From: an uncultured Chlorobiaceae bacterium
Lineage (GTDB): Bacteria > Bacteroidota > Chlorobiia > Chlorobiales > Chlorobiaceae
Direction of reading: 5' to 3'
Assembly (NCBI GenBank): GCA_903840935.1
Contig: CAIMHT010000062.1
Location: 1-44,269 of the forward strand
Length of the DNA stretch: 44,269 bases
Part shown: positions 1-44,269 of the stretch, in pieces
How the letters are laid out: every line of letters begins with the position of its first letter
Numbering within the stretch: the stretch's first letter is position 1
Program-made: the position numbers and the translations under genes
Notes under the pieces: model-generated
What the model saw: the letters and a program-made list of their open reading frames with translations, nothing else
Told to the model about the DNA's origin: nothing
Database searches by the model: none

Positions 1-171
1 AATGATATGCTGGTTCTGCCAGGCTGGTTTTGTAAGTCCGGCTATCTCCCACGAAAATCCGGGAGTTCTGCCTGGAAAAATATAGAGGATTACGCCCGAG
101 ATGAGAAGCATAAAAAAAGAGAGAAAAAGCCCGAAGCTTGTAAACACCCGCCAACTGAAAGATTTTTTCAT
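1..171 (-). CDS. N-terminal part of a small membrane protein, DUF4405-like (cut by the window edge)
   Basis: The reverse strand reads an ATG at 171-169 and stays open for 57 codons to the window edge, so the C-terminus is missing. The visible protein starts with a basic MKKSFSWR stretch, followed by a hydrophobic segment at about residues 9-32 and then a polar stretch. That pattern resembles the first membrane helix of DUF4405-type proteins, which often sit near cytochrome or membrane redox components. It lies 143 bases downstream of the next minus-strand membrane gene. The family assignment rests on one helix and a short motif and is tentative. Confidence 0.55.
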   Translation of the reverse strand, partial: MKKSFSWRVFTSFGLFLSFFMLLISGVILYIFPGRTPGFSWEIAGLTKPAWQNQHII

Positions 172-314
172 AATGCGTCGCTTTGAAATCCGTTATTGAT
201 GACCTGTCATAACGTCAGACGCTCTTTCTTCCGATTTCCGGCGGTTCGATATGAAAAGCAGATTTGGGGGATTTAAGGGGATTGCAGGATGGTGCAGGAA
301 TTTCGCCCCTAAAG

Positions 315-842
315 TCAGTTTTGTGCGTTTGTTTGTCTTGCCTCTTTTTTCGTTCTCCAGGGTTTGAGGATGGAGATAAAGACGGTGATCATCAATATCA
401 GTACCTGAAGGGTCCCGAATAAGAGGTTCATCGTCTGGTTGTAGAGGTAGGCGGAGTTGCCCAGCGATGCCATGCCGAGTTTTCCGGAAATTTCCATCAT
501 TGCGGCTTCCCAGGGGCCAAGAAAAAAGGTGCCAAACACAATGGCTGAGATGGTCACTATCCATTTGACGGTGAGCCAGTTGTGTTTGAAGAAGCCCCAG
601 TTACTGAACAGTGAGTAGGCGAGTCCGGTAAGCAGGCATCCAATGGCACCGGGAACGACGACAATCGACATGTCAACATGATGAAGGCTCTGGTTTATTC
701 CGTATAAGACCGCTCCATCGGTAACCTGTTGTTTCAGGAAATAGAGAGATATCAGCGATACGGCACCCCCTATCCAGCAGGAAACCGCAAGCAGGTGAAA
801 CCCTTTCAGCCATTGTAACCCTTTCGCTTTAAGTTTTGGCAT
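315..842 (-). CDS. Integral membrane protein, DUF2269-like
   Basis: The 175-residue protein has about four hydrophobic segments, roughly residues 15-35, 55-78, 90-110 and 135-160, with a conserved-looking HLLAVSCWIGG in the first helix and a HHVDMS loop before the second. This layout resembles DUF2269-type predicted membrane proteins of unknown function. The C-terminus is short and basic, probably cytoplasmic. The neighbouring truncated gene at the window edge is also a small membrane protein on the same strand, so the two may form a pair. No catalytic motif is recognised and function is unknown. A 150-base gap separates it from recN upstream on the same strand. Confidence 0.6.
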   Translation of the reverse strand: MPKLKAKGLQWLKGFHLLAVSCWIGGAVSLISLYFLKQQVTDGAVLYGINQSLHHVDMSIVVVPGAIGCLLTGLAYSLFSNWGFFKHNWLTVKWIVTISAIVFGTFFLGPWEAAMMEISGKLGMASLGNSAYLYNQTMNLLFGTLQVLILMITVFISILKPWRTKKEARQTNAQN

Positions 843-992
843 CGGTGTATCTCCGTTCTGTTCTTGAGTTTTTTTGCAAGATAGAAAAAATGGATGAGCC
901 TTGCACGTCGGTGCGTTTTTCGTTCGGTTGCCAACCTGGTTATCCCAAAGGCCTCGATGTTTATAAAACCGAAGAGTGGTTAGTGTGGCGCT

Positions 993-2696
993 TCAGTTCG
1001 CAGCACTGGCAACCAGTTCGGCGGCGTGGCTTAGTGACGAGGGGGAGATGCTTTTGCCGCTGATGAGCTGGGCGATGGCTTGCAGGCGGCTCTCGTGGTC
1101 AAGAATGGTTACCTCCGTTACGGTTCGCTCATCCTGAACAGATTTTTGTACCTGGAGGTGCCGATCGGCCATGGCGGCAATTTGCGGCAGGTGGGTGATG
1201 GCGATGATCTGGTGCATGCGTGAAAGGCTTTTAAGGCTTTTTCCGACAGCCTCTGCCACCCGGCCGCTGATGCCGGTATCAATTTCGTCAAAAATGAGGA
1301 TCGGCAGTTTTGCCGACTCGGCCAGTGCGCTTTTCATGGCGAGCATCACCCTTGAAATTTCTCCACCTGAAGCTACTTTGACGAGATGTTTTGGTTTTTC
1401 TCCGGGGTTGGCGGAAATCAGAAACTCAATCCGGTCGCAGCCGTTCGGCAAGGCGGCATAAGTTTTTCTTTCGATAGAGATCTCTCCGTCACTTTGTTCC
1501 TCACGGCTCATGTTGACGATGAAGGTAGCGTTTGGTATACCGAGATGGGCAAGATGACCCTGAATGACGCCCTCAAGACGGCGTGCGGCCTCAAGGCGCT
1601 TGCCGGAGAGTTGTGCTGCATGGAGTGAGAGTTTCGTTTTCTGCGAGGTTTTTTTCTGCTCAATGCGTGCAACCTCCTCTTCAAGATTCTCTTCAAGGGC
1701 AACTCTTGTTTCGAGCTCGTTGCGCAAGGCTATCAGTTCCGGAAGCGAACGGCCATATTTTTTTGCGATGCGCTGAAGCAGGAGCTGGCGTTCACGCAGT
1801 GAGTCGAGCCTGACGGGATTAAAATCAATATCTGAAGAATAGCTTCGGTTGAAGCGGGCAAGTTCATCGACAATGCTTTTTGCGGTTCGAGTTTCCTCAA
1901 GGTGCATGGCAAACCGTTTGTCAATGCCTGCAAGCTTTTCGAGTGTATGGAGTGCTGTGCTGATGGAGGTGTATACCGAGTGCTCGTTGTTATAAAGTAG
2001 CTCGCTGAGCGCGGTGCTGAGGGTAAAAAGGGTTTCGGCGTTTTCAAGCAGCGTTATCTCGGTTTCGTTCGACTCCTCTTCGCCGCTTTTAAGGTCAAGG
2101 GCGCTCAGTTCGTTGAGCTGAAAATCGAGGATCTCTTTTTTGTCGAGGATTTCAGCGGCCTCTTTTTTCAACTGGTTCAACTGCTGCTGAAGATGCTGAA
2201 GCTCTGAGCGGGAGGCTCTGTAGGCATCCACTTCCGGGTTGGTTCCACCGTACTCATCCAGCAGGGTTTCGTGTGTGTCGGCACGCAGTAGCAACTGGTG
2301 CTCGTGCTGGCCGTGCAGGTCAATCAGCAGCTCTCCAACCTGTTTGAGGAGCGCAACGGTGCAGGGCGTGTCGTTGATAAAGCAGCGCGATTGACCTCCC
2401 GAGGAGAGCTCCCTGCGGAGTATGAGTTCCGGTGCCAGCTCAATATCTGCCGCCGAGAGCAGTGTGTCGATCTTTTCAGGATCAACATTTTTCAGGACAG
2501 CCTCAATGACTGCCTTGTTTGTGCCTGAGCGCACCAGATCGCTGCTTGCCCGCTCACCCAGCACAAGACTCAGTGCTCCGACAAGAATGGATTTGCCTGC
2601 GCCGGTCTCTCCGGTGATGATGGTCAATTGAGGGCTGAACTCAACCGAAAGCTCCTGGATCAGGGCAAAATTCTTGATGTAGAGGCTGAAAAGCAT
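993..2696 (-). CDS. recN: DNA repair protein RecN (SMC-like ATPase)
   Basis: RecN is a cytoplasmic SMC-like ATPase acting in recombinational double-strand break repair. At 567 residues it has the expected length. The N-terminus carries the Walker A GETGAGKS at residues 29-36. A long charged, coiled-coil-prone middle (about 150-370) follows. The C-terminal half holds the signature VASGGEISRVMLAMK and the Walker B with D-loop region ILIFDEIDTGISG, then the ITHLPQIAAMADRH motif with the conserved His. All ATP-site elements are present, so it should be functional. The gene starts 18 bases after the tatA stop on the same strand, suggesting a shared transcript. Confidence 0.95.
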   Translation of the reverse strand: MLFSLYIKNFALIQELSVEFSPQLTIITGETGAGKSILVGALSLVLGERASSDLVRSGTNKAVIEAVLKNVDPEKIDTLLSAADIELAPELILRRELSSGGQSRCFINDTPCTVALLKQVGELLIDLHGQHEHQLLLRADTHETLLDEYGGTNPEVDAYRASRSELQHLQQQLNQLKKEAAEILDKKEILDFQLNELSALDLKSGEEESNETEITLLENAETLFTLSTALSELLYNNEHSVYTSISTALHTLEKLAGIDKRFAMHLEETRTAKSIVDELARFNRSYSSDIDFNPVRLDSLRERQLLLQRIAKKYGRSLPELIALRNELETRVALEENLEEEVARIEQKKTSQKTKLSLHAAQLSGKRLEAARRLEGVIQGHLAHLGIPNATFIVNMSREEQSDGEISIERKTYAALPNGCDRIEFLISANPGEKPKHLVKVASGGEISRVMLAMKSALAESAKLPILIFDEIDTGISGRVAEAVGKSLKSLSRMHQIIAITHLPQIAAMADRHLQVQKSVQDERTVTEVTILDHESRLQAIAQLISGKSISPSSLSHAAELVASAAN

Positions 2697-2714
2697 GGCC
2701 GGTTATCGCACACT

Positions 2715-2924
2715 TTAGCTTTGGGTTGAAGAGGGCGACTTCTCCTTTTTTGGCGTTTCTTCTGCCGCCGATTTAAATTCGTCCTCGATCTCGTTCTGGG
2801 ACTTTTTGAACTCCTTAATTCCTTTTCCAAGACCTCTTGCAAGCTCCGGAAGCTTTTTTGAGCCGAACAACAGCAGAATGATCAACAGAATAAGGATAAG
2901 TTCCTGTCCACCTAAACCAAACAT
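2715..2924 (-). CDS. tatA: Sec-independent (twin-arginine) translocase protein TatA
   Basis: TatA forms the pore-like oligomer that moves folded proteins with twin-arginine signals across the inner membrane. The 69-residue protein has a short N-terminus, one hydrophobic helix (about residues 8-21), the FGSKKLPELARGLGKG hinge and amphipathic helix, and a charged Lys/Glu-rich tail, all typical of TatA. A longer frame runs upstream to 2975, but the ATG at 2924 is preceded by GGAGGA at good spacing and begins with the family MFGLGG, so 2924 is chosen. No tatC lies nearby. It sits between psd and recN on the same strand. Confidence 0.93.
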   Translation of the reverse strand: MFGLGGQELILILLIILLLFGSKKLPELARGLGKGIKEFKKSQNEIEDEFKSAAEETPKKEKSPSSTQS

Positions 2925-3035
2925 CGGGGGTTCCTCCACTGAATTTTCATTCATCAAAACAGTATCTATTGCCAATTATATAAGCAATATGCTCTCCTAA
3001 ACCAACTCTTTTCAAAGGAACCGCGCTCTCTTTGC

Positions 3036-3674
3036 TCAATAGCGGGCGAGGATGGTTTCGCCTGCGCGGGTTTTTTGGCTTGGCTCTACCAGTACGGTTG
3101 CTGACGGGGGCAGGATGAGGTCAACCCTTGAGCCAAACTTGATCATGCCAAACCGTTTGCCGATGGTGACGTTTTCACCCTTTTGCAGTTGACAGACAAT
3201 TCTTCTCGCCAGAAAACCCGATACCTGGCTGAAGCGCACCTCGATTTCACTATTGTTGATGGCGATCTCCATTCTTTCATTGCTCTCCATGCTTTTGGGG
3301 TCAAAGGCCATGAGGAACTGACCAGTGCGGTAGCGAAGGTGGGTCACTTTGCCGCTGAGCGGTATGCGGTTGACGTGAACGTTGAAGGGCGACATAAAGA
3401 TACTGACCAGCGTTGAGGCTTTGCCGGAACTGTTTTCGGCCTGTTTTTCGACAAGCAGGATCTTGCCATCGGCCGGAGCCAGAATAATCCTCTTTTCATC
3501 GGGGGCTGTTCGTTTCGGGTCGCGGAAAAAATAGAGGGTGAAGAAGAGCAGGGCGGCGGCCAGGAGGAGCAGCGCTATTTCAGCTCCGAAAGGAAAAATC
3601 ATTGCAGCAGCACTGACGCCCATGCAGAGAAGAAGCACTTTTATCATGGTGCTGTAGCCGTAGGAAGTAAACAT
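3036..3674 (-). CDS. psd: Phosphatidylserine decarboxylase proenzyme (short type)
   Basis: This enzyme decarboxylates phosphatidylserine to phosphatidylethanolamine at the inner membrane. The protein from the chosen ATG has 212 residues, the usual size of the short archaeal-type form. Two hydrophobic stretches at about residues 9-50 give the membrane anchor. The core motif SIFMSPFNVHVNRIP is present, and the C-terminal KFGSRVD holds the Gly181-Ser182 bond expected to self-cleave and yield the pyruvoyl group. The frame is open upstream to 3779, but that extension is Lys/Asn-rich and unlike the family, so 3674 (MFTSYGYST) is preferred. No strong ribosome site is seen. The divergent tilS starts 225 bases away. 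Confidence 0.9.
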   Translation of the reverse strand: MFTSYGYSTMIKVLLLCMGVSAAAMIFPFGAEIALLLLAAALLFFTLYFFRDPKRTAPDEKRIILAPADGKILLVEKQAENSSGKASTLVSIFMSPFNVHVNRIPLSGKVTHLRYRTGQFLMAFDPKSMESNERMEIAINNSEIEVRFSQVSGFLARRIVCQLQKGENVTIGKRFGMIKFGSRVDLILPPSATVLVEPSQKTRAGETILARY

Positions 3675-3899
3675 CTTATTTCGTCTCTTGCCGGTTATTT
3701 TATGATAAGCTCCCTTATGATAATTATTTATCTTAAACTTGAAATAAAGCGTGCAGTTTTTTAGCGTTTTATTTTGCAATTCTCCTGCAGGAACGCTCTT
3801 TTTGGATGTTTTATTTCCGGCAGGAAAGAATCTTGAGGAAAGAAGGAAGAATAAAAAAACAACGGTGGGGTTACTTGCGTTGAAACGGGATTAAGGGAT

Positions 3900-4883
3900 T
3901 TGAAACGGGTGAATGCGTTAGAAAAAAAATTTCTCGGCCATCTCAGAACAAGGCGGTTGGTTGAAGATGGGGAGAGAGTTCTTGTTGCTCTTTCCGGAGG
4001 GCCGGATTCGATGGCCATGCTCTCACTTTTCTGTGCCGCAAAGCCTCTTCTGCATACGGAACTTGCGGTTGCTCACTGCAATTTTCAGCTTCGTGGTGCC
4101 GAGAGTGATCGGGATGAATCGTTTGTGCGCGATCACTGCCAGTTGCTTGGCCTGGAGTGTTTTGTCGACCGCTTTGATACCTTGCGTTTTTCCGGGGAGT
4201 GGAAAAAATCGGTCGAGGAGACGGCACGGATATTGCGTTATACTTTTTTTGAGCAGATGATGGAGCAAAAGGGATTTACAAAAATTGCAACAGGCCATCA
4301 TGTCAACGATAATGCCGAGACTATTCTTTTCAACCTTTTCAGGGGGGTCTCCATACCCGGACTGAGGGGAATCAGGGCGCGCAACGGTAAAATCATTCGT
4401 CCCATGCTTTTGTTTCATAAAGCCGATATTGTTGCCTATCTGAATGAGAAGGGGATTGCGAGCCGGAGTGATTCGAGCAATTTTGCCATTGACTATGACC
4501 GCAATTTTATCAGGAACCGGGTAATTCCGCTGATTGAGGAGCGGTTTGCCCATAAATTGATGCCGTCGCTCCAGAGAGTGTCGGAGCAGGCAGGGGAGCT
4601 CGAAGAATTTCTTGAGCTTTATTTTGAAAATCTTTGTGAACGGGAGCCGGGCCTCTCGGTGGCTGATGGGAGGCTTGACGTCAAGGCTCTGAAGGAGCTT
4701 ACCGTTTTTGAGCAGAAGGAGCTTTTCAAGAGGGCTTTACGTGATATGGATGCACCGGTAGATGGTCAAACGCTTCAGAAACTGGTCGATCTTCTTGGTA
4801 GTCAGCCCGGCAAAATGGTCATGGCTGGCGGGCTGTTGCGGGTGCTCTGGAAGGAGGGGAAGCTCTTTTTTCTGCGTGACTGA
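3900..4883 (+). CDS. tilS: tRNA(Ile)-lysidine synthase
   Basis: TilS converts C34 of the CAU-anticodon isoleucine tRNA to lysidine, so that it reads AUA and is charged with Ile. The N-terminal PP-loop ATPase motif SGGPDSM lies at about residues 33-39. It is followed by AHCNFQLRGAESDRDE and TGHHVNDNAETILFNLFRG, all characteristic of the family. At 327 residues it is a short form with a reduced C-terminal region, as in Aquifex, compared with about 430 in E. coli. The start is uncertain: TTG at 3900 sits only 2-3 bases after AAGGG, while GTG at 3909 has more normal spacing to the same site. It is divergent from psd. Confidence 0.92.
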   Translation: MKRVNALEKKFLGHLRTRRLVEDGERVLVALSGGPDSMAMLSLFCAAKPLLHTELAVAHCNFQLRGAESDRDESFVRDHCQLLGLECFVDRFDTLRFSGEWKKSVEETARILRYTFFEQMMEQKGFTKIATGHHVNDNAETILFNLFRGVSIPGLRGIRARNGKIIRPMLLFHKADIVAYLNEKGIASRSDSSNFAIDYDRNFIRNRVIPLIEERFAHKLMPSLQRVSEQAGELEEFLELYFENLCEREPGLSVADGRLDVKALKELTVFEQKELFKRALRDMDAPVDGQTLQKLVDLLGSQPGKMVMAGGLLRVLWKEGKLFFLRD

Positions 4884-4905
4884 GAGGCGCTTTAACCCGG
4901 GCTGT

Positions 4906-4942
4906 AGAGGCACTCTGCCCATCCATGATGGGTGTGGCCTCT
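4906..4942. terminator. Hairpin between convergent tilS and the 4964-6007 gene
   Basis: An outer stem AGAGGC (4906-4911) pairs with GCCTCT (4937-4942), and an inner stem CCCATC (4918-4923) pairs with GATGGG (4927-4932) around a 3-base loop. It lies in the short gap between two convergent stop codons, where a two-way terminator would be expected. No T-tract follows directly on either strand, so a role in transcript-end stability is as likely as intrinsic termination. Confidence 0.4.
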
Positions 4943-4963
4943 CTGGATCGTTCGACATCAGTG

Positions 4964-6007
4964 CTACTTTTTTTGTTTTGCAGCCTGAAAAAAGTCGAGG
5001 GGAAGGTTGGCGTGAATGATTACTGATTCAAGATTTTGCTGGATTTCGATTTTTTTGAGCAGTTGTCTTGCCGGTTCGCTTGTTCTTGTGCCGGAGAGTT
5101 CTGAAAGCCTGACAGCGCCCCAGAGGAATGTTGATGCAAAATATGCTGCTTTGGGGGAGTTATAGACCCACTCACTTTGGGCCTCAATTCCGTCGTTGAA
5201 TGTTACGGAGAGGGCAAGGTGCTGGATGCGGTTAAGGTTTCCGAGGGTTTTCATATCCCGGTTTGTCGAGGTAAGGCTTTGCAGTGCTCCGGAGGTCCAT
5301 GCGGAGGACGGAAGGGCAAACCAGAGGTGCGATTTATAGACGGCTTTGTTGATAAGCCGAGCGGTGAGCGAATCCCTCAGATAAAAACTGCCGACCGGGA
5401 CAAGGAAACCTTCGAGCATTTTTCGGTTGTTTGTTACGGCAATCTGCCTCGCTCCGAGCGGACAAATCCAGAGTGTGCTGTCGAGTGCATAACATGGGTA
5501 GCCGCCGATTTGCTCAACCGTGGTACTATGGGTTTTGAGAAATGATTCCGGAAGTTTTTTTGAGAATGGTCCCCAGGCGATACCCAGAAAGTTCTGCTCT
5601 TTGTACCCGTGGCGCTTGAACGTGACCAACAGGGTGTCGATGTCCTGAGAGGGGTTGATTTTTGCCGCTTTCATGAGCGAATCGAGTCGCTCTTGCGGCT
5701 TGAAGAGCGGCGTATGCTTCAGTGAGTCAGGAATGATCTCTTTCCAGAACCGGCTTTCACGGATATCTTTAAGGCCTGCATAGATCAGTGCATCAGATTT
5801 CCCGGGAATGCGGTCAATAATCGCTCGAAGTTCCAGGCTTAAGGGCTTGGGCTGAAGGCGGGGTTTTTGCCAGTTGATCCAGAGGACAACCAAGAGAAAG
5901 CATACGGTACCAATAACGCTCATGGAGAGAAGGAGTCCGGCACCTTTTTTCAGGGAGCGTTTTTCTGGTGTTGCGGGTGTTGCTTCAGGCAGGGCGTTCT
6001 GCGACAT
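4964..6007 (-). CDS. Membrane-anchored protein of unknown function
   Basis: I do not recognise this 347-residue protein. Residues 1-22 are polar, a single strong hydrophobic segment follows at about 23-45 (LLLSMSVIGTVCFLLVVLW), and about 300 residues of soluble domain follow, so it is probably a periplasm-facing protein held by one N-terminal helix. The soluble part mixes alternating hydrophobic stretches, which suggests beta strands, and has only two cysteines (in GGYPCYALDS and LWICPLG). No signal-peptidase site or catalytic motif is evident. It starts 12 bases after the rnhA stop and is likely co-transcribed with it. It may be restricted to green sulfur bacteria, but I cannot test that here. 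Confidence 0.75.
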   Translation of the reverse strand: MSQNALPEATPATPEKRSLKKGAGLLLSMSVIGTVCFLLVVLWINWQKPRLQPKPLSLELRAIIDRIPGKSDALIYAGLKDIRESRFWKEIIPDSLKHTPLFKPQERLDSLMKAAKINPSQDIDTLLVTFKRHGYKEQNFLGIAWGPFSKKLPESFLKTHSTTVEQIGGYPCYALDSTLWICPLGARQIAVTNNRKMLEGFLVPVGSFYLRDSLTARLINKAVYKSHLWFALPSSAWTSGALQSLTSTNRDMKTLGNLNRIQHLALSVTFNDGIEAQSEWVYNSPKAAYFASTFLWGAVRLSELSGTRTSEPARQLLKKIEIQQNLESVIIHANLPLDFFQAAKQKK

Positions 6008-6019
6008 AGGCTCAACTGG

Positions 6020-6460
6020 TTATGATTTCCTTTTAATGGCCTCACGGGCCAGTGTGTCGCAGCGGTTGTTGTAGGGGTTGTCGCTGTGGCCCTTTACCTT
6101 GTGGAAGTTGATTGTGTGTAATGTAAGCAACTTCAGGATTTTTTGCCAGAGATCGATATTCTCGACATTTTTTTTTGCGGCAGTCTTCCAGTTATTGGCG
6201 GTCCAGCGTTTCAGCCACCCTTCGTTAATGGCGTTGACCAGGTAACTTGAGTCGCTGTACAAATCGACTTGGCAGGGTTCCTTGAGTGCCAGGAGTGCCT
6301 CGATTGCCGCGCTGAGCTCCATGCGGTTATTGGTCGTGGCTGGTGAGTAGCCCGATATTTCACGGACTGAAGGGCCATACATCAAAAGCGCACCCCATCC
6401 GCCCGGTCCGGGATTGCCGCTGCATGCGCCGTCGGTGTAAATAATGATCTTTTTTTCCAT
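6020..6460 (-). CDS. rnhA: Ribonuclease HI
   Basis: RNase HI cuts the RNA strand of RNA-DNA hybrids such as R-loops and primer remnants. Starting at the ATG at 6460, the catalytic acids fall at Asp10 ([15 protein letters not shown]), Glu48 ([13 protein letters not shown]), Asp70 (LYSDSSYLV) and Asp135 (NNRCDTLA). This nearly matches E. coli numbering and supports that start over the in-frame TTG codons at 6463 and 6466. The conserved His is in KVKGHS. The protein has 146 residues, full length. The rpmB terminator T-tract ends only 12 bases before this ATG, so expression needs read-through or an internal promoter. Confidence 0.95.
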
Positions 6461-6472
6461 CAACAAAAAAAC

Positions 6473-6503
6473 AAAAAAAAGCTCAACCGGTGTATGATTG
6501 AGC
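6473..6503 (-). terminator. Intrinsic terminator of rpmB
   Basis: Reading the minus strand after the rpmB stop, GGCTCAA and its partner TTGAGC (6503-6498 with 6486-6481) form a stem around an 11-base loop, followed directly by eight T residues (6480-6473). This is a standard Rho-independent terminator. It ends 12 bases before the ATG of rnhA, which is unusually close. Confidence 0.8.
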
Positions 6504-6549
6504 CTTTGCCTGATAGTGAAAAATCTTTTTTTCCGCCGTTATCGGGGCC

Positions 6550-6768
6550 TTACTTCAGCAGTTTTGCGAGTGCGGCGGTTCCGGTTTTGGCAATAATTTT
6601 CATCGCTTTTGCTGAAAGCTTGACCTTTGCAAAGCGTTTTTCCTCTTCGATCCAGATTCTCTTTGTGTGGAGGTTTGGCTCAAAACGGGTGCGGACGTGG
6701 TTGTTCGCATGTGATACCGTATTGCCGTATATGGGTCTCTTGCCGGTCAGTAAACAAACTTTAGACAT
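6550..6768 (-). CDS. rpmB: 50S ribosomal protein L28
   Basis: The 72-residue basic protein starts [16 protein letters not shown] and continues with [17 protein letters not shown] and the [22 protein letters not shown] block, which is the L28 pattern across its length. L28 is a small protein of the large ribosomal subunit. Only one N-terminal cysteine is present (Cys5), so this is a zinc-free form. No Shine-Dalgarno site precedes the ATG at 6768. A hairpin with a T-tract follows 46 bases after the stop. rpmG, often its partner in other bacteria, is not adjacent. Confidence 0.96.
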
Positions 6769-6805
6769 GGTGCAATCAATTGGTGTTAAAAAAACGAACC
6801 GGAAT

Positions 6806-6842
6806 ATAACAATAGTTTTATAAACCGGAAAAGTATTGTTAT
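6806..6842. repeat. AT-rich 9-base inverted repeat between bchG and rpmB
   Basis: ATAACAATA (6806-6814) and TATTGTTAT (6834-6842) are perfect inverted copies about 19 bases apart, with the second touching the bchG stop codon. The repeat lies 38 bases upstream of the rpmB start. Low GC content and the lack of a T-tract argue against a terminator; an operator or chance are both possible. Confidence 0.35.
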
Positions 6843-7840
6843 CAGGGTCGAATGCCGACAGCGCAGACCATCATGGAGAGGACATAGAGCAGTGTACCGA
6901 ACGCATTATACCAGACCGCTTTTTCCCTCGGATTCGCTATAAGAATCTTCTGCATGGGTAGTTGGGCGATGAGCAGTATCAGGGCAATTACCGTTGTCGT
7001 TATGGAGCCTTTGACAATCAGAATAGCGATGGCCGACAGTTGTGCGATATCCATGATGATGGCCGCAAGAATGGCGGCTCTCTTTTCTCCAAGCTGTACA
7101 GGGATTGAGGCAACTTTGCGGATGGTATCGCCAACGACGGATTTGAAGTCGTTCAGCGTCATGATGCCGTGTGCTCCAAGTGAAAAAATAATGGCGAGGG
7201 CGATGGTTTCTCCCGAAGGAACTCCCTGGGTAATGGCAAAACTGCCGGTCAGCCAGGCGACGCCCTCATAAGCAAGCCCGACAATAAGATTGCCGAACCA
7301 GCCGTTTCTTTTCGCCCTGATCGGTGGACCGGAATAGGCATGTGACATGAGCACACCGACAAAAGCAATGACGACCACATAAGGGTGAATGGAGAGTGCG
7401 ACAAGAAATCCTGTAACAATAAGGGCGAACGTAATCAGCCAACTGGCAGATTTTGATATTTTACCTGCCGGAATAGGACGTTCGGGCTCATTGATGGCAT
7501 CAACCTCCCGGTCAAAGTAGTCGTTCATGGTTTGCGACATGGCGCACATAAGCGGTCCGGCAAGAAGGACGCCTCGCAGGAGAATCGACCAGTTGTCGGC
7601 AATATTTTCGCCAGTCGATACGACACCGCACGCAAAGGCCCACATGGGCGGGAACCAGGTTACCGGTTTCATGAGCGGAAGGATGGCCGAGGGCTCAATC
7701 CTGAAACCGGGCTTGTTGACATTCTCAAGCGCCAGTTCAATGATTTTTTGTCTGGAATTGCTCACTCCTGACTGGAGAAGCTTTTCGGCTATGCCTTGAT
7801 GCTTTTCAGGGTTTGGAGTTTCGCGTCCTTTCATGGGCAT
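6842..7840 (-). CDS. bchG: (Bacterio)chlorophyll synthase, UbiA prenyltransferase family
   Basis: This membrane enzyme attaches the isoprenoid tail (geranylgeranyl, phytyl or farnesyl pyrophosphate) to a (bacterio)chlorophyllide, the last step of pigment synthesis. The 332-residue protein has a polar N-terminus of about 50 residues, then [15 protein letters not shown], the diphosphate and magnesium motif [19 protein letters not shown] at about residues 105-125, and about eight further hydrophobic helices. The second Asp-rich segment appears as [10 protein letters not shown]. Green sulfur bacteria carry three paralogues (BchG, ChlG, BchK), and which one this is cannot be settled by eye; BchG is the best guess. 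It follows trpD by 69 bases on the same strand. Confidence 0.82.
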
Positions 7841-7909
7841 AATGTGGTCTCGCTACAGCTTAAAACAAGGCAAGCAGTATACAAGTTTTTTGGCAAAAAT
7901 GGTAAGGAT

Positions 7910-8971
7910 TTAGTTCGTGGCAGGCCGGTACTTCCGGGTGAGTTCAGCGTTAATTTTCAGGATTTCATTAAATTTTTTCTCCGACTGGCCGCTTTCCAGT
8001 GCCTCTCTTGCCATGATGAGGCCATCGTTGATGGTGGCCGCTTTTCCGGATACGTTACAGGCCATGGCGGTGGTGAAGAGTGCGGCATTGATGTGTGCTG
8101 CCGGAGCGCTTCCATCAAGGATCCGGCGGATAATAAGCGCATTATCATCCCGTTCCCCTCCCTGGATTTCCGCAAGGGCATGCCTTTCCAGACCGAACTC
8201 TTCAGGATAAACCGTATATCTTCTGAAACTTCCATTTTCTATTTCGATCAGATGCGTTGGGCCATTGAGGCTCGGTTCGTCAAGTGCTATGCCCTCTTCT
8301 GTCATGGCATGAACAATTATGGTATGACGGGTTCCCGTCTGGAGCAGTACTTCGGTATAGAGCTCCATCAGTTCCCGATTGAAAACACCCACGAGCTGGC
8401 GTTTTGCCCGTGCCGGATTGATCAGAGGCCCGAGCATATTGAATATGGTTCTGATGCCCAGCTCTCGTCGGATATGTGCAACTATTTTCATGGACGGGTG
8501 GTAAAGTGGGGCAAACAAAAAGGCAAATCCTGTCTGCTGAAACAGCTCTTTTGTCGCTTCCGGCGGGAGATCAATGGTGAATCCGAGTGCTTCAAGCACA
8601 TCGGCACTTCCGCAACTGCTGGTTACCGATCGGTTTCCATGTTTGGCAATACTCACTCCTGCACTGTTGGCAATAATTGATGCAGTCGTTGAAATATTGA
8701 AAGTGCCGGCATGGTCTCCGCCGGTACCGCAGGTATCCACAGCATCTTCATCCAGCTCGATAATGTTGGCTTTGGCCATCAGGCCGTAATATGCGCCCGC
8801 AGTTTCCGTTGACGTTGCACCTTTTTTTTGCAGGAGTGCAAGCATGGCTGCAATAACAATCTCGGAAAAAAGGCCATCCATAATGCTGTTCATGCAGAAA
8901 GTCATCTCTTCCTGTGAAAAATTCTCTCCTGCAAGCAGCTTTTGAAGTAACTTTTTTTGTGGCATGAACAT
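7910..8971 (-). CDS. trpD: Anthranilate phosphoribosyltransferase
   Basis: TrpD transfers phosphoribose from PRPP to anthranilate, the second committed step of tryptophan synthesis. The 353-residue protein shows the PRPP-binding [18 protein letters not shown], the [21 protein letters not shown] anthranilate and PRPP region, and [12 protein letters not shown] plus [14 protein letters not shown], all diagnostic. Length is normal. The start could be the ATG at 8971 or 8965; neither has a clear ribosome site. No other trp gene is in the window, so tryptophan genes are scattered. bchG follows on the same strand. Both draw on phosphorylated precursors, but no functional coupling is implied. Confidence 0.95.
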
Positions 8972-9282
8972 GACTGGTTGGCAAATGATGCTAATATTGT
9001 AAACCTAATGACTGTAAATATATCAACTACATTTTATAACGCAACACAACCCCTTATACAGATCATGAAGACGAAAGAACGCGCTGCTTTTGGCTGCGAT
9101 ACTCCAAAAAGTTAAATCAGCAAGAAACCCTCCGCTTTTATGAGAAGCAGACCCTTTAGCCCTTTGGCTCAGCATAAAAGAATTATGTCACTTTTTTTTA
9201 CGTACATTTCATTGTCAGCATCTTTGTCCGATTATCCAGTGCTATACGTTTCAGTACTGAACATTCCAGGGGAGCATTATAC
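8972..9282. other. Intergenic region between divergent trpD and the NRAMP-like gene
   Basis: These 311 bases must hold the promoters of both divergent genes. I see no convincing -35/-10 pair, no riboswitch I recognise (including the yybP-ykoY manganese type that might be expected before a metal transporter) and no coding frame with protein character. Confidence 0.4.
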
Positions 9283-10554
9283 GTGATTCGATTTATTTGG
9301 GGTCGTTTGAAGGAACACCCGCTCTCCCGGATTGGGCCCGGACTCATTACTGGTGTTGCTGATGATGATCCCAGCGGCATCGCGACGTACTCCCAGGCAG
9401 GCGCTCAATTTGGATTAAACATGCTCTGGACGATGCCTCTGGCATTTCCTTTGATGGCCGCTGTTCAATCCATGTGCGCCCGTATTGGCAGAGTTACCGG
9501 AAAAGGACTTGCTGCCAATATCAAAACCACCTTCCCACCATTTGTGCTTCAGGGAGTTGTGCTGCTTTTGCTGGTCGCCAATACGCTCAATATAGCTGCT
9601 GATGTTGCGGCCATGGGAGAGGTTGCTGAGCTTATTACAGGCTTCAATCGTCATATCATGACAGCAGTGTTCGTATTCGGAACATTGATACTCCAGGTTT
9701 TTGTTCCGTATCATCGCTATGTAAATTTTTTGAAGTGGCTGACTATTTCATTGTTGGCCTATGCAGCGGTACTCTTTACTGTCCATGTGCCTTGGCCAGA
9801 AGTGATACAGCGTACAGTCTGGCCCCGTTTCACCCTGAATTCTGATGCTGCGGCCGTTATTGTTGGAGTTTTCGGTACCACAATCAGTCCCTACCTGTTT
9901 TTCTGGCAAGCCTCTGAAGAGGTCGAGGATATGCGCTCAAAACAAGGTGCTGTTGCGCTTGTATCCAATGAAAGTTTGGCCGGTGAAGAGCTTCGACGTA
10001 TCCGGTGGGATACCTGGAGCGGGATGTTATACTCTGATATGACCGCCTACTTCATTATTTTGGCAACCGCAGTCACGCTTCACGCGTCAGGAATTACAGA
10101 TATCAATACAGCCGCTGAGGCTGCAAGCGCACTCAGGCCTCTGGCAGGTGACTTTGCATTTTTGCTTTTTGCCGTCGGGATTCTTGGTGTTGGTTTGATT
10201 GGTGTCCCGGTCCTTGCCGGTTCAGGGGCCTATGCTCTTTCTGAGGCTATGGGCTGGAATTCCGGCCTCGAAAACAAGGCAATCGATGCTCGCGGTTTTT
10301 ACGGTATTATTATTGTCAGTGTTTTGCTTGGACTTGTTATCCAGTATACACCGATCAGCCCGATGAAGGCTTTATTCTGGAGCGCCGTTATCAATGGAGT
10401 TATTGCTGTACCCTTAATGGTTGTAATTATTCTGCTGGTATCAAAAAAATCTGTCATGGGCCATTTTACAGCGAGTAGACCGATTATTATTCTTGGCTGG
10501 GTAGCGGTTGCGGTCATGGGTGCGGCTGCGTTGGGAATGTTTATGCTCGGTTAG
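9283..10554 (+). CDS. NRAMP-family divalent metal transporter with divergent metal-site motifs
   Basis: The 423-residue protein has about eleven hydrophobic helices and the NRAMP fold pattern, starting RIGPGLITGVADDDPSG. In canonical NRAMP transporters, helix 1 carries DPGN and helix 6 carries a metal-binding Met followed by Pro-His. Here helix 1 reads DPSG (residues 29-32) and helix 6 reads GTTISPYLFFWQ, so Ser202 and Tyr204 replace the Met and His. Such changes occur in NRAMP-related clades with altered substrate preference, so Mn/Fe uptake should not be assumed. The frame is intact. An outer-membrane barrel gene follows 212 bases downstream on the same strand. Confidence 0.85.
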   Translation: MIRFIWGRLKEHPLSRIGPGLITGVADDDPSGIATYSQAGAQFGLNMLWTMPLAFPLMAAVQSMCARIGRVTGKGLAANIKTTFPPFVLQGVVLLLLVANTLNIAADVAAMGEVAELITGFNRHIMTAVFVFGTLILQVFVPYHRYVNFLKWLTISLLAYAAVLFTVHVPWPEVIQRTVWPRFTLNSDAAAVIVGVFGTTISPYLFFWQASEEVEDMRSKQGAVALVSNESLAGEELRRIRWDTWSGMLYSDMTAYFIILATAVTLHASGITDINTAAEAASALRPLAGDFAFLLFAVGILGVGLIGVPVLAGSGAYALSEAMGWNSGLENKAIDARGFYGIIIVSVLLGLVIQYTPISPMKALFWSAVINGVIAVPLMVVIILLVSKKSVMGHFTASRPIIILGWVAVAVMGAAALGMFMLG

Positions 10555-10766
10555 GTTCGGTACGAGATACGAAAGCTCTCTTTGTTGCCTTGGACGGTGG
10601 TTGGAAATATTTCTATTGTTAATATTTTGTGCTCTACCTTTGTCAATGGCTGATTGCTATGGTCTTGATTTCAGTTGCGTTGCAGGTTACACCAGAAAAC
10701 GGTTTCAGGTTGTCTTGGCCCATGAGTAATTTTTTGTTCAGACGCACGTTACCATTCAATTCCTTG

Positions 10767-11504
10767 ATGGTTAAAAAATCTATAGCCTTGATTCTGGCAC
10801 TGTTATGCTCAGTACCAGCTTTCGCAGGGCATCCAATGATTACCGATGATACCGGAACTCAAGGCAGAGGAAGATATTTACTGGAGCTCAACTGCGGATT
10901 TTCAACTAATAAAATTGACGCCAACGCAGGGATGGCTGGTGCCCTTACCATGGGAATAGCTGACAATATCGATCTGATCGTTGCTCCTTTTTTTCAGTGG
11001 GCGCCTGTGAAAGGAATTGGCGACATACCGGTTCAAGTTAAATGGAGGATTTTCGGTGATGAACAGAGCGGATTGAGTTTAGCCTTGAAACCCGAATTTT
11101 CGATACCGACGGGTGATGAGAAAAAAGGAGTCGGAAACGGCGCTTTTTCGGGAGGAATGATGATAATTGTCACCCAGGAAGCAAAACAAGGTGACTTGCA
11201 CTGCAATGTTGGTTATATCCGTAATGCCTACGCTCTTGCATCGGATGCTGAAGTCTCCAGACTGGACACCTGGCATGCATCAATTGCGGCAGAAATCCAT
11301 GTAACAGAAAAGCTTCGTTCTATTGCTGATGTCGGCATTGATACCAATCCGGATAAGACTGCAAATCCCCATTCCGTCTATCTTGTCGGGGGCATGATCT
11401 ATAGCGTGACGAACGACTTCGATTTCGATTTTGGTGTTAAAAGAGGGTTTGATAATACCCTGACCGATACGATGTTTCTCGCAGGTCTAACTGTGAGTAT
11501 GTAG
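10767..11504 (+). CDS. Outer-membrane beta-barrel protein, putative
   Basis: Starting at the ATG at 10767, the protein has a clear signal peptide, basic MVKKS, then a hydrophobic core and an ALLCSVPAFA cleavage region before GHPM, leaving about 225 mature residues. The mature part alternates amphipathic strands with Gly/Asn/Asp-rich turns and ends in a strand (LAGLTVSM). It includes PEFSIPTGDEKKGVGNG, resembling barrel proteins of the MetA-pathway/phenol-degradation type. The frame is open upstream to 10629, but that extension would bury the signal peptide. It follows the NRAMP-like gene, so a joint role in metal passage is possible but is inference from position only. Confidence 0.7.
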   Translation: MVKKSIALILALLCSVPAFAGHPMITDDTGTQGRGRYLLELNCGFSTNKIDANAGMAGALTMGIADNIDLIVAPFFQWAPVKGIGDIPVQVKWRIFGDEQSGLSLALKPEFSIPTGDEKKGVGNGAFSGGMMIIVTQEAKQGDLHCNVGYIRNAYALASDAEVSRLDTWHASIAAEIHVTEKLRSIADVGIDTNPDKTANPHSVYLVGGMIYSVTNDFDFDFGVKRGFDNTLTDTMFLAGLTVSM

Positions 11505-11663
11505 ATCACCCTGATGCCCGTGCTTTGGTGTCATGAGACTTTTGATATTGGCTGAAATAATTTGCAATTACCTGCGAAATGGAAAGGCTTTTGTATAACT
11601 GTAAATAAGGAAAAGAATTGGATATTCCTGACATGGGCAAGATGGCGCGATGCAGATATCTTT

Positions 11664-12779
11664 ATGAATCATAGTACATTTTTTATGGATAGCCAGCAGT
11701 TGACCTTGCATCGTAAAAAGTCCTTGCGTATGGTTTTAAGCAAAATGATGAGCCATGCTCTTGACGCCATTATTGTTACTGATCTTGCTGTTATCCGGTG
11801 GCTGACCGGTTTCAGCGGTTCGAGTGCGAGGCTGCTGATCACCAGAGAAAAAAGCTGGTTGTTTACCGATTTTCGATACAAGGAACAGGCCTCCCTTGAG
11901 GTTGTCTTGGCAGAAACGGTTATTGCCACTGACGGGTTTTCTGCTGAGCTTGGTTCAGGGCGTTATCCTCTCGGCGAAACGGTTGCATTGCAGTCTGATG
12001 ATGTCACTTGGCATGAAGCAACCCGACTTATCGAACAGATTCTTGGCAAACAGCGCGTCGTACCAGTTGACTCATTTTTCGATGAGTTCAGGATGCTGAA
12101 AAATGAGATTGAGCTCACAAAGATGCGTCGCGCAGCAGAAATCAGCGAGCGTGTGCTTGAGGGTGTGCTCCCCCTGATTTCCTCCTCAGTGACGGAGCTC
12201 GATATTGCCGCAGAGATTACCTACCAGCATAAAAAGCTTGGTGCGGAAAGGGACTCTTTTGAACCTATTGTGGCGGGCGGAGCGCGTTCAGCCATGCCCC
12301 ATGCAACTCCTTCCAGAGCCCGGTTCAGGCAGGGAGAGCTGATTGTGCTTGATATTGGGTGTGTCTATGAAGGGTATGCCTCCGACCAGACCAGAACCGT
12401 CGCTCTTGGTCATGTTTCCAGTGAAGCCAGGGAAGTCTATCGTATCGTGCAGGATGCGCAGGCGCTTGGTGTCGCCTCTGCGCGGTGCGGTATGATGGCC
12501 AAAGAGCTTGATGATGAGGTACGTCGCTTTATTGCCGGTCACGGTTACGGCGATGAGTTTGGCCACGGCCTTGGCCACGGTGTCGGCCTTCAGGTGCACG
12601 AAGAGCCGCGGATCAGCCCGAAAGGGGAGCATACCCTGCAGGAGAATATGCTCTTTACCATTGAGCCAGGCATCTACCTGCCCGGGAAATTCGGTGTACG
12701 CATTGAGGATACGGTGGTAATGGGGATCAATGGAGCAACTTCCCTGCAGCGCTTCAGCAAGGAGCTTATCGAATTGTAA
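11664..12779 (+). CDS. pepQ: Xaa-Pro aminopeptidase (M24 family, aminopeptidase P-like)
   Basis: M24 peptidases remove residues next to proline using two metal ions. The N-terminal creatinase-like domain (about residues 20-140) carries AIIVTDLAVIRWLTGFSGS. The C-terminal pita-bread domain holds all five metal ligands: Asp in LDIGCVYEGYASDQTRT (two), His in GHGLGHGVGLQVHEEP, Glu in TIEPGIY and Glu in VRIEDTV. The start is unclear: ATG at 11664 or 11685 gives 371 or 364 residues, and neither has a ribosome site; the frame is open to 11562. Whether it acts as an aminopeptidase or a dipeptidase (PepQ) cannot be told, so the symbol is provisional. cutA begins 16 bases downstream. Confidence 0.85.
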   Translation: MNHSTFFMDSQQLTLHRKKSLRMVLSKMMSHALDAIIVTDLAVIRWLTGFSGSSARLLITREKSWLFTDFRYKEQASLEVVLAETVIATDGFSAELGSGRYPLGETVALQSDDVTWHEATRLIEQILGKQRVVPVDSFFDEFRMLKNEIELTKMRRAAEISERVLEGVLPLISSSVTELDIAAEITYQHKKLGAERDSFEPIVAGGARSAMPHATPSRARFRQGELIVLDIGCVYEGYASDQTRTVALGHVSSEAREVYRIVQDAQALGVASARCGMMAKELDDEVRRFIAGHGYGDEFGHGLGHGVGLQVHEEPRISPKGEHTLQENMLFTIEPGIYLPGKFGVRIEDTVVMGINGATSLQRFSKELIEL

Positions 12780-12795
12780 TACGATCAATGTGAGT

Positions 12796-13134
12796 ATGAG
12801 CAGTTATTGTATGGTCATTACTACCGCTCCCAGCCGGGAGATCGCTGAAAAGCTTGCGGAAGCCATTCTTGAGTCTCGTCTCGCCGCCTGCGTTCAGATG
12901 GCTGAAATTCGGAGTTTTTATATCTGGGAAGGGGTGCTGCAAAAAGAGGGTGAAGTTGCCCTCCATATCAAGACCACAGAGACCCGATACAGCAATCTTG
13001 AAGCTTATATTCTGGAGCATCACCCTTACGACGTACCGGAAATTATCAAACTGCCGATTACTGGCGGACTGCCCGGCTATCTTGACTGGGTTGATTCGAC
13101 TACCGCTCTACCATGTAGGGACGTTGTTCGGTAA
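12796..13134 (+). CDS. cutA: Divalent-cation tolerance protein CutA
   Basis: CutA is a small trimeric cytoplasmic protein, historically linked to copper tolerance, with unclear molecular function. The 112-residue protein shows MVITTAPSREIAEKLAEAILESRLAACVQ at the N-terminus and the conserved YIWEGVLQKEGEVALHIKT and HHPYDVPEIIKLPI core, which match CutA throughout. The frame extends upstream into the peptidase gene, but the ATG at 12796 (MSSYCM) gives the family length; 12811 is an alternative. The peptidase stop lies 16 bases before it. Downstream is the holB end remnant that marks the edge of the decayed insert. Confidence 0.92.
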   Translation: MSSYCMVITTAPSREIAEKLAEAILESRLAACVQMAEIRSFYIWEGVLQKEGEVALHIKTTETRYSNLEAYILEHHPYDVPEIIKLPITGGLPGYLDWVDSTTALPCRDVVR

Positions 13135-13195
13135 GATAGGAAGTCAATGTCACCGGAGCTGGTTCAAGATAGCCAGGTGAAGAGGGAACTTTACT

Positions 13196-13291
13196 TCATG
13201 CCTTTTGCAGCAACCCTTTGATTTCGGCGGTGAAGGAGTCCATGACGAGCAGTGGGTTGGCGTTGCGTTCAATGGTGATTGGTATATTTCA
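13196..13291 (-). pseudogene. holB: Remnant of the 3' end of holB (second copy)
   Basis: In one minus-strand frame this stretch encodes RNANPLLVMDSFTAEIKG followed by LLQKA and a stop at 13198-13196. The intact holB ends RNASPLLVMTSFTAEIKG, LLLRKA and a stop at 15316. The DNA matches over about 73 bases at roughly four in five positions, then after an indel continues weakly to about 13290. It is a diverged direct copy, oriented like holB, on the far side of the ATPase/TOPRIM-like insert. It may be the original gene end displaced by insertion, or an end brought in with the insert. Confidence 0.85.
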
Positions 13292-13345
13292 GTACTAAAT
13301 GACGAGCGGATAAACGCTGATAGAGCAACATTGAGATGCACCGAA

Positions 13346-14513
13346 ATGCTGAAATTTTTTTTTATTGATAACTTCAAATCGCTTGTAGACTTTGAAGTTG
13401 AGCTGTCTCATTTCAATTGTCTGATCGGTCTCAATGGAGCAGGCAAGAGTACATTGCTACAGGCGATTGACTTTGCGTGTGCTTTGATGTTGGGTGATGT
13501 GAAGAATTGGTTAAGCAAAAGAGGGTGAGAAGCCAAAGAGCTAAACTCCTCACTGGAAGGTCTTGCCAGAAATATTACGCTTGGATTTGAGGTAGAGATT
13601 GATAACGAAAATTATCGTTGGGAGGCGGTATTTAATCGCGATAAGCTTGCCTGCACAAAAGAATCTGTTACAAGAATAAGTGATAGTGCTGTTTTATTTA
13701 GTTTAAAAGAGCAAGTTTGTCGTGGGAATTTACCTGAGCAGAAACCCTTTCGTGTTAATTTTATTGATGAAGGCTCTGTGCTATCGCGCCTGAAGCATGA
13801 CTGGTTGGGTGATGAACTTAATAATGTAGCAGTTCGCATATGTTCGCTTCGCTCAATGGATCTGTTGTCGCCTCAGTTATTGCGGAAAAAAGCAAAGAGA
13901 GCGGAAGATGGGGACATAGGAATGGGTGGAGAGCATTTGTCGGCATTTATTCATGAGTTATCCAATGAGCAGCAGCAGCAATTGCGGCAACAACTCCAAA
14001 ATTACTATCCTCAAATCTGTTCTATGAAAACAAAACCCTTGAGAGCTGGGTGGATACAGCTCGAAATTACGGAACAGTACAGTAACGGCACAATGAGCCT
14101 TTGCGCATCGTGACAGAAGCTCGTCATATCAACGATGAAATGCTCCGCTTGCTTGCTATTCTTGCCCAGCAGTTCAGTCCTCTGGAAACCTTGTTATTTG
14201 ATGAGATAGAAAATGGTATCAATCCGGAAATCACTGAACAGGTTGTTGATGCATTGGTTGTTTCTCCCAAGCAGACGATTGTCACTACCCATAGTCCTAT
14301 GGTTCTTAACTATCTCGAAGATGAAATTGCACGGCAATCTGTTACGCTTCTCTACAAGCGTCCTGACGGGCGCACGCAGGCCTGCCGCTTTTTTGACGTA
14401 CCCTCTCACAGAAACTCAATTGTCTTGCAGCAGGTGATGCCATGCTTGATCTCTCTTTGAATGATATTGCAATTGAGGCGGAGCAGATCAGGAGCGCCAG
14501 CCATGTTCTGTAA
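13346..14513 (+). pseudogene. Broken ABC/AAA-type ATPase (OLD/SMC-like, defence-associated type)
   Basis: The gene starts MLKFFFIDNFKSLVDFEVEL and has Walker A GLNGAGKST at residues 28-36, a signature-like ARHINDEMLRLLAIL, Walker B and D-loop LLFDEIENGINPE, and the H-loop IVTTHSPM. These define a predicted ATPase of the kind found in OLD, PARIS-type and similar phage-defence pairs. Three lesions break it. An in-frame TGA lies at 13526-13528. A one-base frame slip at about 14070-14110 separates the middle from the Walker B part. A second slip at about 14390-14410 puts the tail QKLNCLAAGDAMLDLSL in a third frame, ending at TAA 14511-14513. It is not expected to make a working protein. Confidence 0.85.
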
Positions 14514-14514
14514 A

Positions 14515-15264
14515 ATGGTTGTTACCGGAGAGGGAAAGAGCGATATGGGGATGTGTAATAATCAGGCGCTGGTCTGTTCAGGAGCTGATTATGACATCGG
14601 TCCTGCGACATTGTTGCTGATAAAGCTGCTGGAAAGGCATTTGCCAGCATGAAATGCTGATCAGCTTGATTTCAGTCATCCGGAATTGGTTGTTTCGTTT
14701 GCCTATAGAGAGTTTTTAAGCGAAAAAGCAAAACAGAGAAAATTAATCCGCCCGGGAAAAAATGGTGTCGAAAAAGGGTTTGTAGTACATGCCCAACGGG
14801 CAGCAGAATTGGCCTTTTATGCTATAGATCAGGGGTATCAGATAGCGGCCTATTTTCATGATACTGACGGGACTCGTCAAGAATTACAGGATGATCCTCA
14901 ACGGAGGAGATATCTGGTTAATGCCATAAATGCAGGGTTTAGTGCAGCAGAGTTTTCTGATTGCGGGTTGTCTGTTGTTCCTAAGCCAACTTCAGAAGCA
15001 TGGTTTTTATGTGCTGTAAAAACTGATCCCTATCAGCATTGCGAAGCTTTGGAAACGCAATTATCCGGAAATATCCGTTCTCCCGGGAGATCACCAAAAA
15101 TTCGTTTGGCTGAAGCGTTGGGAATTCCTGAATATGGCCGGGAAGAACTCTGTAAGATAGCCTGTTCGATAGAAATAGAGATGCTTGATATGCCAGGTTT
15201 TAACGAACTCCCTACAGACATAAAAAAAGCAATTTCTGTCATCTGTGGTACAGTCAGTGAATGA
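14515..15264 (+). pseudogene. TOPRIM-like partner of the ATPase, interrupted by an in-frame stop
   Basis: The frame runs from ATG 14515 (or 14503) to 15264, about 249 codons, with one in-frame TGA at 14650-14652. Near the N-terminus is VVTGEGKSDMG, a possible TOPRIM-type catalytic Glu. In the middle, AAYFHDTDGTRQ gives the Asp-x-Asp-Gly pair, followed by KPTSEAWFLCA. This order is like the TOPRIM-type or DUF4276/DUF4435-type nucleases that accompany ABC ATPases in split OLD-like systems. The start abuts the ATPase end (TAA 14511-14513), so the two were translationally coupled. I do not recognise the exact family, and nuclease activity is inference. The downstream 190 residues are still open and may have been functional until recently. 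Confidence 0.7.
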
Positions 15265-15315
15265 TTAAGACCCTGAAAAGAATAGGTTTCCTGATCTTCG
15301 AGATCAATGTCCGTT

Positions 15316-15388
15316 TCATGCCTTGCGCAGCAGCAACCCCTTGATTTCAGCCGTAAAGGAGGTCATGACGAGGAGCGGGCTGGCGTTG
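15316..15388 (-). repeat. Imperfect direct repeat, right copy (within the intact holB 3' end)
   Basis: This 73-base segment inside intact holB matches 13196-13268 in the same orientation at roughly four in five positions, counting a 3-base gap near the stop codon. Together the two copies bracket the 2.1-kb broken ATPase/TOPRIM-like insert, like the attachment-site duplication that elements leave when they integrate into a gene end and restore it. No integrase gene lies between them. Confidence 0.75.
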
Positions 15389-16488
15389 CGTTCGATGGCG
15401 CGGATGGCCTCTTCGGTGATGGTTGAGATTTGGAAGTAATCCGGATTGGGGAAGTTTTTTGCAAAACGATCAATGGCGTCGCTGATGTCGGGGTTGTTCA
15501 GCTCCTCAAAGTCGGGATTGATCCGGCGGTGGTTGGTGTCCTGAAAGAAAAGGAGAAGAGCGGCGAGAAAGAGGGTGAGCTCTCCGCGCGAGAGGTTTTT
15601 GGCGTTCTGCTCGGATGTGGTGATGGCTTCATGCAATCGGGTGGGGGTTAGTACCTGTCGAAGGTAGTCGAGCGCCTGGTTGCGGAGTACAATGGTTGCT
15701 GTTTCTGAAGTGTTGCTGTCGCGATTGTTGATGAACTCCCAGGCAAGCCGGAGGTTTCCTCTCGAAAAGTTGACGATAAAGCTTAACTCAGGCTCCTTGA
15801 TCTCCGGGCGGTTTTCCTGTAGCCAGAGTCGCAGCTCCTGGGCGGTAATGCGTGAAAACCTGATGGCCTGGCATCGCGAACGGATGGTTGGCAACAGCGC
15901 TTCCGGTCTTGACGAGACCAGAATAAAGAGTACATGGGGTGGTGGCTCTTCGAGCAGTTTGAGGAGCTTGTTTGCCGCCGAAGGGTGCAGCCGTTCAGCC
16001 TGTGAAATAATAAAGATCTTTTTGCTTCCCTCATCCGGCATAAACATCGCTTTATGCTGCAGGGAGATAATCTGTTCAGTCAGAATACCCATGGAACGAT
16101 CCATGGCTGGGGAAAGATAGGGGTTCTGTTTTTTTTGTTCGAGAAGGGCGTCGTATCGCTCTTTTGCATCGGTAAAGCGCTTGTTCTCTTTTTTTGCGGA
16201 GTCGCCCGCCTCAAGCAGGGCCGATTCTACCGGAAAAATATACTCGACGTTCGGATGCATGAACGACTGAATCTGCAAGCAGTCAGGGCACGACGCGCAT
16301 GAGCCTTCCTGATTGCCGGTTGCCGCATGATGGCAGTTGAGAAGAGAGGCAATTTCAAAGGCTACAGACTCCTTTCCCGACCCTTCAGGGCCGGTGAAAA
16401 GGTAGGCATGAGCAAAGCGCCCGGTTTCAAGCGCTTTTTGCAGGACACGGATCTGCTGTTTTTGACCGATAATGTTCTTCCAGCTCAT
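15316..16488 (-). CDS. holB: DNA polymerase III delta' subunit
   Basis: This is the delta' subunit of the clamp loader that opens the sliding clamp. The 390-residue protein starts MSWKNIIGQKQQIRVLQKAL, with a P-loop GPEGSGKES at about 34-42, a Cys-rich zinc module (CASCPDC at about 63-69, with an upstream Cys), KLLKLLEEPPPHVLFILVSS and TIRSRCQAIRF, the SRC motif. An inserted charged segment at about 90-125 lengthens the ATPase domain. Its final 24 codons are duplicated at 13196. The gene follows ilvE by 16 bases on the same strand, so the two probably share a transcript. Confidence 0.93.
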   Translation of the reverse strand: MSWKNIIGQKQQIRVLQKALETGRFAHAYLFTGPEGSGKESVAFEIASLLNCHHAATGNQEGSCASCPDCLQIQSFMHPNVEYIFPVESALLEAGDSAKKENKRFTDAKERYDALLEQKKQNPYLSPAMDRSMGILTEQIISLQHKAMFMPDEGSKKIFIISQAERLHPSAANKLLKLLEEPPPHVLFILVSSRPEALLPTIRSRCQAIRFSRITAQELRLWLQENRPEIKEPELSFIVNFSRGNLRLAWEFINNRDSNTSETATIVLRNQALDYLRQVLTPTRLHEAITTSEQNAKNLSRGELTLFLAALLLFFQDTNHRRINPDFEELNNPDISDAIDRFAKNFPNPDYFQISTITEEAIRAIERNASPLLVMTSFTAEIKGLLLRKA

Positions 16489-16504
16489 GCCTTCCTTGCC
16501 GTGC

Positions 16505-17416
16505 TCAAATAAAGGTTAACCAGTTATACGGATCTTCTCCGGTCTGGACAATTTTGAGGTATGCCTCCTGGAGCACCTCGGTAATCGGGCCCCGTTTTTC
16601 ATTGCCGATCGGGTATTTATCGATGCTTCTGACCGGTGTGATTTCAGCCGCAGTGCCGGTCAAAAAGACTTCATCAGCAATATAGAGTGCTTCACGTGGA
16701 ATCATTGTTTCACGGACTTCGTAGCCCAGCTCTTTGGCAATGTGCATGATGGCATACCGGGTAAATCCAGGCAGTATTGACTGGGCTGACATGGGAGTGT
16801 AGATGATGCCGTCGCGGATGACAAAAATATTTTCGCCGCTTCCTTCGGAAACATAACCGTTTACATCAAGCGCAAGCCCTTCGGCATAGTCGTCCATCAG
16901 GGCTTCCATTTTGATGAGCTGCGAGTTCAGGTAGTTGCCACCGGCTTTTGCCCATGCTGGCAGGGTGTTCGGGGCTGGGCGGGTCCATGAGGAGACGCGT
17001 ACATCAACACCGGTTTCCAGCACATCTTCTCCAAGGTAGGTTCCCCATTCCCAGGTAGCAATGGCGACCTCAATTGATGCACGGTGCGGGTTGACTCCCA
17101 AAGCGCCCTGTCCGCGGTAGACCAGTGGGCGGATGTAGCAAGATTTGAAATCGTTGGCCTGGATCGTGGCGATGATGGCCTCTTTCAGCTCTTTTTCGGA
17201 GTATGGAATTTCAATACGGTATATTTTTGACGAGTCCCTGAGACGTTTAATGTGTTCGTCAAGAAAGAGAACTGCTGAGCCCTTCAGGGTTTCATAGCAG
17301 CGAATTCCTTCAAAGAGAGATGAACCGTAGTGGACAACATGTGACAGAATGTGAATTTTCGCGTCAATCCAGTCAATCAGTTCGCCGTTCATCCAGATTT
17401 TGGCAGACTTGTTCAT
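16505..17416 (-). CDS. ilvE: Branched-chain amino acid aminotransferase
   Basis: IlvE catalyses the last step of valine, leucine and isoleucine synthesis, using glutamate as amino donor. From the ATG at 17416 it has 303 residues, the family length. It shows IWMNGELIDWIDAKIHILSH, YGSSLFEGIRCY, the PLP-lysine region PAWAKAGGNYLNSQL and the cofactor loop YVSEGSGENIFVIRDG, then FLTGTAAEITPV. These are fold-type IV signatures. A further ATG at 17443 is in frame, but neither start has a ribosome site; 17416 fits the family. It lies 49 bases after the pfk terminator and directly upstream of holB. Confidence 0.95.
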   Translation of the reverse strand: MNKSAKIWMNGELIDWIDAKIHILSHVVHYGSSLFEGIRCYETLKGSAVLFLDEHIKRLRDSSKIYRIEIPYSEKELKEAIIATIQANDFKSCYIRPLVYRGQGALGVNPHRASIEVAIATWEWGTYLGEDVLETGVDVRVSSWTRPAPNTLPAWAKAGGNYLNSQLIKMEALMDDYAEGLALDVNGYVSEGSGENIFVIRDGIIYTPMSAQSILPGFTRYAIMHIAKELGYEVRETMIPREALYIADEVFLTGTAAEITPVRSIDKYPIGNEKRGPITEVLQEAYLKIVQTGEDPYNWLTFI

Positions 17417-17465
17417 GGTGCAGGCGTTGGGTGTTAATGGCATTAAGGAGTAAACTTCAAGATAT

Positions 17466-17496
17466 AAAAAACCCCGCGTTCTGTTGCGGGGTTTTT
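17466..17496 (-). terminator. Intrinsic terminator between pfk and ilvE
   Basis: CCCCGC (17472-17477) and GCGGGG (17486-17491) form a GC-rich stem with an 8-base loop. On the minus strand it is followed by a T-tract matching the A residues at 17466-17471, 23 bases after the pfk stop. The plus strand also has five T residues after the stem, so it could act in both directions. Confidence 0.88.
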
Positions 17497-17518
17497 ATTG
17501 TCCGGAACAATGAAAAGG

Positions 17519-18724
17519 TCAGTAAATTCGTTCGTAAACGCCTTCGACTTCGCGAAGGATAGGTTCGTAGGCGATCGGTTTTCTGCCAAAGCAGATGCCG
17601 AGTGATTCGTACATGGCGACATGGTCGAGATCGACATGGCGCTGCACAATCGCTTTGCTTGACTCAATAAACTCTATTTTGCGTCCTTTAACCTTGGAGA
17701 TTGTGACGCCGGTTTTTCCGTCGAGCAGGAGCAGTATGGCGGCCGCACCGGCTTCAAAGCCAAAGTTGATGTCGTAGGCTGAAGAGTTGCCGGAACGGAC
17801 AAGGTGGCCAGGATGGATTTCACGTACCTCCGGGATTTCATAGACACCTTCGACGAACATGCCGGTCTCTTTCATGAAAATAGGCATGGCTGGATCGGAT
17901 TTCATTCTCTTCTGTATCTGCTGGCAGGTGAATTTCCCCGCACCGGCAAGTTTTTTGTGACCGAAGGCGTCAATACCTGCCGATTCATCAACAATATCGG
18001 TGCCGTCGGCATTTTTCAGCCCTTCAGCAACAACAATGGTATAGGTGCCACTGTGGACGTCGCTTTCCCTGATCCTGCGGGTAAAGCGTTCTGCAAGGTG
18101 TTCATAAACAACATCCCAGTCCGCCGGAATTTCCGGTATGAGAATACAGTCAGCTTCAGCCGCAACGCCGCTGCGGAAAGCGGTATGGCCGGCGTAACGA
18201 CCGAATACTTCGGTGACCAGTACCCTGTTGTGGGTTTTGCCTGTTGTTTTAAGGTCGTGCACAAACTGTGCAATGCGGTTGATGGTTGAGTCGCCGCCGA
18301 CAGAATAGGTCTGCAGGTCGAGATCCATGGTTTTTGGCGCGTGGATGCATTGAATCCCTTGCTGGTTCAAATCGACCATGACGCTGCCTGAATCGTCGCC
18401 TCCACTGATAATGAGCGCATCAATACCGAATTTTTTCATGCCGGCCTTGATACGGTTGTACTTTTCAGGATTGCTTATGGCTTTGATTTTAACTCTCGAA
18501 TGGCCTGCTTCAGATCCGGCAAAACTTGCATCAAATCGGTCAAGACGAACCAGATCGAGCCGGACAATCTTCTCCTGGTCAACCAGGTTGTATAAACCGG
18601 CGTAGCCGTTTGGGATAATAAAGAGTTCCAGCTCTTTTGACAGAGCCATCATTGCCGCACCTTTCAGCACCGCATTGAGTCCGCCACAATCCCCGCCGCT
18701 GGTGAGGATACCAATTTTTTTCAC
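17519..18724 (-). CDS. pfp: 6-phosphofructokinase, pyrophosphate-dependent type predicted
   Basis: The enzyme phosphorylates fructose 6-phosphate to the 1,6-bisphosphate. The protein shows ILTSGGDCGGLNAVL at the N-terminus, IISGGDDSGS at about residues 106-115, PKTMDLDLQTYSVGGDS at 130-146 and VTEVFGRYAGHTA. In ATP-dependent enzymes the second motif is GGDGS and the third begins PGTID. The Asp and Lys here (Asp111, Lys131) are the residues known to favour pyrophosphate as donor, and would make the step reversible. The GTG at 18724 is chosen because AGGAG lies about 9 bases upstream; a longer frame starts at ATG 18751. The protein is 401 residues. A strong terminator follows. Confidence 0.88.
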   Translation of the reverse strand: MKKIGILTSGGDCGGLNAVLKGAAMMALSKELELFIIPNGYAGLYNLVDQEKIVRLDLVRLDRFDASFAGSEAGHSRVKIKAISNPEKYNRIKAGMKKFGIDALIISGGDDSGSVMVDLNQQGIQCIHAPKTMDLDLQTYSVGGDSTINRIAQFVHDLKTTGKTHNRVLVTEVFGRYAGHTAFRSGVAAEADCILIPEIPADWDVVYEHLAERFTRRIRESDVHSGTYTIVVAEGLKNADGTDIVDESAGIDAFGHKKLAGAGKFTCQQIQKRMKSDPAMPIFMKETGMFVEGVYEIPEVREIHPGHLVRSGNSSAYDINFGFEAGAAAILLLLDGKTGVTISKVKGRKIEFIESSKAIVQRHVDLDHVAMYESLGICFGRKPIAYEPILREVEGVYERIY

Positions 18725-18909
18725 AGTTATGTTCTCCTGTTTCGATGTCAAGGTTAGTATTTAATGGTCGAATTTCTTTATTTGTGGGAGAAAAATATTA
18801 TCCCGCGTCTGGCAGTCAAGATAGATTTTTTGTGTGATTTTTCAACGATAAGTCTCAAAATTTAATAACAGCCCATTCGTCTGAAGATGACTGAACAAAA
18901 GCTTTTTTC

Positions 18910-20184
18910 ATGAACTACAGAGATCAGGCGAGGATCGCATTTGTGCATCTGAGGGAGAGAAAACGCCAGACGCTCCTTACTGCACTTGGAGTGGCAGTTG
19001 GTTCAGCCATGCTGGTGACGACCATCTCCGTTTCACGGGGTTCCTCATCAAATGTTATTGCCAAAGTGATCGATACCGCCCCGCATGTGGTGATCAGCGC
19101 AGAACGGGTTGTGCCGCTGGTGCCCGACAATATTATTGTGCAGCAAGGCAGCAGGGTTTCGATGGTGACCAGAAATATCAATTTGAATGAACAGGAGGTG
19201 ATCAAGAACTATACTGAAGTTGCCGAGAGTATTCGGCCTGTTGCGGAACTCAGGAGTATTTCACCTTTTGTGCTCAGCAAGGTGATTGCCCGCAACAAAA
19301 CCCGTTTTACGCCCTGCATTGCCCGAGGCGTTGTGCCCCATCTTGAAGCTGAGATAGCCGGCTTGAAAAAGAACCTGCTTGAAAAGAATGCCCTTGAAGA
19401 GTTGTCTGCTACGCCGAACGGTGTGCTTGTCGGCGATCTTCTGGCAAAAAAACTCAATGCCGGTTATCACGACAGGATTGTGCTGGTGACAAAAAACAGC
19501 GAAGAGTTTCCCGTCATGGTTGTGGGGCGTTTCAGCAGCGGCTTTAATGCAAAGGATGAGCGCGAGGCCTATGTTAACCTCTCTTTTGCCCAGAGGATGG
19601 AGGGAATTGCCTCCAATTCGGTGAGTGGTATCGGCCTGAGAACGGCGCATGTTGAGCGTGCCCGGCAGACCGCCGACAGGGTAGAGGGGCTCAGCGGCTA
19701 TAAAAGCGAGAGCTGGGATGAAAGCAACCGTAATGTCATTGAGTTCTACAACCGCAATGCACTCATTACCCTGGTTCTTGTCGGGTTTGTTTTTGTTGTG
19801 GCGGGTCTTGGTGTTTCATCCGTCATGACGACGGTCATTCTGCAAAAAGTCAAGGATATCGCCATCATGCGCTCCATGGGGATGCCTGGCGGAAACATTA
19901 CCCGCATTTTCATGCTTGAAGGCTTTATGATCGGCGTTCTCGGAGTGCTTATCGGCAGTCCGATCGGCCATCTGATCTGCCAGTTTGTTGCCTCTATCCG
20001 TTTTGAGGCAACGACGGCTGGAGTGCTGAAAAGTGACCGGATCACCATTATAGAAATGGCGGATGCCCATCTGATCGTCATTGTTTTCGGCATCCTCATT
20101 GCCGTGATCTCTTCCTGGAGTCCGGCAAGAAAGGCGACGCGCTATGTGCCGGTTACCATCCTCAGGGGTGAAGTTGGTGCTTAA
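18910..20184 (+). CDS. ABC transporter permease, MacB/LolC (FtsX-like) family
   Basis: The 424-residue protein has the MacB/LolC layout: an N-terminal helix at about 22-45, a periplasmic domain of about 230 residues, and three C-terminal helices at about 280-310, 325-355 and 380-405. The FtsX-like core includes [20 protein letters not shown] and the terminal [16 protein letters not shown]. Such permeases move lipoproteins or mediate efflux or signalling in partnership with an ATPase. No ATPase gene lies beside it: pfk is divergent upstream and ispF converges downstream with a 4-base overlap. Substrate is unknown; lipoprotein release (LolCDE-like) is one possibility. Confidence 0.85.
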
Positions 20185-20654
20185 GCCAGACGAATGATGC
20201 AGACGGCATGTGCGGCAGCGCCCTCTTCACGTCCGATGTATCCAAGCTTTTCGTTGGTGGTTGCCTTGACCGATACCGCTCCAAGCTCAATCTTGAGACA
20301 GCGTGCAATGTTTTTGCGCATTTCGGTAATGTAGGGAGCAATTTTAGGCTCTTCCAGCAGCAGCATGGTATCAATGTTAACGATCTGGTAGCCATTTTTT
20401 TCAAGCAGCTTTCTAACCTGTTTGAGCAGGATCATGCTGTCAATATTCTTGAACTCCTGGCTGGTGTTGGGGAAGTGTAATCCGATGTCTCCCAAGGCTG
20501 CCGCACCAAGAAGGGCGTCGCTGACAGCATGAAGCAGAACATCTGCATCGCTGTGGCCGTCGAGACCGTTATGTCCGGGGATATGAACCCCACCGATCAC
20601 CAGCTTCCGTCCCTCGGCAAAAGGGTGTACATCAATACCAATTCCAATACGCAT
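20181..20654 (-). CDS. ispF: 2-C-methyl-D-erythritol 2,4-cyclodiphosphate synthase
   Basis: IspF forms the cyclic diphosphate in the MEP route to isoprenoids, which feed carotenoids, quinones and chlorophyll tails. At 157 residues it is full length. Metal ligands Asp8 and His10 (GIDVHPF) and His42 ([11 protein letters not shown]) are present, as are [20 protein letters not shown] and [17 protein letters not shown]. The stop overlaps that of the convergent permease in a shared TTAA (20181-20184). It starts 21 bases after the pyrD stop on the same strand, so the two are probably co-transcribed. Confidence 0.96.
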
Positions 20655-20675
20655 GGTTCTTCGGGTTTTTAAGGG

Positions 20676-21620
20676 TTAATCGACAAGAAGACTTCCTGTG
20701 TATTCGCTGAGGGGGATTGCACCCGGTGCTGAGAAGTAGTTTTCAATGGCGCCAGCAACCTTTTCGCCGATATCAGGATAGACAAAGTTCATAGTGCCAA
20801 TCTGTATGGCGCTTGATCCTGCGAGGAGGAACTCCATGGCGTCCTCAAAGCCCGCAATGCCTCCCATGCCGACAATCGGAATAGAGACGGCCTTGTACAC
20901 CTCCCACACTTTTGCAAGGGCAATCGGCTTGATTGCCGGACCGGAAAGTCCTCCCGTAATGTTCTTCAGCAGAGGCTTGCGGGTTTTATAATCAATGGCC
21001 ATGCCGACCACCGTGTTGATGAGCGAGAGGGAGTCTGCGCCAGCCTCCTGGGCCGCAAGGGCGATGGAACTGATGGAGGTGACGTTTGGCGTCAGCTTGA
21101 TCATGAGGTGCCTGTTGGTAATCCGGCGCAATTCAGAGACAATTTCAAAGGTGGCCTCCCGGCTCACCCCCATAATCATGCACTCCCCCTTGACGTTCGG
21201 GCACGAGAGGTTGATTTCGTAGGCACTGAGCCCATCAACCTTGTCAAGCTGTGCAACAACTTCACAGTAGTCGTCGATTGAACGTCCGGCAATATTGACG
21301 ATGACCGCAGTATCAAGTTGGCGGAGAAAGGGTACTTTTTCAGCAATGAACCGGTCTACTCCGACATTGGCCAGTCCGATAGCGTTGATCATGCCAGATG
21401 GCGTCTCGGCGATGCGCCGGGGGAGATTGCCCACTCTTGGTTCGAGGGAGATGGCTTTGGTGACTATGCCGCCGATTTTGGAAAGATCGCAGAGTTGACT
21501 GAGCTCTTCGCCATAAGAGACAGTACCTGATGCAAGAAGTACCGGTGATTTGAGGTCAAGTCCCCGTCCGAGAGAGAGTGCAGCAAAGGGTGGTGTGTTG
21601 GGAATTTCGTTTTGGCTCAT
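20676..21620 (-). CDS. pyrD: Dihydroorotate dehydrogenase, class 1B catalytic subunit
   Basis: PyrD oxidises dihydroorotate to orotate in pyrimidine synthesis. From the ATG at 21620 (MSQNEIPNTPPF) it has 314 residues. It shows LASGTVSYGEEL, the GGIVTKAISLEPRVGN substrate loop, INAIGLANVGVDRF, NLSCPNVKGECMIMG with the catalytic Cys typical of class 1, and the FMN-site GMGGIAGFEDAMEFLLAGS. Class 1B enzymes pair with PyrK and use NAD; pyrK is not in the window. The frame extends to 21713, but that part is unlike the family and includes the inverted repeat at 21652. ispF follows by 21 bases. Confidence 0.94.
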   Translation of the reverse strand: MSQNEIPNTPPFAALSLGRGLDLKSPVLLASGTVSYGEELSQLCDLSKIGGIVTKAISLEPRVGNLPRRIAETPSGMINAIGLANVGVDRFIAEKVPFLRQLDTAVIVNIAGRSIDDYCEVVAQLDKVDGLSAYEINLSCPNVKGECMIMGVSREATFEIVSELRRITNRHLMIKLTPNVTSISSIALAAQEAGADSLSLINTVVGMAIDYKTRKPLLKNITGGLSGPAIKPIALAKVWEVYKAVSIPIVGMGGIAGFEDAMEFLLAGSSAIQIGTMNFVYPDIGEKVAGAIENYFSAPGAIPLSEYTGSLLVD

Positions 21621-21651
21621 GGCGGTGTGCTTGAGAGAGGGTGGCGGCAAA

Positions 21652-21687
21652 TTTATTCCTGATTGGAACGCGCCAATCAGGAATAAA
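21652..21687. repeat. Perfect 15-base inverted repeat between glgP and pyrD
   Basis: TTTATTCCTGATTGG (21652-21666) and its exact reverse complement (21673-21687) flank a 6-base loop AACGCG. It lies 31 bases after the glgP stop and 31 bases before the pyrD start, both on the minus strand. It could end the glgP transcript, but no T-tract follows the stem on either strand, so an RNA-stability or regulatory role is also possible. Confidence 0.75.
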
Positions 21688-21718
21688 CAAGGAGATGCAG
21701 AACAGAGCCTCAATTACC

Positions 21719-23830
21719 TTACTTGTTCAGATAGTATTTGGTTGCATAGTCACGCACCATTCTGTGGGTGTTGTATTCAGGTGCGATGGTTGCAATAGCG
21801 TTACGGATTTTTTTGATCCACTGTACAGGGATATTCTCTTCGTTGCGCTCGTAAAATGCTGGTATGATCTGGTTTTCCAGAGTGCTGTACATTTTTTCTG
21901 CATCGAAACGGTCCTGCTCTTCATTATTTTCAAAGAACTCGCCGTTGCCGATGGAAAAACCGTTTTCGCCATTATAGGCTTCTGGCCACCAGCCGTCAAG
22001 AACACTGAAATTCAGGCCGCCGTGGAGAACGGTTTTTTCGCCTGATGTACCGCTTGCTTCCATTGGTCTTACCGGGGTATTCAGCCAGACATCAACGCCC
22101 GAAACCATCCGTTTTGCAACACCAAGGTTGTAGTTCTCAAGAAAAATAACCTTGCCGCTGAACTGTGGCCGGCGGGAGTGCTGGACAATCTGGCGAATAT
22201 AGTCTTTGCCCGCATCGTCATGCGGATGGGCCTTGCCGGCAAAAACGATCTGCAGCGGCATGGTTGCATGATTGATGATTCTGTCGAGGCGCTCGAGGTC
22301 TCTGAAAATTAGTGGTGCTCGTTTGTAGGTGGCAAAACGTCTTGCGAACCCTATGGTCAGCACGTCGGGAGAAAAAGTGTTTTCCGCTGATTTCAGTGTG
22401 TCATACTCGGTTTGACACGAATTGATATGCTGGTGAAAAAGCTGGTTGGCCAGATAGCGGTCGATGAAGTCGATAAGGTTGCGTTTCAGGCTGTAGCGGA
22501 GCGACCAGAGTTCTCGGTCGGAAACTTTTGCCAGAACGGATTCAGCGGCTTCGCGTGAGAGCGACATCTCGTCAACGCTGACTGCAAATTTTTTCCAGAA
22601 CAGGGCGGTCTGGCCACAAGTCCAACTGCTTGCGTGCACACCGTTGGTGATGTGGCCAATCGGCACTTCATCAACACTCTTGCCGGCATAAAGGTGCTGC
22701 CACATGACGCGTGAAACCTCCCCATGCAGTTTTGAGACACCGTTTGCCGATCGTGAAAGGTTCAGCGCAAGCACCGTCATGGTGAAGAGGCCGTAGATAT
22801 TGTTTGTGTCTTCAGAGCCAAGCCTCATCAGGTCATCGAAGGTTATGCCGATCGCAGTAAGATACCTGTCGAAGGTGTAGTGCATCATATCTCTCGAGAA
22901 CCGGTCATGACCGGCAGGAACCGGAGTGTGTGTGGTGAAGACGCAACGTGAACGAACACTTGCCATTGCATCGGTTTCCGAAACTCCTTTGGCAAGCTCT
23001 TTGGCAAGAAGCTCAAGAGTAAGAAATGCTGAGTGGCCTTCATTCATGTGATAGACCGTTGGTTCAACTCCAATCTGGTCAAGAAGTTTAACGCCGCCTA
23101 TACCGAGAAGAATCTCCTGGTTGATACGCATATTCTGGTCACCGCCATAGACCCGACAGCAGATGTCGCGGTAATGAGGTTCATTGGCCGCTATATTGGT
23201 ATCGAGCAGATAAAGCGTAGCGCGGCCAACCTTGAGGCGCCATGCCTGTGCAAAAACTTCACTTTGTGCTATATTGACCGAAATGATCAGATCATTGCCG
23301 TCAGCATTGGTCACTTTTTCTATGGGCAGGCTTTCAGGATTTTGAAGGGGATAGTTTTCCATCTGCCATCCATCGTGATTGAGGTACTGGCGGAAGTAGC
23401 CCTCTTTGTAAAACAGGGTGATGCCAATAAAGTTGATACCCAAGTCACTGGCTGATTTCAGGTGGTCTCCTGCAAGAACACCGAGTCCACCGGAATAAAT
23501 TCTTACACTTTCATGAATACCGAACTCTGCACTGAAATAGGCTACCGGTTTTTTTACCAGTTCAGGTGCGTTTTTTGCCGCCCAGGTCTCTTTTTCGTTC
23601 ATGTAGGCGGTAAAGCGTGAATAGACCGTATCTATTTTTTTCCCATATTCGAACTGACATCGGGCCTGCAGCTCATCATTGGAGATGTGCTGTAACAGTT
23701 CGGCCGGGTTATGATTATTTCTTTCCCAGAGGAGGGGAGAGAGCTCTTCGAAAATTTGTTTTGCTTCAGTATCCCACGACCACCAGAGATTTCTTGACAG
23801 TTCTTTAAGGGATGTTATTTTATTTTGCAT
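21719..23830 (-). CDS. glgP: Alpha-glucan (glycogen) phosphorylase, GT35 family
   Basis: The enzyme releases glucose 1-phosphate from glycogen with PLP as cofactor. The 703-residue protein belongs to the shorter branch of the family. It shows LWWSWDTEA at the N-terminus, AYFSAEFGIHESVRIYSGGLGVLAGDHLKSA, YHMNEGHSAFL, FTTHTPVPAGHDRF, IGHITNGVHASSW, and the PLP region RPMEASGTSGEKTVLHGGL near residue 600, with its Lys. Green sulfur bacteria store glycogen and burn it in the dark, which fits. The start at 23830 has no ribosome site but gives the family N-terminus. The metallophosphoesterase gene is divergent 78 bases away. Confidence 0.95.
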   Translation of the reverse strand: MQNKITSLKELSRNLWWSWDTEAKQIFEELSPLLWERNNHNPAELLQHISNDELQARCQFEYGKKIDTVYSRFTAYMNEKETWAAKNAPELVKKPVAYFSAEFGIHESVRIYSGGLGVLAGDHLKSASDLGINFIGITLFYKEGYFRQYLNHDGWQMENYPLQNPESLPIEKVTNADGNDLIISVNIAQSEVFAQAWRLKVGRATLYLLDTNIAANEPHYRDICCRVYGGDQNMRINQEILLGIGGVKLLDQIGVEPTVYHMNEGHSAFLTLELLAKELAKGVSETDAMASVRSRCVFTTHTPVPAGHDRFSRDMMHYTFDRYLTAIGITFDDLMRLGSEDTNNIYGLFTMTVLALNLSRSANGVSKLHGEVSRVMWQHLYAGKSVDEVPIGHITNGVHASSWTCGQTALFWKKFAVSVDEMSLSREAAESVLAKVSDRELWSLRYSLKRNLIDFIDRYLANQLFHQHINSCQTEYDTLKSAENTFSPDVLTIGFARRFATYKRAPLIFRDLERLDRIINHATMPLQIVFAGKAHPHDDAGKDYIRQIVQHSRRPQFSGKVIFLENYNLGVAKRMVSGVDVWLNTPVRPMEASGTSGEKTVLHGGLNFSVLDGWWPEAYNGENGFSIGNGEFFENNEEQDRFDAEKMYSTLENQIIPAFYERNEENIPVQWIKKIRNAIATIAPEYNTHRMVRDYATKYYLNK

Positions 23831-23908
23831 AGTTGATAATGGAAGGTATTTGCCATTGTATCAGCAGGTTTAAAGAAAGGCAATAATCTTGATGCTTTTT
23901 GTGGCAGG

Positions 23909-24847
23909 TTGGTTAATGCCGGGTTGACAACGTATAGCCAATTTACTGTTTTAGAATTTAAAATCGCAACCCAAAAAAAATTGATTACAGAAACTTTAAC
24001 AATAGCGCATATATCGGATCTTCATTTTTCCGGTAGACAGGATCGCCGTCAGCTCCAGGACTTTGATCGTCTGCTTGCCCATTTCAATACAGCAGGGTTC
24101 GATCATCTTGTCATTTCAGGGGATCTGAGCAACAATGCTGATCCGGCGGACTGGCGTATTGTCCGGGAAAAACTGGAAAGCCATGGTTTGTATCATTGGG
24201 AAAAGACAACCGTTATTGTCGGTAACCACGATCTGATCAATCTTGAAGAGGAGATGCGCTTTTATAATGCACTGAACCCTCTTCAGTCGGTCAGGAAAAA
24301 AGTTTTTGAGCGCAAGATGGCAGAGTTTTGCCTGTTTTTTCAGGAGCTGATAACCGGAGAGAAGAGGGGGAATGCGGCATTTCCCTTTGTCAAGATCATC
24401 AACTATCCTTCGGTTAAGATCGCTTTTGTCGCACTGAATTCTGTCTATCCCTGGTATCCTGCCGATAATCCACTGGGAGCCAGAGGTGTTATCAGCCCCG
24501 GACAGTTGCGTGCACTCAGTCGTGAAAGTGTGCTGGCCTCATTGAGAGGGTGTTTCGTTATCGGACTTTGCCATCATGCCTACAGGGTCTATGGAACTGA
24601 CTCTCTGCTCGATCAGGCTTTTGACTGGACCATGGAGCTGAAAAACCGCGAAGAGTTTCTCGCCCTCATGAAGGCTATGGATGCAAAATTGGTACTGCAT
24701 GGTCATTTTCACCGTTTTCAGTTTTATGCGGCTCAGGGAATAACCTTTGTTAATGGAGGCAGTTTCCGTTACACTCCGCAACGCTACAGTGAACTACTGA
24801 TTGACGGGCAAGGGAATTGTGATCAAAAGTTTGTCACGCTTCCCTGA
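23909..24847 (+). CDS. Calcineurin-like metallophosphoesterase
   Basis: The protein carries the two-metal phosphoesterase motifs in order: IAHISDLHFSG, VISGDLSNNADPADW, VGNHDLIN, LCHHAYRV and LHGHFHRFQF. These give the expected Asp, His, Asn and His ligands. The substrate is unknown; relatives act on cyclic nucleotides, nucleoside diphosphates or lipid A precursors. It is about 290-312 residues. The start is uncertain: there is no ATG near the N-terminus, and TTG at 23909 is only the first available codon, with another TTG near 23978 just before the conserved core. The ferritin-like gene converges 19 bases downstream. Confidence 0.85.
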   Translation: MVNAGLTTYSQFTVLEFKIATQKKLITETLTIAHISDLHFSGRQDRRQLQDFDRLLAHFNTAGFDHLVISGDLSNNADPADWRIVREKLESHGLYHWEKTTVIVGNHDLINLEEEMRFYNALNPLQSVRKKVFERKMAEFCLFFQELITGEKRGNAAFPFVKIINYPSVKIAFVALNSVYPWYPADNPLGARGVISPGQLRALSRESVLASLRGCFVIGLCHHAYRVYGTDSLLDQAFDWTMELKNREEFLALMKAMDAKLVLHGHFHRFQFYAAQGITFVNGGSFRYTPQRYSELLIDGQGNCDQKFVTLP

Positions 24848-24866
24848 AAAGAGAGACGACTGGCTC

Positions 24867-25337
24867 TTACGCAATGAGATTTTTCTGCATATATTGAAGG
24901 ATTCTTGCGGCATGATCGCAATCTTCCTGGTTGAGCTGTTTGAAAATATTTGCGGCAGGGGAGTTTGTGGGGCTGTCAAGAAAATGCTGGTAATGGGATT
25001 CTCCAGCCGCCACTTCAAGATTATATGCCGTTTTCAGTGCATCGCCTCTTGAAGGTACATGCTCTTTGTAGTTGCTGATCAGTTGAGTGATTCTTGTATT
25101 GGTATCAATGAGCGATTGCAAGTCTTTGGCTAACAGGTTTTCCGGAAAAAACTCGCTTTGCTGGGGCTGTTTTTTTTCCTGCTGAAGCAGGGCTGCGTGA
25201 CCTCTTTCCTCCATGGCCAGCTCCCACCAGAAATCTTCATCTTCCGCAAAAGCATCATTAAAGATGGTGTAGAGCGTTGCAAGGTTCAGTTCAAGTTGTA
25301 TGGACTCGTCGAGATGTTTCTGATGTGTTACCTGCAT
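24867..25337 (-). CDS. Ferritin-like (rubrerythrin-type) diiron protein
   Basis: Starting at the ATG at 25337 (MQVTHQKHLDES), with AAGG 7 bases upstream, the protein has 156 residues. It is mostly helical and shows ELNLATLYTIFNDAF, the diiron-type MEERGHAALLQ at about residue 45, and ESHYQHFLDS and EDCDHAARI later, consistent with a four-helix bundle and Glu/His metal ligands. Such proteins store iron or reduce peroxide; no rubredoxin-like Cys tail is present. The frame reads on to 25523, but that part is Arg/Ser/Pro-rich and overlaps the end of carB, so it is dismissed. Confidence 0.75.
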   Translation of the reverse strand: MQVTHQKHLDESIQLELNLATLYTIFNDAFAEDEDFWWELAMEERGHAALLQQEKKQPQQSEFFPENLLAKDLQSLIDTNTRITQLISNYKEHVPSRGDALKTAYNLEVAAGESHYQHFLDSPTNSPAANIFKQLNQEDCDHAARILQYMQKNLIA

Positions 25338-25401
25338 GGTCAACCTTTGTTTTGTGGCGCCTCTTTTTGACGGAGGCGCATTGATATCTCTTGTTCTCCC
25401 T

Positions 25402-27258
25402 CTATTTGTTGCGGTAGGAGGCATACTCCTGAAGGCTCTTGACTCCGAACTCCTGGTGGCGGATGCAGTCGATAGCCTGTACCGATGCTTCTGCAGCCTC
25501 AATGGTGGTGACAAAGGGGACATTGCTCAGCACTGATGCTGCTCCTATGGCCTCCTCATCGTGCAGTGCTTTTTCACCCCTTGGCGTGTTGATGACAAAG
25601 TTGATCTTGCCATGCTTGATGATGTCGAAAATGTTCGGGCGTCCCTCTTCGCCTACCTTGAAGACCTTCTTGCACTCAATGCCGTTCTCTGTCAGGAAGC
25701 TGTGGGTTCCGGCTGTGGCAACCAGATCAAAGTCCATGCGGTAGAGCGCTTTGGCAATAGCAAGAATGCGCGGATTTTTATCCAGATCGTTGACGCTGAT
25801 AAAGACCGCACCGGAGAGGGGAAGATGCATGTTTGCCGCCTGGTAGGCCTTGGCAAAGGCTTCCGGAAACTCGTTGGCAAGGCTCATGGCTTCGCCGGTT
25901 GAACGCATTTCGGGGCCAAGGTAGACCCCTGATTTGACAAACTTGGAGAAAGGGAAGACTGGTTCCTTGATGGCCATGTGCTTCATGCCAAGTTCGTCGC
26001 AATCCTTCAGGTCATATTCCTTGCGCAGGTCGCTGAGCTTCTCACCCAGCATTACGCGGGTGGCGATTTTCACAACCGGGATAGCAGTTGCTTTGCCGAC
26101 AAACGGAACGGTCCGGCTGGCTCTCGGATTGACCTCAATCACATAGACGCTCTCATTCTGTACAGCATACTGAATGTTCATCAGGCCGACAACCTTCAGG
26201 TTTTTTGCCAGTGTGCGGGTATAGGCCTTCATGGTGGCGATGACCTTCGGGCTGATGTCGTAGTAGGGCAAAATCGAGGTAGAGTCGCCGCTGTGAATGC
26301 CTGCGGCCTCAACATGCTGCATGATGCCGCTGATAACGCAGTCCGTGGTGTCGGCAAGAGCATCAATATCGAACTCAACGGCGGTTTCAAGAAAACGGTC
26401 GATAAGCAGCGGATATTTTTCAGTAATAAAGAGCGCCTGGTCGATATACTCTTTCAGCGAGTCGTCGCTGTAGACAATTTTCATGGCTCGTCCGCCAAGC
26501 ACGTAGCTTGGTCGCACCAGGGCAGGGTAGCCGATTCTTTTGGTGATCTCCCGCGCCTCATCAAAGCTGATGGCTGTTCCATATTCAGGATGGGGAATCT
26601 GAAGCTCTTCAAGCAGCGCACCGAATTTCTTGCGGTCTTCCGCCAGATCGATTCCTTTTGAAGAGGTGCCGAGAATGGTAACACCAGCCTCATGAAGTTT
26701 TGCAGAGAGTTTCAGTGGCGTCTGGCCTCCAAAGCTGACAATAACACCGAGAGGCTTTTCATGCTCTATGATGCGGATGGTGTCTTCAAAGGTGAGCGGT
26801 TCAAAGTAGAGTTTGTCGGCTATATCGTAATCGGTCGAAACCGTTTCGGGATTACAGTTGACCATGATCGTTTCATAGCCAGCCTCCCTGAGGGCGAAGA
26901 CCGCCTGCACACAGCAGTAGTCAAACTCAATTCCCTGGCCAATCCTGTTCGGGCCGCCTCCGAGAATAATGACTTTTTTCCGGTCAGAAGAGACCGACTC
27001 GTTCTCGTCCTCGTATGTTGAGTAGTGATAAGGCGTTTTTGCATCGAATTCTGCCGCACAGGTATCGACGGTTTTAAAGACTGATTCAATGCCGTATGCT
27101 CTTCTCAGCGCCCTTATGGATGGCTCTGAAGTATTAAATATGGTAGCAAGCTGAAAATCGGAAAATCCGTTCTGTTTGGCCCTTAAAAGCCACTCTTTTG
27201 GGAATTTTCTGGAAAGGTCAGTAACCTCCTGCGTCAGGTCGGAAGCTTGAATGGTCAT
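25402..27258 (-). CDS. carB: Carbamoyl-phosphate synthase large subunit, C-terminal half (split CarB)
   Basis: The 618-residue protein equals only the second half of CarB (about 1070 in E. coli). Residues 1-90 resemble the end of the oligomerisation domain. They are followed by the second ATP-grasp domain: KKVIILGGGPNRIGQGIEFDY, VNCNPETVSTDYD, VSFGGQTPLKL, RPSYVLGGRAM and VIEVNPRASRTVPF. The C-terminal regulatory domain (about 480-618) includes ATAGTHSFLTENGI and VINTPRGE. This half makes carbamoyl phosphate from carbamate. The N-terminal half must be encoded elsewhere, as in other organisms with split carB. The frame is intact and starts at an ATG without a ribosome site. Confidence 0.93.
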   Translation of the reverse strand: MTIQASDLTQEVTDLSRKFPKEWLLRAKQNGFSDFQLATIFNTSEPSIRALRRAYGIESVFKTVDTCAAEFDAKTPYHYSTYEDENESVSSDRKKVIILGGGPNRIGQGIEFDYCCVQAVFALREAGYETIMVNCNPETVSTDYDIADKLYFEPLTFEDTIRIIEHEKPLGVIVSFGGQTPLKLSAKLHEAGVTILGTSSKGIDLAEDRKKFGALLEELQIPHPEYGTAISFDEAREITKRIGYPALVRPSYVLGGRAMKIVYSDDSLKEYIDQALFITEKYPLLIDRFLETAVEFDIDALADTTDCVISGIMQHVEAAGIHSGDSTSILPYYDISPKVIATMKAYTRTLAKNLKVVGLMNIQYAVQNESVYVIEVNPRASRTVPFVGKATAIPVVKIATRVMLGEKLSDLRKEYDLKDCDELGMKHMAIKEPVFPFSKFVKSGVYLGPEMRSTGEAMSLANEFPEAFAKAYQAANMHLPLSGAVFISVNDLDKNPRILAIAKALYRMDFDLVATAGTHSFLTENGIECKKVFKVGEEGRPNIFDIIKHGKINFVINTPRGEKALHDEEAIGAASVLSNVPFVTTIEAAEASVQAIDCIRHQEFGVKSLQEYASYRNK

Positions 27259-27335
27259 GCAATTTTGATCAGGTTTAAGGTGCTTCAGGGCAGAGCTGTA
27301 AAGGAAAAATTCACCTTTTATATGAAAGCCGCTGC

Positions 27336-27363
27336 ATTATACAAAAATGCCGATGCTTCTCAA
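27336..27363 (-). promoter_or_regulatory. Candidate sigma-70 promoter for carB
   Basis: On the minus strand a perfect TATAAT (27341-27336) lies 16 bases from TTGAGA (27363-27358), a near-consensus -35. Transcription would start near 27330, about 70 bases before the carB ATG at 27258. The -35 overlaps the hairpin loop of the plus-strand leader of ribBA, so the two divergent signals share DNA. Confidence 0.5.
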
Positions 27364-27398
27364 AGCATCGGATTGCGGCTCGCGATGCTTCTTTTTTT
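27350..27398 (+). promoter_or_regulatory. Attenuator-like leader upstream of ribBA
   Basis: Three segments can pair in two exclusive ways. Segment 1 CCGATGCTT (27350-27358) pairs perfectly with segment 2 AAGCATCGG (27363-27371) over a 4-base loop. Segment 2 also pairs with segment 3 CGATGCTT (27383-27390) over a 12-base loop, and segment 3 is followed by C and seven T residues (27392-27398). The 2-3 pairing is a terminator; the 1-2 pairing would prevent it. It ends 85 bases before the ribBA start. It does not look like the FMN riboswitch. Confidence 0.6.
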
Positions 27399-27483
27399 GC
27401 CTCATGAAAATGGTTCAGGATTTTTTTTACATTACCATCTCTTCGTCTCTTCTCTGTCTTGCAAAAAGGTGTAATAAAGGGGT

Positions 27484-28743
27484 ATGGATAAAAAGAATTT
27501 CGATACGATTGATGCTGCGCTTGAGGATATTCGCCAGGGAAAACTGGTCATTGTCATTGATGACGAGGATCGTGAGGATGAAGGCGATTTTATTGGCGCT
27601 GCCGACCGCGTGAGCTATGATATGATCAATTTTATCACGAAGGAGGCGCGGGGTCTTCTTTGTGTGGCGGTTACCATGGAGCGCGCCAAAGAGTTGCAAC
27701 TTGATCCTATGGTGCAAAGAAACACCTCCCAGCACGAGACCAACTTTACCGTATCGGTTGATGCAATTGCCGAAGGTGTAACCACCGGCATTTCAGTCTA
27801 CGACAGGTTCATGACCATCAAAATGCTTGGTGATCGCGCTTCGAAAGCTGACGATTTTTCCCGTCCCGGTCATATTTTCCCCCTCCGGGCTATGGATGGT
27901 GGTGTTCTCAGGCGTGTTGGCCATACAGAAGCTGCGGTTGATCTTGCCCGTCTTGCGGGTTGCAGCCCGGTCGGATTGCTCTGCGAGATTCTCAATGATG
28001 ATGGCAGCATGGCAAGGCTTCCGGAACTGATCAAGCTGAAGGCGAAGTACGGCCTGAAGCTTATTACCATCAAGTCACTTGTTGTCTATCAGATGCAGCG
28101 CAATAAACTGGTGCATCGGGCGGTCGAATCGAGACTGCCGACCGTGTACGGGGAGTTCAGGCTGATCGCCTACGAATCGTTTACCGACCAGCAGAACCAT
28201 GTCGCTCTTGTGAAAGGGGATATTACCACGGACGAGCCGGTTCTTGTCCGGGTTCATTCGCAATGTGCTACCGGCGACACCTTTGCCTCCCTGCGTTGCG
28301 ATTGTGGCAATCAGCTCGCTTCTGCCCTCAGCATGATTGAACAAGAGGGACGCGGTGCGCTGGTTTATCTTATGCAGGAGGGACGGGGTATTGGCCTGAT
28401 CAATAAACTGAAAGCCTATAATCTTCAGGACGAAGGGTTTGATACAGTCGAAGCCAATGAACAGCTTGGATTCAAAGCTGATTTGCGCGACTATGGTATT
28501 GGAGCACAGATTCTCAAGGATCTTGGTGTGCGCAAAATGAAGCTGATGACCAATAATCCGAAAAAAGTGGTCGGTCTTGAGGGGTACGGCCTTGAAATTG
28601 TTGAGCGTATTCCGCTTGAGATTGCCTCAAACCCCATGAATCAACTCTATCTCGACACAAAGCGCGACAAGCTTGGCCATATTCTTGGCTGTTCATGTAC
28701 GGCAGAGAGCGCTCATTTTGAAAAAACACCAACCAACCCGTAA
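27484..28743 (+). CDS. ribBA: Bifunctional DHBP synthase / GTP cyclohydrolase II
   Basis: The protein joins the two entry enzymes of riboflavin synthesis. Residues 1-200 are DHBP synthase (RibB), with [18 protein letters not shown], the THE-type motif region [15 protein letters not shown] and [12 protein letters not shown]. Residues 205-405 are GTP cyclohydrolase II (RibA), with [21 protein letters not shown] giving the zinc cysteines, [20 protein letters not shown] and [15 protein letters not shown]. At 419 residues it is full length. It has AAGGGG just before the ATG. It follows an attenuator-like leader and lies 29 bases upstream of glyA, so the two may be co-transcribed. Confidence 0.96.
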
Positions 28744-28772
28744 ACTTCCGTCAGGAAAAGGAATGAGAGACG

Positions 28773-30089
28773 ATGGATACCGATATCCTTCAAGTGCAGG
28801 ATAAAGAGCTTTTTAATGCAATTGCCAGCGAAATGGTGCGGCAGACCGAAACGCTTGAACTGATCGCTTCTGAAAACTTCACCAGCCGTGCGGTCATGCA
28901 GGCGTGCGGATCGGTGATGACCAATAAATACGCCGAAGGGTACCCTGGCAAACGCTATTATGGCGGTTGCGAATATGTCGATGTAGCTGAAAACCTCGCT
29001 CGCGACCGGGCCAAAAAGCTCTTTGGCTGCGACTATGTCAACGTGCAGCCCCACTCCGGTTCAAGTGCCAACATGGCGGTTCTTTTTGCTGTACTGAAAC
29101 CCGGCGACCGTATCATGGGGCTTGATTTGTCGCACGGAGGCCATCTGACCCACGGAAGCTCGGTCAATTTTTCCGGCCAGATGTTCGAAGCGCACTCCTA
29201 TGGTGTCGATCGCCAGACGGGCTGCATTGACATGAACAAGGTTGAGGAGCTTGCCCTGCAGGTTCGGCCGAAACTTATTATCTGCGGTGCAAGTGCCTAT
29301 TCACAGGGTTTTGATGTCAAGGCATTCAGGGCAATTGCCGACAAGATAGGCGCCTTTTTGATGGCTGATATTGCTCATCCTGCCGGGCTGATTGCGGCCG
29401 GTTTTCTCGGTGACCCCATTCCGCACTGCCATTTTGTGACCACCACGACCCACAAGACCCTTCGTGGTCCGAGGGGTGGCATGATTATGATGGGCTCCGA
29501 CTTCGAAAATCCCATGGGCATTACCATCAAGACGAAGAGCGGTTCACGGCTGAAAATGATGTCTGAGGTAATGGATGCTGAAGTGATGCCGGGCATTCAG
29601 GGCGGCCCCCTCATGCACATCATCGCCGGCAAGGCGGTTGCTTTCGGTGAGGCGCTTCAGCCTGCCTTCCGCGACTATGCTGCCCAGGTCATCAAAAATG
29701 CTGCAGCTATGGCGGCAAAGTTTATGGCTCTTGACTATAACATTGTCAGCGGTGGTACCAAAAACCATCTCATGCTGCTTGACTTGCGCAACAAGAACGT
29801 TACCGGCAAGGTTGCCGAGAACCTGCTGCACGCGGCAGGCATAACCGTCAATAAGAATATGGTGCCTTTTGACGACAAGTCGCCCTTTGTGACGAGCGGC
29901 ATCCGCATCGGCACCCCGGCTATGACGACAAGAGGGATGCAGGAAGCCGACAGCACCCTTATCGCAGAGCTTATCGACAGGGTTATCTCGTCTGCTGAAA
30001 AGGCTGATTCCCAGGAGGTTTGTCGCACTGTTCGAGAGGAGATCAAGGCGCTTTGCCTGCGTAACCCTATCGAAGGGTATAGCGTATAA
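28773..30089 (+). CDS. glyA: Serine hydroxymethyltransferase
   Basis: GlyA interconverts serine and glycine and supplies one-carbon units on tetrahydrofolate. The 438-residue protein has [66 protein letters not shown] and the PLP-lysine motif [14 protein letters not shown], all in family order. AAGGAATGAGAG upstream of the ATG gives a plausible ribosome site. The gene starts 29 bases after ribBA on the same strand. A GC-rich hairpin follows the stop, then the convergent dnaG. Confidence 0.97.
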
Positions 30090-30103
30090 GCTGTTTGACC
30101 ACA

Positions 30104-30130
30104 CTCCCTGCATCTGAATGGTGCGGGGAG
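30104..30130. terminator. Hairpin between convergent glyA and dnaG
   Basis: CTCCCTGCA (30104-30112) pairs with TGCGGGGAG (30122-30130), nine pairs with one T-G wobble, around a 9-base loop. It sits between two convergent stops, where it could close both transcripts. No T-tract follows, so it may protect 3' ends rather than stop the polymerase. Confidence 0.45.
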
Positions 30131-30149
30131 AATCGGGTAAAAGGATCAC

Positions 30150-32045
30150 TCAACTGTTTTCAAGGATGGTTGTTATCATCTTTTTGAGATCACGCGAGGT
30201 TTTCTGGATTTTTTTATCGAGCACAATCTTCTCCCTCAAAAGCTCAATTTCGCGCTCGGTATCGTTTTCAAGACGAATGCTTTCGGTGAGCCGGTTTTTC
30301 TGGCTGATCAGCGGTTCCAGAATAAGGTTTTTGAATGCGTCAAGGAACATTGCAAGGCACCGTTTTGCGTTATCGGCGTGGACATTGGATTGTTCGAGCC
30401 ACTTTTTGCTGACAGGCTGCTCAATCAGCAAGCCGAATGCAAGATCCCTTGATTCGGGATGGCTGAACAAACCGATCTCTGTCGTAATGTCTATTCTCTC
30501 TTCAGGATTGTCGGCAATGGACTGGTAGCGGCGGATAAGATGCGCAAAAATTTGCTGCGCCACCCGGTGTGGCAATTCCAGCATCTCTTCATGTGAAGCT
30601 GCAAATTCGAGCACGGTATTTCCATACAAGGTGCTTTCAAGCAGCGATTTCAAAAAGGTCTTTTCGAGTACGGAGAGCTCTGCCTCAGGCTTGTGTGGCG
30701 GAGAAACATCTTGCCGGCTTTCGACCGCCGATCTCTTTTTTTCCTCTTCGGCCTCTTTGCTTCCCAGAAGCTCCTTGAGAGCGAAAAGAGTGATATCAAG
30801 TTTTTTTGACAGTTCCTGCAGATAGAGTTCCTGGCGGATATGGTCGGGAATCAGGGCAATCGTCTGTACCATTGTCCTGATCGCTTTTGCTTTTATCTCG
30901 GGTTGCTCGAAATTTCCCGATTCATTAAAGAAGCGGAGTTGAAAATCCAGAAACGAAAGCATTTGCTCTTCAGCGAACTGCAGAAATTGTTGACCTCCTT
31001 CACGACGCACAAAACTGTCGGGATCGTCACCTTTTGGAAGCATGATGACGAAGGGAGTGAGGTTTTCAGCAAGAAGGATATCGATTCCGCTCATCATTGA
31101 CTTTTGACCCGCAGGGTCGGCATCATACATGAAGAGCACGCGGCTGGTGTAACGGGTCAGAATTTTTGCCTGGTAGCGGGTCAGTGAAGTGCCGCACGAG
31201 GCCACAGCATTGGTCAAGCCGGCCTGGTGCAGGGCCAGAACATCCATGTACCCTTCAACAAGTATAGCGGTCTCTTTTCGCCGGATCTCGTTTTTGGCCG
31301 CGTGAAGTCCATAGAGAAGTTTTGATTTTTCAAAGAGCTTGCTCTCCTGTGAGTTGAGATATTTTGGTGCTTGACTATCCTTCTCAAGGGTACGCCCTCC
31401 AAAGCCGACGACCTGGCCGCCAACAGAAAAAATGGGAAAGATCACCCTGTTGCGGAAGGTGTCATACCATGAGTTTCCCTGTTTTTTTGCTGTTATGAGG
31501 CCGAGATCAACCAGGTGTTCCTGCGCAATGCCTGCCCGTTTTGCTTCGGTAAAGAGATGATCCCAAGCGTCGGGAGCATAACCGAGGCCGAAGCTTTTGA
31601 TCGTTTTTTCCGTCAACCCCCGCTCAGTTTCAAGGTAGGAATAACCGGCTTTTCCCTCACCGCTTGCCAGTTTTCCATAAAAGAACTTCGCCGCCCAGCG
31701 GAGGGTTTCGGTCAGGCTCTCTTCATGTGCCGATTTTGGCTCTTTTTTTTCGGTAAATCGGGTGAGATCAAAGCCTGATCGCCGGGCAACCAGTTCAACC
31801 GCTTCAGGAAAGGAGAGCTTTTCCATCTCCATCACAAAAGAGAAGATGTTGCCTGCCTTGCCGGTTGAAAAGCACTTGTATATTTGATTATCTGGAAAAA
31901 TAAAAAATGAGGGGGTTTTCTCCACCGTAAAGGGAGAGAGCGCCTTGTAGTTGCGTCCAGAAGGCTGAAGTTTCAGGTAATCAGAGATAACCTCAACAAT
32001 GTCTGCCGTATGGCGAACCTCGTCAACAATTGCGGGAGGGATCAT
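30150..32045 (-). CDS. dnaG: DNA primase
   Basis: DnaG makes the RNA primers for replication. The 631-residue protein has an N-terminal primer-recognition domain, the catalytic core with VVGFGGRTLEKDSQAPKYLN, the TOPRIM motifs ILVEGYMDVLAL and LFMYDADPAGQKS, and a helical C-terminal DnaB-binding region. In ordinary DnaG the N-terminal domain binds zinc through CPFH and CFGCG motifs. Here the matching segments are LSPFTVEKTPSF (residues 36-47) and KCFSTGKAG (57-65), so three of the four ligands are Ser37, Thr40 and Thr61, with only Cys58 kept. The rest of the domain is well conserved, so it probably folds without zinc. The frame is intact. Confidence 0.95.
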   Translation of the reverse strand: MIPPAIVDEVRHTADIVEVISDYLKLQPSGRNYKALSPFTVEKTPSFFIFPDNQIYKCFSTGKAGNIFSFVMEMEKLSFPEAVELVARRSGFDLTRFTEKKEPKSAHEESLTETLRWAAKFFYGKLASGEGKAGYSYLETERGLTEKTIKSFGLGYAPDAWDHLFTEAKRAGIAQEHLVDLGLITAKKQGNSWYDTFRNRVIFPIFSVGGQVVGFGGRTLEKDSQAPKYLNSQESKLFEKSKLLYGLHAAKNEIRRKETAILVEGYMDVLALHQAGLTNAVASCGTSLTRYQAKILTRYTSRVLFMYDADPAGQKSMMSGIDILLAENLTPFVIMLPKGDDPDSFVRREGGQQFLQFAEEQMLSFLDFQLRFFNESGNFEQPEIKAKAIRTMVQTIALIPDHIRQELYLQELSKKLDITLFALKELLGSKEAEEEKKRSAVESRQDVSPPHKPEAELSVLEKTFLKSLLESTLYGNTVLEFAASHEEMLELPHRVAQQIFAHLIRRYQSIADNPEERIDITTEIGLFSHPESRDLAFGLLIEQPVSKKWLEQSNVHADNAKRCLAMFLDAFKNLILEPLISQKNRLTESIRLENDTEREIELLREKIVLDKKIQKTSRDLKKMITTILENS

Positions 32046-32344
32046 GCGCCTGTTTGTCTGAAATATTGTTGCAGGAACACGTGCTTTTTTTCCTTGAATG
32101 ATCGATTACTGTTGACAAATTACCAGCTTATTTACTAACTTCACACTTTGTAACCTTGAAATCTTGACCGGGTTTTGGTGGTAAGCTTTTTTTGAGGCTC
32201 AGGATCGGATGCCGGGTTTTCATTTATCCTGTTTTTATGTGGCGGTTTTATATGTTTTCAAATCTGCATCACAGTATAGCAAATTGCAGAGTGGTTCATA
32301 ACGCTTCGTTAATCTATAAGAATAGTCAAAAAAAATAAGAGTCT
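32046..32344. other. Intergenic region between divergent dnaG and exbB
   Basis: These 299 bases separate divergent genes. A TTGACA at 32112-32117 on the plus strand is followed at 18 bases by TAACTT, a weak -10, which would leave a leader of about 200 bases before exbB. No Fur-type palindrome, small gene or RNA was recognised. The promoter call is weak. Confidence 0.35.
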
Positions 32345-33091
32345 ATGAAACAGGGTTTTTTTACGGGGATACTCATTGCAGTAACCTACGCGGTCTCTCT
32401 GGGCTTCTATGTCTGGATGGGCACTACTCCGCCGGAGTCGATCTTTCATGCTATATGGAAAGGCGGTCCGGTTGTCTCCGTCCTTATGGCGCTTATTTTG
32501 ATGCTGGTTGCCTATATCGTCGAACGGATCATTGCCCTGAACAAAGCTGCGGGAAAGGGAAATATTCCGGAATTTGTGCGGAGCCTCAAACAGGATATCG
32601 ACAACGGCTCAATTGATCAGGCCATTGCCAAGTGTGACGATCATCAAAGCTCTCTTGCCGCTGTTCTGCGCTCAGTGCTTCAACGCTATAAAATGCTTGT
32701 CTCCTATAACGTCACTGACCGCGAAAAAAAGATCAGTGATATGGAAAAGGCTGTCGAGGAGGCCACGGTCATGGAAATGCCGCTGCTCGAAAAAAACCTT
32801 GTAGCCATATCCACCATAGCCTCCATATCCACCATGGTCGGTCTTCTTGGAACAACGCTTGGTATGATCCGTGCCTTTGCGGCCATGGCGACCAGTGGTG
32901 CACCTGATGCCGTGCAACTTTCGCTTGGTATCTCCGAGGCGCTCTTTAATACCGCGATCGGCATTCTTGGCGGTATTATGGGCATTGTTACCTATAACGT
33001 ATTTACCAGCAGGGTTGATCGTTTCAGCTACATGATTGATGAGGCGGCCTTTTATATTATACAGACTCTCGGAACCGGTAAACCGGAATAA
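32345..33091 (+). CDS. exbB: Biopolymer transporter ExbB (MotA/TolQ/ExbB family)
   Basis: ExbB forms the proton-conducting inner-membrane motor core that energises TonB. The 248-residue protein has an extra N-terminal helix at about 8-26, a second at about 42-62, then a cytoplasmic domain with KAVEEATVMEMPLLEKNLVA, and two C-terminal helices containing STMVGLLGTTLGMIRAF and ISEALFNTAIGILGGI. The last two motifs are the MotA_ExbB signature. The gene opens a tight set: exbD follows 6 bases after its stop, then a second exbD and tonB. AAGAG precedes the ATG. Confidence 0.93.
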   Translation: MKQGFFTGILIAVTYAVSLGFYVWMGTTPPESIFHAIWKGGPVVSVLMALILMLVAYIVERIIALNKAAGKGNIPEFVRSLKQDIDNGSIDQAIAKCDDHQSSLAAVLRSVLQRYKMLVSYNVTDREKKISDMEKAVEEATVMEMPLLEKNLVAISTIASISTMVGLLGTTLGMIRAFAAMATSGAPDAVQLSLGISEALFNTAIGILGGIMGIVTYNVFTSRVDRFSYMIDEAAFYIIQTLGTGKPE

Positions 33092-33097
33092 ACGCTG

Positions 33098-33631
33098 ATG
33101 TCGAGAATAAAGGCTAAACGGGTCGGGTTCCGGATCGATATGACGCCGATGGTGGACGTCGCATTTCTTCTGTTGACCTTTTTCATGCTGACCACCAAAT
33201 TTCGTCCTCCCGAGGTTGTAAAAATTGATCTACCCTCATCTCATTCGCAGGTGAAGCTTCCTGAGTCAGATGTTTTGACGGTGACGGTTGGTGGCGACAA
33301 CACCTTTTTTATGGGGGTTTCCTCACAGCAGTCGAGGGTAAAAATTTTTAATTCCGTGGTCAAACCCAAGCTTCAGAAAGCAGGGTTCAGTGCGATCGCT
33401 GTTGCGGATTCCCTGAAAAAATTCAAGCTTGCCGAAAATTTCAGGGTTGAACGCGATGAACTCGACCGGTTTGTTGTCATGGCTCGCTTTGCCGACCAGA
33501 AACTTCGTCCGGTGATACGCGCTGATGCCAATGCCGGTTTTGACGCCGTGAACCATGTCATCAAGGTGTACAAAAAGGCAAATATGCTCACCTTCAACCT
33601 CATTACCGTGCTTGAAAGGGAGGTTCACTGA
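33098..33631 (+). CDS. exbD: Biopolymer transport protein ExbD, first copy
   Basis: ExbD proteins have one N-terminal membrane helix with an essential Asp and a periplasmic domain that works with TonB. Here [18 protein letters not shown] at about residues 14-31 holds Asp20 at the proton-path position. The 177-residue protein is longer than standard ExbD (about 140), because the periplasmic part has an added middle stretch at about 85-130. The C-terminal core [20 protein letters not shown] matches the family. Its TGA shares a base with the ATG of the second exbD (33629-33631), so translation is coupled. Confidence 0.92.
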
Positions 33632-34155
33632 TGGGTGTTGTTGATTCTCCAAATGGACGCCGTTCTCAAAAAAAAGGGAGAAAGCATTCAAAAAGGATCG
33701 GGTTTCATCTCGACATGACACCGATGGTTGATGTGGCATTTCTTTTGCTGACCTTTTTTATGCTGACGACAACCTTTTCAAAATCCAATACGATGGAGAT
33801 CAATATTCCACCGGAAAGGGCTGAAGTGAAGGTTGCCGAGTTAAACGTGATGACACTCAGGGTTGCCGATAACGTTATGGTCTATTGCTCGCTGGGCAAA
33901 GAAGCTCCCCGGAAAATACCTCTCTACGATACCCGCGACAGCCACCAGTTGGCCTTGAGCAGCGAGTTGCGCCAGCTCATCAGGCAACAGACGGCGGCAA
34001 ATGCAAAACTGGTCATTGTCGTCAAGATCAGCGAAAAGGCGAAGTACAAACATCTGGTTGATATTATTGACGAACTGAACCTTATGAAAATCGACCGGTT
34101 CAGTCTGGATGACTATACAGATCAGGATGCAGTCGAAATACAAAGGGCTATTTAA
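33631..34155 (+). CDS. exbD: Biopolymer transport protein ExbD, second copy
   Basis: This second ExbD has a basic N-terminus ([15 protein letters not shown]), the membrane helix [18 protein letters not shown] with Asp34, and a periplasmic domain ending in [22 protein letters not shown]. It is 174 residues. The helix is almost identical to that of the first copy, but the periplasmic parts differ strongly, so the two probably form a mixed pair rather than being redundant. Its ATG overlaps the first exbD stop. tonB follows after 33 bases with its own ribosome site. Confidence 0.92.
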
Positions 34156-34188
34156 TCAGGAGAGGAATCAGAAAAGGAGTTCGTTCAG

Positions 34189-34989
34189 GTGTCTTCAAAA
34201 CTTGATAACATGCATCATCAAGCTCGCAGGAAAGCCCTTTCTTGGTCTTTCCAGGAGGAGTTTCTTGATACCGATCGTTTACGGCAGTTGTCGTACGGCA
34301 ATCTTGTGCTTCGCCGTCAGGCACATCTTTTTCTCAGCCACGGGGTCATTACGGCCATCGTGCTTCTTGGCATATTCTGGCTTGTCACGGCCAACTGGCA
34401 GAAACTGGTTTCATTGACCGGGTTGTTCGGCAATGATGACAAACCCATGATTGAGTGTTATGAAGTGGTGACCAGTGTGACGCAGCTTCCGCCGCCCCCT
34501 CCGCTTGATATCCCCGAACCGGTTCCGGTAACGCCGTCGTCTACAGCAACTCCTGCACCGCCCAATGTCGGCAAAATCAAGCAGGTCAGCCAGGATGAAG
34601 CGCCCAAGCAGCAGACTCTTGCCACACAGAAAGAGCTGAAACAGGCGATACAGTCAGGTTCAGGAAGTGGAAGTGGCTCTCCGGGTGATGAGGTGCCGCT
34701 GTTTGTGCCTTGTGAAAAAATGCCCGGTTTTCTCGACCAGAAAAAACCCGCCTATCCTGAGATGGCAAGAACTGCGGGTATTACCGGAAAGGTTTTTGTC
34801 AGTGTTCTTATTGGTGAAGATGGTCGCCCCATCAAGGCAAAGGTTATGAAGCGCATCCCGGCTGACTGTGAAATATTCGATGCCGTTGCCCTCAAGTCTG
34901 TGATGGAGTCGAGATACTATCCCGGCATTCAGAACGGCAGCCCCATAAAAGTGTGGTTTACCGTCCCGATCCGTTTTCAGCTCGACTAA
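34189..34989 (+). CDS. tonB: TonB-family energy transducer
   Basis: TonB links the ExbB/ExbD motor to outer-membrane receptors. The 266-residue protein starts at GTG 34189, with AAAAGGAG 9 bases upstream. A cytoplasmic N-terminus of about 50 residues leads to one helix (about 52-70, [18 protein letters not shown]). A Pro-rich periplasmic stretch ([15 protein letters not shown]) and a Gly/Ser run come next, then the C-terminal TonB domain with [19 protein letters not shown] and [19 protein letters not shown]. The layout is that of Bacteroidota/Chlorobi TonB proteins. The stop overlaps the convergent DUF3098 gene by 4 bases (CTAA). Confidence 0.92.
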
Positions 34990-35258
34990 ACCGATTGCTT
35001 TTTTGCGGGTTTCGGGCGGTAGAGCACGCCAAAGGCAACCCAGAGATAAGCTCCGATAAGCGTTACGGGGCTTATGAAAAGGGTAAAAAATCCGTTAACT
35101 TCCCGCTCCAGGTACATCCCCCAGTAACTTGCTGCTATTACCAGAGCCCCGAGGGCAATCATGATGTAGTTGATTGCTTCAAGGGGCATTGTGGCGGCGA
35201 TTTCAGCAGCTTGCTTCGGCTTTTGTTTGTTCTGCTGTTTCTTCTGTGAAGATTTCAT
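34986..35258 (-). CDS. Small membrane protein, DUF3098 family
   Basis: The 90-residue protein from ATG 35258 has a Lys/Gln-rich N-terminus, helix one [20 protein letters not shown] at about 34-53 and helix two at about 60-82 ([21 protein letters not shown]), ending YRPKP. This fits DUF3098, a small two-helix family seen in Bacteroidota and Chlorobi, of unknown function. It overlaps the argD C-terminal coding by 56 bases in another frame and the tonB stop by 4 bases. No ribosome site is seen, so it probably depends on coupling to argD. An in-frame ATG at 35189, after the argD stop, would be a shorter alternative. Confidence 0.72.
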
Positions 35259-36429
35259 CAAGTACAGTAATACAGTGTTGAGCCTCTTCCTTGCTGATTG
35301 TGAGGGGTGGAAGAAGGCGGATAACGTTAATGCTGGTGGCATTGATAAGCACCTGCTTCTGCAGCGCTTTACCGACGTACGGTTTTGCCTCCTTGTCGAC
35401 CGTGATGCCCACCATCAGGCCATACTGGCGTATCTCAAGAATCTGCGGATGTTTTGCTGCCAGTTTTTGCACCGCATCATGGATAAAGGTGCCAATTTCC
35501 ACAGCGTGCTTTATCAGGTTATCCTCTTCGATCGCCTTGATCATGGCAATTCCTGCGGCGCAAGCAACCGGGTTGCCGCCAAAGGTGGTGCCGTGGTTGC
35601 CGTAGGTCAAAACATCAGCAACTTTTTCGCTCCCGATAACGGCAGAGAGGGGGAGTCCGCCACCAAGCGGTTTGGCAAGGCAGACCAGATCGGGATCGGC
35701 ATTAAGCGGTGTATAGCTGAAAAATGTACCAGTTCTTCCGCAGCCCGACTGAATTTCATCGGCGATGATGAGGAAGTTGTATTGCTCTCTAAGCTCCTTC
35801 AGTCGGTCAATAAAGGACTGCGACACACGGTGAATGCCACCCTCGCCCTGAACCACCTCAATAAAAACAGCCGCAGTTTTTTCTGAAACCCTTGCTTCAA
35901 GGTCAGCGATATCGTTGAAGGCAATCATGCCGGTTCCCGCCAGCAGCGGCTCAAAGCCGTCAACATATTTTGGTTTTGCCGTCAGCGACATGGCTCCGTA
36001 CGTTCTGCCGTGAAAACAGTTGCTCAGTGAGAGCACCTCTTTTTTATCAGTATCGCCCGCCAGGCCAGCCCATTTTCTTGCGATCTTGATAGCAGCCTCA
36101 ATGGCTTCTGTGCCGCTGTTGGCAAAAAAGACCTTTGAAAGGCCGGAGAGTGAAAGCAGTTTTGCGGCAAGCTCAAACTGCGGTTCCATCATGAAAAGAT
36201 TGGAGGCATGGATGAGCTTTGAGGTCTGAGTGCTTATTGCTTCCACCAGACGCTGGTCGCCATAACCAAGGGCATTGACGCCTATGCCCGAAATCATGTC
36301 AAGATAACGGGTTCCGTTATCGCTGACGAGCCAGACCCCTTCGCCATGCGTTACGGCAATGGGAAGCCGGGCATAATTATGAAAAAAAAGCTCCTGTTCG
36401 GTTTCCTGGTTTACAGCCACTTTTTTCAT
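35203..36429 (-). CDS. argD: Acetylornithine aminotransferase (class III)
   Basis: ArgD converts N-acetylglutamate semialdehyde to acetylornithine in arginine synthesis, using PLP. From ATG 36429 it has 408 residues. It shows [37 protein letters not shown], the [17 protein letters not shown] cofactor motif, [17 protein letters not shown] with the PLP-binding Lys, and [17 protein letters not shown]. The frame is open to 36546, but that extension overlaps the small gene upstream. Related class III enzymes act on ornithine or succinylornithine; the arginine pathway is the likeliest role. The 3' end overlaps the DUF3098 gene. Confidence 0.9.
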
Positions 36430-36484
36430 GCTCGTTTCTGAGGGTTGGTAAAATGGTTGATTATAATAATGAATAACCATGCTT

Positions 36485-36697
36485 TCAAACATTTTCTTGC
36501 GCTTCTTTCCAGGCAAGCCAGACGCGGATAATGCGCCAGATACCATAAGCGCCGGTCAGCAGGGCATAAAGGCGAAGATCCTGTTTCATTCCCGCAGGGG
36601 AGATGTCAGGAAAAAAGAGAAGATAGAGGGCGATACCGATAAACGTGCTTCCAAGAAGCAGGCCAGTGATGATCTCGATAAGGCTCTTTTTTTTCAC
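36485..36697 (-). CDS. Small two-helix membrane protein coupled to ndh
   Basis: The 70-residue protein starts at GTG 36697 ([10 protein letters not shown]), preceded by a strong AGGAGG-type ribosome site about 7 bases away. It has two hydrophobic segments, about 8-29 and 40-60 ([19 protein letters not shown]), with a basic N-terminus. Its GTG overlaps the ndh TGA in GTGA, so translation follows that of ndh. I do not recognise the family. The position suggests an accessory to the type II NADH dehydrogenase or simply an operon passenger. The argD start is 55 bases downstream. Confidence 0.7.
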
Positions 36698-37998
36698 TCC
36701 TTCTCCTCCTTTTCTGACCGAAGTGCGCAGGGGTCGGCATCAGGATAGAAACGCCACTCCCGGTTGATGATCAGGCGGGCGCCATAGCTGAAGGTGAAGT
36801 ACGACCATCCCCACTGCAGCAGCACAAAGACCCGGTGACGGAAGCTGGTCAAAAAGTAGATATGCACCAGCAGCCAGGTAAACCAGGCAAGAATACCATC
36901 AAACTTCAGACTGCCGAATTCAACAATAGCCTTGTTTTTGCCGATGGTGGCCATTTGCCCCTTGTCGCGGTAGCGGAAGAGCTTTCTTGCTTTTGTTTTT
37001 ATATCAAGCACAATGTTTTTGCCGATGAGCCGTCCCTGTTGCAAGGCAACAGGCGCGAGGCCTGGCAGGGGAGTTCCATCTTCCGAAACAAAGTGCGCAA
37101 GGTCACCTCCGACAAAGATTTCCGGATGATTTGGTATGCTGAGATCTTCACTGACCACGATTCGTCCTATCCGATCAGTTTCCACCCCGGCCATTGTTTT
37201 GCCAATCTCAATGGCGGTGACGCCGGCCGCCCAGAGTACCGTTGCCGCTTCGATGCGTTCATTGCCGATTTGTACACCGTTTTCATCAACATCGCTTACC
37301 ATACTGTTTGTCCAGACCTGCACGCCCAGTTTTTCAAGCGATCGGGTCGCCTTGCTGGCAAGATCGGGAGAAAAAGAGCCAAGAATGCGCGGAGCCGCTT
37401 CAACAATAAAAATACGGGTAAGCTTGGGGTCAATGTTCCTATAAAATCTTGAGAGCGTGTACCGGCTCATTTCGCCAATCGAGCCCGCCAGTTCCACACC
37501 GGTCGGCCCGCCACCGACAATGACAAAGGTGAGCAGTTTTTTGCGTTCGACGAAATCCGTTGTCCGTTCAGCCCGTTCATATGCCTCCATCACCCGACGG
37601 CGAATCTCCTTGGCCTGTGCAAGGGTTTTCAACCCGGGAGCAAACTCTTCCCATTCGTTATGCCCGAAATAGTGGTGCTGGACACCGCAGGCAAGTACCA
37701 GATAATCGTAAGGGATATCTTTGAAATCGGTTATGACGGTTTTATTCTCAACATCAATGCGATCGACAATACCCTTGAAGACCGTGATGTTCTGGTAGTT
37801 TGCCAGCATGTTCCGCAGCGGGGCGGCAATATCGCCCTCACCAAGCGCCGCCATGGCAACCTGATAGAGCAGCGGCTGAAAGAGGTGGTAGTTCTTCCGG
37901 TCGATAAGGGTAATCTCAATATCTTTTTTATTGCCAAGTATCCTGGCCGCATTCAGTCCTGCAAATCCTCCACCTACAATCACAACCCTTTTTTTCAT
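36694..37998 (-). CDS. ndh: Type II NADH:quinone oxidoreductase
   Basis: This single-subunit flavoprotein oxidises NADH and passes electrons to quinone at the membrane without pumping protons. The 434-residue protein from ATG 37998 starts KKRVVIVGGGFAGLNAARILG (FAD site). It then shows LFQPLLYQVAMAAL, the second nucleotide fold FVIVGGGPTGVELAGSIGEM, LWAAGVTA, and FVGGDLAHF with LAPVALQQGRLIGKNI near the C-terminus. A C-terminal hydrophobic stretch (about 360-395) may anchor it. The frame reads upstream to 38127, but that part is not family-like. AAGGA precedes the ATG closely. Confidence 0.93.
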   Translation of the reverse strand: MKKRVVIVGGGFAGLNAARILGNKKDIEITLIDRKNYHLFQPLLYQVAMAALGEGDIAAPLRNMLANYQNITVFKGIVDRIDVENKTVITDFKDIPYDYLVLACGVQHHYFGHNEWEEFAPGLKTLAQAKEIRRRVMEAYERAERTTDFVERKKLLTFVIVGGGPTGVELAGSIGEMSRYTLSRFYRNIDPKLTRIFIVEAAPRILGSFSPDLASKATRSLEKLGVQVWTNSMVSDVDENGVQIGNERIEAATVLWAAGVTAIEIGKTMAGVETDRIGRIVVSEDLSIPNHPEIFVGGDLAHFVSEDGTPLPGLAPVALQQGRLIGKNIVLDIKTKARKLFRYRDKGQMATIGKNKAIVEFGSLKFDGILAWFTWLLVHIYFLTSFRHRVFVLLQWGWSYFTFSYGARLIINREWRFYPDADPCALRSEKEEKE

Positions 37999-38135
37999 GT
38001 CCTTGTTTTTACCTTTCCCGTGAAAAGGGTGAATGTATACTCTTTTTTTTGCATGCCAAAGCGATGCATTCAGCTTTATGACGCTATTTAACAGTTTTTC
38101 GTGCAATGCAGTTTGTTTTGGCTGCATTTTTTTCT

Positions 38136-38163
38136 ATTACGCAACATAGCGTGCTATGGTAAT
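38136..38163. repeat. Imperfect palindrome upstream of ndh
   Basis: CATAGC (38145-38150) and GCTATG (38153-38158) form an almost loopless palindrome, extended by ATTAC (38136-38140) and GTAAT (38159-38163) with four unpaired bases on one side. It lies about 140 bases upstream of the ndh ATG and just after the DUF985 stop. No T-tract follows on the minus strand, so an operator is as likely as a transcript-end hairpin. Confidence 0.45.
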
Positions 38164-38174
38164 GCTGTTTCTTG

Positions 38175-38675
38175 TCAGGTGAGGCGCTCAATTAATTCAG
38201 TGTGCCGGGGGAATTTTTTTTGCAGTGTCGTTCTGTCGGCAAAAGCAAAGTCGCGAAAATCGAAGCCCGGCGCTACCACGCAGCTCACCAGCGCGTAATG
38301 TTCATCTTCAGGAGTCGCAAGGGAGGCGCCGAACCAGCTCTCAGCCGGGACGACACCCTGCACGATATGCCCCTGATCTGGCGCGAGGCCAAGCGTAAAG
38401 TTGGAGGCTTTACCGCTCCCCGGAAAAATGTGCACCTTCAGGGGATGACCGGCATGAAAAAACCAGAGTTCATCGGAATGGATCTTGTGCAGTTTTGAGC
38501 AATCCTTACCCTGCAGGAGATAATGGATGGCCGTTGCATAAGTGCGCGGGCCATTGAACGCAGTGGCATCCGTAAAGGGGTACAAACCTTCGCTCCGGTA
38601 TGTTTCTCGGTAATATCCCCCTTCCGGATGCGGTGCAAGCTGGAGGCTTTCTATCCAGAAATCAGCTTTTTGCAT
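38175..38675 (-). CDS. DUF985 cupin-fold protein
   Basis: The 166-residue protein starts at ATG 38675 ([20 protein letters not shown]) and matches the DUF985 (cupin_5) pattern: [39 protein letters not shown] and [12 protein letters not shown]. It should be a soluble beta-barrel. Its function is not established; sugar epimerase-like or small-molecule binding roles have been proposed for cupins of this kind. The ATG lies inside the purE end, giving a 14-base overlap, so it is probably translated from the purE transcript. Confidence 0.88.
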
Positions 38676-39189
38676 GGAGCTTTTCGCGGATTTTGGCAGT
38701 TTTCTGCCGGGATCCGTCAGCAAGTTTTTTGCGGAACTCCAACAGGGCCGTCATTAGCGCTTCATCAGAGAGCGCAAGAATCTGGACGGCAAGCAGGGCG
38801 GCATTCCGGGCATTATCAATGCCGACTGTCGCCACAGGAATTCCCGCAGGCATCTGCACAATGGAGTAGAGCGAGTCTTGACCGTTGAGTTTTTTGCTGA
38901 AAATCGGCACACCGATAACCGGCAGAAGCGTCATGGCCGCAGTAACGCCTGGCAAATGCGCCGCCCCGCCAGCTCCGGCGATAATAACCTTAAGGCCGCG
39001 CTCAATGGCTGACGTGGCATAGTTTTCGAGGTCATGCGGTGTCCGGTGTGCTGAAATAACGGAGATCTCGGAGGCAATACCGAACTCCTCACAGACCAGT
39101 GAAGCCTCCCTCATGATGTCGAAATCTGAATCGGAACCCATGATGATGCCTACAACCGGCCTTTGATCAGCGTCTGTTTTTTGTTTCAT
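38662..39189 (-). CDS. purE: N5-carboxyaminoimidazole ribonucleotide mutase (PurE class I)
   Basis: PurE moves the carboxyl group of N5-CAIR to give CAIR in purine synthesis. The 175-residue protein has [49 protein letters not shown] and [30 protein letters not shown], all PurE class I motifs, including the active-site His in SAHR and the catalytic GGAAH region. PurK, its usual partner, is not in the window. The start has no clear ribosome site. The DUF985 gene overlaps its end. Confidence 0.96.
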
Positions 39190-39449
39190 AGAAAGGTTCG
39201 TTGATATAATTGATCAATATGTAATTTGAGAATATAAGCTCTTCAGGAGCGGCATTACGGGTTTCGATTGTTGCGGCGTCTTGATAAAAATCCCTTCGTG
39301 GACGACATATCTGTAGCGCAACTGTGCGAGCCTTGGGGAAGAGGTATTGCAAGGCAGTTTATAGGCTAATGATTTATGAAATTGCCGAGTTTTATGTATT
39401 TTCACGAGAACCAATTTAAAAAAATAATACTTGCAGAGGAAAGATAACA

Positions 39450-40868
39450 ATGGCAACCAATCTCGCAGTAAAGTACAGCAATCCCGGCCCCCGTTACACC
39501 AGTTATCCCACCATTCCCTCATGGAGCACCGACGGTGTTACCCAGGAACAGTGGAAAGATGCGATGGTAAAGGGTTTTAACGACAGCAACGAGACCACCG
39601 GAATCAGTCTGTACATTCACATTCCCTACTGTGAGAACCACTGCTACTTCTGCGGCTGCAACGCCCATCGCACCCAGGATCACTCCTACGAAACACCCTA
39701 CCTTGAGGCACTGCTCAAAGAGTGGCAGATGTATATTGATGTTTTCCCCGGTCGTCTCAACGTCAAGGAGCTGCACATAGGCGGCGGCACCCCAACCTTT
39801 TTCAGCCCTGAAAATCTTGTCAGGCTCATAGATGGTATCTGCAAGCATGTCAACAAGATGGACAACTACATGTTCAGCTTTGAGACCAATCCCAAGTCAA
39901 CCTCAAGGGAGCACCTCGAAGCGCTCTACAGTGTCGGATTCCGCCGCATGAGTTTCGGTATACAGGATTTCGACCCGATAGTGCAGCAGGAGATCAACCG
40001 CCTTCAGTCCTTCGAGCTGGTCAAGGAAAAGGTTGACTTGGCTCGCGAAATCGGCTTTACCTCAGTCAATTTTGACCTTGTATACGGTCTGCCCAAGCAG
40101 ACGATGGCCACCATTACCGACACCATCCAGAAGGTGATGGAGCTGAAACCTGACCGCCTTGCTTTTTATGCATACGGCCACAACCCGCACATGTACGAAG
40201 GACAGCGGAAGTTCAAGGAGTCAGACTTGCCTGTCGGCGACGTCAAGCAGGAGCTCTACGACAAGGGAAGCGCCATGCTTGAATCCATCGGTTATCACGA
40301 AATTGGCATGGACCATTTCGCCATCGAAGGTGACGCGCTCTTCGTTGCTGCAAAAAACGGGACACTGCACCGTAACTTCATGGGCTATACGGAAAATACC
40401 ACACAGATGATGCTGGCGATTGGATCATCCTCCATCAGCGACACCTGGTACGCATTTGCACAGAACGAGCGCGATGATGAATCCTATATCAAGGCCGTCA
40501 ACGAAGGACGATTCCCGCTCCATCGTGGTCACCTGCTGACAGACGAAGATCTGGTGCTTCGCCGCCATATTCTCAACCTGATGTGCAAGCAGGAGACATC
40601 ATGGGAAGATCCCAAGCTTTACACCGATGAGCTTGACATAGCCCTCTACCGGCTCGAAGACATGCAGAACGACGGTATCGTTGTTCTGGGCGACAAAAGC
40701 GTTCGGGTAACCGAGGCTGGCATTCCGTTTTTGCGCAATATCTGTATGGCCTTCGACGCAAGGCTCTGGAGCTCCGACAGCCTTTCAAAGGCGTATAACG
40801 TTTCGCGCGATATCCAGAAGACTTACATAGAAAAAGCCCGACTTGCAAAGGCGCAACAGCTTGGTTGA
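39450..40868 (+). CDS. hemN: Oxygen-independent coproporphyrinogen III oxidase (radical SAM)
   Basis: HemN makes protoporphyrinogen IX from coproporphyrinogen III without oxygen, needed for heme and chlorophyll in an anaerobe. The 472-residue protein has the radical SAM cluster motif [11 protein letters not shown] with Cys61, Cys65, Cys68 and a following Cys70. SAM-site [13 protein letters not shown] is near residue 107-119, and [11 protein letters not shown] and LVYGLPKQT follow. Length and order match HemN rather than the shorter HemW-like proteins. AGAGGAAAG upstream of the ATG is a good ribosome site. A strong terminator follows the stop. Confidence 0.95.
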
Positions 40869-40900
40869 GTAATTTGTTTTGACTTCAGTTGCAATGTTAC

Positions 40901-40928
40901 AAAGGGTGATTTCGGTCACCCTTTTTTT
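40901..40928 (+). terminator. Intrinsic terminator of hemN
   Basis: AAAGGGTGA (40901-40909) pairs perfectly with TCACCCTTT (40916-40924) around the stable-type loop TTTCGG, and the T-run continues to 40928. It is a clear Rho-independent terminator 33 bases after the hemN stop. It ends 10 bases before the ATG of the next gene on the same strand. Confidence 0.92.
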
Positions 40929-40938
40929 GTGAAAAATT

Positions 40939-42072
40939 ATGACGAAAAAGATAAAAGTAGGCTTTATCGGAAGTGGCTGGTCGAGAATTGCCCAAGCCCC
41001 GGCCTTTTCACTGATAGAAAATGTGGAGCTTGCCGCCGTGGCAAGCCCGACCGAGCTGCATCGCCAGAAGTTCATGAAGATGTTCGATATTCAGAAGGGC
41101 TTTGCCGACTGGCGCGACATGCTGCATTGCGACCTTGATCTGGTCTGCGTCACTACGCCGACCTGGCTGCACACGCAGATGGTGACCGGCGTGCTCCAGA
41201 GCGGCAAAAGTGTACTCTGCGAAAAACCCTTTGCACTCAATGTTTCGGATGCTGCTGAAATGGTTAGCGTTGCCTCCACAGCTCCCGGTTTTGCGCTCAT
41301 CGACCATCAGCTCCGCTTTCATCCTGCGGTTCGCTGCATGAAACAGATGATTGAGAGCGGAGAGATTGGCAAAGTGTACGAAGTGCGTGCCGTTATGAAC
41401 CTTGCGTCCCGCAATCGGCCCGACATGCCCTGGTCATGGTGGTGTGACGCCGAAAAAGGAGGGGGAGCCCTCGGTGCCCTCGGATCCCATCTTATTGACT
41501 TGAACCGCTTCCTTGTTGGCGAAATTTCGAAGGTCTCCTGCAACCTTGGAACCAGTATTCCCTATCGCCCCGACAGGTTGGGGAAGGCGTGCCGTGTCAC
41601 GTCGGATGACCACTTTGCCATGATGATGACCTTCGGCCCCTCATCGGTTGCCCTTGGCAGCTCTTCCGTGATGCACGTCACCACCGTTGGTGCTTACACC
41701 TGGTTCTCCTTTGAAGTGGTTGGCAGCCTTAAAACCATAAGGCTTGATGGAGCTGGACGGTTGCGGGAGGTTACCAATGACGAAGCAAAGGTGGGTCGCA
41801 GCCTCATTGATGCCCCCCGATGGAAACTGGTTGAACCGATGCTCTCGTGGGACGAGCTTGTTTTGCAGGAAAAAATCCGCCAGTCATCCCTCGCCGTTCA
41901 CGGTATTTTCGCAGTCGGCTTTGCCTTTCTTGCCCATCGGATTGTCAAGGCGCTCAAGAACCAGGAGAAGAGGCTTCATGATGCCGCAGGCTTTTCTGAC
42001 GGTCTCATGATCCAGAAAGTCATGCAGGCCGCCCGAAAATCCGACAAGCTTCAACGGTGGATTAAAATTTAA
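40939..42072 (+). CDS. Gfo/Idh/MocA-family NAD(P)-dependent oxidoreductase
   Basis: The 377-residue protein has an N-terminal Rossmann fold, [18 protein letters not shown] with the Gly-rich turn, then [13 protein letters not shown] and the family EKP motif ([11 protein letters not shown]) at about residues 96-98. The C-terminal domain contains [16 protein letters not shown] and [21 protein letters not shown], with His in the typical active-site region. Members act on sugars, inositol or, in the biliverdin reductase branch, tetrapyrroles. The substrate is unknown. The hemN terminator ends 10 bases before the ATG and no ribosome site is visible, so how it is transcribed is unclear. Confidence 0.88.
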
Positions 42073-42096
42073 TATGATCTGATCAACAACACCATC

Positions 42097-43194
42097 ATGC
42101 AGAACCAGGAGCGTGACAAGAGAGCATCTACTGACCCGATTAAACAACAATCCTTCCGAAACGTAGATGCCTTGTTTGATTCCTATCCTGAATCGGTTTT
42201 TCTTATGGAGTGCTCCGGCCAAATCGTTGACACCAACAAGACTTTTGCCTGCAGGATAGGTAAAAGCTTACAGGAGTGCATTGGTACGAATATCTACGAT
42301 CTGCTTTCGCTGGAACTGATGTAAGAGAGCTCATCCACCCGGATGAGCGGCCATTGGTCGAAGAACAGATGCAGAAAATTCTGGGCAGGGGCGTTGAAGA
42401 GTCTGTGGAATTGAGAGTTCTGCTTCGCGGTGGCCCTGAATTCCGCTGGTTTCTGTTGAGGGGCAAAAGAATTGTTATCAACGATAAAGCATTAATCGGA
42501 GGAATCGGCACGGATATTACTGAGCGCAAGCAAACAGAAGAGGCGTTGCTCAAGAGTGAACAAAAGTTTCGTGCCATTACAGAACAAATCTCCGAGCTGG
42601 TGTTTGTTGCCGACAAAAATGGGAGGTTCATTTATGTATCCCTGCAGTAGAGAGGCTCCTTGGCTATGCACCAGAAGAAGTTATTGGCCATGCATTCAGT
42701 GAATTTATCCCGGAGGAGGAGCTGTTGAAAAGTGTTGATGCTTTTGCCAAGATACTCTCCAATCAATCCCTGACCCATTTTTTTGAACTGAGATTCAGAC
42801 AAAAAAACAGTTCGATTTTCTGGGGGGAGGTGCATATGCAATATTTTACGGGATGTAAACATGCAGGAGTAATCGCCATTCTGCTTGACTGCAACGAACG
42901 AAAGCGTATTGAGAGGATGAGGGCAGTACGCGTTCATCTGCTTGAAATGGAGCTGATCTCTTCAGTATACTGCAAGCAACTGATCCTGACTTGAAATCCC
43001 TTTTTATGTCCGGCTATACAGCACGTATCATTTCCGATTTCGGAGGAATCAGTGATGGTGTACACCTTATAGAAAAACTGTTTACAAGAAACGCACTGAT
43101 CAAAAATGTGCAGGAAATACTAAAAACTCATAGTTCACCAAGGAAGAGCACTATCGATACGATAAACAGTTCCATACCGTTCATTACCCGGTAA
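42097..43194 (+). pseudogene. Gutted PAS-domain hybrid sensor kinase
   Basis: Pieces of a sensory kinase lie in successive frames. Frame one (42097-42324) holds half a PAS domain (FDSYPESVFLMECSGQIVDTN). A second frame carries RELIHPDERPLVEEQM, ending in the PAS-to-linker motif GGIGTDITERKQTEEAL, and the start of another PAS that stops at 42650. One missing base in a C-run near 42640 shifts to a third frame with ERLLGYAPEEVIGH and the rest of that PAS (to 42994). Next, with no HisKA or HATPase domain, comes the last third of a receiver, DPDLKSLFMSGYTAR, with KLFT in place of KPFT. The phospho-acceptor Asp and the whole kinase core are gone. Confidence 0.85.
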
Positions 43195-43290
43195 CCACCC
43201 TCTTAAAAATAATAGAAGTGTTTCGGAAAAGTCAAATAACAGCAGCGCATGACGGCATCGCTGTTGACCGCTTAAGTAATGATTATGCTG

Positions 43291-43605
43291 TCAGTTTTTG
43301 CTATTGACTTGCGCATCTATAGCAAGGTTCATCTGTTCCTTTAACTCTCTGAGTCGTTCAGCCGCATCGGGATCGCCTTGTGCTTCCTTCAGCCTTAATA
43401 CTGCGCTCTTTGCATAAAAACCACCCTTCGGTTCCAACTGCCTGCGCTTTTCGGTCACTCCGATTTCAATACTTGCAATTTCTGCTACTTCCAAAATCTC
43501 GTCTGAAAGTGTCGGGTCTTTTCTCATCACCTTCAGGGCTTCATAAGCCTCTTCGTACTGTCCGGCCTCGATCTGGTCAATAATATGTTGTAATTGTATT
43601 TTCAT
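43291..43605 (-). CDS. Small helical hypothetical protein
   Basis: The 104-residue protein starts at ATG 43605 and is strongly charged and helical, with IEAGQYEEAYEALKVMRKDP resembling one tetratricopeptide-like hairpin and a Leu/Glu/Arg-rich C-terminus (LRLKEAQGDPDAAERLREL). There is no signal peptide or membrane segment. I do not recognise it as a defined family. It lies between the broken sensor kinase and the broken Rpn-type nuclease. The frame is intact and the composition is protein-like, so it is probably real, but a remnant cannot be ruled out. Confidence 0.55.
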   Translation of the reverse strand: MKIQLQHIIDQIEAGQYEEAYEALKVMRKDPTLSDEILEVAEIASIEIGVTEKRRQLEPKGGFYAKSAVLRLKEAQGDPDAAERLRELKEQMNLAIDAQVNSKN

Positions 43606-43747
43606 AGTTTTGCTATTCTATTTTTTACTTCAGAAAGGTGATCTTTACGGGAGATAAAGCTTTTGCAATAAAAATGATGCATAACCTGTCGTTTTGAATA
43701 GAAGGAGCACACGAAGACTCAATCGGCTACATGATACATTACATAAT

Positions 43748-44090
43748 CATACCTGCATGATCAAGATAGCGTCCCCATTGAACTTTTTCAATTCGATGTA
43801 GTGCAGTTCAAAAATGTTATGCAGTTTATCATCTTTGCCAGTAGCGGTGTTGATTATTATAGCAACGGTGTGCCTCAGTTGTATCAGGTATAAAGTTGCA
43901 ATCAAGGATGTTGATGCTGATAGTTTTTATTAGCTCCTTGTACCTCATCCCTTCACTGAGCTCTTCGGTAACCAGTTTTGCCCAATAGAAAATGGCGCGT
44001 TTGTCAAAATGGTAGTCTTCGCTGATTTGCATCTTGTCGTTGAACCAGTTTTTTGTCGCATCCGCTTTTGCTTTCAGGATCGACTGTGTT
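43748..44090 (-). pseudogene. Remnant of an Rpn-type (PD-(D/E)XK) nuclease/putative transposase
   Basis: The minus strand encodes FDKRAIFYWAKLVTEELSEG followed by IKTISINILDCNFI, the middle of the Rpn/PD-(D/E)XK transposase family, up to a stop at 43829. The family C-terminus appears in a second frame as FELHYIELKKFNGD, ending at 43750-43748, so a frameshift near 43840-43850 broke the gene. The catalytic N-terminal half is missing: further upstream the same frame runs antiparallel to a thioesterase gene and has no family character. The left boundary near 44090 is approximate. Confidence 0.72.
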
Positions 44091-44161
44091 ATTTTGAACC
44101 AGTCTCGGCGGGGCAGCCAGCCCCTGTCGTCCTCGTTAACCCTGTGTAAGCTCCTGCAAAA

Positions 44162-44269
44162 ATGATCCTCGACGACTATGCCTTTGCCACCGAGATGAGC
44201 GTACGCGATTATGAGTGCGATATGCAGGGCATCGTCAACAACAGTGTCTATCAGAACTACCTCGAACAT
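44162..44269 (+). CDS. Start of a hotdog-fold acyl-CoA thioesterase (YbgC/4HBT type), cut by the window edge
   Basis: The plus strand from ATG 44162 is open for 36 codons to the edge. It encodes MSVRDYECDMQGIVNNSVYQ at about residues 12-31, followed by NYLEH. This is the N-terminal motif of the 4-hydroxybenzoyl-CoA thioesterase/YbgC family, with the Asp in DxQGIVNN near the active site. These enzymes hydrolyse acyl-CoA thioesters. The true start may be an ATG further down (44195). The rest of the gene lies outside the window. Confidence 0.8.
   Translation, partial: MILDDYAFATEMSVRDYECDMQGIVNNSVYQNYLEH

What the first reader, a model, noticed from the sequence alone, without database searches (positions are those of the whole stretch)
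13346..15264. Decayed two-gene ATPase plus TOPRIM-like module, probably a dead anti-phage system
Seen: an ABC/AAA-type ATPase with Walker A, signature-like, Walker B and H-loop motifs, coupled to a gene with EGKSD and DTDG motifs plus KPTSEAW. The ATPase has an in-frame TGA (13526) and two frame slips; the partner has one TGA (14650). Known: split OLD-like systems and PARIS pair such an ATPase with a TOPRIM-type nuclease. Inference: a defence pair that was acquired and then inactivated. The partner does not match a family I can name, so intact homologues could define a lesser-known system.
Basis: partly seen in the sequence, partly recalled or inferred. Interest (0 to 1): 0.75.

Follow-up and report, generated by a model that had tools for sequence, protein, structure and literature searches.

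The report
Broken two-gene candidate anti-phage system
A green sulfur bacterium carries a recently broken copy of a two-gene pair (an ATPase and a probable nuclease) already listed as an untested anti-virus defence candidate; intact copies elsewhere sit inside known defence operons and prophages, so the reading as a dead defence system is well founded but the kind of system is not new.

Summary
Window 13346-15264 holds two overlapping genes, both broken: an OLD-type ABC ATPase (TGA at 13526, a 1-base and a 4-base deletion, and a changed invariant signature glycine) and a partner (TGA at 14650). The lesions are specific to the pair: of 36 neighbouring genes compared with a relative, only the ATPase changes frame. 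PADLOC models name it PDC-M25A (E 1.6e-142) and PDC-M25B (1.1e-76), a putative defence candidate; I found no published test of it. Intact homologues lie inside type I BREX operons (most plasmid records), in prophages, and in the same genus. In this genus the pair sits between cutA and holB, a spot that elsewhere holds Menshen (NsnABC) or NotI-type enzymes. In four of seven genus copies the partner gene is broken; the ATPase is broken only here. The partner has TOPRIM-style motifs and strand order and a profile link to DUF4276, but two fold searches found no TOPRIM match, so TOPRIM is likely, not shown. Best reading: a dead copy of a PARIS-like sensor-plus-effector abortive-infection pair that is not PARIS, because it lacks DUF4435. 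New member of a known kind.

The parts
13346..14513 (+). PDC-M25A pseudogene: OLD-type ABC ATPase (AAA_21/AAA_15), about 390 codons
   Evidence: PADLOC PDC-M25A E 1.6e-142 over 1-383; Pfam AAA_21 3.1e-21; frame analysis
13427..13450 (+). Walker A GLNGAGKS
   Evidence: sequence; conserved in 16 homologues
13526..13528 (+). in-frame TGA in the ATPase at an otherwise invariant Trp
14089..14090 (+). first frame change: one base missing against relatives
   Evidence: nucleotide alignment with L010, L011 and L014
14137..14139 (+). signature-motif glycine, invariant in 16 homologues, is Glu here
14191..14205 (+). Walker B LLFDE
14284..14298 (+). H-loop TTHSP
14405..14406 (+). second frame change: four bases missing against relatives
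14503..15264 (+). PDC-M25B pseudogene: putative TOPRIM-like, DUF4276-related effector, 253 codons
   Evidence: PADLOC PDC-M25B E 1.1e-76; alignments
14527..14544 (+). GEGKSD motif (E10), candidate first acidic metal ligand
   Evidence: invariant G-E-G..D
14650..14652 (+). in-frame TGA in the partner; Trp in most relatives
14854..14871 (+). FHDTDG motif (D120, D122)
   Evidence: invariant D.D
14983..15003 (+). KPTSEAW motif
   Evidence: S, E and W invariant in A2
12730..13134 (+). cutA, left border of the insertion spot (gene probably starts near 12796)
13195..13275 (+). relic copy of the holB 3' end on the cutA side (69-nt core 86% identical to 15330-15398)
15316..16488 (-). holB (DNA polymerase III delta prime subunit), right border
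   Evidence: single-frame orthologues in most of 61 genus genomes, some partial at contig ends; name from homology and own knowledge

Best explanation
This is a recently inactivated copy of PDC-M25, a mobile two-gene candidate anti-phage module. Working model: the OLD-type ABC ATPase (A) is the sensor and scaffold, and the overlapping partner (B) is the effector, a TOPRIM-like metal-dependent nuclease. A holds B inactive until it senses infection, or a phage protein that blocks the primary defence (BREX or restriction); ATP-driven change then releases B, which cuts nucleic acid and aborts the infection. Shown here: family identity, motifs, gene coupling, context, decay. Inferred from PARIS and OLD: sensing, release, nuclease activity, abortive outcome. 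In this genome both genes are broken and the module is dead.
For: PADLOC PDC-M25A/B at E 1.6e-142 and 1.1e-76. A and B adjacent, same order, in every intact or prophage homologue examined. Inside type I BREX operons in the five plasmid records of four genera that were opened, of seven found; in prophages or near phage integrases; in a TA- and TIR-rich region. At the cutA-holB spot relatives carry NsnABC/Menshen and NotI-type enzymes. Selection is purifying between lineages: dN/dS 0.10-0.17 for A, 0.13-0.30 for B. B: E and DxD conserved, strand order as in TOPRIM, DUF4276 profile link E 2.4e-5 and a DUF4276 to OLD-TOPRIM link E 7.8e-5. Lesions specific to the pair.
Against: No significant Foldseek match of B to any TOPRIM structure for two models, the second with pTM 0.87; no direct profile match of B to OLD-TOPRIM or to the DUF4435 protein tested. 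No experiment on PDC-M25 found. dN/dS gives little sign of relaxed selection in the window copy, so the decay must be recent.
Confidence: 0.68

Rival explanations
1. A PARIS (AriA-AriB) variant, a true member of that family.
For: AriA models hit the ATPase (E 1.7e-21); same two-gene layout; same BREX-embedded niche, with a PARIS-like ATPase plus DUF4435 pair in the same Oceanisphaera operon.
Against: No DUF4435 match for B in Pfam; no profile match between the B family and the DUF4435 protein of L015; PDC-M25A scores 473 bits against 75 for AriA.
Confidence: 0.08
2. Toxin-antitoxin or element-maintenance pair: B is a toxin and A its control; defence is secondary.
For: Found on plasmids, in prophages and in a TA-rich region; Pfam AAA_21 is annotated with AbiEii.
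Against: Insertion inside BREX operons is not typical of TA cargo. B is broken while A is intact in G013, G009 and G033, which fits loss of a costly effector but does not separate the two readings.
Confidence: 0.15
3. B is not a nuclease: the pair is an ATPase with a regulatory or binding partner.
For: No TOPRIM or nuclease hit in two fold searches.
Against: Conserved E, D.D and SE.W residues at the ends of predicted strands; DUF4276 link.
Confidence: 0.2
4. The lesions are assembly or sequencing errors and the pair is intact.
For: The window is from a draft genome (85.7% complete, 100 contigs); dN/dS of A against its sister is low (0.096).
Against: Of 36 compared genes only A changes frame; a missense at an invariant signature glycine; other genus copies of B are also broken.
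Confidence: 0.06

Closest known systems
PDC-M25 (PADLOC-DB putative defence candidate)
   Same: Both proteins match over nearly full length; same gene order
   Different: This copy is inactivated and stands alone between cutA and holB, not inside BREX
PARIS (AriA-AriB)
   Same: Split OLD-type ATPase plus a small effector; found in BREX operons and in P2/P4 phage elements (PMC9122126, PMC12839542)
   Different: AriB is DUF4435; the B family here shows no match to it
HEC-01 (Hma-embedded candidate)
   Same: ATPase hits HEC-01A (1.9e-25) and all nine intact B proteins scanned weakly hit HEC-01B (best 9.7e-08)
   Different: Far weaker than the PDC-M25 match; different host operon
OLD family nucleases (Class 1, GajA)
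   Same: Same ATPase type; fused ATPase plus TOPRIM logic (PMC10568477)
   Different: Two separate genes here; no direct profile match of B to OLD-TOPRIM
DUF4276 (PF14103)
   Same: hhalign E 2.4e-5 from the DxD motif to the C-terminus
   Different: Below the Pfam cut-off for intact members (best E 0.012; cut-off 30.2 bits)

Membership tests
PDC-M25 | ATPase matches PDC-M25A over its length | tested here: met
   E 1.6e-142, residues 1-383
PDC-M25 | partner matches PDC-M25B and is adjacent | tested here: met
   E 1.1e-76; genes overlap by 11 bases
PDC-M25 | open reading frames (a working system) | tested here: not met
   two stops, two frame changes, one signature missense; intact copies exist in G005, G022, G077
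PDC-M25 | anti-phage activity | not testable with these tools
   no paper in the library names PDC-M25; most PDCs still await validation (PMC12988326)
PARIS | AAA_15/AAA_21 ATPase above threshold | tested here: met
   AAA_21 77.2 bits, AAA_15 53.8 bits
PARIS | partner with DUF4435 (at least 27 bits in PMC9122126) | tested here: not met
   no DUF4435 hit at E up to 10 in nine intact members
OLD nuclease family | OLD-type ABC ATPase motifs | tested here: met
   Walker A, signature, Walker B, H-loop
OLD nuclease family | TOPRIM domain | tested here: inconclusive
   motifs and strand order agree; no PF20469 match and no fold match; indirect profile chain
BREX accessory module | located within a BREX operon | tested here: not met
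   window flanks are cutA and holB; a PglZ gene of this genome lies on another contig

The most novel reading that the evidence does not exclude
PDC-M25 is a guard module of its own, parallel to PARIS: embedded in BREX it senses phage anti-restriction proteins and fires a DUF4276-like effector, a further type of OLD-partner enzyme. Where the module is carried without BREX the effector gene is the part lost first, leaving an idle ATPase.
Probability: 0.25. Interest if true: 0.6.

Novelty: new member of a known kind. Interest (0 to 1): 0.35.

Why it matters
It moves an unnamed pair to a named but untested candidate and adds context that raises the odds it is a real defence system: BREX operons, prophages, and one chromosomal spot shared with Menshen and NotI-type enzymes. 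It also gives a small natural series of intact and broken copies in one genus, useful for asking which half is costly to keep. The cutA-holB spot may be a place to look for further systems in Chlorobiaceae.

Tried and rejected
Pfam, NCBIfam and PHROGs gave no family for B (Pfam DUF4276 sub-threshold). PDB sequence searches with B profiles: no relatives. Two AlphaFold models of intact B (pLDDT 73.8 and 84.8) and Foldseek against PDB and BFVD: no significant match. Phage records by tblastn: none. E. coli genomes with the Moellerella pair: none. Genome-contig scan: only near-identical Chlorobiaceae copies. TGA as Trp recoding was rejected: relatives have Trp codons and there are also two frame changes and a signature missense. 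Programmed frameshifting was rejected: relatives are in one frame. dN/dS as a clock of decay was not informative. In one search three further 'violations' near the ATPase end came from a wrong frame in my script and are disregarded. In one search a script error left the window row empty; one search replaces it.

Full report
What is there. Two overlapping plus-strand genes lie between cutA and holB. The first (13346-14513) is an OLD-type ABC ATPase with Walker A, signature region, Walker B and H-loop; the second (14503-15264) has GEGKSD, FHDTDG and KPTSEAW motifs. The ATPase has one in-frame TGA, a one-base and a four-base deletion relative to relatives, and a Glu at a signature glycine that is invariant in 16 homologues; the partner has one TGA. 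Both stops are at codons that are Trp in relatives (in most of them for the partner).

Are the lesions real? When 36 genes from the contig of relative G077 were aligned to the window, only the ATPase needed more than one frame. Random assembly error would not single out this gene. dN/dS is 0.096 between the window ATPase and its sister G033 and 0.174 against G077; the partner shows 0.295 against G077; holB shows 0.126. So the pair was under purifying selection and decay is recent. These pairwise values are not branch-specific and the window copy is mosaic (13564-13853 is about 97-100% identical to G033, most of the rest 78-97%), so I draw nothing finer from them.

What it is. PADLOC-DB names the genes PDC-M25A (E 1.6e-142) and PDC-M25B (E 1.1e-76). 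PDCs are putative candidates from a guilt-by-embedding screen and most await validation (PMC12988326). No paper in the library mentions PDC-M25. Pfam and NCBIfam know the ATPase only as generic AAA_21/AAA_15-type and do not know the partner.

Where intact pairs live. Plasmids: 7 records. Five were opened and show the pair inside type I BREX operons: between brxC and pglX in Oceanisphaera and two Moellerella plasmids, between pglX and pglZ in Azotobacter and Acinetobacter. A further Moellerella plasmid (H4) was not opened; its match has the same identity, score and length as that of H3, so I expect the same context. The Hydrogenimonas plasmid has the pair outside BREX, next to an HNH gene. Viral contigs: next to P2-like genes (L103, L104, L110), beside a large terminase (L105), near integrases (L106, L111), with a Zot-like filamentous phage gene (L107), among tail genes (L112); phage types are my reading of the neighbouring proteins, not a search. 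In all of these the ATPase precedes the partner; in L105 the ATPase is in two frames.

In the genus. The pair is in at least seven genomes: intact in G005, G022 and G077; ATPase intact but partner with a TAG in G013; ATPase intact but partner broken off after about 57-65 codons in G009 and G033, where the joined sequence recurs elsewhere in those genomes and so looks like insertion sequences, although contigs end there; and both broken in the window. G074 keeps a fragment of the partner fused into another frame. G005, G022 and G013 copies are near-identical and may count as one lineage; G009 and G033 likewise. The partner is thus broken in four of seven, the ATPase in one of seven. Loss of a costly effector is one reading; small numbers and draft genomes limit it.

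The spot. In 41 genomes with cutA and holB on one contig the gap is 12-153 bases in 29 and 0.7-3.9 kb in 12; in the window it is 2.2 kb. Cargo includes PDC-M25 (window, G077, and on contigs with cutA only in G009 and G033), NsnABC, the Menshen genes (G019, and by sequence G033; PADLOC 7e-104, 3e-99, 1e-85 for G019), paired NotI-type proteins (PF12183 scanned in G012; the same proteins by eye in G013, G036, G017, G066, G002, and one in G027), and non-defence genes: MFS transporters, TMEM175, radical SAM. So it is a general insertion spot with a good share of defence cargo, not an exclusive defence site. The link of NsnABC to the name Menshen is from my own knowledge; the paper PMC10952713 describes Menshen as a DUF262 gene with an OLD nuclease, which fits the GmrSD_N and AAA_15 genes seen here.

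How it probably works. The nearest worked examples are PARIS, where the AriA ATPase senses the anti-restriction protein Ocr and the AriB effector shuts the cell down (PMC9122126, PMC12839542), and fused OLD nucleases (PMC10568477). A 2026 survey describes OLD-ABC plus TOPRIM pairs as backup effectors of BREX (PMC12839542). By analogy A senses and B acts. For B as TOPRIM: conserved Glu after strand 1 and D.D after strand 3 in the order strand-helix-strand-helix-strand-helix-strand; a profile link to DUF4276 (E 2.4e-5), a weaker DUF4276 link to OLD-TOPRIM (E 7.8e-5 over 39 columns), and a DUF4276-type protein of G018 matching both Pfam families. The E-values from pairwise hhalign are for one comparison, not a database search. 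Against: no significant Foldseek match for two models, including one with pTM 0.87, and no direct profile match to OLD-TOPRIM or to a DUF4435 protein. I put TOPRIM-like at about 0.65.

Membership. It is PDC-M25 by profile. It is not PARIS: the DUF4435 partner, a defining feature, was tested and not met. It is not a BREX part in this genome: no BREX gene flanks it, and the one PglZ gene found lies on another contig.

Novelty and value. A decayed copy of a catalogued, untested candidate: a new member of a known kind. The useful additions are the BREX and prophage contexts with intact pairs, the shared insertion spot, and the unequal loss of the two halves.

Noticed in passing
window 13135-15316 and the cutA-holB gap of relatives (L051, L053, L054, L059-L064, L070, L071, L074, L079, L080, L083): The cutA-holB gap is a variable insertion spot in this genus: PDC-M25, Menshen (NsnABC), paired NotI-type proteins, MFS transporters, TMEM175, radical SAM genes.
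   Followed up: partly
window 13195-13275 and 15315-15398; L052 683-750; L051 about 3724-3810: Imperfect copies of gene ends border the inserts: a holB end on the cutA side in the window (86%), and a cutA end near holB in G009 and G033, whose full cutA lies on another contig. This suggests repeated cassette exchange; mechanism not worked out.
   Followed up: partly
L013 partner gene (TAG); L010 and L011 partner gene: The partner gene is broken in several relatives while the ATPase stays open; in G009 and G033 by different repeated, IS-like sequences joined at nearly the same base.
   Followed up: partly
L012 3798-5416: A second AAA_21 ATPase with a small unmatched partner lies in the same island as the intact pair, among TIR, PemK and ParE genes.
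   Followed up: no
L099 (own genome contig C72): A PglZ gene (659 aa) with unscanned neighbours suggests a BREX or related locus elsewhere in this genome.
   Followed up: no
window 13564-13853: Near-identical (97-100%) to G033 and G009 while much of the rest is 78-97%, a sign of recombination within the ATPase gene.
   Followed up: no
L015 12393-14272: The Oceanisphaera BREX operon carries both PDC-M25 and a separate ATPase plus DUF4435 (PARIS-like) pair.
   Followed up: no
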